A stretch of 64,000 nucleotides of DNA from Blastopirellula sediminis. GTDB lineage: Bacteria > Planctomycetota > Planctomycetia > Pirellulales > Pirellulaceae. Under the pieces are notes generated by a model, which saw nothing but the letters and a program-made list of their open reading frames with translations, made no database searches and was not told the origin of the DNA. The stretch is taken from assembly GCF_020966755.1 (NCBI RefSeq), contig NZ_JAJKFT010000010.1, positions 1,328,720 to 1,392,719 on the forward strand. Reading direction: 5' to 3'. Positions within the stretch are counted from its first letter, which is position 1; each line of letters starts with the position of its first letter. Of the stretch, positions 1 through 64,000 are shown piece by piece. The position numbers and the translations under genes were made by a program.

Positions 1-3000
1 ATGATCGGCGATTGATTCTTCCCCGGCGTAAACCGAGACGACCTGCGGCGGCGAAGTTGAGAAACGCTGGGCGAAGATATATTCCAACTCGGTGAAGGGG
101 TCGCTGCTAACCCAGCCGATGACAAAGCTTCCCTGATCGTTGATCGCCACCGCCGGATCAAACTGTTCGTAGACGGTGGTCGTGTTTACGAAGAATTCGT
201 CGCCATCCTTCGTCCCATCCGCGGCGAAACGCTGCGCGAAAATGCCGGAACCGCTGCCATCTTGCATGTCGCTGCCCCAAGTGACGACGAATCGACCATC
301 TCCGGTCATCGAAACGTTGGGGGCCGTTTGATCGGATGTTGCGTACGAGCTGACGACGAAAGCGTCGCCAATCGGAACTCCCGCCGCCGAGTATCGTTGT
401 CCGAAGATATCGTTGGCGTAGGTATCTGGCGTGTCTTCAGCCCAGACGAGGACGTAGTTCCCCTCGTCATCCAAGGCGACGGACGGTTCGTCGCTTACCG
501 TATAGGTACTGAAGAGCACCGCATCTCCAGCTGGAGTTCCATCAGCGGCGAATCGACGAACGTAGAGGCCGACGCTGTTTGCGTAATAGACGTCAAATTC
601 GCCTTGGTTATTGAGCGCGATTGTCATTACCTGCGTCGATGTTGTAGTAGCGATGGCGATCGGATCGCCAATCGCTACGCCATCGGACGAAAATCGCTGC
701 GCAAATACTCCTCGCTCTTGGTAGCTCTTGCCATAGCCGCTCCAGGCGATGACAAAATTACCAGCGTCATCCATCGCCGCGACAGGTTTGATATTGTTTG
801 TGGTGACGTATGGATTGACCGAAATCTTGTCTCCAATTTTCTCGCCATCTGCGTTGTAGCGTTGAGCAAAGGGCGCCCCGCCGAGCCCGATCCGCCAGAC
901 AATCACATAATTTCCGTCGCTGTTGATCGCCACCGACGGTTCAAACTGTCCCATCTCGGCAGGATCGACCTGGAACTCACTTCCCGCCCACGTGATCAAA
1001 TCAACCACAATCGTCTGGCGAACTTCATCGCTCCCGCCATCTTCGTCGCTGACCGTCAGCACGACGTCATAGAAACCGATTTCGGTCGGCGTGAACTGGA
1101 ATGTGGTTAGATCGACGCCCGATCCGCTGAACTCTGGGGTCGCCTCCCCGTGTTTGTAGATGGCGTAGTTGTAGGTCAACGTATCGAGCGACCCGGCCGG
1201 ATCGCTCGCGCTGGCGGAGAGGTCGATTGGGCGGTCGACGGGATAGGCGTAATCGAGCGGATCAAGCGTCGCGGTCGGATCGACGTTGTTGACGACCAGC
1301 TCAAACGTGAACGTTGAGATCGCGCCGAAGGAATCTTGGGCGGTAATCGTCACGATGGTTCCGGCGCTCGGACCGTCCGCCACGGGGTACGTCCAGCTCC
1401 ATGTGCCGGCTTGCACGTTCTGCATGATCTGACCGATGTCGGCAGACAACGTCACTTCGTTTCCTTCGGGATCGCTGAACGAGCCGCTATTGGCGGCGGT
1501 CGACCCTTCGTCAGCGGTGACGACTGCGCTGTCGATCGTCACGTCGGGGGGGAGATTGTCGATCGAGACAGACGCGACGCCGTACGAGATGGCGCCTGCC
1601 TGGTTGGTGACCTTCAGTCCGATTTGCAGTTCCTGTGGAGTGTTGAGCGTTAGCGTCGGCATAACGCCGACCGCATCGTCGTATTGGCCGTCCCCGTCCA
1701 GGTCCCATTCGAACGTCAGATCGCCAATCACGTCGACGTCGTCAGTCGTTCCGCTGGCGTCCAGTTGAATGGTTGTGCCAGGCGTCGCAGCGTAGGGGCC
1801 CCCGGCGTCGACATTCGGCCCAGATCGCAGCGCATACAGGCCGCGCGGATTGCCGCTAACCGAGGCGGCGAAGACGACGCCATTGGATAGGGATGCGAGC
1901 CCGACTGGAGTCCCAATGGTTTGAAAGGTGCTGGTCTGTATTTGAAACGTGCCGCTGGCCGTTCCATCGGTCGTCCAAAGCGAGTTGCCTCCTGAAAAGA
2001 AGATCCCTTGGTCGGTCCCCCAGAGCTCGGTGACGTTCACTCTGGCCAGCCATTGCGTTCCGCTGAGAGTACCGTCAGTCTTCCAGAGTGCGGCGGGATT
2101 TCCATCTTTTTCGCCGACGACGTAAAAGTCCCCCTGGAAATACTTATACCAGCTGACTTTGCTCAGGCCGACGTTCTGGAAATCGAGGAACAGCTCCATC
2201 GCATCGGCCGCCTCGTTCAGACGCCATACCTGACGGTAGCCAGGGGCCGAGTTTGCGCTCGAATAGAAATCGAACAACAGTTCGTCGTCGACCGTTTGCA
2301 AATGGATCGAATCGACCGCCAATGGCGTATTGAGATAGAACAGCGGCGTGGCGTTTCCGCTGGCGTCGACCTTCCAGATTGGATTCGCGGTGTTGGCGTC
2401 GTCCGGTAAATAGTACAGACTACCGCCGAAACTCTTCAAAAACGGCGGCGAGGAGTTTACGACCGTCGGCACGTCGGCGACGCGGTAAGTGCCGGCTTCC
2501 GTCCCGTCGGTTCGCCACAGCGTTTGCTGATTTCCGGTGGCGTAGTCGACAAAATAGACGATATCGCCGACGGCGGTGAAATAGTTGGGAACCGAAAACT
2601 TCTGTTGGTTCGAGGAGAGGAGGCTGACCGTCCCTTCCGGAGTTCCGTCCGATTTCCAGAGCTTGCTCGCCGAGGAATCGCCGAGGTAGTTGAAAATGAT
2701 GTTGCCGTTGGCGTAGGCCGGATTGAGCGCCGTGAAGTTGGAGAGCGGAACGCGCTGCTCAACCGTGTCGCCGTCGGTACTCCAGAGACTGTATCGAGTA
2801 GCGTCGCGTGCCGAAAAAAAGAGTTCGTCCTCGACGGGAAAAAAGCTCCCAACGTTCGATCCCTTGGAGCCGGAGTAAATATCCTGCAGGAGGTGCGTTC
2901 CGTCGACCGTGCCGTCGCTCGTCCAGAGCTCCCAGCCGATGCCCAACTGCAAGGCGGTGAAAAAAATCTGGTCTCCAAACTGGGCGTAGGTGTAGTTGGA

Positions 3001-3471
3001 GTAGAGCTCGTTTGCATTCGCGGGATTAAACAGGTACTGGGTCGTGTAATTGTGCACGACCAAAGCGAACGTCGATGTCGATTCCGCCCCCTCGGAGTTG
3101 GTCATCGTGAGCACGACGTCGTACTTCCCGACATCGATCTTCTTGGTGTCGATGCTCCAGTTCCAAGTTCCCGTGCCTGGATTGAAGGAGGTGATCTGAC
3201 CGACGCTGGCGGAAAGAGCGACCGCGCCGGTCGTATGTCCGCCATTGGTCACTTGCGTCCCGGTATAGCCGGCGACAGTGGCGACGTTAATGCTGTTGGT
3301 CGCCAGCGGCGCGCTGTTCGTCGTCACCAGGTCGCCGTCATCGGTCAGAAGCCCAGTGAGACCGTCCCCGGACAGTAGTGAGCGGACTTCGAGTTGCTCG
3401 GTCGCCAAGGGGGAGAAGCGGCGACGTTTTGCGCAGCTTCGGCGCGGTTGGGGAGCGCGAGATTTAGCCAT
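1..3471 (-). CDS. Giant secreted surface protein with ELWxxDGT repeats, PKD-like domain and FAQR repeats (C-terminus outside window)
   Basis: The reading frame is open from an ATG at 3471 to the left edge (1,157 residues), so the C-terminus is missing. Residues 1-45 are basic and contain RRRFSPLATEQLEVRSLLSG, the N-terminal anchor type common on giant planctomycete surface proteins. A cadherin/Ig-like stretch follows (about 60-135). From about 180 to 500 there are repeated ELWTSDGT, LWSTDGD, LWKSDGT, LWRTDGT, LWKTDGT and LWTTDGT units, the ELWxxDGT family, probably a beta-propeller. About 560-640 resembles a PKD domain (GGPYAATPG, TFEWDLDGDG), then come further Ig-like domains. After about residue 830, units of 55-60 residues repeat (VAINSDGNYVIVW, then FAQRYNADG, IGD). 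It is probably exported and may act in adhesion or matrix; no catalytic motif was seen. All plus-strand frames here are shadows. Confidence 0.85.
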   Translation of the reverse strand, partial: MAKSRAPQPRRSCAKRRRFSPLATEQLEVRSLLSGDGLTGLLTDDGDLVTTNSAPLATNSINVATVAGYTGTQVTNGGHTTGAVALSASVGQITSFNPGTGTWNWSIDTKKIDVGKYDVVLTMTNSEGAESTSTFALVVHNYTTQYLFNPANANELYSNYTYAQFGDQIFFTALQLGIGWELWTSDGTVDGTHLLQDIYSGSKGSNVGSFFPVEDELFFSARDATRYSLWSTDGDTVEQRVPLSNFTALNPAYANGNIIFNYLGDSSASKLWKSDGTPEGTVSLLSSNQQKFSVPNYFTAVGDIVYFVDYATGNQQTLWRTDGTEAGTYRVADVPTVVNSSPPFLKSFGGSLYYLPDDANTANPIWKVDASGNATPLFYLNTPLAVDSIHLQTVDDELLFDFYSSANSAPGYRQVWRLNEAADAMELFLDFQNVGLSKVSWYKYFQGDFYVVGEKDGNPAALWKTDGTLSGTQWLARVNVTELWGTDQGIFFSGGNSLWTTDGTASGTFQIQTSTFQTIGTPVGLASLSNGVVFAASVSGNPRGLYALRSGPNVDAGGPYAATPGTTIQLDASGTTDDVDVIGDLTFEWDLDGDGQYDDAVGVMPTLTLNTPQELQIGLKVTNQAGAISYGVASVSIDNLPPDVTIDSAVVTADEGSTAANSGSFSDPEGNEVTLSADIGQIMQNVQAGTWSWTYPVADGPSAGTIVTITAQDSFGAISTFTFELVVNNVDPTATLDPLDYAYPVDRPIDLSASASDPAGSLDTLTYNYAIYKHGEATPEFSGSGVDLTTFQFTPTEIGFYDVVLTVSDEDGGSDEVRQTIVVDLITWAGSEFQVDPAEMGQFEPSVAINSDGNYVIVWRIGLGGAPFAQRYNADGEKIGDKISVNPYVTTNNIKPVAAMDDAGNFVIAWSGYGKSYQERGVFAQRFSSDGVAIGDPIAIATTTSTQVMTIALNNQGEFDVYYANSVGLYVRRFAADGTPAGDAVLFSTYTVSDEPSVALDDEGNYVLVWAEDTPDTYANDIFGQRYSAAGVPIGDAFVVSSYATSDQTAPNVSMTGDGRFVVTWGSDMQDGSGSGIFAQRFAADGTKDGDEFFVNTTTVYEQFDPAVAINDQGSFVIGWVSSDPFTELEYIFAQRFSTSPPQVVSVYAGEESIADH

Positions 3472-3729
3472 GGGAGAGGGGATCCGTAAGATGCTGGCTC
3501 AAGGGAGAAGGGCGGACCGAACTGGCCGTCGATATTCAGGGGGGAAATCACGGCGGGCTGTACCGGATAAGTCAAAGTAGTGCCACTTAGATGGGTGGGT
3601 AGCGATGGCCCTGTCTGGTTGTGGTCGATAATAGACGAATATTTTGCCTAAATCAATCAGTTTCGCAGCGGCGCCGGCATCTTTCCCGCCACCCGAATTC
3701 ACGGTACATTAACGACTTGCGCTAGACCG

Positions 3730-3824
3730 ACGCCGCCGACTTCTAGGCGGCGCTTCCGGCTTTCGGGACTGCCTGGAAGGCCTTTGCGAGCCCCTTTGGG
3801 CTCGGTCCGCCGCGGAAATGCGGC
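3730..3824 (+). promoter_or_regulatory. Three consecutive stem-loops in the pyrC leader
   Basis: The 455-base gap 3472-3926 holds no convincing gene. Within it are three perfect stems in a row: CGCCGCC/GGCGGCG (3731-3737 with 3746-3752), CGAGCCC/GGGCTCG around a CTTT loop (3787-3793 with 3798-3804), and GCCGC/GCGGC (3809-3813 with 3820-3824). None has a T-run, so they are not simple terminators. They end about 100 bases before pyrC and may be a structured 5' leader. Calling them regulatory is inference. Confidence 0.3.
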
Positions 3825-3926
3825 CCGACAGGAATCTATCTCCGCTTCCGACGATGCGACCAGCTTGTCGCCGCCAGGAAGCGTTAAATCTCGCCTGCAG
3901 CCGTTCGCGGCCATCGAGGAAATAGC

Positions 3927-5261
3927 ATGAAAACGCTGATTAAGAACGCCACCGTGATGCTGCCGGACGGTCCCTCCAAGACGTCGGTCTTGATCGATGG
4001 GGCGACCATCGCCGAGATCGACCCGGCCGACACCGTGGAAGCGGATGAAACCGTCTACGCCTACGGCATGCATCTGCTGCCGGGCGTGATCGACGCCCAC
4101 GTCCACATGCGCGATCCCGGCGGTACCGAGAAGGAAGATCTCCGCACCGGCAGCATGGCGGCCGCCAAAGGGGGCGTGACCACGTTCCTGGACATGCCCA
4201 ACACCAGCCCGGCCACGATCTCGCAGAAGATGCTGGATGAAAAGCTGACTCTCGCTTCGGTCAAAAGCGTGGTCAACTACGGCTTTTTCATCGGCGCCAC
4301 GCTCGACAACATCGCCGAACTGAAGAAGGCGAAACGCACCCCGGGCATCAAGATTTACATGGGGAGCACCACCGGCGATCTCTTCCTGAAAGATCCCGGC
4401 ATGCTGGAAGCGATCTTCGCCGAAACCAAGCTGCCGATCGCCGTGCACGCCGAAGACGAAAACATCATCACCCGCAACTTTGAAGAGTTCGGGCTGACCC
4501 GCAACGTCGTCGATCACTCGAGGATTCGTACGCCGGAAGCGGAAGCGTCGGCCGTTCGCAAAGCGGTTGCGCTGGCGAAGGAATACAAGCACCGGCTTCA
4601 CCTTTGCCACATTTCGTCGGAACTGGCGCTGGCCGAATTTGAAGACCACGCCGATCTGATCACCGCCGAAGTGACGCCGCATCACTTGCTGATGAACGAT
4701 TCGGACTACATGAATCTGGGGACGCTGGCCCAGATGAATCCGGCCCTGAAATCGGCCTCGGACAACGCCGCGCTGCTGCAGGCGCTGCTGGACGATCAGA
4801 TTCAGATCGTCGCGACCGATCACGCGCCGCATCGCTACGAAGACAAGTGCCAACGCTATCCCGATAGCCCGTCCGGCGTTCCCGGCGTCGAGACCGTGCT
4901 GCCGCTGATGCTCGACCTGGTCCACAAAGAAAAGTGCACGCTGGAGGACGTCGTCCACTGGCTGTGCGAAGGACCGGCGCTGGTCTGGGACATCATGGAG
5001 AAGGGGCGGATCGAAGTTGGCTATGACGCCGACCTGGTGCTGGTCGACATGAACAAGTCGGTCGCGCTGCGTGGCCCGAACATGCAAACGAAGTGCCGCT
5101 GGACCCCGTTCGAAGGACGCGAAGTGACCGGCTGGCCGGTTCGCACCTGGGTCTGCGGCAAAGAAGTCTATCGCGAAGGGGAATTCGACCTCTCGCGCCC
5201 CGGCGTCGAAGTGATGTTCGATCACTCGCGGGGCGGTTACTGGGCCGGCATCGACGGCTAG
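3927..5261 (+). CDS. pyrC: Dihydroorotase (type III/Bacteroidetes-like)
   Basis: Cyclic amidohydrolase of 444 residues that would close carbamoyl-aspartate to dihydroorotate in cytosolic pyrimidine synthesis. Metal-site motifs are in place: GVIDAHVHMRDPG (about 54-66), GIKIYMGSTTG (about 141; the Lys sits where this superfamily usually has its carboxylated lysine), AVHAED (about 172), HLCHISS (about 226) and ATDHAPH (about 295), followed by GVPGVET. The arrangement HVHxRDPG plus IKxxMGSTTG resembles the long dihydroorotase of Bacteroidetes more than the short E. coli PyrC. Allantoinase or hydantoinase is the main alternative. No other pyr gene is nearby. The ATG follows GAGGAAATAGC. It ends before a strong intrinsic terminator. 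A 508-residue minus-strand frame over it is a shadow. Confidence 0.9.
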   Translation: MKTLIKNATVMLPDGPSKTSVLIDGATIAEIDPADTVEADETVYAYGMHLLPGVIDAHVHMRDPGGTEKEDLRTGSMAAAKGGVTTFLDMPNTSPATISQKMLDEKLTLASVKSVVNYGFFIGATLDNIAELKKAKRTPGIKIYMGSTTGDLFLKDPGMLEAIFAETKLPIAVHAEDENIITRNFEEFGLTRNVVDHSRIRTPEAEASAVRKAVALAKEYKHRLHLCHISSELALAEFEDHADLITAEVTPHHLLMNDSDYMNLGTLAQMNPALKSASDNAALLQALLDDQIQIVATDHAPHRYEDKCQRYPDSPSGVPGVETVLPLMLDLVHKEKCTLEDVVHWLCEGPALVWDIMEKGRIEVGYDADLVLVDMNKSVALRGPNMQTKCRWTPFEGREVTGWPVRTWVCGKEVYREGEFDLSRPGVEVMFDHSRGGYWAGIDG

Positions 5262-5286
5262 TCGTCACGACAACTCGCAAATCAAA

Positions 5287-5317
5287 AACGCCGACCTTTT
5301 GGTCGGCGTTTTTTTTT
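5287..5317 (+). terminator. Rho-independent terminator after pyrC
   Basis: Perfect 10-bp stem AACGCCGACC/GGTCGGCGTT with a TTTT loop, followed directly by a run of T. It lies 25 bases after the pyrC stop. Confidence 0.92.
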
Positions 5318-5696
5318 CTTCGATCCGACCGGCCATTCGCCGCATGGAAGCATTCTCATTTTATGCAATGGCGCCGCTTCCTATTCGCTTTACGGCGTGG
5401 CAGCCACACTCTGTACGTGGAGCTTCTTTGCGAATCTGGTGGGGTTTGCGGCAGCAACTGAGGCTCGAAACAAAACTCATGAGCACCATAGTTTTTGGAA
5501 AGCAAACAGCTCACAAGAGCTGTAAATAGATGCAAAGAAAAAGCAAAAAAAAGCAAAACATTGGACGTGGTTCCGTTGTTAAGTACTAAATGGGATTAGT
5601 GGCGCGAATTATTTCTTTAAATGGATATGTTTCTATTTGACGACATGGCCACATTTTTCAATTCACCTTCATTTCTTTTCATGTGAGTTCTGCCAT
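5318..5696. other. AT-rich intergenic leader before a pseudopilin gene
   Basis: No gene is visible. The stretch is clearly richer in A+T than its surroundings (A-tracts near 5535-5560, TTTCTTTAAAT near 5612) and holds a small hairpin ACAGCT/AGCTGT at 5506-5523. It probably contains the promoter of the pseudopilin gene. An unannotated small RNA cannot be excluded. Confidence 0.35.
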
Positions 5697-6632
5697 ATGA
5701 GCGCTCGTTTTTTCTCGTCTCACCCTTCTCGACGCGGTTTTACCTTGGTCGAGCTGCTGGTGGTAATTGCGATCATCGGCGTGTTGATCGCGCTCTTGTT
5801 GCCGGCGGTACAGCAGGCTCGCGAAGCGGCTCGCCGGATGACCTGCAGCAACAATCTGAAGCAGATTGGACTCTCGCTCCACAACTACCACGACACCTAC
5901 AACCGCCTTCCCCCGGGCATCGTCACCAGCAATCAACTTTGCTGGAGCGCCATGTTGCTGCCGTTTATCGAACAAGGGAATCTTTGGGACGCACTAGGAA
6001 CGGCCGGCGCATTCAATGGGCCGTGGGAGGACATCACCGCTGTGACGACGACCGGCGTGGGCGGACGTCCGCCGCTGGCGCAAACGCCGCTGACCGCTTA
6101 CCTTTGCCCGTCCGATCCAGGGGGCGATCTGAATAAGAAATTAGGAGGAACCGGCGGGATCTACTTCGCGAAGTCGAATTACATCGGCGTCTTCTCCGCC
6201 TACTACAACGCGACCGACCCGGTTTCGACCGGCACCGGCGGCAGCGATCGCCCGGCGGTATTCACCGACGACTCGCAAACCAAGTTCCGCGACATCACCG
6301 ATGGTCTGAGCAATACGATCATCGTCGCCGAGCGTTGCTCGCAGGGTGGGCCGACCGCGTCGCTCTGGATTGGCTACCACAACGATTTCGGCGGCAGCAT
6401 CTCCGGTTCGATCTCTCAGTTCCAGGTGCGCATCCGGATGGAACGGGTCTCGAACGACACTGATTATGTGATCAACGGTTCGACCACCTACAACCCGAGC
6501 AGTCTGCATCCTGGCGGCGCTCAGTTCCTGTTTGGGGACGCCAGCGTCCAATTTGTGCCGGAGACGATTCCGCTGCGCACGCAAGCGGCCCTTGGCACGA
6601 TGGACGGTGGCGAAGTGATTCAGCCTTACTAG
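5697..6632 (+). CDS. DUF1559 pseudopilin-like protein
   Basis: The 311-residue protein starts at ATG 5697 (MSARFFSSHPSRRG), which places the prepilin peptidase site [12 protein letters not shown] at residues 12-20; an upstream in-frame ATG at 5637 would add an implausible 20-residue leader. The hydrophobic helix [19 protein letters not shown] is followed by the family sequence SNNLKQIGLSLHNYHDTY and a C-terminal LHPGGAQFLFGDASV, the H-x-G-G/DG block of DUF1559. These proteins occur in very high copy number in planctomycetes and are thought to be exported by a type II secretion-like route; the substrate or role is unknown. A lipoprotein gene follows 53 bases downstream, as at 18.2-19.7 kb. Confidence 0.93.
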   Translation: MSARFFSSHPSRRGFTLVELLVVIAIIGVLIALLLPAVQQAREAARRMTCSNNLKQIGLSLHNYHDTYNRLPPGIVTSNQLCWSAMLLPFIEQGNLWDALGTAGAFNGPWEDITAVTTTGVGGRPPLAQTPLTAYLCPSDPGGDLNKKLGGTGGIYFAKSNYIGVFSAYYNATDPVSTGTGGSDRPAVFTDDSQTKFRDITDGLSNTIIVAERCSQGGPTASLWIGYHNDFGGSISGSISQFQVRIRMERVSNDTDYVINGSTTYNPSSLHPGGAQFLFGDASVQFVPETIPLRTQAALGTMDGGEVIQPY

Positions 6633-6685
6633 TCGCGGCGAAGCGTACCTCTTTTTTTCGAAGTCTTTTGAATTTGGCGATTCTC

Positions 6686-7117
6686 ATGAACGTTGAACAG
6701 TTTTTCTCGCCGCAGAAGTTGGCGCCAGTCGCCATCATCGCGGCGAGCATGATTCTCGGCTGCGGCGGCGTCAGCGGTCCGCAGTTAGGCACGGTTTCCG
6801 GGACGGTCACGTTGAACGGCAAGCCGCTGCCCGACGCGACGGTCAACTTCTACCACGAAAATGATCGTCCCGCGCACGGCAAGACCGACGCCAACGGGCG
6901 GTACGAACTGCAGTTCACCAATACCCGCATGGGAGCGATCGTTGGTGAAAACGTCGTCCGCATCACCGCGGCGACCGTCGAGGGAGAAGGAGTGAAGCCG
7001 AAAAAGGAAATCCTGCCGGCGATGTACAACACCGATTCCGAACTGCGCTATGACGTAAAAGCCGGGTCGAACGCCGACGCCAACTTCGACCTGAAGCGAT
7101 CAACCGGAGGAGGTTAA
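6686..7117 (+). CDS. Carboxypeptidase-regulatory-like lipoprotein
   Basis: A lipoprotein of 143 residues. It has an N-terminal signal with lipobox-like ASMILGC near residue 27, then a single Ig-like/transthyretin-type domain: GTVSGTVTLNGKPLPDATVNF, then KTDANGRYEL. This is the usual partner of DUF1559 pseudopilins in planctomycetes. The ATG at 6686 (MNVEQFF) was preferred to the codon at 6668 because it gives a compact signal peptide. The pair is closed by a hairpin terminator. The domain is not catalytic by itself; a structural or binding role at the outer surface is inferred. Confidence 0.85.
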   Translation: MNVEQFFSPQKLAPVAIIAASMILGCGGVSGPQLGTVSGTVTLNGKPLPDATVNFYHENDRPAHGKTDANGRYELQFTNTRMGAIVGENVVRITAATVEGEGVKPKKEILPAMYNTDSELRYDVKAGSNADANFDLKRSTGGG

Positions 7118-7139
7118 TCGCATCTTATCGAACGCGAAA

Positions 7140-7166
7140 AACGCCTCGCCGGTCGAGGCGTTTTTT
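7140..7166. terminator. Bidirectional terminator between convergent genes
   Basis: AACGCCTCG/CGAGGCGTT, a 9-bp stem with a 5-base loop, has a T-run on the plus side (TTTTTTG) and an A-run on the left, which reads as T on the minus strand. It can end both the lipoprotein gene and the convergent small secreted protein gene. Confidence 0.85.
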
Positions 7167-7184
7167 GTTTCTTGCGTCGCGGCT

Positions 7185-7658
7185 TTAATCGCCGCGTCGC
7201 CAACTGGGAACGGTGCGATTGGCTTCCGCTCGCGGGGCGATCAGGCCGGGACGAGAAGGGCCGCGATAGAGAGTCGCTTCGGCTCGTTCGGTCGCCGTCA
7301 GCCGGGGCAGGGGACGCGTCGAGCGATAGTAACGCTCCAGTCCCAATTTCGGTTGTTCATACCCGCGCGGCGATTGCGCGGGGAGCGGAAAGCCGTTGGG
7401 GAAGGTCGCATCGGCGCGGCGACGATAGGGGAGCGTCGGCAGCTTGCCGGCCGAGTCGAGACCGCCTTGGTCGAGCAAGTACTGATCGATCGCCGGTCGT
7501 CGCGTTACGCCGCTATAGAGCGAGCCGTATAGGTATTGCTCGCGGGTCGACAATCGCCGGAGCGATGTTGAGGACGGCGCGGTATCTTTCGGCAGATCTT
7601 GCCCACTTGCCGGTAAGGCCAAGAGGAGCAAACCGATCAGCGCGATGGCATGTTTCAT
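7185..7658 (-). CDS. Small secreted protein of unknown function
   Basis: A protein of 157 residues with a clear Sec signal (MKHAIALIGLLLLALPASGQ, cleavage after about residue 19). The mature part is basic, rich in Arg, Pro, Leu and Tyr, and has no motif I recognise; segments such as STREQYLYGSLYSG and TATERAEATLYRG look faintly repetitive. The plus-strand frame over the same bases has no such signal and was rejected. It lies 54 bases downstream of the metallopeptidase lipoprotein, so the two may share a transcript. Confidence 0.65.
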   Translation of the reverse strand: MKHAIALIGLLLLALPASGQDLPKDTAPSSTSLRRLSTREQYLYGSLYSGVTRRPAIDQYLLDQGGLDSAGKLPTLPYRRRADATFPNGFPLPAQSPRGYEQPKLGLERYYRSTRPLPRLTATERAEATLYRGPSRPGLIAPRAEANRTVPSWRRGD

Positions 7659-7711
7659 GACGTTCTCCCTACTTCCAGAATAGGGATCTGAGGGGCAAAG
7701 GCAAATTGCCG

Positions 7712-9217
7712 CTATTGCGCCTTCTCGCGAACTGCGATCTCAATCTCGCCGACGTTGTCGGCCAGTTGGCCGGGATTGTCGTTCACCTTCATGTACAAGG
7801 TTGCGGTCAGCGGCGGGGTCAACGTCCGCTGCGTTCCGACCGTTTCGGAGATCGTCAGCGGCGATGCGCCGGGGCCTTTCCAGTCGTCAGGCCGAAGTCC
7901 GCAAAGCAGTTGACCAAGCGGACGCTCGTTGAAGTAGTGGAGCGTGACGCCGTTCGGTTCGCAGGGCCAATCCGGGTTTTGCTGCAGCAAGTAACGGCCG
8001 CGGGCGGCGATCTCGTAGGTCTTGCCTGCTTCCAGCAGAATACCAGTCGACTGCCAACCTTGGTTCGTCTGAATGACCGCGGTCGCCGTATCGCCGGCGA
8101 TCGGTTTGCCGGGAGCGTAAGCGATGCGGTTGCGAGTGAAGTCGTAGCCGTAGTCGGCGTTGGCGACGAACATCTGCCACCCTTCGTTGATTTCGGGCCA
8201 CTGGTCGGCGAGCGACTCTTGAAAGCGGCGGTTCATGTCGTAGCCAAGTCGGACGTATTCCTGCAGCTTGCGGAATTCGTCATGCGTCCGCGGATCGGTT
8301 TCCAGATAAGTGACCGCACCCCAGCACCAGCCGTATGGCGACGTTTGCAAGTGAGCGTCAAGCGCGTAGTTCATCACGTCGTCGAGCGTTTTCCCTTGTC
8401 GCGCCGCAAAGTCTTCTTTGATGATCTTGATCCGACCCCACATCGGCATCTCTTCTTTCGAAGCGGGGACGACGCCGATGGTCAACTTGCCGTCGCGCCA
8501 GTAGTGCGTGCCGAAATACTCGGCGATTCCTTCCGAGTACCACGGAGGTCCTCCGCCGCCGAACATCCGTTCCATGAAGCTGTGCGTTCCTTCGTGCAGC
8601 AGCAAATGTCGGCGATACTGCGGGCTCGGCTGTTCGCGCAACCAGAAAGCGTCTCCGCGAGCATAGCCATGCAAGAATTTCGGCAGGTCGTTCGGTAACA
8701 TCCCGGCGGCGACGAACGGCTCTTCGCGCGACATGAGGCACCCCTTGGTGTGCCAATTGGCGAACTTGACCGGATCGACGTTGAAGTATTCGCACCAGAG
8801 AGGAAAGGCCGCGTCAAACACAGTCGGCAACTCGTCCACTTCGGGGGAAGTGGGCAAGTCGGTGATCAGCGTCAGATGTTTTCCCTTGATCTGCCGTAGG
8901 CCGTTGGCGGCGAGCGTCGCCGGGTCGATCTCAAACTCGACACGCGGTTCGATCGGCGCCGGCCGAAAGCGATCCCCGGCGCCATCGTCGTTCATGAACT
9001 GATTCAGAACGGCGATCGAGCCGTCGTCATCTTTCTTGGCTGGCTCCATCGTCGCGCGGCGCACCGGTTCGGTCGGCTTCGCCGGCTTTTCTTCGACGAT
9101 TGGCTGTCGGGTCGGTTGGGGAGTCGCTGCGACTTGAGGCGCCGGCGCCGCGGTCGGCTTGTCGCTCGATCCGCAACCGAACAAAACTAGCGTCATGCCG
9201 ATCAGCAGCCATCGCAT
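7712..9217 (-). CDS. Putative gluzincin metallopeptidase lipoprotein
   Basis: A protein of 501 residues. The N-terminus MRWLLIGMTLVLFGC is a lipoprotein signal, followed by a low-complexity linker rich in Pro, Ala and Lys (20-55). The zinc motif HEGTH sits near residue 206 in LLLHEGTHSF, with WYSEGIAEYFGTHYW about 20 residues later supplying the third ligand (E), the gluzincin plan. The N-terminal part (LTLITDLPTSPEV) matches the usual start of DUF1570-like planctomycete peptidases. The C-terminal 120 residues look like a beta-sandwich. It should act on the periplasmic side of a membrane; its substrate is unknown. Confidence 0.8.
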   Translation of the reverse strand: MRWLLIGMTLVLFGCGSSDKPTAAPAPQVAATPQPTRQPIVEEKPAKPTEPVRRATMEPAKKDDDGSIAVLNQFMNDDGAGDRFRPAPIEPRVEFEIDPATLAANGLRQIKGKHLTLITDLPTSPEVDELPTVFDAAFPLWCEYFNVDPVKFANWHTKGCLMSREEPFVAAGMLPNDLPKFLHGYARGDAFWLREQPSPQYRRHLLLHEGTHSFMERMFGGGGPPWYSEGIAEYFGTHYWRDGKLTIGVVPASKEEMPMWGRIKIIKEDFAARQGKTLDDVMNYALDAHLQTSPYGWCWGAVTYLETDPRTHDEFRKLQEYVRLGYDMNRRFQESLADQWPEINEGWQMFVANADYGYDFTRNRIAYAPGKPIAGDTATAVIQTNQGWQSTGILLEAGKTYEIAARGRYLLQQNPDWPCEPNGVTLHYFNERPLGQLLCGLRPDDWKGPGASPLTISETVGTQRTLTPPLTATLYMKVNDNPGQLADNVGEIEIAVREKAQ

Positions 9218-9337
9218 CGCGGGATCCTTGGGCGATCAAGTTTTGGGGGCGGGCAGGAGACGCCCGGCAGAATAGGATAGGGTTACGTGCTATTCTAGAC
9301 CGAAACGCCGTTGTTCGCAGGATTAATGTAAGAGTCG

Positions 9338-9787
9338 ATGTCCGCCGCTTCCGAATCTGTCGTTCGCCGTCCTTGGTCCCACGCCGTTGCGGGGGGAGTT
9401 TCGCTCTTGGGAGCGATCGTCTGCGGGCTCGATTGGCCGGACTTTCCGCAAAACCTGCAGCATCTGTCGGCGGCTGGGATCTTCGCATGGGGAGTCGCGG
9501 CGATTTTTCAGCTGGTCGTTTCGGCAGGACACTTTCGGATCGCGATTCTCGATTGGCAAGGTCTACACGCGTCACCGCAGTACGAACGCCGCAACGCCAC
9601 CCTGTGGATTGCGGTGCAAGCGGTCGCGCTGGTGATGATCGGCGTGCTGGTGCTGTTGGGACGCAATTCGGTATTGCTAATGGCCGACCAGACCGAAATC
9701 CTCGCCGCCCTGGCGACCAGTTGCGTCGTGTCGCTGACGGTGTGGGGGATGCGGAGAAAGGCGCTAGGAGTATCGTCTCAACACTAG
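9338..9787 (+). CDS. Four-helix membrane protein of unknown function
   Basis: 149 residues with four predicted membrane helices: HAVAGGVSLLGAIVC (about 14-30), GIFAWGVAAIFQLVV (about 46-62), LWIAVQAVALVMIGVLVLLG (about 88-107) and an ILAALATSCVVSLTVWG segment near 120-138. No family motif was recognised. Its stop codon overlaps the left REP repeat of the neighbouring RAYT element, so the insertion sits right at the gene's 3' end and may have altered the last residues. Confidence 0.6.
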   Translation: MSAASESVVRRPWSHAVAGGVSLLGAIVCGLDWPDFPQNLQHLSAAGIFAWGVAAIFQLVVSAGHFRIAILDWQGLHASPQYERRNATLWIAVQAVALVMIGVLVLLGRNSVLLMADQTEILAALATSCVVSLTVWGMRRKALGVSSQH

Positions 9788-9813
9788 CCCGAGGCGCAAG
9801 TCGAGGGAATGCG
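9785..9813 (+). repeat. Left REP repeat of RAYT element A
   Basis: A 29-base sequence beginning TAGCCCGAGGCG and ending GAGGGAATGCG. The same sequence occurs inverted at 10382-10410, again around a second RAYT gene (62090-62118 and 62701-62729), and alone at 48421. Each copy folds as an imperfect hairpin. Confidence 0.85.
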
Positions 9814-9885
9814 TGCTCCATTTCGATCAGGCTGCTATAGTGCCAATAACGGCGTCCACTTCGTCGCACAAGAGCAGTCGCACTC

Positions 9886-10374
9886 ATGAATTCCGATCGT
9901 CCCAACGAGGCCCCGCTGCCCGAGCCTTTGGCTTATTTGTTGACATGGACGACGTATGGAAGTTGGCTTCCCGGGGATCGACGAGGTTGGGTGAGAAGAA
10001 TGGGGGGAGATCAATTGCCCGACGACGAGCGTCAACGGGCAGCATCTCGAGCAATGATCGAACCGAAAGTTCGACTCGGCCCTGAACAACGTAGTGTTGT
10101 TGAGCAGGCAATCCATGATCACTGCGAATTCCGCGGCTGGGTGCTCTTTGCCGTAAACTGTCGGTCAAATCACGCTCATGTAGTCGTCTGGGCCGATCAA
10201 CCGCCAAAAGAAGTATTGCGACAATTGAAGTATTGGGCGTCTCGTCGATTGAATGAGTTTGGACCGCCGCGCAAGACTTGGTGGTCGGAGAGAGGAAGCG
10301 GACGATATTTGAATAGTGACCAAGCGAGAGTTAGCGCCATTGTTTATGTGCGCGATGCGCAGGATCGAAAATGA
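9886..10374 (+). CDS. REP-associated tyrosine transposase (RAYT), copy A
   Basis: A Y1/HUH single-strand transposase of 162 residues in the IS200/IS605-like RAYT group. The N-terminal YLLTWTTYGSWLPGDRRGW is the RAYT signature. NCRSNHAHVVV (about 100-110) carries the HUH metal site, WWSERGSGRYL follows, and the Tyr in IVYVRDAQ near the C-terminus is the likely nucleophile. Full-length and apparently intact. It is bracketed by inverted copies of one 29-base REP, the expected substrate. It shares about two thirds of its residues with the copy at 62208, so both come from one family. RAYTs are usually domesticated, immobile single-copy genes that spread REP sequences. Confidence 0.92.
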   Translation: MNSDRPNEAPLPEPLAYLLTWTTYGSWLPGDRRGWVRRMGGDQLPDDERQRAASRAMIEPKVRLGPEQRSVVEQAIHDHCEFRGWVLFAVNCRSNHAHVVVWADQPPKEVLRQLKYWASRRLNEFGPPRKTWWSERGSGRYLNSDQARVSAIVYVRDAQDRK

Positions 10375-10381
10375 TGGAGGA

Positions 10382-10410
10382 CGCATTCCCTCGGCTTGCG
10401 CCTCGGGCTA
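10382..10410 (-). repeat. Right REP repeat of RAYT element A
   Basis: Reverse complement of the 9785 repeat with one mismatch (CGCATTCCCTCGG at the left, CTCGGGCTA at the right). It starts 8 bases after the RAYT stop. Confidence 0.85.
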
Positions 10411-10448
10411 GTGTGTCGATTGATGCGATCGGAAACGAAGAGGTATGG

Positions 10449-11507
10449 ATGAACCGTAAAAGGCGGAATACTGAATTCAGAAAGCGGGGAAGATTTTCGT
10501 CTGCGACCGTCGCAATGTTTTTCGTTGCTTTGGCGTTTGTCGGCTGCCGGTTTGGTTCCAGTAACGAAGCGGTTGTTTACGTCGCGCTAGATCGTGAGTT
10601 TTCCGAACCCCATTTCCTGGCGTTTGAAAAAGAGACCGGCGTCTATATTGCTCCGAAGTACGATACCGAAGCGAACAAAACGGTCGGCCTGACCGCCGCG
10701 CTACTGGCCGAGAAGGATCGTCCCCGGTGCGACGTCTTTTGGAATAACGAAGTTCTCAACACGCTGCGGCTTGAAAAGGCGGGGCTGCTCGACGCGTACG
10801 TTCCGCCGAACTCGGAGGACTTTCCGCCGGAGTTTCGTTCGCCGGAAGGTACCTGGTATGGCTTTGCGAGCCGTGCCCGCGTGCTATTGGTGAATACCGA
10901 CTTGGTGAATGCGGAAGATCGCCCGACGTCGATTCTGGACCTGGTCGATCCGAAGTGGAAAGGACGCTGCGGGTTCGCGAAGCCGCTGTTCGGGACGACG
11001 GCGACGCACGCGGCGGTGTTGTTTTCGGTCTGGGGACCTGACAAGGCGGAGCAGTTTTTTACCGAGCTGAAAGAGAACGCCCGGATGTTTCCCGGCAACA
11101 AGCAAGTGGCGGTCGCCGTTGGCAGCGGGCAGATCGCCTTCGGCCTGACCGATACTGACGATGCGATGGGAGAGTTGCGGAGCGGTTCGCCGGTGGCGAT
11201 CGTTTATCCCGACCAAGGGGAAGGGGAACTCGGCACGCTTTATATCCCCAACACGTTGGCGATCCTGCGAAATTGCCCCCATCCCGAGAGTGCACGGAAG
11301 TTGGTCGATTACTTGCTGCAGCCGGAAGTGGAAGCGGCGCTCGCGGCCGGGCCGAGCGCCCAGATCCCGCTGAATCCGAAAGTTACCGCGCCGCCGCAGA
11401 TCGAAACGCCGCAGACCAAACGGGCGATGCAGGTCGACTTTCGGGCGGCGGCCGACAAATGGGACGATGCGGCGAACTTTTTGACGCCTCTCTTTTTGAC
11501 CCAGTAA
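10449..11507 (+). CDS. Iron-type ABC transporter solute-binding lipoprotein
   Basis: A protein of 352 residues if started at ATG 10449 (MNRKRRNTEF); a longer frame from 10371 would translate the REP repeat and was rejected. The signal ends in FFVALAFVGC (lipobox). The mature part is a type II periplasmic-binding fold like FbpA/Sfu: VVYVALDREFSEPHF, then FEKETGVYI, FASRARVLLVNTDLV, and a C-terminal ARKLVDYLLQPEVEAAL. Family members bind Fe(III) or other small ligands. No permease or ATPase genes are adjacent, so this is an orphan binding protein; the ligand cannot be read from sequence. Confidence 0.8.
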   Translation: MNRKRRNTEFRKRGRFSSATVAMFFVALAFVGCRFGSSNEAVVYVALDREFSEPHFLAFEKETGVYIAPKYDTEANKTVGLTAALLAEKDRPRCDVFWNNEVLNTLRLEKAGLLDAYVPPNSEDFPPEFRSPEGTWYGFASRARVLLVNTDLVNAEDRPTSILDLVDPKWKGRCGFAKPLFGTTATHAAVLFSVWGPDKAEQFFTELKENARMFPGNKQVAVAVGSGQIAFGLTDTDDAMGELRSGSPVAIVYPDQGEGELGTLYIPNTLAILRNCPHPESARKLVDYLLQPEVEAALAAGPSAQIPLNPKVTAPPQIETPQTKRAMQVDFRAAADKWDDAANFLTPLFLTQ

Positions 11508-11533
11508 TGCCGGGCCAGTCGCGACGCCAACGG

Positions 11534-12109
11534 TTAGCTTTCGGCAGTCGCCGGGTCCCCCTCAAAGTTGTCGAGCCCCTTCAAGCCGTCGAGGCTGGTC
11601 GCGTTCTTTTCACGCCGATAATCGGCCAACCCTTGCGGGCCCTTCTGGACGCAGTAGTCAATCAGCGTCGAGCGATCTTCGACAAACTGATATTTCGGCA
11701 CCGCGTAGCCGCATGAGTCGGAGATGCGGGAGACATGGATCCGAATGATCGAACGGGTCCCCGGCATGTGCGGGAAGAGTTCGCGGAGCGAAGCGAAGTC
11801 GGCGTGATCCGGCTCCAGCACTTCGGCCTGGCCGTACAGCCGCAAGATATTTGGGGCGCCTTCAAACGAGCAGAACATCACCGTGATCCGGCCGTTCTCT
11901 TTGGCGTGAGCGATCGTCTCAATGCCGCTGCCGGTTAGATCGAGATAAGCGACCGTCTTCTCATCGAGTATCCGAAACGAGTCGAGCCCTTTCGGCGAAA
12001 GATTAATCAGCCCATCTTCAGCCAACGGCGCGGTCGCGACAAAAAAGAGTTTCTGTTGGCGAATGAATTGAGCGACGCGATCCTCGATCGTCTCGTAGAT
12101 CTTACCCAT
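11534..12109 (-). CDS. Pyridoxamine 5'-phosphate oxidase-fold flavin protein
   Basis: A protein of 191 residues. The opening IEDRVAQFIRQQKLFFVATAPLAEDGLINLSPKG is typical of the PNPOx-like split-barrel family that binds FMN or F420; ITVMFCSFEGAPNILRLYGQAEVL is the central strand set. This subgroup (often annotated only as PNPOx family) is not the PdxH enzyme of B6 synthesis, which is longer and has different motifs. It is cytosolic and probably a redox protein of unknown substrate. It is convergent with the preceding binding-protein gene. Confidence 0.85.
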   Translation of the reverse strand: MGKIYETIEDRVAQFIRQQKLFFVATAPLAEDGLINLSPKGLDSFRILDEKTVAYLDLTGSGIETIAHAKENGRITVMFCSFEGAPNILRLYGQAEVLEPDHADFASLRELFPHMPGTRSIIRIHVSRISDSCGYAVPKYQFVEDRSTLIDYCVQKGPQGLADYRREKNATSLDGLKGLDNFEGDPATAES

Positions 12110-12346
12110 TGGCGTTCCTGCATGATTGGGGGCGTAATGCGACGTACTTAATCGGATGCCGGTACGGACAAAAAGGTTCGCTCAGCCGTGAAGCGATCGC
12201 GATCTTCGCCGTAACGATTCGACGTCGATAGCCAAGTTCGGCAGCGAATTTGGCTATTCTCGCTTTCTACTCGACGAATTCTCCATGGGGGTGGAGAATG
12301 AGGGGGAGTCGACATCTTTGGTTCTTATCTTCGCGCAAATCAACCA

Positions 12347-12865
12347 ATGAATCTTCCCGATTCTTTACAAACGGCGATGCGGACCGGGATTTATTGGGTA
12401 TCGCCGCGACTCGCCGTCGGGCGATTTGTTGATCCTTTGCGGCGCGAGGAACTCCTTTCGCAGCAGGTGACGCACATTTTGAATGTGAGCGACGCTGCAA
12501 GTTTGCCAGAGACGACGCTGGCCCCGTTTGCTCAAGTCTCCGACGTGCCGATCGCCGATCTGACGCCGATTCCGGTCGAGAGCGCTCTGCAGTGCATGGA
12601 GGTCATCCGTCGAGCGTTTGGCGACGACGACTCCAAAGTCTTTGTCCATTGCATCGCCGGACAGAATCGCTCGCCAACGATCTTGTGGCTGTTTCTGATT
12701 GCCTGCGGATTGAAGGAAGAGGAGGCGAAGGAAAGGATCAATCGTACGTCGCCGGATGCGGCCCCGGGGCATCGCTCGCTGATTAGCGAATTCTTACTGA
12801 GCCGAGTTCGGGCTTATGGCCACGAACACCCCGAGCTCGCCTCGTTGTTGGTCGACTTCTCGTAG
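12347..12865 (+). CDS. Dual-specificity phosphatase-like protein
   Basis: A protein of 172 residues. VFVHCIAGQNRSPT (about 103-116) is the Cys-based phosphatase loop HCxxGxxRS, and DVPIADLTPIP before it is in the usual place of the general-acid Asp loop. The N-terminal TGIYWVSPRLAVGRF and THILNVSD strands match the DUSP fold. It has no signal or membrane helix, so it is likely cytosolic. Substrates may be phospho-Ser/Thr/Tyr proteins or small phosphoesters. Planctomycetes are rich in Hanks-type kinases, for instance at 60406, but no direct link is shown here. Confidence 0.85.
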   Translation: MNLPDSLQTAMRTGIYWVSPRLAVGRFVDPLRREELLSQQVTHILNVSDAASLPETTLAPFAQVSDVPIADLTPIPVESALQCMEVIRRAFGDDDSKVFVHCIAGQNRSPTILWLFLIACGLKEEEAKERINRTSPDAAPGHRSLISEFLLSRVRAYGHEHPELASLLVDFS

Positions 12866-12877
12866 CGGCGCATTTCT

Positions 12878-13246
12878 TTAATCTTGCGGCCTGACTGGGA
12901 TGGGGCTGCGACGGATTTCAAGCGGCGTGACCGACGGCGCCGACTGAATGTCTTCAATCAGTTGAACCGGCCGAACGGCTCGAGCGTGCATTCCGGAAAC
13001 CAGTCGCGCGTCGATTTCAATCAATGGCCAATAGACCATGCAAAGGGTCTCGCCGGTCTGCTCGCGCTCCGCCGTCCAGGTAGGTTCTGTGAAGTAGTAA
13101 AAGTCCCAGCCGTATTCCTCGGCGGTGTGCATGCCGGAGCGGGAGAGATAAAGGAACGTGCCGAGGTAGATGAGCGCGAACGCCAGGATGACGACGATCA
13201 TGCCATCGCGGAGGTAAGAGCGGACGGAACGAGGTTGCGTCTCCAA
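12878..13246 (-). CDS. Small single-helix membrane protein, tandem family member 4
   Basis: Last of four related genes. About 122 residues if it starts at a TTG (13246) one base after the previous stop; this start aligns with its siblings, while an ATG at 13297 would overlap the previous gene by 50 bases and add an unmatched extension. One membrane helix (MIVVILAFALIYLGTFLYL, about 15-33) is followed by an outside domain with FYYFTEP, an Arg/Glu-rich stretch and the family signature YWPLIEIDARLVSG. Function unknown. Confidence 0.65.
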   Translation of the reverse strand: METQPRSVRSYLRDGMIVVILAFALIYLGTFLYLSRSGMHTAEEYGWDFYYFTEPTWTAEREQTGETLCMVYWPLIEIDARLVSGMHARAVRPVQLIEDIQSAPSVTPLEIRRSPIPVRPQD

Positions 13247-13247
13247 A

Positions 13248-13592
13248 TTAATAGCCCTCGACGGAATGGAACGTCTCGGCGTCGACCATACCTTCATCGC
13301 TGCAAGACAGGAGTTTTAATACGGCGGAACCTGGGCGGCGACCGGTGATGAGTCGGGCGTCGATTTCGATCAAGGGCCAGTAGAGCCGGCAAAAGTAGAG
13401 GTGTCGGCGTTCGCCGGCGTCGGTAAGCGGGTCGGCGAAGTAATAGCCGTCAAGCTCCTGCGGCGTTTCGTCATAGCCAGTGAATGAGATGACATAGAAC
13501 GAAATGACGTAGGACGCTACTAGCAATCCGAGCAGGGCGAATATCGCGGCCGGGGTGGAAATCCGGAATCTGGACGGATTCGCGTCGTTCAT
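13248..13592 (-). CDS. Small single-helix membrane protein, tandem family member 3
   Basis: 114 residues. Helix at about 15-35 (AIFALLGLLVASYVISFYVIS), then YYFADPL and the signature FCRLYWPLIEIDARLITG. Its ATG overlaps the stop of member 2 by four bases (ATGA), so translation is probably coupled. No signal-peptidase site is apparent, so the protein should stay anchored with a short cytosolic N-terminus. Confidence 0.7.
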   Translation of the reverse strand: MNDANPSRFRISTPAAIFALLGLLVASYVISFYVISFTGYDETPQELDGYYFADPLTDAGERRHLYFCRLYWPLIEIDARLITGRRPGSAVLKLLSCSDEGMVDAETFHSVEGY

Positions 13593-13906
13593 GGCGCCGG
13601 TTGGACATCGTGAAGAAGTTGTATGGGCCCGGGGCTTAGCGGCCGTTGCGCATGACGTCCTGAAAGTAGTCTCGCATCAAGCTCAACGAGTGGCCAGAAT
13701 ATTCGGCAGAGTCGCTGGTGTCGCACTAGGCCGTCGACGACGATTGTGTCGTCGAACCAGTAGTCGTCACTGCCCCAGCTTGTCACGATTTTAGGACTGA
13801 AACGGGAATAGTAGACGAAGGCGCCGACGTAAGTCAGGACGCAAGCAAGCAAAATCGTAGTCGTGATCTGCAATTGGAAAGTCCAGCGTCGTGGCTCGTC
13901 GGTCAT
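13589..13906 (-). CDS. Small single-helix membrane protein, tandem family member 2
   Basis: 105 residues from ATG 13906 (MTDEPRRW), which overlaps the stop of member 1 by four bases; the frame stays open further upstream but that part is a shadow of member 1. Helix ITTTILLACVLTYVGAFVYYS (about 14-34), then DDYWFDD and the family signature RIFWPLVELDARLLSGR. Confidence 0.7.
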   Translation of the reverse strand: MTDEPRRWTFQLQITTTILLACVLTYVGAFVYYSRFSPKIVTSWGSDDYWFDDTIVVDGLVRHQRLCRIFWPLVELDARLLSGRHAQRPLSPGPIQLLHDVQPAP

Positions 13907-14238
13907 GGGTTCGTACTCGAATAGAACTGCACGTCGCTTGTCATGTAGTAGGCTGGCGGCTGGTCGGTTGGTTGACGACCGGAAGCCATTAACGCATCGA
14001 TCTTGATCAGCGGAAGATAAACGACCTCCAACAGTCGCTCTCGCGAATCGCTTTTGATCGACCAGGCGTCGTCCAGAAAGTCGTATCCCAGAACCCCCTC
14101 CGCTTCGGCTTGACGGATGCCTTTCCGGGAAAGGATATAGAAGGAAGCGACGTAGGCGAACAGCATTAGTATCAGCAAAATGACCGCGACGTCGAATGTC
14201 GAGAGTCGAGGAGTTGTTTTCTCGGTCATAGGAGGCAT
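13903..14238 (-). CDS. Small single-helix membrane protein, tandem family member 1
   Basis: First of the four genes, 111 residues (an in-frame ATG three codons in is an equal start). Helix VAVILLILMLFAYVASFYIL (about 17-36), then YDFLDDAW and the most divergent signature of the set, VVYLPLIKIDALMASGR. The group is transcribed as one unit; an upstream gap of 230 bases separates it from the divergent gene at 14469. Confidence 0.7.
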   Translation of the reverse strand: MPPMTEKTTPRLSTFDVAVILLILMLFAYVASFYILSRKGIRQAEAEGVLGYDFLDDAWSIKSDSRERLLEVVYLPLIKIDALMASGRQPTDQPPAYYMTSDVQFYSSTNP

Positions 14239-14468
14239 TCCAGTTCCATCCGAAACGGCGAGTCACGCAACTCGTTTCAGTCTAAACCTTTTTCGGCTCC
14301 CAGGCGAAACGATTTGCGCCCAATTTCCCCCCCAAGACGCTGCCTGACGGAATCGCCGTTTACGGACTATATTAAGAGGACGTGCGACCCTTGGTTACTC
14401 ACCTTCGATTGCCTGGCGCGGCCGGGCCGACTTCCGGGGTCGTTACGTTTGCGAAAAAGGATCGTGCG

Positions 14469-14873
14469 ATGGGCATGTCGGTATATCCCGCTTTCAATCC
14501 CGAGTTGACCGGCATCCAGTTTGAGGCCGAGGGGAAGCTGCTGTTCGACCAGTTTGAGACGCTCGACGCCATCGCCGAAGCGATCGACTCCCCCCGGTTC
14601 AGCTCGTTTGGGGACGATCGTCCGATCCCGGAAGATTTTGACGGGGATGAAGATGATCTGGACGAGGCGCTTGGTCCGTGGGACGAATGGTACTCGCCGG
14701 CCGAAGGTTTGAAGATGGTCATCGCGCTGATCGACGCGATCGCCGAAGAGGCCGATTTTTCGGAGCAGCTCGACTTCCCGGACGAAGTGATCGCCGAGCT
14801 GACCGAAATGAAACGCTGCTTGGAGGCGGCGGTCGAGCAGGGGGTGTTATTTCGCCTGGAACTAGCGCCCTAA
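14469..14873 (+). CDS. Acidic protein of unknown function
   Basis: 135 residues from ATG 14469 (MGMSVYPAFNP); the upstream part of the open frame reads poorly and was left out. Very acidic middle (DFDGDEDDLDEALG), then helical segments GLKMVIALIDAIAEEADF and IAELTEMKRCLEAAVEQG. No signal or membrane helix. The layout recalls small cytosolic proteins of planctomycetes with no assigned role. Confidence 0.6.
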   Translation: MGMSVYPAFNPELTGIQFEAEGKLLFDQFETLDAIAEAIDSPRFSSFGDDRPIPEDFDGDEDDLDEALGPWDEWYSPAEGLKMVIALIDAIAEEADFSEQLDFPDEVIAELTEMKRCLEAAVEQGVLFRLELAP

Positions 14874-15012
14874 TCGCTAGTTGGGCCGGTTTCTAGCGCC
14901 GTAAACGGTCCAAATGGCCGGAAAAGATTTCTCGTGACATCTAATTGCCCCTCCTCTATACTGCGAGGAAGCGAAACTGTCACCTGACGTCCTTTCCTGC
15001 CTTGTGACCGCC

Positions 15013-18000
15013 ATGCCAAAAACTCCCGCCTACTCCGCCTTCCTGCTGCTGTTCGCCCTCCTCGGTTTGTTCGCGTTTAGTGCGTTTGCCGAAGAAACGC
15101 CTGCCGATTTGGAGAAGAAAAAACGTTCGCTGGAGACCGCCGAAAATGAGGCGGTCCGCGAGCATATTCGCAATTTCGCTGGCCGCGGCGCGACCGGCGA
15201 TTTTTCGATTCCCGCCGTCGATCCGCTCGACGCCGAAAAGCAGTTCACGACGCCCGACGACGTGACGGTCAAGTTGGCTCTGTCTGAGCCCGACGTGCGA
15301 CAGCCGGTCTGCATCAACTTTGACGAGCGGGGACGGATGTGGGTCGTGCAGTATCTGCAGTATCCCTTTCCGGCCGGTCTGAAGGTGGTGAAGTACGACG
15401 AACACCTTCGAGCCGTCTTTGATAAAGTTCCTCCGGCGCCCCCGCATCATGATCGCGGCGCCGACAAGATCACGATTCATGAAGATGTCGACGGCGACGG
15501 CGTCTTCGACAAGCAGAAGACCTTTGTCGACGGGCTGAACATCGCCACCAGCGCGCTCCCCGGCCGCGGCGGCGTCTGGGTGATGAACCCGCCTTACCTG
15601 CTGTTCTATCCCGACAAAGATCAAGACGACGTCCCGGACGGCGATCCGGAAGTTCACCTGGCCGGCTTCGGTTTGGCCGATACGCATGCGGTCGCCAACA
15701 GTTTGACCTGGGGACCCGACGGTTGGCTGTACGGTGCGCAAGGGAGCACCTGTTGGGCGACCGTGACGTTGCCGCGCAACCCGTCGCATCCGTCGGTCCA
15801 TTTCAAAGGGCAGGGGATCTGGCGCTACCATCCCGAGAAGAACCTGTTCGAGGTCTTCGCCGAAGGGGGCGGCAACACGTTCGCCGTCGAATTCGACGCC
15901 CAGGGACGCGTTTACTCAGGACACAACGGCGGCAACACCCGCGGCTTTCACTACGTCCAAGGGGGCTACTATTCGAAGGCGTGGGGAAAGCATGGTCCGC
16001 TGACCAATCCCTACGCTTTCGGGTTCTTCACTCAGATGGGACATGCCGCGGCCGAACGTTTCAGCCACACGCTGGTCAAGTATGAGAGCGAAGCGCTGCC
16101 GGCTCGTTACTACGGTCGTTTGATCGCGCCGGTGCCGCTGCACAACTATGTTGCGGTCTCGAAGATGATGCCGGACGGTTCGACTTGGAAAACCGAGGAC
16201 GAACTGAAGGTGATGGAGACCGACGACGTCTGGTTTCGCCCGGTTGATATCAAGACAGGACCGGATGGCTGCGTCTATGTCGCCGACTGGTGCGATACCC
16301 GTCTGACGCACGTCGATCCGCGCGATACATGGGATCGTGCTCGCGGTCGCATCTGGCGGATTCAGCCGAACGAATATCCGCATCAAGAGCCGTTTGATCT
16401 CGGCAAGCTAACGACTGCCGAATTAGTGAAGGTGCTCGAGAGCCCGAACAAGCTTCGCCGCCAACTGGCGCAGCGGATGATCTACGAACATGGCGATCCT
16501 TTCGCCGCGGCGAGCCTAATCGAGAAACTGCCGGAACTGAAAGGACAGCTGGCGCTCGAATACCTGTGGGCGATTCATGGTCTACGGCAATACGACGAAC
16601 AGACGGCCAAGATCGCGCTCCATCATGCCGACCCGTACGTTCGCGTCTGGGGCGTTCGCCTGTTGACGCCGCAGTTGGCGGAAACCTACGCCGACGCGCT
16701 TTATCAAATGGCGGAGAAGGAAACGGACGTCGAAGTTTGCAGCCAGTTGGCTTGCACCGCCAAACGAATCCCCGGCGTCGTCGGGTTTGAAACGGCGGTC
16801 CGCCTGGCGACGCGTGACGACCTCTCCGGCGACCCGCACATTCCGCTCCTCACGTGGTGGGCGATCGAAGGGCATGCCAACGACTCGTCGCTCGACATCG
16901 GCGGCATCGTCAAGAAATTGCAAACGACCAAGATCGGCGGCGACGTGGTCTTGCCCCGTCTCGCCCAGCGTTTAGCGGCCGAACCGACGGAGCCTCACTT
17001 GCTGGAACTGGCCGAATTGCTGAACCAGACCGACGTGCCGACCTTGCGCGGCAGCATGTTGACGGGGATCGATACCGCCTTTGCTGGCCGGAAGATTGAA
17101 GCGTTGCCGGCGGAGCTGCGCGACGCGATCGTCGCTTCGGCCAGCGGCGATTCGCCAGAGCAGATGGCGCTCTTGGTGCGTGCTGGTCAGAAGGAAGCGG
17201 AAGTTGCGGCGATCGCCGTGGTGGAAAACGAAAAGGCGAAGCTCGACCAGCGCGTGAAGCTGGCGCAGCTGTTGGGACAAGTTGGTTCGACCGAAGCGAA
17301 AGACGCGTTGCTACGTGTCGCGACGACCACGCCTTCGGCCGATGTGCGCGTTGCGGCGATTGGTGGTTTGCGACAGTTCGACTCGCCCGAAATCGCGATG
17401 GCGCTGGTCGCTCGTTACCCGCAAGAGAACGAAACAGTTCGCGCAGCGATCATCGATCTGGCCGCGGGGCGCGCCGCTTCGGCACAATCGCTGGTTACTG
17501 CGATTGAAAAGGGGACAATTCCGCGCTCGGCCGTTGCGGTCGACCTGGTCGAAAACCTGAAGCTGCACGGCGACGAAGCGCTAAACGAGCGGATCGGCAA
17601 ACTGTGGGGCGCCACGCGAGCGACGCCGGACGAACTGGCGAAGCAGCTTGAGCAGACGGCGACGATTCTGAAGACGGGAAGCGGCGACGCCGTGCATGGC
17701 GCCGCGCTCTTTAAGAAGACCTGTGCGACCTGTCATAAGCTGCATGGCGATGGGGCGTCGATCGGTCCTGAACTGACCGGGTACGAGCGAAAGAACCTCG
17801 ACTACATGTTGCTGTCGGTCGTCGATCCGAGCGCTGCGATTCGGGAAGAGTACACCAACTTCCGCGTCCTGCTGGTCGACGGTCGCGTCTTGTCGGGCTT
17901 CGTTCGTGAGCAGGATGACAAGACGATCACGCTGCAAAACGCCGAGAACCCAGCTCTGGTGATTCCTCGCGATGAAATCGAGGAAGGTCCCTTGGCGGTC

Positions 18001-18096
18001 GACAAGTCTCTGATGCCCGATCGCTTGCTCAGCGAAATGACGGCGACGCAGATTCGCGATTTGTTCGCTTACTTGCAAAGCGACAAGGCGCCGTAA
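15013..18096 (+). CDS. PVC-type haem-binding protein with propeller and HEAT-like regions
   Basis: A protein of 1,027 residues with a Sec signal (FLLLFALLGLFAFSAFA, cleavage near 27). About 80-450 is a membrane-bound-dehydrogenase/PVC propeller domain (GRMWVVQYLQYP, SLTWGPDGWLYG, GPDGCVYVADWCD). About 450-870 is helical and HEAT-like. The C-terminus is a c-type cytochrome: TCATCHKLHGDG gives CxxCH at about 902, with the PVC pattern GPELTGYERKNLDYMLLSVVDPSAAIREEY and a closing LMPDRLLSEM. The haem should be attached in the periplasm; sugar-alcohol oxidation is often assumed for the family but not shown. ATG 15013 preferred to the GTG three codons upstream. A related protein is cut by the right window edge. 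Confidence 0.92.
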   Translation: MPKTPAYSAFLLLFALLGLFAFSAFAEETPADLEKKKRSLETAENEAVREHIRNFAGRGATGDFSIPAVDPLDAEKQFTTPDDVTVKLALSEPDVRQPVCINFDERGRMWVVQYLQYPFPAGLKVVKYDEHLRAVFDKVPPAPPHHDRGADKITIHEDVDGDGVFDKQKTFVDGLNIATSALPGRGGVWVMNPPYLLFYPDKDQDDVPDGDPEVHLAGFGLADTHAVANSLTWGPDGWLYGAQGSTCWATVTLPRNPSHPSVHFKGQGIWRYHPEKNLFEVFAEGGGNTFAVEFDAQGRVYSGHNGGNTRGFHYVQGGYYSKAWGKHGPLTNPYAFGFFTQMGHAAAERFSHTLVKYESEALPARYYGRLIAPVPLHNYVAVSKMMPDGSTWKTEDELKVMETDDVWFRPVDIKTGPDGCVYVADWCDTRLTHVDPRDTWDRARGRIWRIQPNEYPHQEPFDLGKLTTAELVKVLESPNKLRRQLAQRMIYEHGDPFAAASLIEKLPELKGQLALEYLWAIHGLRQYDEQTAKIALHHADPYVRVWGVRLLTPQLAETYADALYQMAEKETDVEVCSQLACTAKRIPGVVGFETAVRLATRDDLSGDPHIPLLTWWAIEGHANDSSLDIGGIVKKLQTTKIGGDVVLPRLAQRLAAEPTEPHLLELAELLNQTDVPTLRGSMLTGIDTAFAGRKIEALPAELRDAIVASASGDSPEQMALLVRAGQKEAEVAAIAVVENEKAKLDQRVKLAQLLGQVGSTEAKDALLRVATTTPSADVRVAAIGGLRQFDSPEIAMALVARYPQENETVRAAIIDLAAGRAASAQSLVTAIEKGTIPRSAVAVDLVENLKLHGDEALNERIGKLWGATRATPDELAKQLEQTATILKTGSGDAVHGAALFKKTCATCHKLHGDGASIGPELTGYERKNLDYMLLSVVDPSAAIREEYTNFRVLLVDGRVLSGFVREQDDKTITLQNAENPALVIPRDEIEEGPLAVDKSLMPDRLLSEMTATQIRDLFAYLQSDKAP

Positions 18097-18212
18097 TGCG
18101 GCAAGCTTCGACTTGGAGATAGGCGCCCGAGTCGTCACGCAGTAAAAGGCGGAAATTCTATTCGGATTATCTCGATACGATCATTTCTCTCCTTTCCTGG
18201 GGTTTGATTCTG

Positions 18213-19241
18213 ATGAGAACGTGCCTTTCCCTGCGCCGCGAGTCGCATCGCGGCGGATTTACGCTGGTAGAGCTGCTAGTCGTGATTGCGATTATCGGCG
18301 TGTTAATCGCGCTGCTGTTGCCGGCCGTGCAGCAAGCTCGCGAAGCTGCCCGGCGGATGAGTTGCAGCAACAACTTGAAGCAGCTCGGCCTGGCGACGCA
18401 CAACTACCACGACACCTATCGCTCGTTTCCCTTCGGCGCTCGCTACTACATCACCAAGGCGGGAACCAGCTGGCGATGGGCCTTGTTGCCGTTCATGGAG
18501 CAGTCGGCGGTTTACGATCTGGACAAAGCGTCCGGCTACAACCTCGATACGTACGTCGGCGGCGGTACGCAAACCAACATCAACGCTTACAGCAGCTACA
18601 CGCGGCAGATCCTCGGGCTGGTAATTGACGGTTACGTTTGTCCCTCCAGCGCGATCGATCCGCTCTACGCCTACAACGCGCAGCTGAGATCGATCGGTTC
18701 CGTGACGCAGGGTCATCACTATGTCGGCATCATGGGCGCCTATCCTGACCCCGCCGGACGGACGACGACCTACTACAAGACGCAGTACGACGCCTACGCG
18801 ACCGACAACGGCGCTTTGCTGATCAACACGACGACCGGCATGCAGGGAGTCGTCGACGGAACCTCGAACACGATTCTGATTTCGGAGCAGTCGGGCAATA
18901 ACCACGCGAACGCCGCTACGCGAAAGATGGCCAACTATCACACCGGCTGGGGCGGTTGCGCCTACAACGGTACGGTCGCCGATTGGCGCGCCGGGACCGC
19001 GGGACAGCATCGGTACGGGAACGGCTTGACCGCCGTCTTCCATACGCCGAATCCGACGTCGGTTGGCGCCGAAGCGAACGCCGAGTGGGACTTCAACACG
19101 CCGCTCACTTCGTTCCATCCCGGCGGCATCCAGGTGGTGCTCGTCGACGGTTCAGTCCGCTTCGTGCCGGACACGATTAACCTGACGACGATCCAGCAAC
19201 TAAGCGTGCGTGACGACGGTCAGGTGGTTGGCGAATACTAG
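18213..19241 (+). CDS. DUF1559 pseudopilin-like protein
   Basis: A protein of 342 residues from ATG 18213. Prepilin site [13 protein letters not shown] at residues 11-20, hydrophobic helix, [19 protein letters not shown], and C-terminal [18 protein letters not shown]. Same architecture as 5697-6632 and also followed within 60 bases by a small lipoprotein gene. It follows the haem/HEAT protein by 116 bases on the same strand. Role unknown. Confidence 0.93.
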
Positions 19242-19298
19242 TGGCGCCTACCAATCGTTTTCTTTCCTGCGCAATCATCTTTCGGAAGAGGCTGGTCT

Positions 19299-19715
19299 AT
19301 GTTTCGGTACGTTCATTTGGCGATTCTAGGGATCGCCGCCACGATGTTATTGGGGTGCGGGGGCGGGAGTGAGCGTCCCAGTGCGACGATCCAGGGCGTC
19401 GTCACCCTCGAGGGTAAGCCGCTGGATCAGGGAAGCGTCCATTTCACTTCGCCCAAGACGGGCGAGTCGGCCTACGCGAATCTCACGGGGGAAGGCAAAT
19501 ACTTGGTCACGTTCCCCTACGCCGATATCGGTCAGGCATACCAGGTATCGATCGGCAAGACGGTGGTCGACGAAACTGACGCCCATGCGCTGGCCGCCAA
19601 TCCGCCGGCGCCGATGACGGTCAAGATTCCGGCGAAATACTCGGAGCGGACCACGAGCGGATTGAGCGTCACGATCGAAACGGGCGGCGAGACGCAGTAC
19701 GATATCGCGCTGTAA
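19299..19715 (+). CDS. Small lipoprotein, carboxypeptidase-regulatory-like
   Basis: A protein of 138 residues. Lipobox AATMLLGC near residue 20, then ATIQGVVTLEGKPLDQGSVHF, the same beta-sandwich start as the lipoprotein at 6686, with which it is paralogous. It forms a pair with the upstream pseudopilin gene. It ends 9 bases from the convergent GGDEF gene. Confidence 0.85.
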   Translation: MFRYVHLAILGIAATMLLGCGGGSERPSATIQGVVTLEGKPLDQGSVHFTSPKTGESAYANLTGEGKYLVTFPYADIGQAYQVSIGKTVVDETDAHALAANPPAPMTVKIPAKYSERTTSGLSVTIETGGETQYDIAL

Positions 19716-19724
19716 GCGGCGACG

Positions 19725-20624
19725 TTACTCCACGTGATACGCGACGCCATCTTTGGCGTTCCGTTTCACGTCGTACATCAGCTGATCGGCGCCATGCAAC
19801 AGCGCGTCGGCGTCCGGTTCCGGCTTGTGATAGACCGCGACGCCGATGCTGAAGGTGACCGGCCATTTCTCGGCGGCCATCGCATCGTTCAGTCGCTTTT
19901 GCACGCGATCGATGACGACTTGCGATTGCTCTTCGGTGGCGCCAGGGAGGAGCAGGGCGAACTCGTCTCCACCCAACCGCGCCACGGCGTCCATATCGCG
20001 AACCGATTGGCACAGAATCCCCGCGACCGTTTTCAGCAGACGATCGCCGGTTCGATGACCGAGGGTGTCGTTAACGTTCTTGAAGTTGTCGCAGTCGATA
20101 AATGCGACCGTCAGCGGGGTATGCGTGCGACGGCAATGTGCCGCCTCGCGTTCGGCGGTATCGTTGAACGCGGCGGTATTCAGTAATCCCGTCATCACGT
20201 CGATGCGGGCGAACAATCGTTCCCGTTCGTACGCGCACCGTAGTCGCCAGACGACCGAAACGACCACCAGGAAAAACGAAGCGTGCACCGCCGTATGCCA
20301 GGCTTCGGCGAGCGTAACGCCGGGAGAACTGGAGTGGAGCTGAAACGCGTCGTCAATGATCCAGGCCATCGAGCAAATCAGCGAGAGGATGATCGCCGTC
20401 TGCAAACTGGCGACCCAGCAAACCGCCACCACAAACGGCAGACAGAGTGCGGAGACCGGAAACTCGTTGCCGAGCAGCATGTCGAGCACGCCGATGACAA
20501 CGCAGAAGAGGCACGCCACCAGAATCGTCAGCTGACGATGCGCGGTACAAGAGTCGAGCCATCGTTCCATCTGGGACGGTCGCAACGATTGCAGCGATGG
20601 GTCGTCGAGGTCGAAAGGGCGCAT
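19725..20624 (-). CDS. Membrane-bound diguanylate cyclase (GGDEF)
   Basis: A protein of 299 residues. Four or five membrane helices lie at about 28-130 (ILVACLFCVVIGVLDMLLG and following), then a GGDEF domain: DVMTGLLNTAAF, DCDNFKNVND, LGHRTGDRLL and the active site LGGDEFALLL (about 217-226). The RDMD motif five residues before GGDEF is an intact inhibitory I-site, so product feedback is expected. All catalytic residues are present, which argues for an active c-di-GMP synthase. The input domain is just the membrane region. Confidence 0.92.
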   Translation of the reverse strand: MRPFDLDDPSLQSLRPSQMERWLDSCTAHRQLTILVACLFCVVIGVLDMLLGNEFPVSALCLPFVVAVCWVASLQTAIILSLICSMAWIIDDAFQLHSSSPGVTLAEAWHTAVHASFFLVVVSVVWRLRCAYERERLFARIDVMTGLLNTAAFNDTAEREAAHCRRTHTPLTVAFIDCDNFKNVNDTLGHRTGDRLLKTVAGILCQSVRDMDAVARLGGDEFALLLPGATEEQSQVVIDRVQKRLNDAMAAEKWPVTFSIGVAVYHKPEPDADALLHGADQLMYDVKRNAKDGVAYHVE

Positions 20625-20710
20625 GATGGTTGGGAGCCAAAAACAGGGAGTACTAGCGACAAGGTATCATAGGTTACTTGTGCGTAGTACGATTGGCTCG
20701 AAGCCGACGA

Positions 20711-21787
20711 TCAAGAGTCGAGATCGTATTCTTTCAGCTTTTTATGCAGGGTATTCCGATTAATCCCCAAGCGGGTCGCCGCCTTGGTCTGGACCCCGCT
20801 GCAGGCCTGCATGACCTGCGCGATCAATTCTTTCTCGACGCGGTTCACCACGCGGCTATGCAAATCTTCAGCGTCCGGGTCGGCTTCGTTGAGGCCTTGC
20901 TGCACCACTTCCTGCGTTAGCGTGTCGAGGTCAAACGCCTGGGCCGACATGCCGAGGGTAGGTCGTTTCACGCCGCTGCGGATTTCGGGGGGGAGCAGGT
21001 CGACGGTCAACTCGTCTGACTCGGCGAGCACGACGGCCCGTTCTACATAGTTTTGCAGTTCGCGGACGTTACCAGGCCAATCATGATCCTGCAGCGCTTC
21101 CATCGCTTCGCGCTGGATATGGACGACGTGCCGTTCGTTCGCTTCGCTATAGACGTTCAGAAAGTGAGCGACCAGTTCTGGAATGTCTTCGCGGCGTTCG
21201 CGCAGCGGAGGGATGCGGATCGGGACGACGTTCAGACGCCAGTACAAGTCTTCGCGGAAACGTTCCGCTTCGACTTCGTCCATCAGGTCGCGGTTCGACG
21301 CGGCGACGACGCGGGTATCGACGCGAATGGTTTGCGTATCGCCGACCCGTTCAAATTCGCGCTCTTGCAGCACCCGCAGCAGTTTCACTTGCAAGTGGAG
21401 CGACGTCGAGTTGATTTCGTCGAGGAAGATCGAGCCGCCGTGGGCCGCTTCAAAACGACCGGTTCGGTTGCTGACCGCGCCGGTAAAAGCGCCCCGCATG
21501 TGCCCGAACAGTTCGCTTTCGAGCAGGCTCTCGCTCAGCGCGCCGCAGTTCACCTTCACGAAGGGACCGGCCGCACGTTGGCTCAAACGATGAACCGCCG
21601 AGGCGATCATTTCCTTACCGACGCCGGTCTCGCCGAGCAGCAGAACTGAAGCGTTGCTGCCGGCCACGCGACGCGTGAGGTTGTAGACCTCCATCATCGC
21701 CTGGCTCGATCCGATCAAGCCGGGAATCGGGGGCTCGTAGCCTAACGTCGCCAACGAGCGCGGTGCATCTGACCAATCGCCGTACAT
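20711..21787 (-). CDS. Sigma-54-dependent activator without a receiver domain
   Basis: A protein of 358 residues. The AAA+ core starts almost at the N-terminus: GETGVGKE (Walker A, about 52-59), GAFTGA (about 101-106, the sigma-54 contact loop), IFLDE (Walker B, about 121) and SNRDL/FREDLYWRLNV. A C-terminal Fis-type helix-turn-helix follows (KAATRLGINRNTLHKKLKEY, about 332-352). There is no receiver, GAF or PAS input domain; only about 22 residues precede the core. It is therefore controlled by a partner protein or is constitutively competent. It starts 3 bases after the upstream secreted HEAT protein, so the two are co-translated. Confidence 0.92.
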   Translation of the reverse strand: MYGDWSDAPRSLATLGYEPPIPGLIGSSQAMMEVYNLTRRVAGSNASVLLLGETGVGKEMIASAVHRLSQRAAGPFVKVNCGALSESLLESELFGHMRGAFTGAVSNRTGRFEAAHGGSIFLDEINSTSLHLQVKLLRVLQEREFERVGDTQTIRVDTRVVAASNRDLMDEVEAERFREDLYWRLNVVPIRIPPLRERREDIPELVAHFLNVYSEANERHVVHIQREAMEALQDHDWPGNVRELQNYVERAVVLAESDELTVDLLPPEIRSGVKRPTLGMSAQAFDLDTLTQEVVQQGLNEADPDAEDLHSRVVNRVEKELIAQVMQACSGVQTKAATRLGINRNTLHKKLKEYDLDS

Positions 21788-21790
21788 GAA

Positions 21791-24019
21791 TTACTTTGCG
21801 ACCTCTTCCATAACAGGCTGCACGAGGCCGGGCTGATCCAGGCGAACTCCTTTCGCGGAAGCTTCCATCGTATCGAGGAGGCTCGCCAACACATCTTGGG
21901 TCTCGCGTGGGTAGGTCTCGCTTTCGTTGTATCGTTCGTACTGCAGCAAGATCTGATGTCGCGTCAGACGCAAACCGAACTTCTTCACCGAATCGGCGAA
22001 CGCCTTGGCGGCGATCTGCCGCTCGGCGATGGGACGTGCGTTTTCGCTGGCCGTGTTGACCAACGCACACTGGGCGGTCGGAGTGCCGAGGTTCGCCAAC
22101 AGCGTCGCAGCGTCTTCCATCGAAACCGGATTGGTGATCAGGTCGGCGAGCGCTTTTTCGTACAGCACAAGGTCATAGAACTTGTAGGCGGGATCCGAGG
22201 ACAACTTGGCCAAAGCGGCCAGCGCCATCTGGCCGCGCTGAGCACGTTCAGCGGCATCGACCAGCAAACGACCTTCGAGAGCGTACAGCTGTTGAATCTG
22301 GAAGGTCAGCCCTTCGATGTCGTGTGCCCGAATCAGGGCCATCGCGTAAGGATCGTCCGACAGGCGAACTTGCCAACGGCTGTAGTCGTCGATCCACGGA
22401 ATCACGCCGATCGGCGTAGTGGCGGTTCGCTTGTCGCGGTGGACGATTTGCACCATTTCAAAGGCGCCAGGGCGATCGACCGCGTCGCTGATGAAGATCA
22501 GTTCGACGTCGGGAGTCGAGTAAATCGCGTCGAAGAACTCACGGCGTCCGCAGCGCGAGATGACCGAGTAGCCGAGTTCGGTCAGCAGGCCGGCCAACTC
22601 TTGGGCGCGTTCCGAATCAGGATCGGCGATCACGGCGATGCGTTCGCCAGAAGTGCGAGCGAAGGTGATCAGCGCTTCGATCAAAGCGCTCGAGCCGGCG
22701 TACGGCTCTTTCGGGTCGAGCGCCAAGATGGCGTCGACCGCCGCCGCTTGTACGCGGAAGTTGCCATGCGACAGGGCGGTCGCCAACGGGCTTTCGCGTC
22801 CGTCACGCGGGAAGACCGCGGCGACGTTTCCTTGTTCTCCCAGCCAACGACAAGCGGCGATCGCCGCCATCGTCAGGTTCGGGTGGGTCAACGCATAGGC
22901 CAGGGCGTCTTCCACGGCGGCCGGTCCCAACTCTTGCGCGGCCGCATCGGCCGGCGTTCCCTTGATCGGAGCGTTGGGGCCGTTCAGGGCGATCACGCTT
23001 TGCAGCGCGGTCAGCATTCGCAGGCGAGCGTTTTCTTCGTTGTGCGGATTGATGGCCGCCAGGTCGCGAGCCATCCGAGCGATCCAGACGGTCGACGCAT
23101 CGGCCAGGCTGAGCGTCGTCTTGGTCAGGTGGGGCGCGGCGTCGTTCCAGGTCCAAACGTCCATCGTGGTTAGGGGACCGCCGGAGAAGACCGGTTCGCC
23201 GGCCAAGTAGCCTTCGATTCGTTTGGTGAGGAACTTCTCGACGTCGCTGGTCGACGCCGGGGCGCCGACGATGTCGATCACCGCTTGGGAGGCCGCTTTG
23301 CGGACTTCGGCCGGTTCGCTCGGATTGACGGCCGGACCGACCATCACGTCGAGCGAACGATTGGAGCGCAGCGCTCCGAGCGCCGAGAGAGCGGCCGCTT
23401 TGATTTGCGGATCATTGCTGTCGAGAGCGCCCCACAGAGCCGGTTCGGCGTCTTGGCCAAGTTTTAGGATGATCTTCAGCGACGCGGTCCGAACCGACGC
23501 GTTGTCGCTCTTGGCGAAGGCCAACAGCAGCGGCTCGATCGCCGCGGCGCCGGCGCCACGCAGCGCGATGGTGGCGCTACGGACTGCGTTCTCATCGGTC
23601 GAAGCGAGCGCATCGACTTGCTGCTGGAGGAAGGCGGGATTGCGGGTCAGTTTCTCGACCGCGGCGAAGACAAGGTTGGCGACGTCAGTACCAGCCGGTT
23701 GCAGTGCGGGGAGATTTTGAAAGCGGATCAGCGGACCGCTGCCGAACTTGGCTTGCAGCTTGACCAGGTCCTCATCGCTCGGCTTGTCGGTGAGGATCTT
23801 GTTCAGATATTCGTTGGCGACGTCGGCGCGTCCCAGATCGACCATCAGTGCGGCCGCTTCGGCGAGTTCCAGCGGAGTCGTCGGGTTCGATTCGCGAATC
23901 GCGGCCACAGCCGGAGAATCGACCGGCGGGGCAGGCGTCGTCGACGGAGCGGGCGCTTGGGCGGCGACGGTTCCGACGGCCAGCAAGATCCAACAAATCG
24001 TAAGTAGTGATCGCTTCAT
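21791..24019 (-). CDS. Secreted HEAT-repeat protein with a receiver-like insert
   Basis: A protein of 742 residues from ATG 24019 (MKRSLLTI; a GTG two codons upstream is possible). Sec signal with cleavage near VAAQAPAP (about 20-26). Helical HEAT-like repeats (NAVRSATIALRGAGAAAI, DNASVRTASLKIILKLG, NDPQIKAAALSALGAL) run to about 450. Residues about 455-545 look like a response-regulator receiver fold: RIAVIADPDSERAQELAGLL, then ELIFISDAVDRPGAFEMVQIV and an IGVIPWID strand; the usual phospho-Asp position reads Ser, with Asp next. Helical repeats follow to the end. The next gene, 3 bases downstream, is a sigma-54 activator lacking a receiver. A role in sensing is inference. Confidence 0.75.
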   Translation of the reverse strand: MKRSLLTICWILLAVGTVAAQAPAPSTTPAPPVDSPAVAAIRESNPTTPLELAEAAALMVDLGRADVANEYLNKILTDKPSDEDLVKLQAKFGSGPLIRFQNLPALQPAGTDVANLVFAAVEKLTRNPAFLQQQVDALASTDENAVRSATIALRGAGAAAIEPLLLAFAKSDNASVRTASLKIILKLGQDAEPALWGALDSNDPQIKAAALSALGALRSNRSLDVMVGPAVNPSEPAEVRKAASQAVIDIVGAPASTSDVEKFLTKRIEGYLAGEPVFSGGPLTTMDVWTWNDAAPHLTKTTLSLADASTVWIARMARDLAAINPHNEENARLRMLTALQSVIALNGPNAPIKGTPADAAAQELGPAAVEDALAYALTHPNLTMAAIAACRWLGEQGNVAAVFPRDGRESPLATALSHGNFRVQAAAVDAILALDPKEPYAGSSALIEALITFARTSGERIAVIADPDSERAQELAGLLTELGYSVISRCGRREFFDAIYSTPDVELIFISDAVDRPGAFEMVQIVHRDKRTATTPIGVIPWIDDYSRWQVRLSDDPYAMALIRAHDIEGLTFQIQQLYALEGRLLVDAAERAQRGQMALAALAKLSSDPAYKFYDLVLYEKALADLITNPVSMEDAATLLANLGTPTAQCALVNTASENARPIAERQIAAKAFADSVKKFGLRLTRHQILLQYERYNESETYPRETQDVLASLLDTMEASAKGVRLDQPGLVQPVMEEVAK

Positions 24020-24096
24020 GAGCACGCGGCGGGGCTAAAGGAAGTTCCGCATTCCATCTTGGGGGAGAACCAACGTCGCGCTTCCTTGCTGGAGGA

Positions 24097-25485
24097 CTAG
24101 TCCAAGTTTAATTGCTCTTTCCAATAACGAACCTGTTTCTTGACCTCGCTCGGGGCAGTTGAGCCGTAACTTTGGAAGGCGGCGACCGCCTTATCGACCC
24201 CCAGCACGTCGTATACGCTCTCGTCGAGCGACGGATTTAACGCTTGAAACGCTTCTAACGGCAGGTCGGCCAGCCGGCAGTCGGCTTCCATCGCCTGTTT
24301 GACCAGGGCGCCAATCTGGTGGTGAGCCGTTCGCTGCGGCGTTCCCAGCTTGATCAGGTGCTCCATCAAGGTCGTCGCGTCGAGGAATCCGCGATCCAAC
24401 CGCGACCGGATCGATTCGACCTTTAGCTCGGCTCCGGCGACGATCGGCGCCGCGAGTTCCAAGCAGGCCGAGACCGTGTCATACGAGTCGAACAGCGGCT
24501 CTTTGTCTTCTTGCAGGTCGCGGTTGTAGGCGAGGGGCAACCCTTTCACCAGGACCAGCAGCGACTGCAAATTGCCAATCACCCGGGCGCTTTTTCCGCG
24601 GACCAGTTCGCAGACGTCGGGATTGATCTTCTGCGGCATGATCGAAGAGCCGGTGCAGAACTGCTGCGGCAACTTGATGAAGTTGAATTCGACGGTCGAC
24701 CACAGGACCCATTCGTCGGCCCACGTGCTGAGATGTTCAGCGATCAACGTCAGGCAGAACGCGAACTCCAGCAGGTAGTCCCGATCGCTCGAGACGTCCA
24801 AGCTGTTGCGGGCCACATCCTCAAACCCAAGTCGCTGGGCGACGTTGTGGCGATTGATCGGCAGGGTGGTGCCGGCCAAAGCGGCCGTTCCCAGGCTGCA
24901 AATGTTGACGCGGCGGCGGCAATCGGCCAAGCGAGTCCGATCGCGCGCGAGCTTTTCGACGTAGGCCAACCAGTAATGCGGAGCCAGAACCGGCTGAGCG
25001 CGCTGCAAATGGGTATAGGCGGGAAGCAGGATCTCGGCGTCGGCGTCGCAGCGACCGACGAAGGCGCGCTGCAAGGTTTCCAGCCGCTCATCGATCGCGT
25101 CAATCGCCTCGCGAACCCAGAGCCGGGTATCGGTGGCGATCTGGTCGTTGCGGCTGCGACCGGTGTGCAGCTTCCGGCCGACATCGCCAAGGCGGTCGAC
25201 CAGCTGCTTCTCAATATTCATATGGACGTCTTCGAGCGACTGTTGAAACTCGAAGTCGCCGGCGTCGATCTCGGCCTTGATCGCCAGCAGGGTCGTTTCG
25301 ATCTGGCCGGCCTCTTCCGCCGTCAATACGCCTACATCCGCTAGCATCTGGGCGTGAGCGATTGAGCCAGAAATGTCCACCGCGTAAAGCCGGCGGTCGA
25401 AGCTGACGCTCTCGGTAAAACGTTCGACGCGCTGGTCCGCTTCCGTGTTAAAGACCCCGCTCTGTGATGGACTGACGCGTGCCAA
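24097..25485 (-). CDS. argH: Argininosuccinate lyase
   Basis: Last step of arginine synthesis: argininosuccinate to arginine plus fumarate, in the cytosol. About 462 residues. Family motifs: [25 protein letters not shown] (about 112), the signature [12 protein letters not shown] (about 275-286, catalytic Ser loop) and [11 protein letters not shown]. No ATG is available in the right place; TTG at 25485 gives [17 protein letters not shown], which matches the usual family start, while another TTG at 25509 would add eight residues. No other arg gene lies nearby. Confidence 0.93.
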
Positions 25486-25604
25486 AAGTGCCTCGGAATT
25501 GCGCAGCAAAAAATCGCTAGAAAAATCGACAACATTCGAATATTAAACGGCTTAGGAGAAGGTGTCAACGAGTCGGGCAGCGCGGTTGCATATCTTTTGG
25601 GCAT

Positions 25605-25838
25605 CCTAGGCCCCCATCATCGGTATTGATCGATTCCTCCTATTAACCCGCGCAATTTCACTCTCGTTTGACCAGCTTCTGAGGGCCCTAAAGCGGGCTT
25701 GCTGCGCATTTATTCTCCATTGAAGCCTATTTCGCAAGCACTGCCCGAATCGGCGATTTCCGCGCTGCGACAACCCGTGATTGGATCTTGGGCAGGTAAT
25801 AGGGGAGATAGCCATCAATCGGGATTGATGGGCCCTGG
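25605..25838. repeat. Possible small inverted-repeat element (MITE- or REPIN-like)
   Basis: The gap 25486-25846 holds no gene. Its ends are two 44-base arms in opposite orientation (25605-25648 and 25795-25838) that match at roughly three positions in four; shared blocks include TAATAGG, ATCAAT and GATGGG. The right arm itself contains a perfect palindrome CCATCAATC-GG-GATTGATGG (25812-25831). The arms enclose about 150 bases without coding features. This is a read by eye; other copies in the genome would confirm it. Confidence 0.35.
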
Positions 25839-25846
25839 AGAGGCGA

Positions 25847-26317
25847 CTATTCGACTTTTCGCTTCCGCTTTTGTGAGGAGGGGAGCAACCGTCTGGACAG
25901 TTGTTTGCGCTCTAGGCCCGCCAGACGCCGCTCGTTCGCGTCGGCTCGAATCTTTCGTCGCTTGATCCGGCACGCGAGGCAACGTTTGGCGCCAGAGTAG
26001 ATCGCTCCTTTGATCACCTCATACCACCATTTCTGATTCTTGGCGGTCCAGACATCTTCGACGCCGCAGTCAGCGCAGCGGTACGAGATGTCGTCATATC
26101 CGTTTTCGTAGAATGCCGGCGGACTGTACGTGCCGAAGGGGGCCAACTGCGAACGGTCGCAGGGAACGTTTCCCGGTTTGAAAACGATCGGAGTGTTGAT
26201 CAATGGGGCGTTGGCCGGCCGAACTTCGCCCCGCAAGATCGCGGCGTAATGGGCTCGCTGCGCTTTGCGGGCTCGTTTCGCTTTCAGCTGCTCACGCTTC
26301 TGGCGATTGCTTTTCAT
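25847..26317 (-). CDS. Zinc-ribbon-containing basic protein
   Basis: A protein of 156 residues, strongly basic at both ends (MKSNRQKREQLKAKRARKAQR; C-terminus RKQLSRRLLPSSQKRKRKVE). The centre has YRCADCGVEDVWTAKNQKWWYEVIKGAIYSGAKRCLACR, two CxxC pairs spaced like the probable zinc-ribbon family (zf-trcl type). Charge suggests nucleic-acid contact, which is inference. No signal or membrane helix. Confidence 0.7.
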   Translation of the reverse strand: MKSNRQKREQLKAKRARKAQRAHYAAILRGEVRPANAPLINTPIVFKPGNVPCDRSQLAPFGTYSPPAFYENGYDDISYRCADCGVEDVWTAKNQKWWYEVIKGAIYSGAKRCLACRIKRRKIRADANERRLAGLERKQLSRRLLPSSQKRKRKVE

Positions 26318-26636
26318 GGCTTCTCAGTACACAGACGGGCTTTTCGTTCTGTAGATTTGCTAGCGAATTTTCATGCATGTTAGTCCGAGAAGGCGTCGAA
26401 GTGCGCTGCCATCCTACCGCCCTAACTTGCTGGGCGATCTGATGAAACGCGCCAGGAATGATTGGCCCCCTGCATATTTGGACGAAACCATTCTTAAGAG
26501 CGCTGACCGACCCGTTTAGGTTCGCTGGAAAACTATCCAATAGCCCCTCTTCGGCATGGGAATGCGCTCGTTCCGCAAAATTCCGCCTCCGGAAAAAACG
26601 AAAGATATTCTTCAGTTGCAACCAGAGGAGACTTCG
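26318..26636. other. Intergenic, nothing recognised
   Basis: A gap of 319 bases between divergent genes. Short frames here carry no motif. Its last bases hold AGAGGAGAC, a good ribosome-binding site for the gene at 26637. It should also contain promoters for both neighbours. Confidence 0.4.
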
Positions 26637-27038
26637 ATGACGGCCCACGTTGATTTTGCAACCGAAGATCAGATCCTAATCGCCAATGTGTCTGGCGCTT
26701 GGGAGAAGCCTGGCGATACGATTGCGGCATTTTCCAAAATCCTGGCCCAAGCGGAGAGCGCGGGTTTGTATCGAGTGCTATATCTAAGCGATATGACCGG
26801 ACGAATTCCCACCACGCTGGAAGGACATTTCCTGGGACAGCGAGCGGCGGCGATTCTGGAGCCGCTTGCGGTGGGTTACGTTTCCTTGCAAAAGCGCGAC
26901 GCAAGAATGGAAGAGGCGATCCGCTTTGTCGTTCGGGTTGCGAAAAATCGAGGGCTGCACAGCGAGCTGTTCGCCGATCCGGCGGAAGCTCGTTATTGGC
27001 TAGCTCAGCACTCCGTAGTCCCCGCGGCAAGGCGCTAA
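26637..27038 (+). CDS. SpoIIAA-like small protein, tandem family member 1
   Basis: A protein of 133 residues from ATG 26637, chosen for the AGAGGAG site 8 bases upstream. Pattern: ILIANVSGAWEKPGD, RVLYLSDMTG, VRVAKNRGL and the end block DPAEARYWLAQ. The order beta-strand with GxW, helix, RVLYxxD strand and a C-terminal AR-x-WL recalls the SpoIIAA-like (STAS-related) family, but this assignment is from pattern only. Two homologues follow on the same strand. Confidence 0.65.
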   Translation: MTAHVDFATEDQILIANVSGAWEKPGDTIAAFSKILAQAESAGLYRVLYLSDMTGRIPTTLEGHFLGQRAAAILEPLAVGYVSLQKRDARMEEAIRFVVRVAKNRGLHSELFADPAEARYWLAQHSVVPAARR

Positions 27039-27112
27039 CGATCGGTTCCCCACTTCTATTTCCGACTGCTGCTTTTTCGAAAGCGGCATGTTAAATCGTT
27101 GCAGGCAAGACG

Positions 27113-27520
27113 ATGGACATTCACTTTGAATTTGAACTTGAAGAACAGCTATTGGTCGTGACGACCAGTGGTCCATGGCATTCCCATGAAGACAGCGTGG
27201 CGATGTGCAACACGATTCGCGAGGTCGCGCATCGACATCATCGCGATCGCGTGTTGTGGTTGGACGATACCGTTGGCCGGCCGATCACCGTTTTGGAATC
27301 GCACATTTCAGGCGAAGCGGCGGCCGATGCGTTTCGCTGCCTCGCGGTCGTTTACGTTCCGCGTTATGAGTTGACTCCCGAACTGCGTCAACGTCTCGAC
27401 TTTTTGGAGACTGTGGCGAAAAACCGCGGACTACGCGGTCAAGTTTGCCTGGAAGAAGAGGCGGCCCGCGAGTGGCTGAGCGCCGTTCCGAGCAGTTACT
27501 TTGCGATGTGCGATTGGTAA
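27113..27520 (+). CDS. SpoIIAA-like small protein, tandem family member 2
   Basis: A protein of 135 residues. LLVVTTSGPWHSHED, RVLWLDDTVG, ETVAKNRGLRGQV and AAREWLSAVP align one-to-one with the neighbours. The start MDIHFEFELEEQ is fixed by length match. Cytosolic, no known catalytic residues. The gap to member 1 is 74 bases. Confidence 0.7.
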   Translation: MDIHFEFELEEQLLVVTTSGPWHSHEDSVAMCNTIREVAHRHHRDRVLWLDDTVGRPITVLESHISGEAAADAFRCLAVVYVPRYELTPELRQRLDFLETVAKNRGLRGQVCLEEEAAREWLSAVPSSYFAMCDW

Positions 27521-27592
27521 ACCTGATTCCGCCGTTTCGCGTCGCTTGTCGACGTTCACGATTTGCACCGAAGAATGAGGATGTTCGAGCGT

Positions 27593-28075
27593 ATGACGAC
27601 TACTCCCTATTCCGTCGGCCGCGACGCTGCGCCTGTCCATTTTGAGCCGACGCCGCCACGCGCGGATCACGATATCGAATACTTGTTCGTCGCCGAAGTG
27701 GATCATCTGGTGGTCCAGACGAGCGGACCGTGGGGGAGCGTCGAACAGTTCCTGGCGATGGCGCATCGAATCTCGGCGGAAGCGGAAGCGGAGAAGCTTG
27801 ACCGCGTGCTGTGGTACTTTGATCTCACCAACTTCCATCCCAATCAGTTGGACGGCTACCGGATCGCTGAAGAGTGCGTATCGATCTTTCGCAAGTTCGT
27901 ATTGGCGATCGTACGTAGCGAAGCGGTCGACTCTGAAGCGAGTCTGCGGATCGATGAGCTTGGCGACATCGCCCATAACCGCGGTCATACCGGCCGCCAC
28001 TTTTCGGACCCTCACCAAGCCAGAAACTGGCTGCTGTCGGTCCCGCGTTATCTGACGCATCTCTGGGACCAGTAG
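27593..28075 (+). CDS. SpoIIAA-like small protein, tandem family member 3
   Basis: 160 residues if started at ATG 27593 (MTTTPYSVGRD); in-frame ATGs at 27575 and 27581 are also possible. A 30-residue N-terminal extension precedes LVVQTSGPWGSVEQ, RVLWYFDLTN, DIAHNRGHTGRHF and ARNWLLSVP. The last two members are closer to each other (SGPW, RVLW) than to member 1. Confidence 0.7.
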   Translation: MTTTPYSVGRDAAPVHFEPTPPRADHDIEYLFVAEVDHLVVQTSGPWGSVEQFLAMAHRISAEAEAEKLDRVLWYFDLTNFHPNQLDGYRIAEECVSIFRKFVLAIVRSEAVDSEASLRIDELGDIAHNRGHTGRHFSDPHQARNWLLSVPRYLTHLWDQ

Positions 28076-28241
28076 GTCCACGCTCGGGCGCAGCAAGCGG
28101 CTTTGTCGGAACCTGATCGCCGCGCGTGCGACGTTCCTTGATCATCGCCAGAGATCCTTGACGAAAGAGGCCAGCGGTGGCGACTCTAGTCGAGGAATTC
28201 CCTAGGGTGCGAACTAACTGCGGCAAGCTCGGCGGTCGGTC

Positions 28242-28550
28242 TTAGTAGCCGGAATCTTCCAACCGCACTTTGGCCAGGGCGATCTGGGCCGCCGTTGGGG
28301 TCTTCTCGGTTGGGAGGTGTCCGAGCAGATCGAACTCTTCCGGTCCGATGATCGTCAGATGGGCGCCCAGCATGACCCGGCGGTACTCGGCCGGCATCGC
28401 CATGATCTTTTCGGCGACCTCGGGGGGAAGATCAGCCAGCAGCTCGCTGACGTTTTCCTCGTCGACCAGCAAAAGCAGGCGATGGGCCGCTTCGGCGGCC
28501 GGAATCGAACCGCATTCAAAGAGGTCAATGATCTTCGTTTTCGGCTGCAT
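28242..28550 (-). CDS. Small helical protein of unknown function
   Basis: 102 residues with no signal or membrane helix; begins MQPKTKIIDLFECGSIPAAEAAHRLLLL and is mostly helical, with a PPEVAEKIMAMPAEYRRVML stretch. No family recognised. A perfect palindrome lies about 40 bases upstream of the start. Confidence 0.55.
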   Translation of the reverse strand: MQPKTKIIDLFECGSIPAAEAAHRLLLLVDEENVSELLADLPPEVAEKIMAMPAEYRRVMLGAHLTIIGPEEFDLLGHLPTEKTPTAAQIALAKVRLEDSGY

Positions 28551-28591
28551 GCGGGTCGCTTTTTGTAGGGTTGGCGGTACGGAAGGTACGG

Positions 28592-28607
28592 GCCAATTGT
28601 AATTGGC
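28592..28607. promoter_or_regulatory. Operator-like palindrome
   Basis: GCCAATT-GT-AATTGGC, a perfect 7-bp inverted repeat with a 2-base centre, 41 bases upstream of the start of the minus-strand gene ending at 28242. Size and position fit a repressor site; there is no other support. Confidence 0.25.
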
Positions 28608-28825
28608 TGCGGAGTTTAAAGCGATTCCTTCATGGTCGCCGGAGGCCCTCGGTTTTCAGGGCGGGAACAAATCGCCAGCGACCGGATCGGCGTCCTGGCG
28701 ACCCAAGTCGAACGGCGGGGGACCGTCAAAAGCGCGTAACCGATTAACAAAGCACTACGATCGGCGACCGTCCGGGGAAGCGGCGGCTGGCGCGATTCGG
28801 TCAATTTTAGGTAAGGAACCGCCAA

Positions 28826-29002
28826 ATGGTGGCGAATTCTATTGACGGCGGTCAATTCGCGCCGATACGATCAGACTGCAAGAATGACTTGCCGGCTGAC
28901 GAAAGTCCCGAAGACGCGAGCGACGATCAGGTTTCCGGTCCGAATATTCGACGGCGCACGACCGAATCTTCTTCTCCCCTTCTGACTGTAGAGCCGGCTT
29001 AG
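28826..29002 (+). CDS. Possible 58-residue acidic protein
   Basis: An open frame in the otherwise empty stretch 28551-29114. It starts at ATG 28826 after TAAGGAA and contains an acidic run (DLPADESPEDASDDQ) followed by RRRTT. No homologue known to me; it could be chance. The rest of the gap shows nothing recognisable. Confidence 0.22.
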   Translation: MVANSIDGGQFAPIRSDCKNDLPADESPEDASDDQVSGPNIRRRTTESSSPLLTVEPA

Positions 29003-29114
29003 CAGCCGCTCGCGAACCGCTCGCCTGGGTTGCCATCCTTTTTTTCGTGTTCCATCGATCCGTCTGAGATCGATAACCAGTTTCTTGTCAGAAGTTTTGA
29101 TTAGGTCTGCGCCT

Positions 29115-29546
29115 GTGGGTAAGAAGTTGTATGTAGGGAATCTCCCCTACCAGTATGGTTCCAGTGAGCTGGAGAACCTGTTTGGTCAATATGGTCAGGT
29201 CGCTTCGGCGAGCGTGATCAACGATCGCGAAACGGGCCGTTCGCGCGGTTTCGGTTTCGTGGAAATGGCGTCCGACGGCGATGCCGTTGCGGCGACCGAA
29301 GCTTTGAACGGTTTTGACGTCGACGGCCGTAAGCTGGTCGTGAACGAAGCCCGCGAACGTGAACGCACCGGCGGCGGTGGCGGCGGCGGTTACGGTGGCG
29401 GCGGCGGCGGTGGTCGCGGCGGCTACGGTGGCGGCGGCGGCGGTGGACGCGGCGGTTACGGCGGCGGCGGTGGCCGTGGCGGCGATCGTGGCGGACGCGG
29501 CGGCGATCGTGGCGATCGTGGCGACCGCGGTGGCGATCGCTGGTAA
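29115..29546 (+). CDS. Glycine-rich RRM RNA-binding protein
   Basis: A protein of 143 residues from GTG 29115 (MGKKLYVGNLPY), the standard start of this family; a TTG 10 codons upstream is less likely. One RNA recognition motif with RNP2 LYVGNL (about 4-9) and RNP1 RGFGFVEM (about 42-49). The C-terminal 55 residues are GGGGGYGGGG and RGGDRG repeats ending in GGDRW. Such short bacterial RRM proteins resemble cyanobacterial Rbp cold-responsive RNA chaperones. The monotonous GGC/GGT codons create long false frames on both strands. Confidence 0.93.
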   Translation: MGKKLYVGNLPYQYGSSELENLFGQYGQVASASVINDRETGRSRGFGFVEMASDGDAVAATEALNGFDVDGRKLVVNEARERERTGGGGGGGYGGGGGGGRGGYGGGGGGGRGGYGGGGGRGGDRGGRGGDRGDRGDRGGDRW

Positions 29547-29593
29547 GCGATCCTCGCATTCGGCGGCATTGGCCGAAAACAAATCAACATTCG

Positions 29594-29630
29594 ACAGCGG
29601 CTGCTATCCGGCAGCCGCTGTTTCTTTTTC
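29594..29630 (+). terminator. Rho-independent terminator after the RRM gene
   Basis: ACAGCGGCTGC/GCAGCCGCTGT, an 11-bp perfect stem with a 6-base loop, followed by TTCTTTTTCTT, 48 bases after the stop codon. Confidence 0.88.
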
Positions 29631-29649
29631 TTGGCGCTCTGGCGGCGCC

Positions 29650-30372
29650 TTAAAACTCGTCGTCCGGGATATCGTAGCGGCTGAAAAAGAGTCCCGGCTC
29701 GTACTCGACGCTCCAGCGGTGAACGTAGTGGTGCGGTACGCCGTAGAGCTGATATTCAAAGGCGCCGGGACGCTCACCCGGCTCCAGCAGTTCGACGAAA
29801 CCATCTTCGCCAGAGAGCATCATCGCGACCCGGTTCTTCGGCAGGAAAAAGCCCAGGTCACCAAGCGACGAGTCATCGATCCGATCTTTTGACCGACGGA
29901 GAAGAAACGCTTCCGGCGCATCTTCGTCATGCTGATACTCGAAGTTGCATCCTTCAATCTCTAGCGTCAGCTTCTCAAGCCGAGGCAGGGTGCGAGCCGC
30001 TTCCAGCACCGCCCGAAAATGCTTTCGCTCTGCGCCGACTCGGCAAGGAGCGGTCCGCTCGTTCAGCCAAGGAAGTGATAACGTTACGCCGATCGATGCG
30101 AACGTCGCCGCCGCCGCAATCGGCCAGTTAACCGTTAACCAGAGCCAGACGAGCGCTCCGGCATGCAACAGGATCAGCATGGCTAACCTTGCCAAGCGGA
30201 GACCATAGCAGTCCCACTGTAACGTGCCGCGGATGTAATCCTGATCTTGCCATGTGCTGGGACGCAGCAAGTGAAAGGCGTACCGCAAAAATTCGCCAGC
30301 GGCTGAATCGACGCCAAACCAAAACGCCGCATAGAGAAGCGTCGCGACATACAAAACCCAGGCCATAACCAT
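29650..30372 (-). CDS. Membrane protein of unknown function
   Basis: A protein of 240 residues from ATG 30372 (MVMAWVLYV); the open frame continues upstream but lacks hydrophobic order. Helices near 3-20 (VLYVATLLYAAFWFG) and about 60-100 (LARLAMLILLHAGALVWLWLTV, then PIAAAATFASIGVTLSL). The C-terminal half is soluble and acidic, with GCNFEYQHDEDAPEAFLLRR and a GLFFSRYDIPDDEF end. No motif recognised. Confidence 0.6.
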   Translation of the reverse strand: MVMAWVLYVATLLYAAFWFGVDSAAGEFLRYAFHLLRPSTWQDQDYIRGTLQWDCYGLRLARLAMLILLHAGALVWLWLTVNWPIAAAATFASIGVTLSLPWLNERTAPCRVGAERKHFRAVLEAARTLPRLEKLTLEIEGCNFEYQHDEDAPEAFLLRRSKDRIDDSSLGDLGFFLPKNRVAMMLSGEDGFVELLEPGERPGAFEYQLYGVPHHYVHRWSVEYEPGLFFSRYDIPDDEF

Positions 30373-30503
30373 CTTGCTGCCTCCGGCGGAGATATTCGCT
30401 ATCCTACAAGGGCGGATCCGAGCGAAGCAACAATTCGGGCGATCTTCTTCCCTGGGCGGCGCCGCAAAAACTACACCCCACATGCACGATTAAATTCACC
30501 GCA

Positions 30504-30830
30504 ATGAAATACTTCTATTTCGACGAAGGCAAAGAAAAAGGGATCGACGGCAATACGCCGAAAGAGGCGACGCAGGCCGAGGTGCTTGCCGCGTGGGATG
30601 CGATGTCGGGCCAGGCGCTTTCCTTTCTGGGGATCGTCAACGACGGCGGCGTGACCCTGCAGTTTATGTGGGAAGAGGACGGCTCGATGGTGATCGACGT
30701 TCCCGTGCCGGAGCGCGGCGGATCATGGACCAAGACGACCGACGTCGCTGAGTGCAAAGAGGTGATCGCCGCTTTCTATGACGGCGTCGATCCGACGAAG
30801 ATCGCAGGCCTCGTCTTCGAAGAATGGTAG
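30504..30830 (+). CDS. Small acidic protein of unknown function
   Basis: A protein of 108 residues: MKYFYFDEGKEKG, then GGVTLQFMWEEDGSM and VAECKEVIAAFYDGVDP. Single-domain, cytosolic. The size and layout recall bacterial immunity-type or SMI1-like small proteins, but no toxin gene is adjacent, so no role is proposed. Confidence 0.55.
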   Translation: MKYFYFDEGKEKGIDGNTPKEATQAEVLAAWDAMSGQALSFLGIVNDGGVTLQFMWEEDGSMVIDVPVPERGGSWTKTTDVAECKEVIAAFYDGVDPTKIAGLVFEEW

Positions 30831-30863
30831 TCAGCAGGTTAGGCCGTGGCCCGACACGCCGCT

Positions 30864-31841
30864 CTAAGCGGTCTGGGCCGGTCGCCCGCTTGGGTAAAGC
30901 GTGGCGATTCCTTTCCGCACGTAGGTCTCCATCACGTAGAGCGCCACCGCTCCGACCGCAGCTCCGGTCGTACCCAGCAGAAAGACCAACCCGATCCGAT
31001 TCGGAAACAGCTTGTCGGCCGCCAGGTAAAATGGGACGTGGACCAGGTAGAAGTGGTACGACAGTTCCGAGAGCTTGGCGATGATCGCTTCGGCATGTTC
31101 ATGCAGCGAGAACGGAATCGCCGTCGTCAGGATCGTCAGCCCGGCAATCGTCACGCAGGCGAAGCCCGGGTTTACGGCCAAGGTCAAAACCGCCGCCAGC
31201 AAGGCGATCGCGAGCGTCAGTTTCGGCGAAGGACGTTTCCCCAATTGGCCCAGCGATAGCCCGGTCAAAAAGGCGAGCGTATTAGAAGCGAAGCCCAAGT
31301 CCCACCAGAGCCAGGCGATCGAACCGACGATCATCACCGGCAAGACGCGACGATCAAACTTCACGACTGCGGCCAAGAGGTAGCAGAAGAGAAGCAGCGA
31401 CACGAACCAGAAATAGATCCCGACGATGTCGCCGCGATGCGTCCAGCCGACGACGCCGGCAAACTCGGCGATCACCAGCGATAGCGGCGCCGGTTTGTAT
31501 TGCACGATGTAGTTGGCCGACAAGACGCCAGCCACGGCGATCCAGTAGGGGACGTAGATCCGCGACAACCGTTTCGAGAGCCAGTTGATCGGATTGCCGT
31601 AGCGGCCTCCGGCGGCGAGCAGCCCGCTGATGGCGAAGAACATCGCCACGCCGATCTGCCCCGGATCGAGACCAAGCAGCACCCGCGGCGGCTCCAGGTC
31701 GCAGATGGTGATCAAATGCTGCAGCGCCACCATCCCCATCGCCAACAGTCGCGCAGCGTCAAGCCAAACCAGACGCTCCAGCGGCTTGGCCGGCGGGCGT
31801 TGTTCGACAGCGGGGGCGGTTTTAGGAGCAGGGGCTCGCAT
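30864..31841 (-). CDS. Acyltransferase family 3 membrane protein
   Basis: A protein of 325 residues, about ten membrane helices, in the OafA/YrhL-type family that O-acylates surface sugars. Motifs: WLDAARLLAMGMVALQHL near 28 (the family His in helix 1), GVAMFFAISGLLAAGG, and SYHFYLVHVPFY late in the protein. A Pro/Ala-rich N-terminus precedes helix 1. Donor and acceptor are unknown. The neighbouring SGNH esterase could remove such groups, a plausible opposing pair. Confidence 0.88.
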   Translation of the reverse strand: MRAPAPKTAPAVEQRPPAKPLERLVWLDAARLLAMGMVALQHLITICDLEPPRVLLGLDPGQIGVAMFFAISGLLAAGGRYGNPINWLSKRLSRIYVPYWIAVAGVLSANYIVQYKPAPLSLVIAEFAGVVGWTHRGDIVGIYFWFVSLLLFCYLLAAVVKFDRRVLPVMIVGSIAWLWWDLGFASNTLAFLTGLSLGQLGKRPSPKLTLAIALLAAVLTLAVNPGFACVTIAGLTILTTAIPFSLHEHAEAIIAKLSELSYHFYLVHVPFYLAADKLFPNRIGLVFLLGTTGAAVGAVALYVMETYVRKGIATLYPSGRPAQTA

Positions 31842-31958
31842 TCGACCGATTCAAAAAGCGGTAACGGGAAAGCGCAACGTCTGCTGAAAGCATAGGTTCC
31901 AAAACGGTGCGCTCCCGCCGCTTGTCGAATCGGCTGTAGCGATTGTAGCGAGAGCCGG

Positions 31959-33011
31959 CTATTGCTCCTGTTGCATCTTGAGCATCTCCGCCGCCAGCGC
32001 CTTGCCGATCCGGCCATACCAGATCGGACTTCCATAGTAGTGGTAAGCCCGGTCCGAGCCGACCTTCTTCCACTCTTCGACGTGGTCCTGCCAACCGTCG
32101 ATCAGTTCTTCCGCCTTTTTGTCGACCAGGACGTCGGTCCGAATCGTTTTGACGTTCCCGGCGAACTCCGGCACGTCGTTCATCGACAGCTGTGCGTCTT
32201 GAACTTGCTTCATCCGCTCGCTCGGTTCGGCCGAGCCATTTTGTCCCAGGGCGCCAATCACGACCGGCAGGTTCGGCTTGTTCCACGCTTTACGAACGTC
32301 TTGAATCAACAGCTTCATGTTCTGCGCGTACTCGCCAGGCGCGTCGTCGCCGAACATGTCGTTGAAGCCTTGGAACCACACGAAGCCGGCGATCTCCGGC
32401 GTCTTTCCTTTGAGCGCGGGGAAGAGCGTATCGGCGTTCTTCAGCGTCGAATCGACTTCCTGCATCATGTTACGGTACGAGACGCCGTACTCCGCTTTGA
32501 TTTCCTCCATGGTCGGCAGTGGATCGTTGCGGTTCCGTTTTTCGTTGTTGTTGCGGACGCGCTGTTGGGCTTGCGCCAGTTCTTTTTCGAGCGCTTCGTC
32601 GCTGGGCAGGCCGGCGCTCGGCGGACGGAACTTTTGATAGAGGGAGTGCCCACCCCAGGCAGTTTTGATCAACAGGACCGGTTGCTGGTAGTGCTCGCCG
32701 ACCGCGTAACCGAACTCGAGCTCGAGCCCTGTCTTATTGGGCGAACCATATCCGATCGTCAGCGGACCTTGGCGATTCAGGAACTTGATAGAGACGTCGT
32801 CGCGCTCAATCCACTTGCCGTCCTGGCGCCAATGGGCGAAGAGCTCGGCGGTCGGCGGATCGCTCGCTTGATGTTCCAAGAGGGCGTTGTCCGCTTTCCC
32901 TTCCATGTTCGATTGCCCCGCCAGGATGAAGACGGGATAGGTGTCGGCGGCAGTCGTTTGCAGCCAGCAGCAGGCCAGTGCGCTAGCGAGGAGAATTCGA
33001 AGTGAAGCCAT
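31959..33011 (-). CDS. SGNH/sialate O-acetylesterase-family esterase
   Basis: A protein of 350 residues. Sec signal ends near TTAA (about 22). Nucleophile block VFILAGQSNMEGKA (Ser about 34), then KTAWGGHSL, FVWFQGFNDMF (block III-like) and a C-terminal YHYYGSPIWYG carrying the likely catalytic His. This is the SASA/DUF303 family that deacetylates sialic acids or plant polysaccharides. Long helical inserts (ALEKELAQAQQRVRNN) are unusual. A related enzyme lies at 37344. Confidence 0.88.
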   Translation of the reverse strand: MASLRILLASALACCWLQTTAADTYPVFILAGQSNMEGKADNALLEHQASDPPTAELFAHWRQDGKWIERDDVSIKFLNRQGPLTIGYGSPNKTGLELEFGYAVGEHYQQPVLLIKTAWGGHSLYQKFRPPSAGLPSDEALEKELAQAQQRVRNNNEKRNRNDPLPTMEEIKAEYGVSYRNMMQEVDSTLKNADTLFPALKGKTPEIAGFVWFQGFNDMFGDDAPGEYAQNMKLLIQDVRKAWNKPNLPVVIGALGQNGSAEPSERMKQVQDAQLSMNDVPEFAGNVKTIRTDVLVDKKAEELIDGWQDHVEEWKKVGSDRAYHYYGSPIWYGRIGKALAAEMLKMQQEQ

Positions 33012-33064
33012 GATGGGAGCGATCCTAAAAGGGTTGGGTCGATAGAAGAGAGAGGGGCCGTGCG

Positions 33065-33592
33065 TTACGCGTCGTCCAGGTGCATCTTTTTGGAGAGGGT
33101 CGAATACAATTCGGTGATTTCAAACCAGAGCTCTTCCTCGTCGCTGCATTTCATCTTATCGAAGTAGCGGCCTTCCTTTTCCACCAACGCCTGACCGGCG
33201 AACTGTTTCCCCAAATACATCAGGACGTCATATTCGTCCGACGTCCGGAGCACTTGGTAAGGGGCGGCTTGCGTCCCTTCGCCGGTCGCGAGGATCCCCT
33301 TGCAGCAGGCGATCGCGATGAACCGCTCAAACTCGGCGTCATCCTTTTTTCCTTGCTGGTCGTAGTTGAAGGCGATCAGCATGTGAGCGCTGGGAGAAAG
33401 GAGGAGATTGGGCATCGATTGCCCGATCGTTTCCACCGCTTCGATCAGTTTCCCTTCGTTCGTCAATTCTTCGGCCTGGTTCAGTTCGTCCGAGTAAGGA
33501 TCGTACGTTTCGGAATTCATTACCACGCTGCGCAGCGGTAGATAAGTCTCAGCCGACGGATCTTTCAAGAGATCCATAAACATCTCTCGCAT
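33065..33592 (-). CDS. Soluble protein of unknown function, possibly DUF4919-like
   Basis: A protein of 175 residues from ATG 33592 (MREMFMDLLKD); the frame is open far upstream but only as shadow of the divergent gene. Features: AETYLPLRSVVMNSETYDPY, LLLSPSAHMLIAFNYDQQGK and APYQVLRTSDEYDVLMYLGKQ. The block GTQAAPYQVxxxSDEYDVL resembles DUF4919; this is tentative. No signal peptide. Confidence 0.6.
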   Translation of the reverse strand: MREMFMDLLKDPSAETYLPLRSVVMNSETYDPYSDELNQAEELTNEGKLIEAVETIGQSMPNLLLSPSAHMLIAFNYDQQGKKDDAEFERFIAIACCKGILATGEGTQAAPYQVLRTSDEYDVLMYLGKQFAGQALVEKEGRYFDKMKCSDEEELWFEITELYSTLSKKMHLDDA

Positions 33593-33766
33593 GGCAAGGC
33601 TCCAGGAACGTGGGATTCGGTCCGCGAAGGGGGTTACTCTTGAGAATACCCGTTGCGGCAGCCGCAAACAAACAAATGGCGACATTCCTTGCTCGCTCGG
33701 CGGCCCGATCGCGATTAAACTGGAATCCCCCTCCCGTTGTCCGCCTGCGCCCATCGGAACGCCCCC

Positions 33767-35260
33767 ATGAAACGTCTTTTCCTGCTTGTCGCGCTGCTGG
33801 CGCTGGTCAGCCAAGCGTCGGCGGCCGAACTTCCCAACATCGTCATTTTGTACGCCGACGATATGGGGTACGGCGACCTCGGCGCCGATAATCCAAAGTC
33901 GAAGATCCCTACCCCCAATCTCGATCGCCTGGCGAGCGAAGGGATGTGTTTCACCGACGCTCACAGCTCGTCCGGCATCTGCACCCCCAGCCGTTATGCG
34001 CTGCTGACCGGTCGCTTTCACTGGCGCAAGTTTCACGGCATCGTCAACGCGTTCGACGGGCCGGTCCTCGATGACGAGCTGACCATTCCCGAGCTGCTGA
34101 AAGAGAAGGGGTATCGCACCGCTTGTATCGGCAAGTGGCATCTCGGTTGGAACTGGGACGACATTCGCAAGCCGGAGGTGAAGCCTGAAAAGGATCAACG
34201 AGGGCGCACCTTCTATCCGCCGGCGGCCTTCGATTGGTCGAAGTCGATCAGCGGTGGACCTCTCTCCCATGGGTTCGACTATTACTTTGGCGACGACGTC
34301 CCGAACTTTCCTCCGTACTCCTGGTTTGAAAACGATCGGGTCATTACCGAACCGACGGAGCCGCTGCAGATCACGCCGGAAACCGCCGAAGGAAGTTGGG
34401 AAGCGCGACCCGGCCCGATGACCAAGGGTTGGGATTTTTACGCGGTCGTTCCGCGCCTGACCGAGCGAACGGTCGATTGGATCGGCGAGCAAAAGGGGAA
34501 GGAGGGGCCGTTCTTCCTTTATGTGCCGTTCAACTCACCGCACGCGCCGATCGTGCCGACCGAAGAGTTTCGAGGCAAATCGCAAGCAGGCGGGTTCGGC
34601 GACTATGTAGTGCAAACTGACGACAACGCCGGCCGCATCTTGAAGGCGCTCGACGACAACGGTTTCGGCGAAAACACGCTCGTGATCTTCAGCGCCGACA
34701 ACGGCGCCGAACATTACGCCTACGAGCGCGTGCGGAAGTTCGACCACTGGAGCTCGGCGCCGTTTCGCGGCGTGAAACGCGATCTCTACGAAGGGGGACA
34801 TCATGTCCCGATGATCGTGAAATGGCCAGGCCATGTCCCGGCCGGCACGGTCAACGACACGCTGATCAGCCAGGTCGACGTGATGGGAAGCGTCGCCTCG
34901 ATTGTCGGTTTGTCGCTGCCGGCCAACGCCGCCGCAGATAGCTACGACATGTCGAAGGTCTGGACCGAAAACGGGAAAGGCCCACGGCAGAGCATCGTTC
35001 ACAACACGATGGCCGGCAAGTTTGCGATTCGGGATGGAGACTGGTTGTTGGTCGCCGCCAAGACCGGTGCCCATAGCAAAGTCCCAGCCTGGTTCGACAA
35101 AGAGAGGGGCTATCTCGAAGATGATGCGGACGGCGAACTATATAACCTCAAACTTGACGTCGCGCAAAAGCACAATCTTTACGCCGATCATCCCGAGAAG
35201 GTGAAAGAGCTGACCGCGCTGATGAAGCGAACCCAAGCGAAAGGGCAAGTGCGGCAATAG
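33767..35260 (+). CDS. Secreted arylsulfatase (formylglycine type)
   Basis: A protein of 497 residues from ATG 33767 with a signal peptide ([16 protein letters not shown]). [11 protein letters not shown] supplies the metal-binding Asp pair; [16 protein letters not shown] (about 72-87) is the sulfatase signature with the Cys converted to formylglycine. GKWHLGW and FSADNGAEH complete the active site. Such enzymes let marine planctomycetes desulfate algal glycans. Matured by an FGE/anSME enzyme encoded elsewhere. It sits beside SGNH esterases and a hydrolase, suggesting a glycan-processing neighbourhood. Confidence 0.95.
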
Positions 35261-35317
35261 CGAGATCATGTTTGCCGCAGCTTCCTTGTTCTCCGTGTGC
35301 CCTCATTAACCCCCACC

Positions 35318-36487
35318 ATGAAAATGCCCCAAAGAATTCTCTCCCTCTCCATTGCGCTGACGCTTGTCGTCTGTTCGCAAGCAGCGTTGCTCGCTCAGTC
35401 GGCCGACGCCACCAAATCAATTGATGCTGCGGTCCAGCCGTATGTTGATCGTCAGGAATTAGCCGGCGCCGTAATGTTGGTCGCTGACCAGGAAAAGACG
35501 CTCAGCCTCTCGGCGGTCGGTTTCGCCGACATCGCTTCGCAAACGCCGATGAAGGACGATTCGATCTTTTGGATCGCCTCGCAGTCGAAGCCGATCACCG
35601 CCGCCGCACTGATGATGTTGGTCGACGAAGGGAAAGTGAAGGTCGACGATCCGGTCGAAAAATACCTGCCGGAGTTTCAAGGTCAGATGGTCGTCGCCGA
35701 AAAGGATGGCGAGCATGTCCTGCTCAAGAAGCCGGTTCATCCGATCACTGTCAAAAACATTCTGTCCCACACCAGCGGGCTGCCGTTCGCTTCGCGAATC
35801 GAACAGCCGACGCTCGATCGCTTGCCGCTGGCCGATCGGGTTCGCAGTTATGCGATGACGCCGCTCGAGTTTGAGCCTGACTCGAAGTACCAATACAGCA
35901 ACGCCGGCATCAACACGGCAGGGCGGATTATCGAAGTCGTCACCGGCAAGAGTTTCGAAGCGTTTCTCGACGAGCGACTCTTCCAGCCGCTCGGGATGAC
36001 CGACGCGACCTTCTGGCCGAGCGAAGAGCAAGTCGCCAGAATCGCGAAAAGCTACAAGCCAGGACCCGGCGGCAGCGGTCTCGAAGAAACGACGATCAGC
36101 CAATTGCACTACCCCTTGAGCGACAAAGCGGAGCGATATCCGATGCCGGCCGGCGGACTGTTCGCGAAAGCATCCGACATCGCGCGGTTCTATCAGATGT
36201 TGGCCAATGAGGGGGAATTAGACGGCAAGCGGTATCTCTCCAAAGAGGCGGTCGCCATGATGACCAGTCGCCAGACTCCGGAGGAATTGCCGACCGGCTA
36301 TGGTTTTGGCCTCTCGGTCGGCGGCGATCAGTTTGGGCATGGGGGCGCTTATTCGACCAATTCGTATTACAACAAGAAGCAGGGCTTGGTCTTCGTCTGG
36401 CTCGTCCAGCATGCCGGTTTTCCCGGCAAAGGGGGAGACGCCCAAGGGGCGTTCCGCAACGAAGCGAGCAAGCAGTTTTCGAAATAG
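35318..36487 (+). CDS. Secreted beta-lactamase-family serine hydrolase
   Basis: A protein of 389 residues from ATG 35318 with Sec signal (ILSLSIALTLVVCSQAALLAQ). Active-site motifs SQSK (SxxK, about 89-92), YSNAG (YxN, about 186-188) and HGGAYSTN in the place of KTG. This is the class C beta-lactamase/DD-peptidase/esterase (EstB-like) superfamily; true antibiotic resistance is not implied. Substrate may be a peptidoglycan peptide or ester. It follows the sulfatase by 57 bases. Confidence 0.88.
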   Translation: MKMPQRILSLSIALTLVVCSQAALLAQSADATKSIDAAVQPYVDRQELAGAVMLVADQEKTLSLSAVGFADIASQTPMKDDSIFWIASQSKPITAAALMMLVDEGKVKVDDPVEKYLPEFQGQMVVAEKDGEHVLLKKPVHPITVKNILSHTSGLPFASRIEQPTLDRLPLADRVRSYAMTPLEFEPDSKYQYSNAGINTAGRIIEVVTGKSFEAFLDERLFQPLGMTDATFWPSEEQVARIAKSYKPGPGGSGLEETTISQLHYPLSDKAERYPMPAGGLFAKASDIARFYQMLANEGELDGKRYLSKEAVAMMTSRQTPEELPTGYGFGLSVGGDQFGHGGAYSTNSYYNKKQGLVFVWLVQHAGFPGKGGDAQGAFRNEASKQFSK

Positions 36488-36517
36488 TAGCCCGCAGCGC
36501 AAGCGCGGGGGAAAACG
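36488..36517 (+). repeat. Divergent REP-like sequence
   Basis: Starts TAGCCCGCAGCGCAAGCGCGGG, close to the TAGCCCGAGGCGCAAGCCGAGG of the RAYT-flanking REP, with the stem retained but changed. It overlaps the stop of the hydrolase. Confidence 0.5.
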
Positions 36518-36556
36518 CTCGCAAATTGAGCGTAACGATCGAAGGAAGAATAGAGC

Positions 36557-36832
36557 GTGACGACTGATAGATCGAGCGGCGAAATCCTCAACCTCCGTAA
36601 CTACGTCTGCATCGGCCTCTTGGCCTACGGCGCCTACCGCGCCTTCGAAGGCTTTCAAGCGACCGACGGGCCAATGCGGCAGCAAGCGTTCGGAGTGGCG
36701 GGGATCATGGTGGTGACCAGCGCCATCCTGTTTGCCGTTTGGACGCGGCGTGGCTCCCGCAAGCAGGAATCTGCACCCGAGGAACCGACTGCTGACGCCG
36801 CGGACAAAACGAGCGAAGGCGAAGAGAAGTGA
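36557..36832 (+). CDS. Small membrane protein
   Basis: 91 residues, GTG start. Two helices, YVCIGLLAYGAYRAFEGF (about 16-33) and FGVAGIMVVTSAILFAVW (about 45-62), then an acidic tail (APEEPTADAADKTSEGEE). Its stop shares bases with the start of the macro-domain gene (TGATG), so the two are translationally coupled. Confidence 0.6.
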   Translation: MTTDRSSGEILNLRNYVCIGLLAYGAYRAFEGFQATDGPMRQQAFGVAGIMVVTSAILFAVWTRRGSRKQESAPEEPTADAADKTSEGEEK

Positions 36833-37320
36833 TGACCGCGGTTTATTTCGTCAAAGGCGATTTGCTCGATCAACCGGTCGAAGCGATCGTGAACGCCTGG
36901 AACCGAAATATCATTCCGTGGTGGCTCCTCTTGCCGCAGGGGGTATCGGGGGCGATCAAGCGTCGCGGCGGCCTGGCGCCGTTTCGCGAAGTGGGGCGTC
37001 GCGGGCCGATTCCGCTCGGCGGCGCCGTCCTCACCTCGGCTGGCAAGTTGCCGTTTCGCGGCATTATTCATGTCGCCGGAATCAACATGTTTTGGCGGTC
37101 GTCGGAGGTTTCGATTCGCAATTCCGTCGATAACGCCTTGCAGATCGCGACCGACGAGAACTTCGCTTCGATCGCGTTTCCGCTCATCGGCGCCGGATCA
37201 GGCGGATACCGCGCCGACCGCGTGCAAGAGCTCATGGTCGACCAGATGCAGCAGCGCGATTGGTCGATTCCCATTACGATTGTTGAGTACCAGAAATCGC
37301 CGCCCAGTACGGCAAACTAG
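36832..37320 (+). CDS. Macro domain (Appr-1''-P-like) protein
   Basis: A protein of 162 residues. VYFVKGDLLDQPVEAIVNAWN (the macro N-terminal strand with the Asn-x-x-Asn region), GVSGAIKRRGG, GGAVLTSAGKLPFRGIIHVAG and AFPLIGAGSGGYRADRVQEL, the ADP-ribose-binding loops. Likely binds or hydrolyses ADP-ribose derivatives; cytosolic. ATG 36832 was preferred to GTG 36829 because it couples to the previous stop. No partner ADP-ribosyltransferase is adjacent. Confidence 0.9.
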   Translation: MTAVYFVKGDLLDQPVEAIVNAWNRNIIPWWLLLPQGVSGAIKRRGGLAPFREVGRRGPIPLGGAVLTSAGKLPFRGIIHVAGINMFWRSSEVSIRNSVDNALQIATDENFASIAFPLIGAGSGGYRADRVQELMVDQMQQRDWSIPITIVEYQKSPPSTAN

Positions 37321-37343
37321 AACCATTCCCCGGAGCCATCCTC

Positions 37344-38225
37344 ATGTCGCTTCGTTCGCTCGTCTTCGTTGCAATTCTCGCTTGCGCTTCAGTCTCGCTG
37401 GCCGATCGACCGCACGTTTATCTGTTGTCAGGACAATCGAACATGCAGGGAAGCGGCCGCGTCGCCGATATTCCCGAGAGCGTGCCGCGTGAAATCCCCA
37501 ACGCTTATCTGTGGAACGGCAAAACGTTCGAGCCGATGGTGCTGGGACAGACCAAGCTGGGCGCCAACCCCAATACCTTCGGTCCAGAGGTTGGCTTCGC
37601 CTTGAAGGGAGCGACCGCCGAGCATCCGGTTTACTTGATCAAGTATTTCGCCAGCGGCATGCCGTTGTATCACGGCTGGAACGGCGGGAAGTGGGAAGGG
37701 ACCGAGCCTGGTCCAAAACGCCGGAACTTTTATCCGGGGCTGACGCCGGACGATCCGAACGTCGGCGCCCTCTATCAGCAGATGCTGTCGATGTACAAGA
37801 AAGGACTCGCCGAACTTGCCGCTCAGGGAGAAGAGCCGCAGGTCGAAGGTTTTCTCTGGATGCAAGGCGAGATGGACGCCAAGGGAGAAGAGTCGGCGAT
37901 CAGCTACGCCGCCAACCTGAAACGACTCCGCGATCGCCTGGCGGCTGATTTGAAACTCGACGCCGAGTTGCCAATGGTCTACGGTCAGGTCTTGCCACAT
38001 GAGCCGGCCGCGCCGCGGTTCACCCATCGAACCGAAACCCGTCAGCAAATGGCCGATGCAGACGCCGACTCCGGCAAACCGGAAGCGATTCCCAACGCCA
38101 AGATGGTCTCGACCGACGGTTTTGAAGTGCTGGCCGACACGGTTCACTATAGCGCCAAAGGCCAGCTCCAACTCGGCGAAGCGATGGCTGCCGCGATGCA
38201 GAAGCTGACGCAGAAGGGGCGATAG
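37344..38225 (+). CDS. SGNH/sialate O-acetylesterase-family esterase
   Basis: A protein of 293 residues. Signal peptide ends at SVSLA (about 20). VYLLSGQSNMQGSG carries the Ser (about 33); EGFLWMQGEMDA is the middle block; LADTVHYSAKGQ near the C-terminus holds the Asp/His pair. Shorter than the esterase at 31959 and distinct in the middle region. Likely acts on acetylated polysaccharides outside the cytosol. Confidence 0.88.
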   Translation: MSLRSLVFVAILACASVSLADRPHVYLLSGQSNMQGSGRVADIPESVPREIPNAYLWNGKTFEPMVLGQTKLGANPNTFGPEVGFALKGATAEHPVYLIKYFASGMPLYHGWNGGKWEGTEPGPKRRNFYPGLTPDDPNVGALYQQMLSMYKKGLAELAAQGEEPQVEGFLWMQGEMDAKGEESAISYAANLKRLRDRLAADLKLDAELPMVYGQVLPHEPAAPRFTHRTETRQQMADADADSGKPEAIPNAKMVSTDGFEVLADTVHYSAKGQLQLGEAMAAAMQKLTQKGR

Positions 38226-38296
38226 CCTGCACATTGCTTGCTGAAAATCAACAACTGCTTTTCTGGCGAGACGGTTCTTAGGGGAGTCTTTTTCGG

Positions 38297-39043
38297 GTGC
38301 GCGAATCGTTGAAGCCGTTGGTAGCGTTGGTGCTGATGATCTCGTTGGTGCTGGCAAGCGTCGCGTGGTACGTCTATGGAAACGATCCTCCCACACCGAC
38401 GTTGTGGCTGATGTGGATCGGGACCCCGTTGCTGTCGATCGTTTGCTGCGTGGCGCTACTCTTGCCGGATCGTCGCCAGAATCTTGCGGAAGATTTCCTG
38501 ACCGAGTTGCATGGCGAATTCTTAAACCGAAACGGATTCTGTTTCAGCGTTGGTCCGGCCGCCGAGGCAGGTCTCTGTTACATCTACGTTTTCTATCAGA
38601 ATCAATTCGCCAATCGATCGATTGGTCGTGTTGCAATTCGTCCAGCGCGGGGCTTTTGGATGACGCGTCCCGACTTTCCCACGATCTGCGTCGATGTGGC
38701 GATGGAACCGGGCGAGTATGGCTGGGTCCGCATGCCGATGCCGGTTCCCACGTCGCTGCAAGGCAAACAGCAAGCGTTCGAGGTAGGGGCGGCGGTTAGT
38801 TATCCCGAAGGCAAGGGAATACAGCTTCGCTTTGCCGAAGGAATCTTATTGCGAACCAACTCAGAGTTTAACGACGCGTTTCAGACCGCCTTAGTCGTCG
38901 CGGCGAATCTTACCGGACAGTTTATGGCATTCAAGCCGACGATGATTAAGCTGCAGTTGCCGACCGGCGTCGCCAGCGAACTCACCGGCGAAATTCGCCA
39001 CGATCGCCAAACGATTTGGACCTATTCAGCGCCGGCCATTTAA
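38297..39043 (+). CDS. Membrane-anchored protein of unknown function
   Basis: A protein of 248 residues, GTG start. Two helices at the N-terminus (LVALVLMISLVLASVAWYVYG and MWIGTPLLSIVCCVALLLP), then a soluble domain with LNRNGFCFSVGPAAEAGLCYIYVFYQN and YGWVRMPMPVPTS. Probably periplasmic sandwich; no catalytic motif. No family recognised. Confidence 0.6.
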   Translation: MRESLKPLVALVLMISLVLASVAWYVYGNDPPTPTLWLMWIGTPLLSIVCCVALLLPDRRQNLAEDFLTELHGEFLNRNGFCFSVGPAAEAGLCYIYVFYQNQFANRSIGRVAIRPARGFWMTRPDFPTICVDVAMEPGEYGWVRMPMPVPTSLQGKQQAFEVGAAVSYPEGKGIQLRFAEGILLRTNSEFNDAFQTALVVAANLTGQFMAFKPTMIKLQLPTGVASELTGEIRHDRQTIWTYSAPAI

Positions 39044-39411
39044 CGGCGCTGATCCGAGGTTCATGGGATGCGTTGACGCGAATCGCCGATGATTCGCCCA
39101 GTTGCTGGCGACGCAGGTTGATTTGCGATGACCGCCAACGGAACGAACTGTTTCTCCGGCTACCGCGCTGGTCGCATTCCTCCCGATCAACCTCTCGTCA
39201 GGATCGTACCCGCTACCCAATTGGGGTTGGTTTGTTCGGCCAAATGATCTTTCGAAGGCGAAGAAAAGAGAGCTACTTCGCATGGCTGTTCATTTATGAA
39301 AGTGATTTTTCCCAATTCGTTCTCGCCGTCGATTAGAAACTGTGAATCAAGGGGCGGCCTGAATATAGTGGAAGAGTGAAAACCCCACGCTGATTTTGCC
39401 CCCTGATGCTT
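39044..39411. other. Intergenic, nothing recognised
   Basis: 368 bases with no convincing gene; a frame of 106 codons lacks motifs and uses many rare-looking codons. It separates the membrane protein from the divergent RAYT gene, whose promoter it may contain. Confidence 0.4.
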
Positions 39412-39855
39412 ATGTCCGCCGATCTACTTTTCTCCGCCGATGCGCCGCCCACTTCCGCTTACTTGATGACCTGGACCACGCAAGGGACTTGGTTCTTTAG
39501 CGATCAAGTCCAAAGCAATCTCACGTTGTCGTCGCGCCGAGCGGCGTCGATCTCGCTCTCGATTGCGCAGCGTGAACTCGTCGAACAGGCGATCGCCGAC
39601 TGTTGCCAACAAAACGGCTGGAGCCTGGTCGCCGCCAACTGCCGCTCGAATCATGTCCACGCGATGGTGAGCGCAACGATCGATCCGCAAGAGATCCTCC
39701 GAGCGCTGAAAGAAGCCGCCGCGTTGCAACTTAATCAAGCCGCTGCGCCGCGTGAGTCATGGTGGGAAAAAGGAGGCAACGTCCGCTCCCTGAACAACGA
39801 CATCGGCATCCAGGCCGCGATGTTCTACATCCGCGTGATTTTGCAGCGGATGTAA
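39412..39855 (+). CDS. Divergent RAYT-like transposase
   Basis: A protein of 147 residues from ATG 39412. AYLMTWTTQGTWFFSD parallels YLLTWTTYGSWLPGD of the other two RAYTs; NCRSNHVHAMVS keeps the HUH site, ESWWEKGGNVRSL parallels WWSERGSGRYL, and AMFYIRVILQRM keeps the candidate catalytic Tyr. Only about a third of residues match the other copies and the GDRRGW block is missing. Catalytic residues remain, so it may be active on its own REP, the inverted pair 20 bases downstream. Confidence 0.8.
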   Translation: MSADLLFSADAPPTSAYLMTWTTQGTWFFSDQVQSNLTLSSRRAASISLSIAQRELVEQAIADCCQQNGWSLVAANCRSNHVHAMVSATIDPQEILRALKEAAALQLNQAAAPRESWWEKGGNVRSLNNDIGIQAAMFYIRVILQRM

Positions 39856-39874
39856 GTCGGGCGAAGAATTGTTT

Positions 39875-40053
39875 TCGGGTGGCCCGGGCAGTTCGTTAGA
39901 ACTGGCTGGGTTGCGCAGCAACACGATGCTGCGCCATGCGGCCGCAAAGAGAGCGGGCGTTGGCCACGATAAATAGACTTCCTGCCGGATGGCGCTGTAT
40001 CTTGTCGCTAAAGCGACCCAACCAGTCTTTGCAAGACTGGTCGGGCCACCCGA
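39875..40053. repeat. REPIN-like inverted repeat pair
   Basis: Left arm 39875-39938 and right arm 39991-40053 are imperfect reverse complements: TCGGGTGGCCCG pairs with CGGGCCACCCGA, GGCTGGGTTGCG with CGACCCAACCAG, GCTGCGCC with GGCGCTG. The right arm also contains an internal hairpin CCAGTCTT/AAGACTGG. The sequence differs from the TAGCCCGAGG repeats. It follows the divergent RAYT by 19 bases. Confidence 0.65.
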
Positions 40054-40071
40054 GTGATTTTCATCCGGCGT

Positions 40072-40755
40072 TTAGCCATTCTTCCGCGCCGCCCAGGTCC
40101 AGTGGCGATCGCTGGTCGCAGTAACCGTGGCGGGATCAAAGCCGAGCGGCTCGACCAGCTCGCGCACTTCGTCGAGCGTCAGCGCCGCACGCAGCGAATC
40201 GCCAAACAGCCGGCGTTCATGGTCATCTACGCCGCCGTACGTTTCGACCAGATGGGCAAGCTCTTCTTCGCTATCGGGGCGAAGGAGATCGCGGATGAAG
40301 ATCATACCGCTAGGACGCGTAACGCGGATGATCTCACGGAGGGTCGGCAGCGGATCTTCGAGGTGATGAATGATGCTGTTCGAGATCACCAGGTCGAACA
40401 TCTCCGAATCGAATCCGTTATCGGCCGCGTTGGCTTGGGCGAGTTGAATTCGTTCGAGCATGCTGTCGATGTCGATGTTCGCCTTGGCGATGTTCAGCAT
40501 CGAGGTCGACATGTCGATCGCCATCACGCGCGCGGAGGGCAACTTTTGGCAGAGCGCGATCGGAATCAGCGCGGTCCCGGTCCCCACGTCGAAGACGTCG
40601 AGATAAGAACCATAGTCGGAGGAAGGATCGAGCGAGAACGCTTCGCAGAGATCTGCGACGAACTTCGCATTGACCGCCGAGTGATCCATCGCATCGTAGA
40701 CGGCCGCTTCCTGAGGGTCGTCCATCACCTCGTCTTCCAGGATGCGAATGATCAT
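40072..40755 (-). CDS. Class I SAM-dependent methyltransferase
   Basis: A protein of 227 residues from ATG 40755 (MIIRILEDEVMDD), overlapping the permease stop by four bases. SAM motif I FDVGTGTALIPIAL (about 55-68), AIDMSTSML (acidic end of strand 2), VISNSIIHHLEDPL (post-I/II) and MIFIRDLLRP. The methyl acceptor is unknown. The tight coupling to the permease suggests shared control, but not necessarily shared substrate. The open frame upstream is the shadow of the permease gene. Confidence 0.88.
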   Translation of the reverse strand: MIIRILEDEVMDDPQEAAVYDAMDHSAVNAKFVADLCEAFSLDPSSDYGSYLDVFDVGTGTALIPIALCQKLPSARVMAIDMSTSMLNIAKANIDIDSMLERIQLAQANAADNGFDSEMFDLVISNSIIHHLEDPLPTLREIIRVTRPSGMIFIRDLLRPDSEEELAHLVETYGGVDDHERRLFGDSLRAALTLDEVRELVEPLGFDPATVTATSDRHWTWAARKNG

Positions 40756-42512
40756 GTCGTCTCCTCCCAATCTTCCAAGCTTTCGGTCGGCGGGCCCTCT
40801 TCGAGTCGGCAATAGTGGAACAACACCAACACGCCGGCCGCGCACAAATAGGCGGCCAACATGTAGATCGGCGTTTGTCCCGCTGCGGTATCGGGCATCG
40901 GATGCCAGACCCATTGGCCCAAAGCTCCATCGTACCAGAACGGCAGGAAGACCGGGCTGCCGGGAAGCGGCGAATGAATCACGCCAAAGAGGGAGAAGAG
41001 CCCGCACAGTGCGAAGAAGCCGGCGGCGGTCAGCAACTTGCGATCGATGATCATCGCCAGCGCCGACGCCCACAACAAACTGGTCAGGATGAATCCGCCC
41101 GAGAGCATGCGGAGCGTTTGCAGTTTCACCCCCAAAGGACCAAAGAAGTTCCCCTGCGAGATCGACTGGATCGATTCGGCGGACGCTTTCAACTTGTCGA
41201 GCCCTTCGGTGTCGGCCGGCAGCGCATCGATCGCCGCAGTGAGCTGCGCGGCTTGACCCATGTATTGTCCTTGCGCGTCATCGACAAAGACGAGCACCAA
41301 TGCCGCCAGCGCTGGCACGCAGGCAAGCGACACGGCGGCGTAATGCTTCTTCTTGGTCGCCAGGAAACTTTGCGCGGTGATCTCCAAGCCGATGAAGACG
41401 AGGATCGGAAAGACGGTCGACTTCGGCACGAGCCAATAGAGATAGCCGAAGTAACCAATGGTTCCCGCGCCGCCGACGAACAGCGCCGTCGCCAGCACAT
41501 ACGCGGAACGGCCTCCCATCGCTTTGTACGCGGGGTGGCCGATGTATGGAGTCGTTTGAATCACGCCGCCGCACAGGCCCGCGACCAGCGTGGCGATCGC
41601 TTCGACCAGAATGATCCGATCGGTATCGTATTCGTCGCCGACGGCCGCAGCGCTTTCGACGCAGTCGATCCCGCCGATCACCGTACCCAGCGCGAATGGA
41701 ATCACGACCGGCAGATAGTTGAGCGCGTCTCCCATTTGCGCGACCCAGCCAAAACGGAAGACCGCCAACCAATCGGTCGGCAGCAGACCTTCGTGCGGAT
41801 TGAACGGCATCGGTTCTTTGTCGGCGCCGAGGATGCCAAACGCGTCCATCACGTAGTAGATGAACCCAGCGATCAACAGTGCGGCGAGAGCGCCGGGGAT
41901 TTGTTTCGGCAAACCGATTCGCGCGACGAGCGTGGTCAAGATGATCGCCAGCGCGGTCATCCCGACGACCGGATAATGAAGCGACTCAACGAACGGGAGG
42001 AAGCTGATCAGTACTAGCGCCACCGCGGCTAGCGATCCTAGCAAGCCGGCGCGGGGGAGGAACTTTCGGATCCAACCTGATCCGAAAGCGCACGCAACTT
42101 TGAAGAGACCGCTAATGACGATCGAGCAAATCCCAATATGCCACGTATAAACAGCAGCCTCTGTTTCATTCAGTTGTAAAATGTGCTGAGCGTGGTTAAA
42201 GGCTGGTCCCAGCACAAAGAAAACCATGCCGAACGTGCTGGGCGTGTCGAGCCCTAAAGGCATAGCAGTAACGTCGTTGCGCCCGGTTCTGCGGGCCAGA
42301 GCCAGGGCCATAAAGAAGAAGGCCAGGTCGCCGACAAACACTCCAATCGCGGTTCCCGGAGCCATATGCCGGATCGCGAAGTTTGTAGGAAAGTTAAAAA
42401 CCGTTGCTAGCAGACCAATCGTTAAAAGCAGATCGGCGATGTTATCTAACATCAAGCCAAAGAAGGCGTTAACGTCGCCAGCAGCGGCCCAGTGAGGAGT
42501 CTTTTTCGTCAT
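40752..42512 (-). CDS. NCS2-like (xanthine/uracil superfamily) permease
   Basis: A protein of 586 residues, about 12-14 membrane helices. NAFFGLMLDNIADLLLTIGLL at the start, RRTGRNDVTAMPLGLDTPSTFG (about 80-100), and GTVIGGIDCVESAAAVGDEYDTDRI (about 275-300), the family equivalent of the QxxGxE substrate region. AzgA/NCS2/SulP fold; the substrate may be a purine, pyrimidine or an anion. A loop around 420-460 is soluble and Ala-rich. A sigma-54-type promoter starts 12 bases upstream on the opposite strand. Confidence 0.82.
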   Translation of the reverse strand: MTKKTPHWAAAGDVNAFFGLMLDNIADLLLTIGLLATVFNFPTNFAIRHMAPGTAIGVFVGDLAFFFMALALARRTGRNDVTAMPLGLDTPSTFGMVFFVLGPAFNHAQHILQLNETEAAVYTWHIGICSIVISGLFKVACAFGSGWIRKFLPRAGLLGSLAAVALVLISFLPFVESLHYPVVGMTALAIILTTLVARIGLPKQIPGALAALLIAGFIYYVMDAFGILGADKEPMPFNPHEGLLPTDWLAVFRFGWVAQMGDALNYLPVVIPFALGTVIGGIDCVESAAAVGDEYDTDRIILVEAIATLVAGLCGGVIQTTPYIGHPAYKAMGGRSAYVLATALFVGGAGTIGYFGYLYWLVPKSTVFPILVFIGLEITAQSFLATKKKHYAAVSLACVPALAALVLVFVDDAQGQYMGQAAQLTAAIDALPADTEGLDKLKASAESIQSISQGNFFGPLGVKLQTLRMLSGGFILTSLLWASALAMIIDRKLLTAAGFFALCGLFSLFGVIHSPLPGSPVFLPFWYDGALGQWVWHPMPDTAAGQTPIYMLAAYLCAAGVLVLFHYCRLEEGPPTESLEDWEETT

Positions 42513-42523
42513 TTTGGCTGCCG

Positions 42524-42538
42524 TGGCACGGTGTTTGC
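42524..42538 (+). promoter_or_regulatory. Sigma-54-type promoter (-24/-12)
   Basis: TGGCACG-GTGT-TTGC is an exact match to the -24 (TGGCACG) and -12 (TTGC) elements with the fixed 4-base spacing. It lies in the 249-base gap before the ECF gene at 42762, on the same strand, 224 bases upstream of that start. RpoN itself is not in the window; an activator is (20711). Real function needs a transcript start near 42550. Confidence 0.55.
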
Positions 42539-42761
42539 GATTAGGTTCGATCGTGAGTTTAGGAGGCTAGTCGCACGCTGTCAAATCGGCGGATTTTGCT
42601 CCCTTCGAGCGTTTGACCGGAACATTCATGGTAGGATGGCCGGCAAACTGATCCGACGACAAGCGGGCGACGATCCAGGAGGACTTCTGTGAAGAGCAGA
42701 AGAAATCCGGGCCTTTTTGGAATGGATGTCGAACCGTCGCCCACTTGCCGCGTAAGTAATC

Positions 42762-43415
42762 ATGACAGCCACACTTGAAATGACGCAGAGCGCTTCGGAG
42801 TTTACCTACCTCGAACCGATGTCCGATGAAGATTTGATTCTCGGATATCGGGAAAGTGGGGATCGTGAGCTTTTTGAATGCCTCGTCAATCGCTACGAGC
42901 GGGAGTTGTTCAACTACCTGCGACGCTATCTGAATGACGCAGAAATGGCGGAAGACGCCTTTCAGGCCACTTTTTTACAAGTGCACCTGAAATGCGAATC
43001 GTTCGAGGAAGGACGACGATTCCGCCCCTGGCTTTACACGATCGCCACCAACCAGGCGATCGACGCCCAGCGTCGTTCTAAGCGGCATCGCATGGTCAGC
43101 TTGGATCGCACCGGCCGGGAAGACGCTGATGAGATCGGGGGTCTGGTAGACCTGCTGGTCAGCGGCGAACCGGCTCCGGCCGCCCAGATTGATGACGCAG
43201 AGCGCCAAGCGTACATGCAAGAGGCGGTCAAGCAACTGCCGGAATCGTTGCAGGAAGTCGTGATCCTGGTTTACTATCAGGGTCTGAAATACCGCGAAGC
43301 GGCCGACATCCTGGGAATTCCGGTCGGAACTGTCAAAAGCCGACTGCATTCCGCGGTGATCAAGCTGACCGAAGCTTGGAACCGCACTTACGCCAACGAC
43401 GACTACAATGCGTGA
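42762..43415 (+). CDS. ECF sigma factor
   Basis: A protein of 217 residues. Region 2 about 25-100 (LILGYRESGDRELFECLVNRY, AEDAFQATFLQVH, FRPWLYTIATNQAIDAQRR); region 4 about 150-205 (LPESLQEVVILVYYQGLKYREAADILGIPVGTVKSRLH). The middle linker (HRMVSLDRTGREDADEIGG) is longer than usual. Its last 8 bases overlap the next gene, a classic sigma/anti-sigma arrangement. Confidence 0.95.
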   Translation: MTATLEMTQSASEFTYLEPMSDEDLILGYRESGDRELFECLVNRYERELFNYLRRYLNDAEMAEDAFQATFLQVHLKCESFEEGRRFRPWLYTIATNQAIDAQRRSKRHRMVSLDRTGREDADEIGGLVDLLVSGEPAPAAQIDDAERQAYMQEAVKQLPESLQEVVILVYYQGLKYREAADILGIPVGTVKSRLHSAVIKLTEAWNRTYANDDYNA

Positions 43416-44421
43416 CAATCTCTTAGGTTATTTGCTTAACGCCCTCGATGAGGACGAAGCGCGCGACGTCGAAGTCCAGGCCGAGCGCACCCCGGAAATT
43501 CAAAACGAACTACTGCGGCTACGTTCTCACGTCACCCTACTGGAAGACTCTTGGGTCGATATCGCTCCGCCCGCCGGATTAGCCGCGCGGGCTTGTGCGT
43601 TTCTTGACGCACCGATCGGTCGGCAATCTTCCTCTTCGCCGGAGGCGGCTGACGCTCTGGTCGATGAGAAGCCAGTTCCGCGTCGCAGCCGCGCCTTCGC
43701 CGCGATGACCAGCGATTCGTCCCGGTTTACGATGGCTGACCTGTTGGTCGCCGCCGGCGCTTGCGTCGCCGCCGCGGTCATTTTCTTCCCCGCCTTGGCG
43801 AGCAGCCGGATGTTGGCGTCGCGCCTGCAGTGCGAAAACAATCTGCACCAGGTCGGGATGGCGCTGCACGACTTCGCCTACCAAAACAAACAGCAAGCCT
43901 ATCCCGCGATCGATGCGGATGGCCCGGCCAACTTCGCCGGCTCGTTCGGTCTGCCGCTGGTTGAACAGGGCTATTTGAAGTCGCCAGAGTATCTGAGCTG
44001 TGCGGCGAACCGAGGCAAAGCAGATAAATTCCGTTTGCCGACCCTGAAAGAAGTTGCCCAGGCAGCGCCCGACCAAATCCCTGGTTTGCATGCGAACTTT
44101 GACTTGGTCTACAACTACAACCTCGGCACGCAGAAGAATGGCCGCGTCATTCCGCCGAAGATGCAGGGACGCACTGACTACCCGGTCGTTTCCGATATCG
44201 TTCGCGTCGGCGACAAAGGAAACCTGAACGCCAATGGCCACGGGGTAACCGGGGTCAATGTTCTCTTCGATGACGGGCGCGTTGATTTCATTCGCTTGGA
44301 TGAGATTCCGGAGCTGGTCCGTCAGTACTATTTCAACGACCTGGGGAAGGTCGAAGCAGGCGTTAACGAGAACGATCCGGTTCTCGGCAGCGGTTTCACC
44401 AAGGCGCTTTCTGGGCGTTAA
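43408..44421 (+). CDS. Anti-sigma-like protein with an embedded pseudopilin/DUF1559 domain
   Basis: A protein of 337 residues. Residues 1-60 (LLGYLLNALDEDEARDVEVQAE) are the cytosolic helical domain typical of planctomycete anti-sigma proteins; no zinc HxxxCxxC is seen. A Ser/Pro/Arg linker runs to about 105. Then DSSRFTMADLLVAAGACVAAAVIFF (about 105-130) copies the pseudopilin helix [15 protein letters not shown], but the Gly before Phe is Arg, so prepilin peptidase should not cut. It continues as DUF1559: LQCENNLHQVGMALHDFAY (about 145) and NVLFDDGRVDFIRL near the C-terminus. So it spans the membrane with a pseudopilin sensor outside. It overlaps the ECF gene by 8 bases. Confidence 0.85.
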   Translation: MRDNLLGYLLNALDEDEARDVEVQAERTPEIQNELLRLRSHVTLLEDSWVDIAPPAGLAARACAFLDAPIGRQSSSSPEAADALVDEKPVPRRSRAFAAMTSDSSRFTMADLLVAAGACVAAAVIFFPALASSRMLASRLQCENNLHQVGMALHDFAYQNKQQAYPAIDADGPANFAGSFGLPLVEQGYLKSPEYLSCAANRGKADKFRLPTLKEVAQAAPDQIPGLHANFDLVYNYNLGTQKNGRVIPPKMQGRTDYPVVSDIVRVGDKGNLNANGHGVTGVNVLFDDGRVDFIRLDEIPELVRQYYFNDLGKVEAGVNENDPVLGSGFTKALSGR

Positions 44422-44552
44422 GATCCGGGGAATTGAAAAATTTAGTGGAATTGAGCGTTACTTAAACGCTGTTTCCGGCTAAATTAGGGAAGCCTCGCAA
44501 AACGAGGTCACCCTCTTCCCCCCGGAACACCCATTTTTTCGACAGACGCACC

Positions 44553-44801
44553 ATGCGCCGCAGCGGCGAAACGACGACGATTTACTCGCGCACGCTAATC
44601 CAAGATTCCTTGCGTCTTGGCTTCTTCATCGGCGCTGGACTTGGCATCCTGATCGGGGCGGCGGTCGGCGTCTACTTGCACGAGAACCTTCTCTGCCAAG
44701 CTGTTGGTTTGAGTGTTGGAGGAAGTCTTGGTGCTTTGAGCGGTTGGCGCAGCGGACTGAAGCGAGCCCGGATGGCGGCTTCGCAGGTTTCAGTCGGCTA
44801 A
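44553..44801 (+). CDS. Small glycine-rich membrane protein
   Basis: 82 residues. Two hydrophobic stretches, LGFFIGAGLGILIGAAVGVYL (about 22-42) and AVGLSVGGSLGALSGW, with glycine-zipper spacing. Basic end (RSGLKRARMAAS). Same strand as the ECF pair but 131 bases away. Function unknown. Confidence 0.6.
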   Translation: MRRSGETTTIYSRTLIQDSLRLGFFIGAGLGILIGAAVGVYLHENLLCQAVGLSVGGSLGALSGWRSGLKRARMAASQVSVG

Positions 44802-44823
44802 CAACTTCTACGCTTAGAAGTTG
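44802..44823. terminator. Hairpin between convergent genes
   Basis: CAACTTCTA-CGCT-TAGAAGTTG, a perfect 9-bp stem with a 4-base loop, directly after the stop at 44801 and overlapping the stop of the convergent gene. No T-run, so termination may need Rho. Confidence 0.45.
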
Positions 44824-45341
44824 AAGTAGTAGTAAATGAAGATCCGCTTTTGGTCTTCATCACGCGTGACGACGTACTGGTCCGCTTCTTCCCCTTCCTG
44901 ATATCGGCGACTGGCCCACATCCGGGCGTTTCCTTTCTTGCCGATCCACCACTCGTCAGGTAGTCCGTCGATGTCGGACTGCGTACTCATCCGAATCGTC
45001 TTGGCGGGCGACAATTCCAAGTGGCGCGTCAGAAAGTCGATCGCCGCATCCGAGTCAGGCAGACGAATGATCGCCTTTTCGTCCGGCATCACGTCAAATC
45101 GATAGACTTCCCACTGGGAAGGGCCGAGCCCTTCTTCTTGCATGGCGGTTGAGAGCATCCGAATCGGTTCGGGCCAGATGGTTGGATCAGGGAGCGTCTC
45201 AGCATGGCTGGCGCTTCGCCATCCATAGATTTTCAGACCGAAGAGAACCGCTTGCGTCGCCAGAATGAGCGCGGCGCAGAGGATCAAGAGAAACAACGTT
45301 AGTCGTTCGGCCGGTATCGAGTTCGAATCTCCACGTTTCAC
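44814..45341 (-). CDS. Single-helix membrane protein coupled to the TPR gene
   Basis: A protein of 175 residues from GTG 45341 (VKRGDSNSIPAERL), which overlaps the stop of the TPR gene as GTGA; the longer frame to 45464 is shadow. Helix LTLFLLILCAALILATQAVLFG (about 14-35), then an outside domain with YRFDVMPDEKAIIRLPDSDAAIDFL and an IFIYYYFNF end. Possibly a partner of the TPR protein. No family recognised. Confidence 0.6.
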   Translation of the reverse strand: MKRGDSNSIPAERLTLFLLILCAALILATQAVLFGLKIYGWRSASHAETLPDPTIWPEPIRMLSTAMQEEGLGPSQWEVYRFDVMPDEKAIIRLPDSDAAIDFLTRHLELSPAKTIRMSTQSDIDGLPDEWWIGKKGNARMWASRRYQEGEEADQYVVTRDEDQKRIFIYYYFNF

Positions 45342-46771
45342 AACTGTAGCCCAATCAACTTGGCGCTCGCGATGGCGACCAGGCTGCCATCCAAAGCGAC
45401 GGCTCGCTTCACGATTTCTTTCCGCTCCGGCGAACTGGAGGGAAGAACTCCGCCAAGTGCGCACAGCAGCCGGCTTTCGAGGTCAGGCTCGCTGACCAGT
45501 TCCAATCCTTTCCGGTAGGCGGCGATCGCTTGCTCGTGATCTTCGGCGAAGTTGCCGGCGAACAGATAGAGAGGGGCGAAGTCGGGATAGGTTTCGATTC
45601 CGCGATTCGCAACCTCGCGGCCTTGCTCCGGCGGAAGTCCTCCGTCGTCGAGCAGACGGAGCAGCTGAAACTCATCCTGCGAGATCGTCCCTTGCTCCAA
45701 ACCGTCGGCCAGCCAGTAATCGGTGCGGCTGCGGAACCAACCCGGAGCGAGCCGCTCCACTTCGGCGTAGGCCTGACGAGCCTGGTCATAGGCGCCCATT
45801 TCCGACAGGCACATCCCCGATTGATAGACCGGATCAGGATCGTACGGATCGACCTCGCTGGCGGCGTAGTACTTCTCCAGCGCATCGGCCAATTGGCCGT
45901 CGGTCGCCAACTGGTTCGCCTGACTGGTCAGCACCATCACTTTATGGAGCGGAATTCGATTGCGGCGAAACTCAAACCGGTAGCTGCCGTCGGTGATCGT
46001 GGAGATCTCCTCGAGCTCCTGCTCCTTGTCGTCATGAATGCAGACGACGCGGCAGAGCGGTTCCCCCTGGCGAAGCAAGCGAAGGCGCCGCTCGGTATGC
46101 GTCGTCGGTTGCTGATATTTGCGTTCGGTCTCCAGCAGTCGCTCGGCGGTGGCGATCGCCTGACCGTCGTCGAGATAGCGGTGAACTTCCAAAAGGTTGC
46201 GGAGATAGGCGATTTCCCCTTCGCCGTCTCCGATATCGAGGCAAAGTTTCAGCGCCGTCTGAAAGGGTTCGATCGCTTCCGCGACGCGGCCTGAGCCAAA
46301 CAACAGTTCTCCCAGCCGCCCGTTGAAAAAGGCCTCGTATTGGCGAGCCGGCGGGCCGCGAAACTTGCTGGTCTCTTTTGCGAGTTCCTCTGCTTCGGAG
46401 ATGAGCGCGTCATACTCCAATCGCTCCAACCGCTCAGGCATGTCGTTGAACCAACGATCCCATTTCACAAAGGGATTGTCGTCGTCGACGCGCTGCATCC
46501 GGTTGATCAGTTCCGGGGCGCCGCACTGCTGGGCCAGACACTGAGCGATCGTGATCACGCAGCGCATGTGATGATCGAGCGCCTGATCGTCCTCCAGGAT
46601 CTCTTGCGGCGCTCGCAGGAACGTTTCCAGGTTCTCGGCGACTTGCTGTTTGTGCTGCTGGCACGCCGCCTTCAGTTTGGACTTGGAGCCGGACGCAACG
46701 GCGGCGAATAACTTGTCACGCAGCTGCTCGGCGGTTAATGGCTCCGGCTTCGTGCGAGTAAATGGCCACAT
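45338..46771 (-). CDS. TPR-repeat protein
   Basis: A protein of 477 residues from ATG 46771 (MWPFTRTKPEP). Repeated helical pairs of TPR type: LGELLFGSGRVAEAIEPFQTAL, LATDGQLADALEKYYAASEVDPYD, VYQSGMCLSEMGAYDQARQAY. No signal peptide, so cytosolic. Likely a scaffold. The following membrane-protein gene is translationally coupled. Confidence 0.8.
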   Translation of the reverse strand: MWPFTRTKPEPLTAEQLRDKLFAAVASGSKSKLKAACQQHKQQVAENLETFLRAPQEILEDDQALDHHMRCVITIAQCLAQQCGAPELINRMQRVDDDNPFVKWDRWFNDMPERLERLEYDALISEAEELAKETSKFRGPPARQYEAFFNGRLGELLFGSGRVAEAIEPFQTALKLCLDIGDGEGEIAYLRNLLEVHRYLDDGQAIATAERLLETERKYQQPTTHTERRLRLLRQGEPLCRVVCIHDDKEQELEEISTITDGSYRFEFRRNRIPLHKVMVLTSQANQLATDGQLADALEKYYAASEVDPYDPDPVYQSGMCLSEMGAYDQARQAYAEVERLAPGWFRSRTDYWLADGLEQGTISQDEFQLLRLLDDGGLPPEQGREVANRGIETYPDFAPLYLFAGNFAEDHEQAIAAYRKGLELVSEPDLESRLLCALGGVLPSSSPERKEIVKRAVALDGSLVAIASAKLIGLQL

Positions 46772-46935
46772 CGGCGGCATTCCTGACAGTAGTGGAGCGA
46801 TTGCCGGTCGTAACCAACAATCGTGACGGGGAGGAGACGAGCGAAAGAAGGGTTGTGCCGGGGGCGGTACGACTTTGATCCTAACCGATTGTTGCGGAGG
46901 CGTTCAACAATTCTGCACGCGAAATCGACAGAGGG

Positions 46936-47472
46936 TTATGCGCTAGCCAGTTCTAACATCGTGCTCACGGTTCGCCAGTTTCGCGCGGTCGTCGCGACGC
47001 CGAGATGACGATCAACTTTCGCCGCCAGCTTCGAGCGACCAATGCCGCTCGGCGCGTGCAGATAGAAGACATCGTCTTTGAGCTGAAACGACTCGTCCGC
47101 CGCTTTCAGCGTTTCGAGCGCCGCCAGATCGGGTTTCTTCGCTTTGTCCGTCAGAAAGAAGAAGTGGAGCGATTTGTGATCGTCTTCCGCTTCTGGGAAA
47201 GGATTCGCGGCGACGATCGTTTTCAGCTGATGTTGCTCCAGCAACACGACGAGCGGGGCGAAGCCTTTGGCCTGTTCGATGGCGGCGGTGATTTCGGTCG
47301 CCAACTTGGTACGGCTGCGACTCTTGGAGTCGAACGCCGCGTTGCCGCTTTGGATGTAGGTTTTGACCTGCGTGCAGCCGAGCGACTCGAGGATCGCGGT
47401 CAGCTCTTTCATCGGCAGCTGGTTATTGCCGCCGACGTTGATGCCGCGAAAGAAGGCGCAATAGCTCGGCAT
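46936..47472 (-). CDS. DUF1697 family protein
   Basis: A protein of 178 residues, full length for the family. CAFFRGINVGGNNQLPMKEL and TYIQSGNAAFDS are the diagnostic DUF1697 start, and LHAPSGIGRSKLAAKVDRHL and ATTARNWRTVSTML the end. The function is unknown in all members I know. It ends before a gap; the exonuclease gene lies 8 bases upstream on the same strand. Confidence 0.93.
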   Translation of the reverse strand: MPSYCAFFRGINVGGNNQLPMKELTAILESLGCTQVKTYIQSGNAAFDSKSRSRTKLATEITAAIEQAKGFAPLVVLLEQHQLKTIVAANPFPEAEDDHKSLHFFFLTDKAKKPDLAALETLKAADESFQLKDDVFYLHAPSGIGRSKLAAKVDRHLGVATTARNWRTVSTMLELASA

Positions 47473-47480
47473 GGCTGACT

Positions 47481-48326
47481 CTACTTATCGTCGGCTTCGT
47501 CGGCCGGCACTTCGGTCCAGGGATTTTCCCAGCGTCCCCAGCCAGACAGATACTCTTGGAAGACGGCGGTTTCGGAGGCGTGGTCTTCCAGCCACTTCTT
47601 GGTTTGCTCGATCAACACCTGTTCACGTTCCAGGGAAATCATGCCGAGCAGCACCGCCGTCCGGAGGAAGACGAAGTAGGTATCGAGCACGTCGCAGCGG
47701 CAATAGTCGTTGATCTCAGCCAGTCGTCCTTCGTCGTACAGATCCTGAACCATGTCCCCTTCGATCCCCATCTTCCCGGGCTTGCCGAGCAAGTTGGCCG
47801 CCAGGTTTAGTCCGCCGGTAAAGCGCGTTGCGCCGTAGTTGGTCAGCACATCGTGCAGGTCAAAGTGGGCGTCGACGTTGTAGCGGTTGCGGGGCTGCTC
47901 GAAGCTTTTGCCGTGGACCTGAAACCACTCCGGCACGCTGATGCCGAAGCGAAACGCGGCCAGTTCCAAGAGGGGAATGTCGAACGAGCGGCCGTTGAAG
48001 GTGACGAAGGTGGGACGGCGATACGCTTTCCAGCCGCGCCAGAAGTTCTCGGCAATGACCGGCGGGCGAAACTTCGGCTCGTCGAGCAGGACCTGGTCGA
48101 CCAGGTTGAACTCGGCGTCGACCTTGGCGATCGCGACCGAGACCGGGATCTGAAAGGTGTAGGGAATGAAGTCCGATCCCTTTTCGGCCATCAGTTCGGC
48201 CCGAAAGCGAGCGATCGCCTCTGGGGGCGTCAGCCCTTCGCCGGGATATTTGATCTTCGAGACGAGCGCCCCGTCAGCGACGCTTTCGATGTCAAAGACG
48301 AAATAGCGAATCGGATTGCCGTTCAT
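47481..48326 (-). CDS. Predicted DEDD 3'-5' exonuclease
   Basis: A protein of 281 residues. DEDDy-type motifs: FVFDIESV (Exo I, D12/E14), [15 protein letters not shown] (Exo II, about 109-122) and [15 protein letters not shown] (Exo III, about 208-222, with Tyr preceding the Asp). Of the PolB-exonuclease-like family (DUF of the Rnase-H fold). Would trim single-stranded DNA or RNA 3' ends; cytosolic. No polymerase domain is attached. Confidence 0.85.
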
Positions 48327-48394
48327 CGTGCGAGTCCTTCCTGCAGAGTATTGCCGTGCAGGTTACCAGATTCGCGCGAAGAAGGCGATTGGAG

Positions 48395-48538
48395 CCGGAA
48401 AAGCGGAAAGCGGAAAATAGTAGCCCGAGGCGCGAGCCGAGGGAATGCGGCACAAAGCGATCGGCAAGTCGGAGTTGCGAGCAAGCGCCCGCAGCACATC
48501 TTCGTCCGCTTTCCGCTTTCCCGTTTCCGCTTTTCTTC
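48395..48538. repeat. Solo REP inside a larger inverted repeat
   Basis: The 29-base REP (48421-48449, TAGCCCGAGGCGCGAGCCGAGG) occurs without a transposase. It lies within a longer inverted repeat: GAAAAGCGGAAAGCGGAAA (from about 48398) against TTTCCGCTTTCCCGTTTCCGC (to about 48535). The whole gap between the exonuclease and the aldo/keto reductase is taken up by it. Confidence 0.6.
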
Positions 48539-48540
48539 CC

Positions 48541-49527
48541 CTACCGCATCGCCATCACTTCCCGCGGCGTATAGCAACTCTCCAGCGTCTCGATCTCCTC
48601 GTCGGTCAGCACAATCTCTAACGCCGCCAGGGCGTCTTCCAAGTGCTGGAGCTTCGAGATCCCGACGATCGGCGCGGTGATGACCGGGTTGCTCATCACC
48701 CAGGCTAATGCGATCTGCGCCATCGGGACTTCGCGGGCCGCGGCGATCGCTTCGACGGTATCGATGATCGGGCGGTCGAGGTCGGCCGTTTTGGCGAAGA
48801 GCTTGTTCGCATAGTCGTCGTTGGTCGAACGGTTGGTCGCCTGCTGGGCGGTCCAAGGGCGGGCCAGTTTGCCGCGAGCGATCGGGCTCCAGGGAATAAC
48901 GCCGATTCCTTCTGCGGCGCACAGCGGCAGCATTTCCCGTTCTTCCTCGCGGTAGAGGAGGCTGTACTGCGGCTGCATCGTCGCGAATCGGGTCCAACCA
49001 TGTGCGTCGGCCAGGTAGAGCGACTTGGCGAACTGCCACGCGAACATCGACGAAACGCCAAGGTAACGAACCTTGCCGGCCTTCACGACGTCATGCAGCG
49101 CTTCAAGCGTTTCCTCGATCGGCGTGTGGTAGTCCCAGCGATGAATCTGGTAGAGATCGATGTAGTCGGTACCGAGTCGACGTAGACTATCGTCGACCGC
49201 GGTGAAGATCGCTTTTCGCGAGAGCCCGCCGCAGTTGGGACGTTTTTTCCACGAGAAGAAAACCTTGGTGGCGATCACCACTTCGTCGCGTGGCGCGAAT
49301 TCTTTGAGTGCGCGACCGACGATCGCTTCGCTGGTGCCGGCCGAGTAGGAGTTGGCGGTGTCAAAGAAGTTGATCCCTGCGTCCCACGCCCTTTCGAGAA
49401 AAGGGCGGCTTTCGGGCTCGTCGAGCGACCAAGGATGTCCGCCTTGATCGGGAACGCCGTAGGTCATGCAGCCGAGACAAAGGGGCGAAACCTTCAGGCC
49501 GGTTTTGCCAAGTTGGACGTATTCCAT
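48541..49527 (-). CDS. Aldo/keto reductase
   Basis: A protein of 328 residues, NADPH-dependent TIM barrel. Catalytic tetrad readable: Asp and Tyr in NFFDTANSYSAG (about 55), Lys in VVIATKVFF (about 86), His in LYQIHRWD (about 127). C-terminal NADP-binding GISKLQHLEDAL. Of the YajO/AKR11-like type (LGCMTYGVPDQGGHPWSLDE at the N-terminus). Physiological carbonyl substrate unknown; cytosolic. Confidence 0.93.
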   Translation of the reverse strand: MEYVQLGKTGLKVSPLCLGCMTYGVPDQGGHPWSLDEPESRPFLERAWDAGINFFDTANSYSAGTSEAIVGRALKEFAPRDEVVIATKVFFSWKKRPNCGGLSRKAIFTAVDDSLRRLGTDYIDLYQIHRWDYHTPIEETLEALHDVVKAGKVRYLGVSSMFAWQFAKSLYLADAHGWTRFATMQPQYSLLYREEEREMLPLCAAEGIGVIPWSPIARGKLARPWTAQQATNRSTNDDYANKLFAKTADLDRPIIDTVEAIAAAREVPMAQIALAWVMSNPVITAPIVGISKLQHLEDALAALEIVLTDEEIETLESCYTPREVMAMR

Positions 49528-49687
49528 GAGCGGTCTCCAGATGGGGATTTGATGGGTCGCTCATCGCCAGAAAAAGGTCCGGCGAAGTTTTTTTCTTAAA
49601 TTTGACTGGCAGTCCTGGTACGATCGAGCGGCAATTACAATCGGACTTGCCCCGACGACAATCTCTGTTTTCGACGATGGAAAATCT

Positions 49688-50005
49688 ATGCTTGGAATTA
49701 TGGTTAGCGTTGCGATTCTCACCTTCGGGATCATGATGGTCGACGAAGATGAAGTGAGTCTCGGTAAGTCGGTGGCGTTCGCCTTGGGGTCATCGCTCGT
49801 ACTTGGATTGGCGCTGGGAGCGATGGTGAGCGCGATGGGATTAATTGGGCTAGTGGTCTGGTTGGTCTTGGCGCCGATCATCGTCACCGTCGGGATTTGG
49901 CTTGTCTTCAATCTTGACCCAAAGCGAGCGGCATTTGTCGCGGCGGTCTATATCGTCGGCAACATTATCTATCGCGTCACGATCATGTACGCGTTTGCGG
50001 CGTAG
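49688..50005 (+). CDS. Small three-helix membrane protein
   Basis: 105 residues. Helices GIMVSVAILTFGIMMV, SVAFALGSSLVLGLALGAMVSAMG and LIGLVVWLVLAPIIVTVGIWLVF, then AAFVAAVYIVGNIIYRVTIMYAF. Almost all hydrophobic, no motif. Convergent with the AraC gene, 7 bases apart. Confidence 0.6.
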   Translation: MLGIMVSVAILTFGIMMVDEDEVSLGKSVAFALGSSLVLGLALGAMVSAMGLIGLVVWLVLAPIIVTVGIWLVFNLDPKRAAFVAAVYIVGNIIYRVTIMYAFAA

Positions 50006-50012
50006 GCGACCA

Positions 50013-50915
50013 CTAAGCGCCGGCGGCTGACAGGCTCTCCTTTAACTGGGCGATATCGCGAGCCGGCGGTGCGCCGAACATCCGACGATATTCGCGACTG
50101 AACTGCGAGGCGCTTTCGTAACCGACGCGCGTGCTGGCGGTCGAAGCGTCGACCGAGTCGCTCAGCATCAAACGCCGCGCTTCCTGTAGTCGAATCTGCT
50201 TTTGATATTGCAGCGGGCTCATCGACGTCACCGCTTTGAAGTGATGATGAAACGCCGAGGCGCTCATCCGCGCTTGACGTGCGACCGTATCAATCTTGAA
50301 CGGCTCAGCGAAGTTGCGTTTGAGGTAATGGATCGCTTTGCTGATCCAGTGCAAGTGACTATCGGCCGCCGCGATTTGACGCAGCGGCGCACTGTGCGGA
50401 CTGAGGAGGAAGCGATAGAGCATCTCCCGCTCGACCAGCGGGGCGAGGTAGGGGAGCTCCTTCGGGTTCTCCAGCAGCTTCAGCATGCGAACGGCGGCGT
50501 CGGCCAGTTCGTCGCTCATGGCGCCGATTGAGAGCCCACGCGTCGTTTTCGTTTCCTGGACGTACGGAACTTCCATTTCCAGAATCAGCTGACTGAGTTG
50601 GGACGGATCGAGATCAATCTTGAGCGAGAGAAACGGCTTCTCCGGCGAGGCTTCGATCACTTGGCCGGTCACCGGCAGATCGACCGAGATCGCCAGGCAA
50701 TCGCCGCCGGCGTAACCATCGATCTCGTCTCCCAGGATGATTTGCTTTCTCCCCTGGGCGATCACACAAAGGGCCGGTTCGTACAGCGTGTGGACCGGCA
50801 ACGTCGGTTGCGACGTCCGGATTAGCGAAAGCGGGGCGTAGGCGGTCCGGTGAAGGCCGTCGGCGTCGACGAAGCGATCGATCAGGGCAATCAGCTGGGT
50901 CAGGTCAGCCGGCAT
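50013..50915 (-). CDS. AraC-family transcriptional regulator
   Basis: A protein of 300 residues from ATG 50915 (MPADLTQLIAL), chosen because GGGAGGAAACG sits just before it. N-terminal AraC_N cupin-like domain (PALCVIAQGRKQIILGDE, YAGGDCLAISVDLPVTGQ). C-terminal double helix-turn-helix: FKIDTVARQARMSASAFHHHFKAVTSMSPLQYQKQIRL and AASTRVGYESASQFSREYRRMFG. Inducer unknown; its target may be the aldo/keto reductase or the divergent neighbours, an inference from context. Confidence 0.9.
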   Translation of the reverse strand: MPADLTQLIALIDRFVDADGLHRTAYAPLSLIRTSQPTLPVHTLYEPALCVIAQGRKQIILGDEIDGYAGGDCLAISVDLPVTGQVIEASPEKPFLSLKIDLDPSQLSQLILEMEVPYVQETKTTRGLSIGAMSDELADAAVRMLKLLENPKELPYLAPLVEREMLYRFLLSPHSAPLRQIAAADSHLHWISKAIHYLKRNFAEPFKIDTVARQARMSASAFHHHFKAVTSMSPLQYQKQIRLQEARRLMLSDSVDASTASTRVGYESASQFSREYRRMFGAPPARDIAQLKESLSAAGA

Positions 50916-51097
50916 CGTTTCCTCCCGGTTGGGACAGGGGCGAAGGATCGGACAAGCGACGATCCGCGATCCTCTCGAATTATCTGCTTCAGATACGCGG
51001 GAGAAAACCGCGATTGCAGGATTAGGCAAAGATCGGAGAGGATCGATCCAGGGGAGGGTAGCGGCTATGGGGTGGTAGTCCGGTTCTGGCGTAAGGA

Positions 51098-52825
51098 CTA
51101 CAGGCTGCGGAGGAACGCAATCAGCGCCGCTTGTTCTTCGGCGCTCAGATCACGCGGCAGTTGGTGTTTTTGCTTGCCGACCACTTCTTCGAGCGTGACG
51201 CCGCTGCGGTCGTGGAAGTAGGGGCCGCGATGGCCGACGCCGAGGAGGGAGGGAGGATTGAACTCCTCGTTCCCTTTCTTGTCGTGGATGCCGACGTCAT
51301 ACGTCTCGGGCGTGGTGTAGGTCGGCGGAGCGTGGCACTGAACGCAGCTCAGTTCGGTGAAGAGCGCTTTGCCGGCGGCGACTTGGGCGTCGTCGCGGGT
51401 TCCTTGCAGCTCGTCGATCGGTGGCGGCACGGTCAGCGTTTCCAGAAAGGCGGCCAGGTGATCCGCTTGTTCGTCGGTGATGTCTTCCCCTCGCATCGTT
51501 TCGACGATCGACTTGTGGATTTGCTCCTGGAACGTCGCCTTCTTGCCGAGCCAGCCATACGGCGCCGTGTCGCGCTGGCCGAGGAGCGACAGAATCCGCT
51601 TTGGCGCGCCGTACGATTCGTCACTTAGATTGTCATTAGCCAGGCCGTTGGCATGTCCGTCGGTGTGGCAACTGTGGCAAGACATCCAACCTTCGAGCGA
51701 TAGCCCGCGATAGAAGATCCGCTCGCCATGTTCGGCTGGGGTCCGCTCGCGAACCGGGCCAAGCGAAATCACGCCGACTCGCTCTCGCTTTTTCACGTCG
51801 ACGATCGAGATCGTATCGTCGAGCGAGTCGGCGGCGTAAACCAGTTGCTCATCGGCCGAGAAAATCACATCGGTCGGTCGGGCGCCGACTTTGACGCGCC
51901 AGATGCCGTAGGCGTGATCTTTGCCGATGGCGACTTGGTTGGTCGCGCCCATCGCAACGGCGTAGTCGTCGTTTGACGCGATCGCGATGCCGGTCGGGTC
52001 GCCGCTGCCGACGCCGGGTTCGCCGATCGAGTGCATCCGATTCCCTTCGTACAGATTGGAATCTTGCTTGACTAACGCGTCGACCATCAGCCAACGAATA
52101 TCGTTGGTCATCACCAGGCCCCAGTGGATGTCGTTGTCGTTGGTGTAGGCCAACTCGCTGAGCATTTGATGGGCGAGAGCGACGCTATTTCCATCGTCGG
52201 CCGGGTGGAGACGTTGGATGTTGTGAGCCGGAAATTGATTGATCGCCTGAACCGACAGATCTCCGCTGGCCAGGGCCGCCAGGTTGCCGCCGAACCCGTC
52301 GGCGACGATCAGCGTGTCGCGCTGCGGCAAAAGGAGCAACTCGCGCGGTGCGAAGGGGAGGGTGATCCGTTTCGTCTCGCGCCACTGGTCTGCAGCTTTT
52401 TCGAGCCGCGTCACTTGCTTCGGCCAGAGGGAAGTGACGTAGATCGTCTGGCCATCCTCCGAGGCGGCGGTGCGCTGCGGATAGGGAGGAACGGCGCACC
52501 GTGAAACGACCGAGACCTGGTCGTCGACCAAAGCGATTTCAATCACTTCATGGGCGACCGGATCGGTCAGCAGGTAGTGATCATTTGGCAGCGAAGTGAG
52601 CGACGTGACGCTTTGGCCGACGCGGAACTCACCAACTGTCTCCCGCTTCTCCAGGTCGATCAGCGAGACGCTGCCGCTGTTGCGGTTGGCGGTCAACAAG
52701 CGATCGCCGCCGCTCGACATCGCCAAACGTTGCGGATGGCGAAGGTCGGCGCGCTTTAGATCGAGAGATTCGGCGCCGATAACAGCGGAGGCGAGAAGCA
52801 ACGTGATCAGGGGGAGGCCGGGCAT
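51098..52825 (-). CDS. Secreted beta-propeller/dihaem cytochrome c fusion
   Basis: A protein of 575 residues with a Sec signal (MPGLPLITLLLASAVIGA). About 25-370 is a YVTN-type seven-bladed propeller (RLAMSSGGDRLLTANRNSGSVSLIDLE and similar blades). About 375-575 is a MauG/cytochrome-peroxidase-like dihaem domain: MSCHSCHTDGHANG (CxxCH about 382-386) and CVQCHAPPTYTTPETYDVG (CxxCH about 500). FGVGHRGPYFHDRSG supplies a likely axial-ligand region. Periplasmic electron transfer or peroxidase activity is inferred. ORF ends about 70 bases before the divergent AraC region. Confidence 0.88.
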   Translation of the reverse strand: MPGLPLITLLLASAVIGAESLDLKRADLRHPQRLAMSSGGDRLLTANRNSGSVSLIDLEKRETVGEFRVGQSVTSLTSLPNDHYLLTDPVAHEVIEIALVDDQVSVVSRCAVPPYPQRTAASEDGQTIYVTSLWPKQVTRLEKAADQWRETKRITLPFAPRELLLLPQRDTLIVADGFGGNLAALASGDLSVQAINQFPAHNIQRLHPADDGNSVALAHQMLSELAYTNDNDIHWGLVMTNDIRWLMVDALVKQDSNLYEGNRMHSIGEPGVGSGDPTGIAIASNDDYAVAMGATNQVAIGKDHAYGIWRVKVGARPTDVIFSADEQLVYAADSLDDTISIVDVKKRERVGVISLGPVRERTPAEHGERIFYRGLSLEGWMSCHSCHTDGHANGLANDNLSDESYGAPKRILSLLGQRDTAPYGWLGKKATFQEQIHKSIVETMRGEDITDEQADHLAAFLETLTVPPPIDELQGTRDDAQVAAGKALFTELSCVQCHAPPTYTTPETYDVGIHDKKGNEEFNPPSLLGVGHRGPYFHDRSGVTLEEVVGKQKHQLPRDLSAEEQAALIAFLRSL

Positions 52826-52978
52826 GCGGCGTACCTGCGGTAGGAGGAAAGGCGGGCCCCTTCAGTTTCTCATAGGCTTCTGCCGGTCACAAGAGAAGTT
52901 GTAGAATCAATTGAGAGCCGTCGGCCCCCCGGAAGACGGCCAAATGCGAATATATCCCCATTTTGACGAGATTTTGCG

Positions 52979-53887
52979 TTGGTCGACATCGCTGCACTCC
53001 GAGACGTGATCAGTCTGTTCTGGCGACTACGCATCGCCGTGGCTGGCGATTTGACCCTGCGTCGCACGCTGCAGGTCTCTGATGATGGGCTCGTCGCGAA
53101 GGAAGAAGACTCTGTCGGCGGCATCGGGCTGGTCCTTTCGGCGCTGAATGACCTGACGGTTCAACTGCGGGTCGCGGTCACCGTGGTGGGAGATGACGGG
53201 GTCTGGTTCGACCTGAAACAGCATTTCGCGGAGCTCACTTTTTCGACCGACTATCTGCAGATTGACCGGCGCTGGACGACGCCAGTCGACTACCAGATTT
53301 ACGAAGGGGACGTCGTGCGTCAGTGGCGATTGCGACATGACGGTCCACTGGATGAATCCCTGTCGCTGCCGCTGCAAATGCAATTGCGAGTCGCGAGTCG
53401 TCAGCATGACGGGCTGATCGTGGTCGATCAGGCGGGGGAGCAGGAAGCGGGGATCGTGGATGACGAACTCCGCCGCGTTGTGCGGAGCATCGCCGAGCAG
53501 GAAAAGCGCAAACGGCTGGTCGTCTGGAGCGGCGCTCCGCTCGGGCAATATGCCGGTTGTTGGCGGTACGTAGAGCCGGGCGAACTGGCCAATTCGCTCG
53601 TGGAAGGCGGCTTGGAAGGGGTAGCCGCCGCCGCGACCGAGCACCGCGAAACCTACTTCCTGCAGAGCGATGATGGCCTGATCGTCGCATCGCCGGGGGC
53701 TCCGGCCGCATTAGTTCGGGTGAAGAGGTCAACCGAGTTTTCGCCGCACTGCGTCCTGGCTGCGATTGCGGCGGCGGCCATCGCGGGGGCGGATCCGTTG
53801 GGCGCAGCGCAGATTGGGGCGGCGGCCGCGACGCTATCAGCTCCTGTCACAACCGGCGCAATCGCCAAAGTAATCGAAAAAATCTAG
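52979..53887 (+). CDS. Protein of unknown function
   Basis: 302 residues, TTG start 52979 (VDIAALRDVISLFWRL). Two strand-rich halves: LVAKEEDSVGGIGLVL with DGVWFDLKQHFAEL, then RHDGPLDESLSLPLQMQLRV. C-terminus is Ala/Gly-rich and hydrophobic (VLAAIAAAAIAGADPLGAAQIGAAAATLSA), perhaps membrane-associated. No motif recognised. It is divergent from the propeller/cytochrome gene. Confidence 0.55.
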   Translation: MVDIAALRDVISLFWRLRIAVAGDLTLRRTLQVSDDGLVAKEEDSVGGIGLVLSALNDLTVQLRVAVTVVGDDGVWFDLKQHFAELTFSTDYLQIDRRWTTPVDYQIYEGDVVRQWRLRHDGPLDESLSLPLQMQLRVASRQHDGLIVVDQAGEQEAGIVDDELRRVVRSIAEQEKRKRLVVWSGAPLGQYAGCWRYVEPGELANSLVEGGLEGVAAAATEHRETYFLQSDDGLIVASPGAPAALVRVKRSTEFSPHCVLAAIAAAAIAGADPLGAAQIGAAAATLSAPVTTGAIAKVIEKI

Positions 53888-53970
53888 CCTTTTGGGGGAG
53901 CGGTAATTATTATCTAGCGACACTGTGAGCTATTTTCCGATGTTCTGCGTGACTTTCGGGAGAAATCGCT

Positions 53971-55002
53971 TTGACCGTTCTTGTTACCGGCTCGACCGGC
54001 CTGGTCGGCAATAATGTAGTCAGGCTACTGCTTGGCGAGGGGCGAAAAGTGCGCGTGGTCGTTCGACCCGAGTACGAAACGCGTCCGCTCGAAGGGCTCG
54101 ACGTGGAGATCGTCCACGGCGACGTCTGTGATCGTGAAAGTCTCCACGCCGCGATGCAGGGAGTCGATCTCGTCATCCATAGCGCCGGCAACGTTCACAT
54201 CGGTTGGACGGGGAAAGAACGTTCGGAAAAGGTCAACGTCGGCGGCACGAAGAACATCGCCGAAGCGACTCGCGAGGCAGGCGCCAAGCTGGTGCACGTA
54301 TCGAGCGTCGACGCTCTCGGCGCCGGGCTCCATAACAAAGCGGCCGACGAAGAGACGATCTACGTCCAGAATCCTCCGATTCCCTACGTCGTGACGAAGG
54401 CGGCCGCCGAGGTCGAAGTGCGGCGCCAGATCGAGCGAGGTCTGCACGCGGTGATCATCAATCCTGGCTACATGCTTGGCCCGTGGGATTGGAAACCTTC
54501 TAGCGGTCGCATGCTGCTGGAAGTGGTGAAAGGAAAACCGATCATGGCCCCGCGCGGCGGTACGACCGTCTGCGACGTCCGTGACGTAGCGACCGGAATC
54601 GTGGCGGCCGCCGAAAAGGGACGCTGCGGCGCCAATTACATCCTAGGCGGCGAGAACATGACTTACCTGGAACTGTGGAAGCAGTTCGCGGAAGTCGCCG
54701 GCAACATCAAACCGATTTGCCGGATGGGGCCGCTGATTGCGATCGGCGCCGGCGTGGTTGGCGATATCTGGTCGAAGGTGTCTGGGACCGAGGGAGGAGT
54801 CAACTCGGCGGCTCTCCAGATGTCGAGCGTCTACCACTACTATTCCAGCCGTCGCGCGGAAGAAGAGCTTGGCTATCAGGTCCGCCCGGCGAGCCAGTCG
54901 ATCGTCGACGCGTGGGAGTGGTTCCGATCGCATGGCTACGTCAAGAATCTTTCGCCCGAGAAAGAGCGGAAGAAGTCGCCTCCGGTTATGACCGAAGCGT
55001 AG
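53971..55002 (+). CDS. NAD-dependent epimerase/dehydratase, HpnA-like
   Basis: A protein of 343 residues, TTG start. Rossmann motif TGSTGLVGNNVVRLL (about 6-20), VHVSSVDALG and the catalytic YVVTK (about 139-143). Extended SDR with a C-terminal lobe (VYHYYSSRRAEEELGY). Closest in pattern to hopanoid-associated sugar epimerase HpnA or dihydroflavonol-4-reductase-like enzymes. No hopanoid genes are adjacent, so the substrate stays open. Convergent with the macroglobulin-like gene, 3 bases apart. Confidence 0.88.
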   Translation: MTVLVTGSTGLVGNNVVRLLLGEGRKVRVVVRPEYETRPLEGLDVEIVHGDVCDRESLHAAMQGVDLVIHSAGNVHIGWTGKERSEKVNVGGTKNIAEATREAGAKLVHVSSVDALGAGLHNKAADEETIYVQNPPIPYVVTKAAAEVEVRRQIERGLHAVIINPGYMLGPWDWKPSSGRMLLEVVKGKPIMAPRGGTTVCDVRDVATGIVAAAEKGRCGANYILGGENMTYLELWKQFAEVAGNIKPICRMGPLIAIGAGVVGDIWSKVSGTEGGVNSAALQMSSVYHYYSSRRAEEELGYQVRPASQSIVDAWEWFRSHGYVKNLSPEKERKKSPPVMTEA

Positions 55003-55005
55003 AGG

Positions 55006-58000
55006 TTACTTGCTCGCCTTCTTCGTCGGCGGGGGCGTTGCGCTGTCGGAAACCGGCTGCGTCGAAAAGCTCTCGCGAACCGAGCCGATGCGACCGTCGC
55101 CGACGGCGTCGATCGTAATCCGATACTTGCCCGGCTCTTTTGGCAGTTGGAAGGTGAGGGTCGCGGCTCCGCTTACGTCGGTTTGAACCAACGGCGCCCA
55201 GTAGATCGTCTCCGGGGCCGGTTCTGGTCCGCGCAAACCATCGTTATCACGTTTGTCGGCGTCGCCGTACGCGTAAGCGCGGTAGTAGAAGTCTTTGGCT
55301 TGTTGTTTCTCGGCGGCGCCTTTGTCATTGAGGTTCGCGGCCGGCTCTTCCGCTTGCGTCGGCGGCTTGGCGCCGCGCGAGAGCATCATTCCCGGCGCTG
55401 GCGTCTGCGCGGGCGCGTTAGCAGGTTGGCCCCCCGCTCCGGGAGCGGCGAACTCCATGCCTCCGCGAGTCTGGCCTCCGCCGAATCCACCGCCATAACC
55501 GCCGGCGGCGCTTTGCATCTGCTGTTGATCCTGCTGGGCGAAGCCCGACTGCTGCGAGGCCGCCTTGCGGAGACCATATTCGGTGGCGCCGATCGCCTGG
55601 TTGCGGTTCAACAGTTCTTGCTCCACCCCCGACGAATTGGCCGCGCCGCGACGTTGTTGCAATTGTCCTAACGCACGATTCGACTTCTGGTCGGACAGCG
55701 AATAGCGAGCTTGCGAATTGCCGGCGTAATCGCTGCGGAGCATCGCGTCGTCAGTTGGGCGAGCGGCGCCCATCGAGTCCATCATTGGCGCAGGAGGCGC
55801 AATATCTCCGGATAGTCGTGAGGACGATTCTTTCTTCGCTTCCGCCGCGCCGCTGGCGATTTCCCGCTGCCGCATCGTTTCGTCGAGTTTCCGTTCCTCC
55901 ATCGAATTGAGCGCCGGAGTTGGATTCGCGATCGCCGGGGCCACCGGTTCTGAGGCTGGAGCGGCGGCCATCGGAGGAGCCGGGGCCGTTTCGAGCGGCG
56001 CCGCCATAGGCCTGGCTGACATTTCAGGTAGACTACCCGATTCGGCGAGTTGCTCCACCTTGGCTTCGGCAGCCTTGGGCTTCATCGCGGATTCAGAGAG
56101 GGGCTCAAACTCCTGCATCTTGAGTTCTTCTACTTCCGCTTCTTCGTGAGCACGATCTTGCGTTTGCGCGGTCGCCATTTTCTTCTCCCCGCCCATCGCG
56201 CCGACCGGCATTCCTTCCAATTCCACGTCGGCCATTTCGGACATGACCGATTCCGCGGTCACGTTGGGATAAGCGGACGAAGGAGCGGCCGTCGGAAGCG
56301 GCGCCGGAGCTTGCGGCGCACTGCGTATCGCGACCTGATCGCCGGTGATCAGAGAACTGCTTTCCAGCGCCGACAGATTCAAAATGGCGATTGCGACGAC
56401 CGCGACCGAAGCGAACGCGATCGCAGGTCCCCAGAACCAGGCAGGTCCAGCCGATTTCAGCATCACCAATAGGATCAGACCGAACATCGTGGCGACTGCA
56501 GCGGCGAAGACCCATGGCGTCAGATTGACGCTGGGGCGAACCGTAGCCACGGGCGCTTTTGCGCGAGTCGACTTCGCAAACTTCTCCGCGGCCGGAGCGA
56601 CTTTATTCTTGAGCAGCAAGATCGGCAACTCGGTGATCGCTTCGTCCACACCGGTGGCGAATCCGCTCGACATCGCGGCCAACTCTGCGGCCGGCACGGC
56701 TTGTCGATTATCGTCGTAAAAGCCACGATTGTCGGCTTTCACAAATTGCCGCCAACCGTCGGTCGCCAGGATGTAGTCGAGCTCTTTCTCGGCTGCATCG
56801 TCGTCACGGAGGAGCGCTTGCGGATCTTGTAGTTCCTCTGGACGCTGGAGCCGCTTGGTCAGTAGTTGTGCGGCGAGGAGCGTTGGCGATTGTTGCGTGG
56901 TGTGGACGAAGGCGTTTTCGTTGACGACGGCGACGCCGAGAGCTGCCGAAGTCGGCTGCCCCGCTTCATCTTTGGTGGCGACTTGAATGTTGACGTGATC
57001 GCCTGCGGCGTATTCGTCCTGCAGATCAGCGGTTTCAATTTGCAGCTGGCGTTGCGGTCGGCGGAAGACCATTCGTTCGGCGAGCGGCTTCACCTGGCCT
57101 GATTGGTCGGCGGCGTACAGCGTCACTTCGCCGGCGCCGGCGATTTCGGCCGGCACGTCCAAACGAACGCGGGTCGACTTCAGCGTTTGCGGAACGGCGA
57201 AGAACTGCTGCGTTACCAAGGCGCCGTTGTTGTAGTAGGCCAGTCCATATCGCTGATTGGCGTCGCGGCTGACCACTTCCACTTCCAGCGGCTCGTCGGC
57301 ATTAATGACTGGATCGGGAACTTTGATCGTCGCCACGTCGGTTGCGCTCGGGGTCGGCAAATCAGCGACCACCATGTTCTCGCCGAGATCAGCGGTCAGG
57401 CGATAGTTTTGGTCCGGCTGCGGAGTAAAGTCGAACTGGCCGCGGCCGCGATATTTCGTTTCGGCCTGGGCAATCACTTCTTCTCGGTCGTTGACGATGG
57501 CGCCTTTCAGCTCGATTGGCTTGCCGTTGGCGTCGGCGGCATGAAAGTAAACGCGATTGTTGAGCCCGGCGACTAAATTGCCCCCTTCCGGATAGAAGTT
57601 GACGTCGACCGTTTGCGGCTCCAGCGGAATCGGCGCCGCGTACGCCCAGCTTTGATCAGCGTTAGCGAAATAGAGGTGATGCGTCACGTTCGCCGCGGCG
57701 CTGCCGGCTAGTTGCAGCTTGACGTTCGCTTCGCCATCTTTTGACGTTTCAATCTCTTGCGGCTGGTCGATGATTTGGCCGTCGACGATCTGCAGCATCT
57801 GCAGCTTCTGGTTGGCGAGCGGTTGTCCCGTTTGAGTCTGCAATTGCAGCGACGCCGCGATCTCTTCGCCGGGAGCGAACCAGTCGCGAGCGAAATTGAG
57901 CCGTGCGTTCCAGACCGGAGGCGCCAGCGGATCGACCTGGAACCGGGTGACGTCGGCGACGCCGTCGGCGTTTTTGGCGATCAGCGAATAATTCCCCGCG

Positions 58001-58962
58001 ACGACGTCCGGCGGCAAAGCCCACATGCTGGCGGCGACGCCTTGACGCGTTTCTCCCTGATCGACGAAGCCGGCGACCCGCTTTTGCTGCGGATCGAGGA
58101 TGTCAAATTCGACCGGCCCGTCGACCGGTTGTTGCGTCTGGCTGGTCAGCGTGTTGCTGCGCCAACGGATGATATCGCCGGCGCGAACGAGCGGGCGATC
58201 GAGCGCCAGCGAGGTGACCGTCGCCGGAGGAGCGGCGGCGAGTTGCGGCGATTTGACCTCGACCAATTCGCGCCCTTGCTTCGCTTTGACTTCAAGCGTG
58301 AGGTCGCTGAGCGCCTGATCAGCCGGCAGTTCAAACTTCGCCACGCCGTTGTTAGCGATCTGCTTGCCGGCGGCGACCGTTTCACCTTGCGGCGAGATGA
58401 AGTTGTAGGTGATTTCCGCGGGATCCGTCGCGCGAGCTTCGTTGCGAATCGAAACGGCGAATCGATTGGAGACTTCGCTGTTCAAAACGCGCGGACCGGC
58501 GACTTCCAGCTCAATCGCCGACGAACGCATCCCCGCCATGGTAACGGCGTCGCTATCGGCGTCGACGGCGGCGTCAACGGCAGGGGCTGATTCCGACGTG
58601 CTCATCGCCACGTGGCTGGGTTGGTTCATCACGACCGCGGCGGCGCTGGCCAAGATTAACACGGCGGCGGCGAGCGCGGTGAACGCCTGCATTGTCCGGA
58701 CGAATCCCCCCATCGATCGCGAGCGTTCGACCCGTTCTTCTTCTTTCGCCAGTTTCTTCCAGGCGGCGAAGTCGGGCATCGGCGCCACTGGCATTCGAAC
58801 GGCCGACGCTAACAAATCGGTCTGCTCTTTCATTTCGGCGTAGGCCCGGGCAAGCTCCGGATCTCTACCGATACGGCTAGCCAGCTGCGACGCTTCTTCA
58901 GCGGAGAGCAAGCCGTAAATCAGCTCGAGCAGTTGTTGTCGGTTTTCGTCGTGATCGGTCAT
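55006..58962 (-). CDS. Anti-sigma-like protein with alpha-2-macroglobulin-like outer domains
   Basis: A protein of 1,318 residues. Residues 1-85 are the cytosolic anti-sigma-type domain (LLELIYGLLSAEEASQLASR, PELARAYAEMKEQTDLLASA). First membrane helix about 90-112 (AFTALAAAVLILASAAAVV). About 120-800 has macroglobulin-type beta domains (TSLALDRPLVRAGDIIRWRS is MG2-like; VDVNFYPEGGNLVAGLNNRVYF). Two further helices at about 812-865 (WVFAAAVATMFGLILLVMLK). The outer C-terminus is low complexity, then a final A2M-like domain (WAPLVQTDVSGAATLTFQLP). No thioester motif was seen. The ECF gene is 66 bases upstream on the same strand. Confidence 0.8.
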   Translation of the reverse strand: MTDHDENRQQLLELIYGLLSAEEASQLASRIGRDPELARAYAEMKEQTDLLASAVRMPVAPMPDFAAWKKLAKEEERVERSRSMGGFVRTMQAFTALAAAVLILASAAAVVMNQPSHVAMSTSESAPAVDAAVDADSDAVTMAGMRSSAIELEVAGPRVLNSEVSNRFAVSIRNEARATDPAEITYNFISPQGETVAAGKQIANNGVAKFELPADQALSDLTLEVKAKQGRELVEVKSPQLAAAPPATVTSLALDRPLVRAGDIIRWRSNTLTSQTQQPVDGPVEFDILDPQQKRVAGFVDQGETRQGVAASMWALPPDVVAGNYSLIAKNADGVADVTRFQVDPLAPPVWNARLNFARDWFAPGEEIAASLQLQTQTGQPLANQKLQMLQIVDGQIIDQPQEIETSKDGEANVKLQLAGSAAANVTHHLYFANADQSWAYAAPIPLEPQTVDVNFYPEGGNLVAGLNNRVYFHAADANGKPIELKGAIVNDREEVIAQAETKYRGRGQFDFTPQPDQNYRLTADLGENMVVADLPTPSATDVATIKVPDPVINADEPLEVEVVSRDANQRYGLAYYNNGALVTQQFFAVPQTLKSTRVRLDVPAEIAGAGEVTLYAADQSGQVKPLAERMVFRRPQRQLQIETADLQDEYAAGDHVNIQVATKDEAGQPTSAALGVAVVNENAFVHTTQQSPTLLAAQLLTKRLQRPEELQDPQALLRDDDAAEKELDYILATDGWRQFVKADNRGFYDDNRQAVPAAELAAMSSGFATGVDEAITELPILLLKNKVAPAAEKFAKSTRAKAPVATVRPSVNLTPWVFAAAVATMFGLILLVMLKSAGPAWFWGPAIAFASVAVVAIAILNLSALESSSLITGDQVAIRSAPQAPAPLPTAAPSSAYPNVTAESVMSEMADVELEGMPVGAMGGEKKMATAQTQDRAHEEAEVEELKMQEFEPLSESAMKPKAAEAKVEQLAESGSLPEMSARPMAAPLETAPAPPMAAAPASEPVAPAIANPTPALNSMEERKLDETMRQREIASGAAEAKKESSSRLSGDIAPPAPMMDSMGAARPTDDAMLRSDYAGNSQARYSLSDQKSNRALGQLQQRRGAANSSGVEQELLNRNQAIGATEYGLRKAASQQSGFAQQDQQQMQSAAGGYGGGFGGGQTRGGMEFAAPGAGGQPANAPAQTPAPGMMLSRGAKPPTQAEEPAANLNDKGAAEKQQAKDFYYRAYAYGDADKRDNDGLRGPEPAPETIYWAPLVQTDVSGAATLTFQLPKEPGKYRITIDAVGDGRIGSVRESFSTQPVSDSATPPPTKKASK

Positions 58963-59028
58963 CGAACTATCGTGAGGTAAACGCTGGTAGGCGAACTTCC
59001 TTAACGGGAACTCCAGGGGGCGGGGTTC

Positions 59029-59589
59029 TTAATGCGGCGCGTCGGCCTTGGTGGGAGCCAGGATCGTGCGAAGCTTTTCCAGGGCCATCCGCATTCGGGT
59101 TTTGACCGTACCGGAGGGGATGTCCAACGCTACGGCGATCTCGTCATACGTCATGTCACCGTTCTGACGAAGCAGGAACACTTCCCGTTCTTCGTCTCGC
59201 AGCTCCATCACGGCAAGCCGCATCCGGTCGATCTGCTCGGCTTGCTCCACCTTCTTCTCTGGCGAAGCGTGCGGACTGACGACCGTTTCTTCTTCCGAGG
59301 CTAAATGCTGGCGCTTGCGGCGCCAGGCGCTTTCACGATGATCGCGACCGGTATTGATCGCAATTCGGAAAATCCAGGCGCGTACATTTTCAATTTCGGG
59401 CAGTTTGTCTTGGTTCCGCCAGCATTTGATGAAGGAGTCTTGCAGGGCGTCGCGGGCATCCTCCATATTGCCTAGGAGGTGGTACAAGGCTCCCAATAAC
59501 TCGCCGTGGAGGCGCGCGAACACGTCCTCCAACGATTCCTGCTGTTTCCGGCAGGTCCGAGTTTTGTTCCCTTGACCGAGCTTCGCCAC
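59029..59589 (-). CDS. ECF sigma factor
   Basis: A protein of 186 residues. Region 2: YHLLGNMEDARDALQDSFIKCWRN and VRAWIFRIAINTGRDHRES (about 45-90). Region 4: ELRDEEREVFLLRQNGDMTYDEIAVALDIPSGTVKTRM (about 135-175). The acidic linker is short. It is the likely partner of the macroglobulin-like anti-sigma gene that follows. It is divergent from another ECF gene, with 183 bases between. Confidence 0.94.
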   Translation of the reverse strand: MAKLGQGNKTRTCRKQQESLEDVFARLHGELLGALYHLLGNMEDARDALQDSFIKCWRNQDKLPEIENVRAWIFRIAINTGRDHRESAWRRKRQHLASEEETVVSPHASPEKKVEQAEQIDRMRLAVMELRDEEREVFLLRQNGDMTYDEIAVALDIPSGTVKTRMRMALEKLRTILAPTKADAPH

Positions 59590-59772
59590 GTTTCGCCCTT
59601 CACCTGTTAGACGACTGCTGGATGCGGCCAGATTTCGCCGCGGAGACGATTTTCAGTTATTTTGACCGAAATCGCCAGTCAGTGACGCATTCTGGTCGAC
59701 AATTACCCCTTGTTTGGCCTGAAAAGGGGTCATTCTTGCGGTTTCCCCCCAATCCTGACGATAATTAAACCC

Positions 59773-60399
59773 ATGTGGCCTGAAGCCGAAAAGACGGAAC
59801 AACTGATCCAGGACGCCAAAGAGGGCGACTCTGATGCCCGAGATAAGCTCCTCGAGCGGCATCGCGACTCGCTGCGCCGGATGGTTGAGATGCGATTGGA
59901 TCGCAAAATCCGCCGCCGGGTCGACGCCAGTGATGTCGTTCAAGACGTCCTGGTCGAGGCCAATCGCCGCCTGGCCGACTATATGGCCAACCCGGTGATG
60001 CCGTTTCATCTCTGGCTGCGGCATCTAGCCCAGGACCGGATCATCGACGCCCATCGCCGCCATCGCGGCTCGCAAAAGCGGAGCGTCGACCTGGAGCAAA
60101 ACATTGCGACGCCGGTTAACGTCGATCAGTCTTCGATCAACATCATCGCCCAAATCTGCGATGGCGAAATGACTCCGGCCGCGGCCGCCACGATGAGCGA
60201 ACTGCAGGCCCGCTTCGAGCAGGCGATCGCGCAGCTCGATGAACAAGACCGCGAAGTGGTGGTGATGCGCCACTTTGAACAGCTCTCGAACCAGGAAGTC
60301 GCCGCGGCGCTTGGTTTGTCGGCCGCCGCCGCCAGCATGCGTTACCTACGCGCCTTGCGTCGGTTGCGAGGGTTGTTGGGAGAGCCGACCGGCGAGTAG
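59773..60399 (+). CDS. ECF sigma factor, planctomycete type (kinase-linked)
   Basis: A protein of 208 residues from ATG 59773 (MWPEAEKTEQL); the frame is open further upstream but unlike the family. Region 2: DARDKLLERHRDSLRRMVEMRLDRKIRRRVDASDVVQDVLVEAN; region 4: LDEQDREVVVMRHFEQLSNQEVAAALGLSAAAASMRYLRALRRL. This is the planctomycete-specific subgroup usually next to a Ser/Thr kinase, as here: the kinase gene starts 6 bases after its stop. Confidence 0.94.
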   Translation: MWPEAEKTEQLIQDAKEGDSDARDKLLERHRDSLRRMVEMRLDRKIRRRVDASDVVQDVLVEANRRLADYMANPVMPFHLWLRHLAQDRIIDAHRRHRGSQKRSVDLEQNIATPVNVDQSSINIIAQICDGEMTPAAAATMSELQARFEQAIAQLDEQDREVVVMRHFEQLSNQEVAAALGLSAAAASMRYLRALRRLRGLLGEPTGE

Positions 60400-60405
60400 A
60401 TATTC

Positions 60406-62073
60406 ATGATCGAAGACGCCGACCAGCGCGACGAGCGACTTGCCGCTTTGATCGATCAACTCACCGCCAAGGTGCAGGCCGGCGAGTCGGTCGATCTCGA
60501 TCAGGTCACTGCGTCGCATCCCGATCTGGCGAGCGATCTGCGCGAGCTATGGGGCGCGGTCATGTTAGCCGACGCAGTCGCGACGCAGATTCGCAGCGAC
60601 ATCGACATGACGCAAAGCGCCAGCGGTTCGGCTGGTTCGTCGAGCGGTAATCTTTCGCCGCTGGCGCTGCCGGCCGATTTCGGCGACTATTTGTTGCTCG
60701 AAGAAATTGGTCGCGGCGGGATGGGGATCGTCTATCGCGCGAAGCAAAAGAGTCTCGATCGGATCGTCGCCGTAAAGATGGTGCTGCGCGATCGTCTTGC
60801 TTCGAGCGAAGATCAGGCCCGGTTTCGCAGCGAAGCGGAAGCGGCCGCGCGGATCGAACATCCAACGATCGTGCCGATCTACGAAGTGGGGGAAATCGAT
60901 CGCCGCTGCTACTTCACCATGAAATACGTGCAGGGGGAAACGCTGTCGGATCGGATTGCCCGCGGACCGATGCCGCCGCGAGAAACGGCGATGCTGCTCA
61001 AACAAGTCGCCGACGCGGTGCACTGCGCCCATCAGCAAGGGGTGCTCCACCGCGACCTGAAACCATCAAACATTTTGCTCGACGAATCTGGACGCCCGCT
61101 GGTGACCGATTTTGGGTTGGCGAAGCGAACCAGCGACGGCATCGACCTGACGCGAACCGGCGCCATTCTCGGGACGCCGACCTACATGGCGCCGGAACAA
61201 GCGGCCGGCAATCGTGGTCGGATCGGACCGGTCAGCGACGTTTATAGCTTGGGGACGATTCTCTACGCGATGCTCACCGGGCGGCCGCCGTTTCAAGGGG
61301 ATTCACCGGTCGACGTCGTGTTGAAAGTGCTGGAGCAAGACCCTCCGCCGCCGCGCGAGATCAATCCGAAGGTTGATCGCGACTTGGAGATGATCGCACT
61401 TCGCTGTTTACAGAAGCCGATTGATTTGCGGTATGGAAGCGCCGACGCTCTTTCCCGCGACTTGAACGCCTATCTGCATGACGAGTCGATTTCGGCCCGC
61501 AGCGGTCGGTTCGGGCAGATCGTGTCGCGACTCTTTCGCGAAACGCATCATGCCCAAGTGCTGGAGAACTGGGGCTTGCTTTGGATCTGGCATAGCCTGG
61601 TCTTGTTCGCGATGTCGCTGGCGACCTTCGGTCTGCAGTGGATCGGCGACACGACGCGGTGGCATTACGTCTTTATCTGGACGGTGATCGCCGGCGCGTG
61701 GGCGTTTATCTTCTGGGGACTGCGGCGAAGAATGGGACCGGTCACTTTCGTCGAACGACAGATCGCCCATGTCTGGGGCGCCGGCATGATCGGCGTCGTT
61801 GCGCTCTTTCCCATCGAAGCGGTGATGGGAATGGCCCCGGTCGAACTCTCGCCCATCCTGGCGGTCATCACCGGGATGCTCTTCTTCATCAAGGGAGGGA
61901 TCCTCACCGGTTGGTTCTACATCCAAGCCGGCATTTTATTCCTGATCGCGATCCCGATGGCGATGTTCCCGCTGTACGCCCATTTGATCTACGGCGTGGT
62001 GGCGTCCCTTTGCTTCTTTGTGCCGGGGGTGCAGTACTATCGGCAGCGATTGAGAAGCATGTTGGGGAAGTAA
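60406..62073 (+). CDS. Hanks-type Ser/Thr protein kinase with membrane region
   Basis: A protein of 555 residues. N-terminal sensor-like helical part 1-90 (Asp/Ala/Ser-rich). Kinase domain about 93-360: IGRGGMGIVYRAKQ (P-loop), VAVKMV (Lys about 125), HRDLKPSNILL (about 220-230), DFGLAKR (about 241) and PTYMAPEQAAG. All catalytic residues present. C-terminus has about five or six membrane helices (about 395-545: IWHSLVLFAMSLATFGLQW and following). Operon with the ECF gene, 6 bases apart. Confidence 0.95.
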   Translation: MIEDADQRDERLAALIDQLTAKVQAGESVDLDQVTASHPDLASDLRELWGAVMLADAVATQIRSDIDMTQSASGSAGSSSGNLSPLALPADFGDYLLLEEIGRGGMGIVYRAKQKSLDRIVAVKMVLRDRLASSEDQARFRSEAEAAARIEHPTIVPIYEVGEIDRRCYFTMKYVQGETLSDRIARGPMPPRETAMLLKQVADAVHCAHQQGVLHRDLKPSNILLDESGRPLVTDFGLAKRTSDGIDLTRTGAILGTPTYMAPEQAAGNRGRIGPVSDVYSLGTILYAMLTGRPPFQGDSPVDVVLKVLEQDPPPPREINPKVDRDLEMIALRCLQKPIDLRYGSADALSRDLNAYLHDESISARSGRFGQIVSRLFRETHHAQVLENWGLLWIWHSLVLFAMSLATFGLQWIGDTTRWHYVFIWTVIAGAWAFIFWGLRRRMGPVTFVERQIAHVWGAGMIGVVALFPIEAVMGMAPVELSPILAVITGMLFFIKGGILTGWFYIQAGILFLIAIPMAMFPLYAHLIYGVVASLCFFVPGVQYYRQRLRSMLGK

Positions 62074-62089
62074 GTTGGCGGCGCTATCG

Positions 62090-62118
62090 TAGCCCGAGGC
62101 GCAAGCCGAGGGAATGCG
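62090..62118 (+). repeat. Left REP repeat of RAYT element B
   Basis: Identical in core to the 9785 repeat (TAGCCCGAGGCGCAAGCCGAGG). It lies 16 bases after the kinase stop. Confidence 0.85.
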
Positions 62119-62207
62119 TATTGTTCCCCGAAATCACGTGCCACACGGTTCCGACGTCGCTAAACTTACGATCGCTCAGTTGTTCGAGCCCATCTGGAGA
62201 AACTGCC

Positions 62208-62693
62208 ATGCGTTCGAATGATTCGTCTGGTCCGCCGGCGCCTGATGTGTTGGGCTACTTGCTCACATGGACCGCCTATGGGACGTGGTTGCCTGGCGAC
62301 AAGCGAGGTTGGACGCAGAGACGACGTGGAGATCAATTACCTGATCAGTCGCGTCATCGAGCTGCCGCCCGAATCATGAAAGAAACCGTCGTGCATTTAG
62401 CGCAGCCACAACGAGCTCTTGTTGAACATACGATTCGCGAACATTGCGAGATTCGCGATTGGACCTTGCTTGCGGTCAATTGTCGATCGAATCACGTTCA
62501 TGTCGTCGTCCATTGCAAGTCCTCGCCACATGAAGTCTTGAGGCAGCTTAAGCAATGGACGACACGTAGATTGAATGAACAATACCAACGCCGCACTTGG
62601 TGGTCGGAACGCGGAAGTGGGCGGTATTTGTATGACCAGACTAGCTTAGAATCGGCCGTTGTTTACGTGCGCGATGCGCAGGATCGTAAGTGA
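62208..62693 (+). CDS. REP-associated tyrosine transposase (RAYT), copy B
   Basis: A protein of 161 residues from ATG 62208. YLLTWTAYGTWLPGDKRGW, NCRSNHVHVVV (HUH site), TWWSERGSGRYL and VVYVRDAQDRK all match copy A at 9886. No disruptive changes; likely functional. Upstream of the ATG an in-frame extension across the REP is a shadow of the kinase frame. Confidence 0.92.
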   Translation: MRSNDSSGPPAPDVLGYLLTWTAYGTWLPGDKRGWTQRRRGDQLPDQSRHRAAARIMKETVVHLAQPQRALVEHTIREHCEIRDWTLLAVNCRSNHVHVVVHCKSSPHEVLRQLKQWTTRRLNEQYQRRTWWSERGSGRYLYDQTSLESAVVYVRDAQDRK

Positions 62694-62700
62694 TGGACGC

Positions 62701-62729
62701 CGTATTCCCTCGGCTCGCGCCTCGGGCTA
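62701..62729 (-). repeat. Right REP repeat of RAYT element B
   Basis: Inverted copy of the left repeat with two mismatches, 7 bases after the RAYT stop. Confidence 0.85.
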
Positions 62730-62759
62730 CGATGGCGCGAACCTTTGAGCATAGGACTT

Positions 62760-64000
62760 CTACTCCGCCTTAACATCCGGTTGTTCCGCCGTTATCGCCA
62801 TCACGATTGGGGCGCTCGGGTGCGGGCCTTTCACCAGTTCGATCTCGGCGATTTCTGCGGTTCGCTTCGGCTCGACCTTGATGTACCGAATCTGTTGTCC
62901 CCCTTCGAAGGAGAATGCGAACTTCGAGTCAGGGACTTCGACTCTGCGGATGTAATCAGCGAAGTGGAGCCCGTTCTTCAGTTCCACGTCTTCGGTCTTG
63001 CCGTCGGCGTAGTGAATGCGGACGATCATCGCCGTCGTCTTCGTGCCGTCGTAGGGCGCTCCCCAGCCGCTAATGCCGCTGAGAAGGTGAATCGCTTTGG
63101 CCGGAGCATGCAGCGGCAATGTGACCGAATTCGGCATCGTCGACGGTACCGGTGCGTTCTTGCTCTTCAGCATGACGACGTTCGGCTTGTCGCCGGTCGG
63201 ATTGACCGGGACGAACGGAACTCCTTCGACCGTCTTCGGCGACCAGTCGCTCAAGCGGAGCGTTTCGGTCGGGTTGTCGGTGCTGTAGAACATTCCCTTG
63301 TTGCTGGTGATCGTCGCAACGCGATCCAACGGCAGCGGAACGAACTTGCCTTTGCTGGTCAAAAACTCCAGCAGGTCGGTCAGTTCCTGGCGAGTCATCT
63401 GCTTTTCAAAACCGTCCGGCATCAGCGACTTGCGCGACGAGACCAGTTCCTCGATATCTTCGCGAGCCAGCTGGTGCTTCTTCGCTTCGGCGTCGATGAT
63501 TTCGATCGCGGTTCGCGATTCGCCCGCCAGCATGCCGGTCAACAGCTTGCCGTCGATCGTCATCACGGTGTAAGTGCGGAAGTTCCCTTCGACGCTCCGG
63601 CTGGGGTCGATGATGTTGGTCAGCAGTTCCGCCTTCGGGTGAACCGCCATGCCGGTCAGATCCGGACCAACTTCGCTCCCTTCGCCGCTATGCTTGTGGC
63701 ACTTCGAGCAATGCTTCTTGAACAGCTCCAGGCCATGCTTCGCATCCCCTTTGATTTCGGCGATCGCGAGCAAATCATGCAGCACCGCTTCACGGTCGGC
63801 GTTCGGCAGACCGCCGCCCATGGCCAGCAGTTTACGAGCTCGCTCGCGAATCTTGGCGTCGGGGTGATCGGCCAACGCTTGACGCTGGTCGAGTTTCAAG
63901 TCATTGAACGCAAGGTCGCCGGCTTCCAGGGCGTTGACCAGGTCGCTGGTCGTCGCAGCCCGCGAGAGCAAGACGCGAATCGCCGCGTCTCGCATCGCCG
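62760..64000 (-). CDS. PVC-type haem protein with C-terminal beta domain (N-terminus outside window)
   Basis: The last 413 or so residues of a larger protein that continues past the right edge; the in-frame ATG at 63995 is internal. Helical HEAT-like start (LVNALEAGDLAFNDLKLDQRQAL), then cytochrome c CSKCHKHSGEGSEVGPDLTG (CxxCH), NIIDPSRSVEGNFR and LLTGMLAGESRTAIEI as in the protein at 15013. After about residue 215 comes a strand-rich domain (LPLHAPAKAIHLLSGISGWGAPYDG, VRIHYADGKTEDVELKNGLHFADYIRR) resembling NPCBM-like carbohydrate-binding domains. Probably a secreted oxidoreductase acting on sugars. Confidence 0.85.
   Translation of the reverse strand, partial: AMRDAAIRVLLSRAATTSDLVNALEAGDLAFNDLKLDQRQALADHPDAKIRERARKLLAMGGGLPNADREAVLHDLLAIAEIKGDAKHGLELFKKHCSKCHKHSGEGSEVGPDLTGMAVHPKAELLTNIIDPSRSVEGNFRTYTVMTIDGKLLTGMLAGESRTAIEIIDAEAKKHQLAREDIEELVSSRKSLMPDGFEKQMTRQELTDLLEFLTSKGKFVPLPLDRVATITSNKGMFYSTDNPTETLRLSDWSPKTVEGVPFVPVNPTGDKPNVVMLKSKNAPVPSTMPNSVTLPLHAPAKAIHLLSGISGWGAPYDGTKTTAMIVRIHYADGKTEDVELKNGLHFADYIRRVEVPDSKFAFSFEGGQQIRYIKVEPKRTAEIAEIELVKGPHPSAPIVMAITAEQPDVKAE

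Follow-up and report, generated by a model that had tools for sequence, protein, structure and literature searches.

A conserved sigma/anti-sigma gene pair of Planctomycetes with a pilin-like DUF1559 module as its putative sensor

In a 64,000-nucleotide stretch of Blastopirellula sediminis DNA (the window), we found an ECF sigma factor gene overlapping the gene of a second protein, in which a predicted anti-sigma head is fused to an internal pilin-like module, an architecture that we regard as near certain. Computation supports this architecture together with the predicted folds, the conservation, the gene pairing and the conservation of a promoter. We propose, with a probability of about 0.4, that the two proteins form a membrane-tethered sigma/anti-sigma switch in which an unprocessed pilin-like sensor reports the state of pilins or of the pseudopilus. 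The parts of the pair are:

42762..43415, plus strand: ECF sigma factor, 217 aa (Pfam/NCBIfam)
43408..44421, plus strand: anti-sigma/DUF1559 pilin-like fusion, 337 aa, its first 8 bp shared with the end of the sigma gene
43408..43608, plus strand: residues 1-67, predicted class I anti-sigma domain without zinc ligands (AF2 and VIA-align)
43609..43725, plus strand: residues 68-106, variable low-confidence linker ending in the Arg at -1 (AF2)
43726..43884, plus strand: residues 107-159, pilin-type alpha-1 helix with F107(+1), D111(+5), P128(+22) and C142(+36) (AF2, structural and profile alignment)
43885..44418, plus strand: residues 160-337, body modelled as alpha/beta, predicted to be extracytoplasmic and bearing DUF1559 features (VNVLFDDGRVDF) (AF2; type IVb pilin alignment to residue 323, Z 4.1-5.1)

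The product of the first gene is clearly an ECF sigma factor, as the original prediction had it. Pfam searches matched Sigma70_r2 (4.6e-18) and r4_2 (2.6e-15), with PF04542 at 65.2 bits and PF08281 at 56.2 bits, both above cut-off; TIGR02937 scored 110 bits, and no match to region 3 appeared in the Pfam and NCBIfam searches, a layout of regions 2 and 4 without region 3. ORF coordinates confirm the predicted overlap with the fusion gene, bases 43408-43415 being common to both frames. When this overlap was surveyed in other planctomycetes, the pairing proved general, but its exact geometry did not: of 80 loci scanned by HMM, 79 have a family sigma gene within 442 bp ahead of the fusion gene and in its orientation (a motif search found one in 26 of 30), and the two genes overlap by exactly 8 bp in only 18 of those 79 and by any length in 24. 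The 80 loci were drawn from a genome collection and include Blastopirellula marina DSM 3645 and Rhodopirellula europaea 6C.

How widely is the pair distributed? Searched with the complete fusion, the window's genome holds 128 matching places, the fusion among them; the alignments of the other 127 begin no earlier than residue 67, mostly at about 90-107, and these places look like DUF1559 proteins. The N-terminal query finds a single copy in the same genome, and residues 1-111 return one match each in 49 of 60 genomes, its own included. We first suspected a family limited to one order. This was overturned by a head-only profile, which at E<=1e-5 matches in 175 of the 248 genomes of the class, own genome included (a count that may take in unrelated heads, some frames being far shorter or longer), and by 19 loci from beyond the order. 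All 19 of these distinct loci (20 stretches, picked among the better matches in families f111, f112, f113 and f115) encode head, helix and body as a single reading frame, with a same-strand family sigma gene upstream. Weak matches in family f21 were left out of the opened loci, and several f21 genomes gave no match. By these sequence comparisons, the pair appears to be widely conserved and mostly single-copy in the class.

Two further observations deserve mention. A distant class of the phylum has an ECF sigma gene adjoining a zinc-type H-x3-C-x2-C anti-sigma head that is fused to a DUF1559-like module; this version was found in two of four genomes (L119, on the minus strand, and L281), and its +5 residue, read by eye, is not acidic. 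At L053, the sigma gene appears to be split over two frames at about 5675-6000 (197 and 108 bits), perhaps by a frameshift or an assembly error.

The N-terminus of the fusion had been predicted to be of the anti-sigma type, and structural modelling agrees. The AF2 head consists of four helices (residues 2-9, 15-27, 29-48 and 58-67), and its residues 1-54 align with RslA, RsiW and MucA. The five best solved matches by Z in VIA-align 2 are all anti-sigma domains, aligned on residues 1-49 to 1-69: RslA (6.9), RsiW (6.2), MucA (6.0), RskA (5.3) and ChrR (5.0), the rmsd being large (8.6-8.9) for RsiW and RskA. Sequence similarity is weak. NCBIfam anti-sigma models score well below cut-off on this region (35.6 of 100 and 29 of 225 bits), and a head profile searched by sequence against the PDB ranks RskA (E 0.028) after an unrelated fusion protein (0.0078). 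RskA_N is the commonest Pfam family among the relatives' heads (13 of 37 at E<=0.1; zf-HC2, 7 of 37), and the window head matches neither at that threshold. The predicted helical domain and the co-encoded ECF sigma factor, with weak sequence similarity, support the head as a class I anti-sigma domain, which would bind and inhibit the sigma factor. Like the heads of RskA, RslA, RsiW, MucA and ChrR, it is a predicted N-terminal helical domain encoded with an ECF sigma factor; unlike theirs, the sensor here is a pilin-like DUF1559 module, and the window head has no zinc ligands. In the linker that follows, residues 71-100 have a block pLDDT of 48-53 (AF2).

Behind the linker the protein reads R106-F107-T-M-A-D111, and this helix lines up with GFTLVELL of two pseudopilins of the window (ORFs 5637-6632 and 18204-19241), both of which match N_methyl and near-full-length DUF1559. 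That line-up, already part of the original prediction, is strengthened by a profile-profile match to ordinary DUF1559 proteins (below), and structural alignment gives the same register as the sequences, with pilin residue 1 on F107 and Glu5 on D111. It had also been noted that Gly(-1) is replaced by Arg and that the helix is internal; indeed, Arg106 occupies -1, and 105 residues lie ahead of that position (82 to 159 in the family). The window protein therefore has none of three type IV pilin hallmarks, namely Gly or Ala at -1, Glu at +5 and a short N-terminal leader.

Across 103 distinct relatives (110 proteins minus duplicates, collected with queries that took in the helix, namely residues 1-111 and, for confirmation, 171 residues, a possible bias), several features of the helix emerged: (i) the -1 residue is Arg in 40, Gly in 21 and Ala in 9, making 30 with Gly or Ala and 73 with another residue; (ii) +1 is Trp in 63, Phe in 21 and Tyr in 6; (iii) +5 is Asp in 100, Glu in 2 and Asn in 1, and thus acidic in 102; and (iv) Pro stands at +22 in all 103. 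The canonical combination of Gly or Ala at -1 with Glu5 occurs in none of the 103 relatives, and N_methyl matches none of 77 family members at E<=0.01. The 19 loci chosen with the head alone, and so free of the helix bias, have Asp (14), Asn (2) or Glu (1) at +5, two being off register by the ungapped anchor; of these 19, 15 have Pro22 and 2 have Gly(-1). Ordinary DUF1559 proteins of the window's genome read [G/A]FTLVE in 25 of 25 cases, with F1 and E5 throughout and Gly (21) or Ala (4) at -1. This control sample comprised the best matches plus places hand-picked down the list; two of its 27 loci fell out, a duplicate of a gene already counted and a locus reading AFTLVE that the anchor missed, which left 25. 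Only -1, +1 and +5 are informative in this sample, since the anchor fixes Pro22.

In the aligned sequences, the cleavage site has mostly decayed and the pilin-type acid has been retained, with a shift from Glu to Asp. The near-invariant Asp at +5 and the invariant Pro22 argue for a constrained pilin-type helix rather than just a decayed anchor, and an acid kept while the processing residue is mostly lost is the pattern expected if the helix preserves an interaction. The preserved partner may be the pseudopilins, and the part of the helix in the membrane is probably its first half. The module had been called uncleavable. Arg at -1 and the general loss of Gly speak for this, but the relatives with Gly (21) or Ala (9) hold it to a likelihood: the window protein probably escapes prepilin-peptidase cleavage. 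Four open frames of the window's genome have Peptidase_A24 (prepilin peptidase) domains above cut-off, a set that fits the very large pseudopilin repertoire of this genome.

The assignment of the C-terminus to DUF1559 stands for the beginning of the body, most of which has diverged. PF07596 matches the fusion at 27.6 bits (gathering score 23.3) over residues 137-190 only, DUF1559 is matched by 50 of the 77 aligned family members at E<=0.01, and the H-X9-DG model gives 11.9 bits, below its cut-off of 19. When the family profile was aligned with that of 19 ordinary DUF1559 proteins, the match reached 98.5% (E = 2e-15) over residues 101-171; without the helix it was 94% (E = 1.4e-7), covering only the first 41 body columns after C142, past which the body could not be aligned to ordinary DUF1559 by profile. 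This match and the recurrence of the layout across the class argue that the likeness of helix and DUF1559 region is not due to chance. Because the profile alignment ends there, the pilin reading of the later body rests on the AF2 model.

The model, built from 77 aligned sequences, has a mean pLDDT of 87.6 and shows the four head helices between residues 2 and 67, then a disordered linker, a single helix of 51 residues (109-159) and an alpha/beta body; a control model of an ordinary DUF1559 protein, from 3 sequences only, reached a pLDDT of 33. Foldseek returned no match to the fusion model at E<=0.001. VIA-align 2, run on the Foldseek candidates, gave two groups above Z 3, and in it the stretch that starts at residue 107 or later and runs to 323 aligns with type IVb pilins, namely the ETEC type IVb pilus (138 residues, Z 5.1), TcpA (4.7) and CofA (4.4), with FimA at 3.1; pilin scores of about 4-5 are modest, and a middling Z can reflect a common arrangement. 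A pilin fold for the body is thus suggested by the model rather than proven. With the type IVb pilins (ETEC type IVb pilus 9iuf, CofA, TcpA), the fusion would share the long helix and the alpha/beta body, pilin residue 1 falling on F107; unlike them, it has a 105-residue head, predicted to be cytoplasmic, and no processing site, and identity in the structural alignments is 12-15%. Closer to home, DUF1559/SBP_bac_10 pseudopilins are described from Planctomycetes (PMC8567305, PMC10632474). They have in common with the fusion a homologous helix plus about 40 residues, P22, C36 and a C-terminal DG motif, whereas the module of the fusion is internal, lacks Gly(-1) and Glu5, and has a body mostly unalignable by sequence.

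Upstream of the pair, we distinguished three further features:

42731..42754, plus strand: predicted autoregulatory ECF promoter GAACC-N15-CGTA, from pattern match and conservation; the ATG at 42762 lies 7 bp on
42627..42637, plus strand: conserved CATGGTAGGAT block (four genus genomes and L013), possibly an extended -10 of a housekeeping-type promoter
40752..42512, minus strand: divergent predicted membrane protein, 586 aa; its ORF cluster occurs in 44 of 81 loci (the 80 and the window), some stretches ending ahead of that gene

The predicted ECF promoter is the sole match to its pattern in the window, although one or more matches also turn up in 73 of 100 shuffled windows, and it is identical in four genomes of the genus. 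Of 96 distinct loci, 73 carry the pattern GAAC[CT]-N13-16-CGTA ahead of the sigma gene (72 with a spacing of 15 or 16), compared with 36 of 1960 shuffled control regions; a first count of 74 of 98 had held two loci twice, and two loci were left out because their upstream DNA was too short. Outside the order, 12 of 18 loci carry it (one locus left out), against 8 of 900 in the control. The first in-frame start lies 6 or 7 bp past the box in 47 of the 73 distinct loci. A conserved ECF promoter so close to the start codon predicts autoregulation and a leaderless sigma mRNA, and the sigma factor probably regulates its own operon. Loci named Rhodopirellula or Rubripirellula mostly depart from this pattern: 8 of 10 have no box, and one has an off-spacing match. 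Within this group, L093, L100 and L118 show sigma/anti-sigma gaps of 123-442 bp. The 586-aa membrane protein matches nothing in Pfam or NCBIfam at E<=0.01, and with no second promoter match in the window it is not supported as a target. The recurrent neighbours identified were this membrane protein of no known family and a methyltransferase; no pilus or secretion gene recurs beside the pair among the loci examined.

What might the switch look like? Residues 1-67 would tether the ECF sigma factor to the inner membrane, and the flexible linker would tie the head to the pilin alpha-1 helix, with the N-in/C-out topology that we infer for the fusion. This helix retains the pilin acid (Asp +5) and Pro22 and, without the prepilin-peptidase Gly, would leave the head joined. 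Helix and extracytoplasmic body may sit among the membrane DUF1559 pseudopilins and signal how abundant they are or their state of assembly, as PilS does for PilA. Any change would then loosen the anti-sigma or trigger its proteolysis, and the freed sigma factor would transcribe its own operon from GAAC[CT]-N15/16-CGTA as leaderless mRNA. The sensing of pilins or pseudopilus and the release step are put forward as a hypothesis.

Two known systems resemble parts of this scheme. The sensing of PilA by PilS-PilR was reportedly described by Kilmury and Burrows in 2016. PilS is stated to respond to PilA levels (PMC6058289) and, as a membrane sensor of pilin level, would be a works-like analogue; as portrayed in that source, PilS-PilR differs in being a two-component kinase system with no anti-sigma, and PilS itself is not a pilin. 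Truncated PilA is reported to activate AlgU via AlgW, MucA being lost in the process (PMC3684759), a case in which a signal from a pilin removes an anti-sigma and results in sigma activity; in that account, pilin and anti-sigma are separate proteins and the signal acts through AlgW, unlike here. A more far-reaching version of the pilin-sensing scheme, which we consider rather unlikely, is that the anti-sigma evolved from a DUF1559 pseudopilin and is permanently unprocessed, its Asp(+5) pairing with the free N-terminal amine of mature pseudopilins, so that the class-wide DUF1559 repertoire would be counted and fed back through one dedicated autoregulated ECF sigma factor.

Membrane anti-sigmas are usually destroyed by regulated proteolysis on an envelope signal. 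It is quite conceivable that the fusion is an ordinary envelope-stress anti-sigma of this kind, the body binding an extracytoplasmic ligand or damage signal that sets off regulated intramembrane proteolysis, and the helix being an inherited anchor with no link to pili. MucA, which is reported to be less stable when truncated PilA is made (PMC3684759), offers a comparison for such destruction. Such a protein would follow the usual logic of membrane anti-sigmas as far as PMC8999054 sets it out; it would also fit the neighbourhood, which holds nothing recurrent that is pilus-related, and the strong divergence of the body from ordinary DUF1559 proteins past its first 41 columns. However, if the helix were a mere anchor, one would not expect the +5 acid to persist in 102 of 103 relatives, and Pro22 in all 103, alongside a drifting cleavage residue, and it is this conservation at +5 that inclines us, though only slightly, towards a sensor of the pilin inventory over a generic envelope sensor.

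Readings in which the sigma factor is set free by the pilin machinery itself, or is not inhibited at all, are far less probable. Prepilin peptidase might cut before +1 on the cytoplasmic side and so release head and sigma factor from the membrane, a reaction for which the genome has the Peptidase_A24 domains and some relatives the Gly (21 of 103) or Ala (9 of 103) at -1. We judge it very improbable, since -1 is Arg here and in 40 of 103 relatives, none has a canonical [G/A]...E5 site, no N_methyl match was found in 77 members at E<=0.01, and 105 residues lie ahead of the site. The export of FlgM offers a secretion-coupled precedent, by analogy with which the fusion, with its pilin-like predicted fold, might be drawn into the pseudopilus and the inhibitor thereby taken off the sigma factor; yet an uncleaved N-terminal head is expected to block filament packing, and -1 is mostly neither Gly nor Ala, which makes this still harder to credit than cleavage. 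Least probable of all is a head that acts positively, bringing the sigma factor to the membrane or activating it there. Inhibition by the head is a prediction, which leaves some room for such a role, but anti-sigma domains from five systems match the head, and the two genes stand in the order usual for a sigma factor and its anti-sigma.

Under our preferred reading, a pilin-like sensor of the pilin inventory, the pilin fold would join the known sensor domains of anti-sigma factors. The fusion would then be an anti-sigma of a known class with a type of sensor that is apparently undescribed: we found no description of a DUF1559-anti-sigma fusion in the open literature searched, and the main ECF reclassification, reportedly that of Casas-Pastor et al., lies outside that search and may already list this ECF group. 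A planctomycete genome encodes from dozens to more than a hundred DUF1559 proteins, which are annotated without a known function; Planctopirus limnophila is reported to have 68 paralogues, two of them essential (PMC10632474). A conserved pair that uses a DUF1559 module as its sensor would provide a genetic handle on these proteins, through the sigma regulon, the condition that induces it and the part played by the pilin acid, and the predicted promoter supplies a specific pattern for mapping the regulon.

Motif counts by themselves do not delimit such a regulon, and we rejected one drawn from them: GAACYNTYN12-13CGTA has 23 sites in the window's genome against 19 for the reversed pattern, and the looser GAACYN15-16CGTA is not enriched (193 vs 220 in the window's genome, 156 vs 263 in genome G003). 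Conservation was more selective, as 5 of the 23 sites are near-matched (at most 5 mismatches) in all three other genomes of the genus, compared with 0 of 19 control sites. These five are the sigma promoter itself, one site before a pseudopilin gene, one before an ABC ATPase gene and two inside longer ORFs. The ABC site (L176, G000:C10:1085662-1085686, minus strand) lies about 160 bp before the start of the ABC-transporter ATPase, for which an earlier start is also open in the window's genome.

The pseudopilin site (L172, G000:C10:1662691-1662715, minus strand) stands some 380 bp ahead of the gene of a true pseudopilin and overlaps the first codons of a divergent ORF in its longest reading. Its box is better conserved than the adjoining DNA; other blocks of the leader are conserved too, so the promoter box is not alone in this. 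In relatives from outside the genus, the site was found in none of 21 scanned (3 of 28 loci were dropped because the helix motif missed the start, and L199 and L200 were scanned before a neighbouring second pilin gene). Against Rfam, the leader matched no family above its gathering score, two chance-level miRNA matches falling far below. A regulatory link of the sigma factor to a true pseudopilin is therefore a lead, resting on a promoter match at the level of the genus. The long leader of this pseudopilin gene also holds a conserved inverted repeat, seen by eye.
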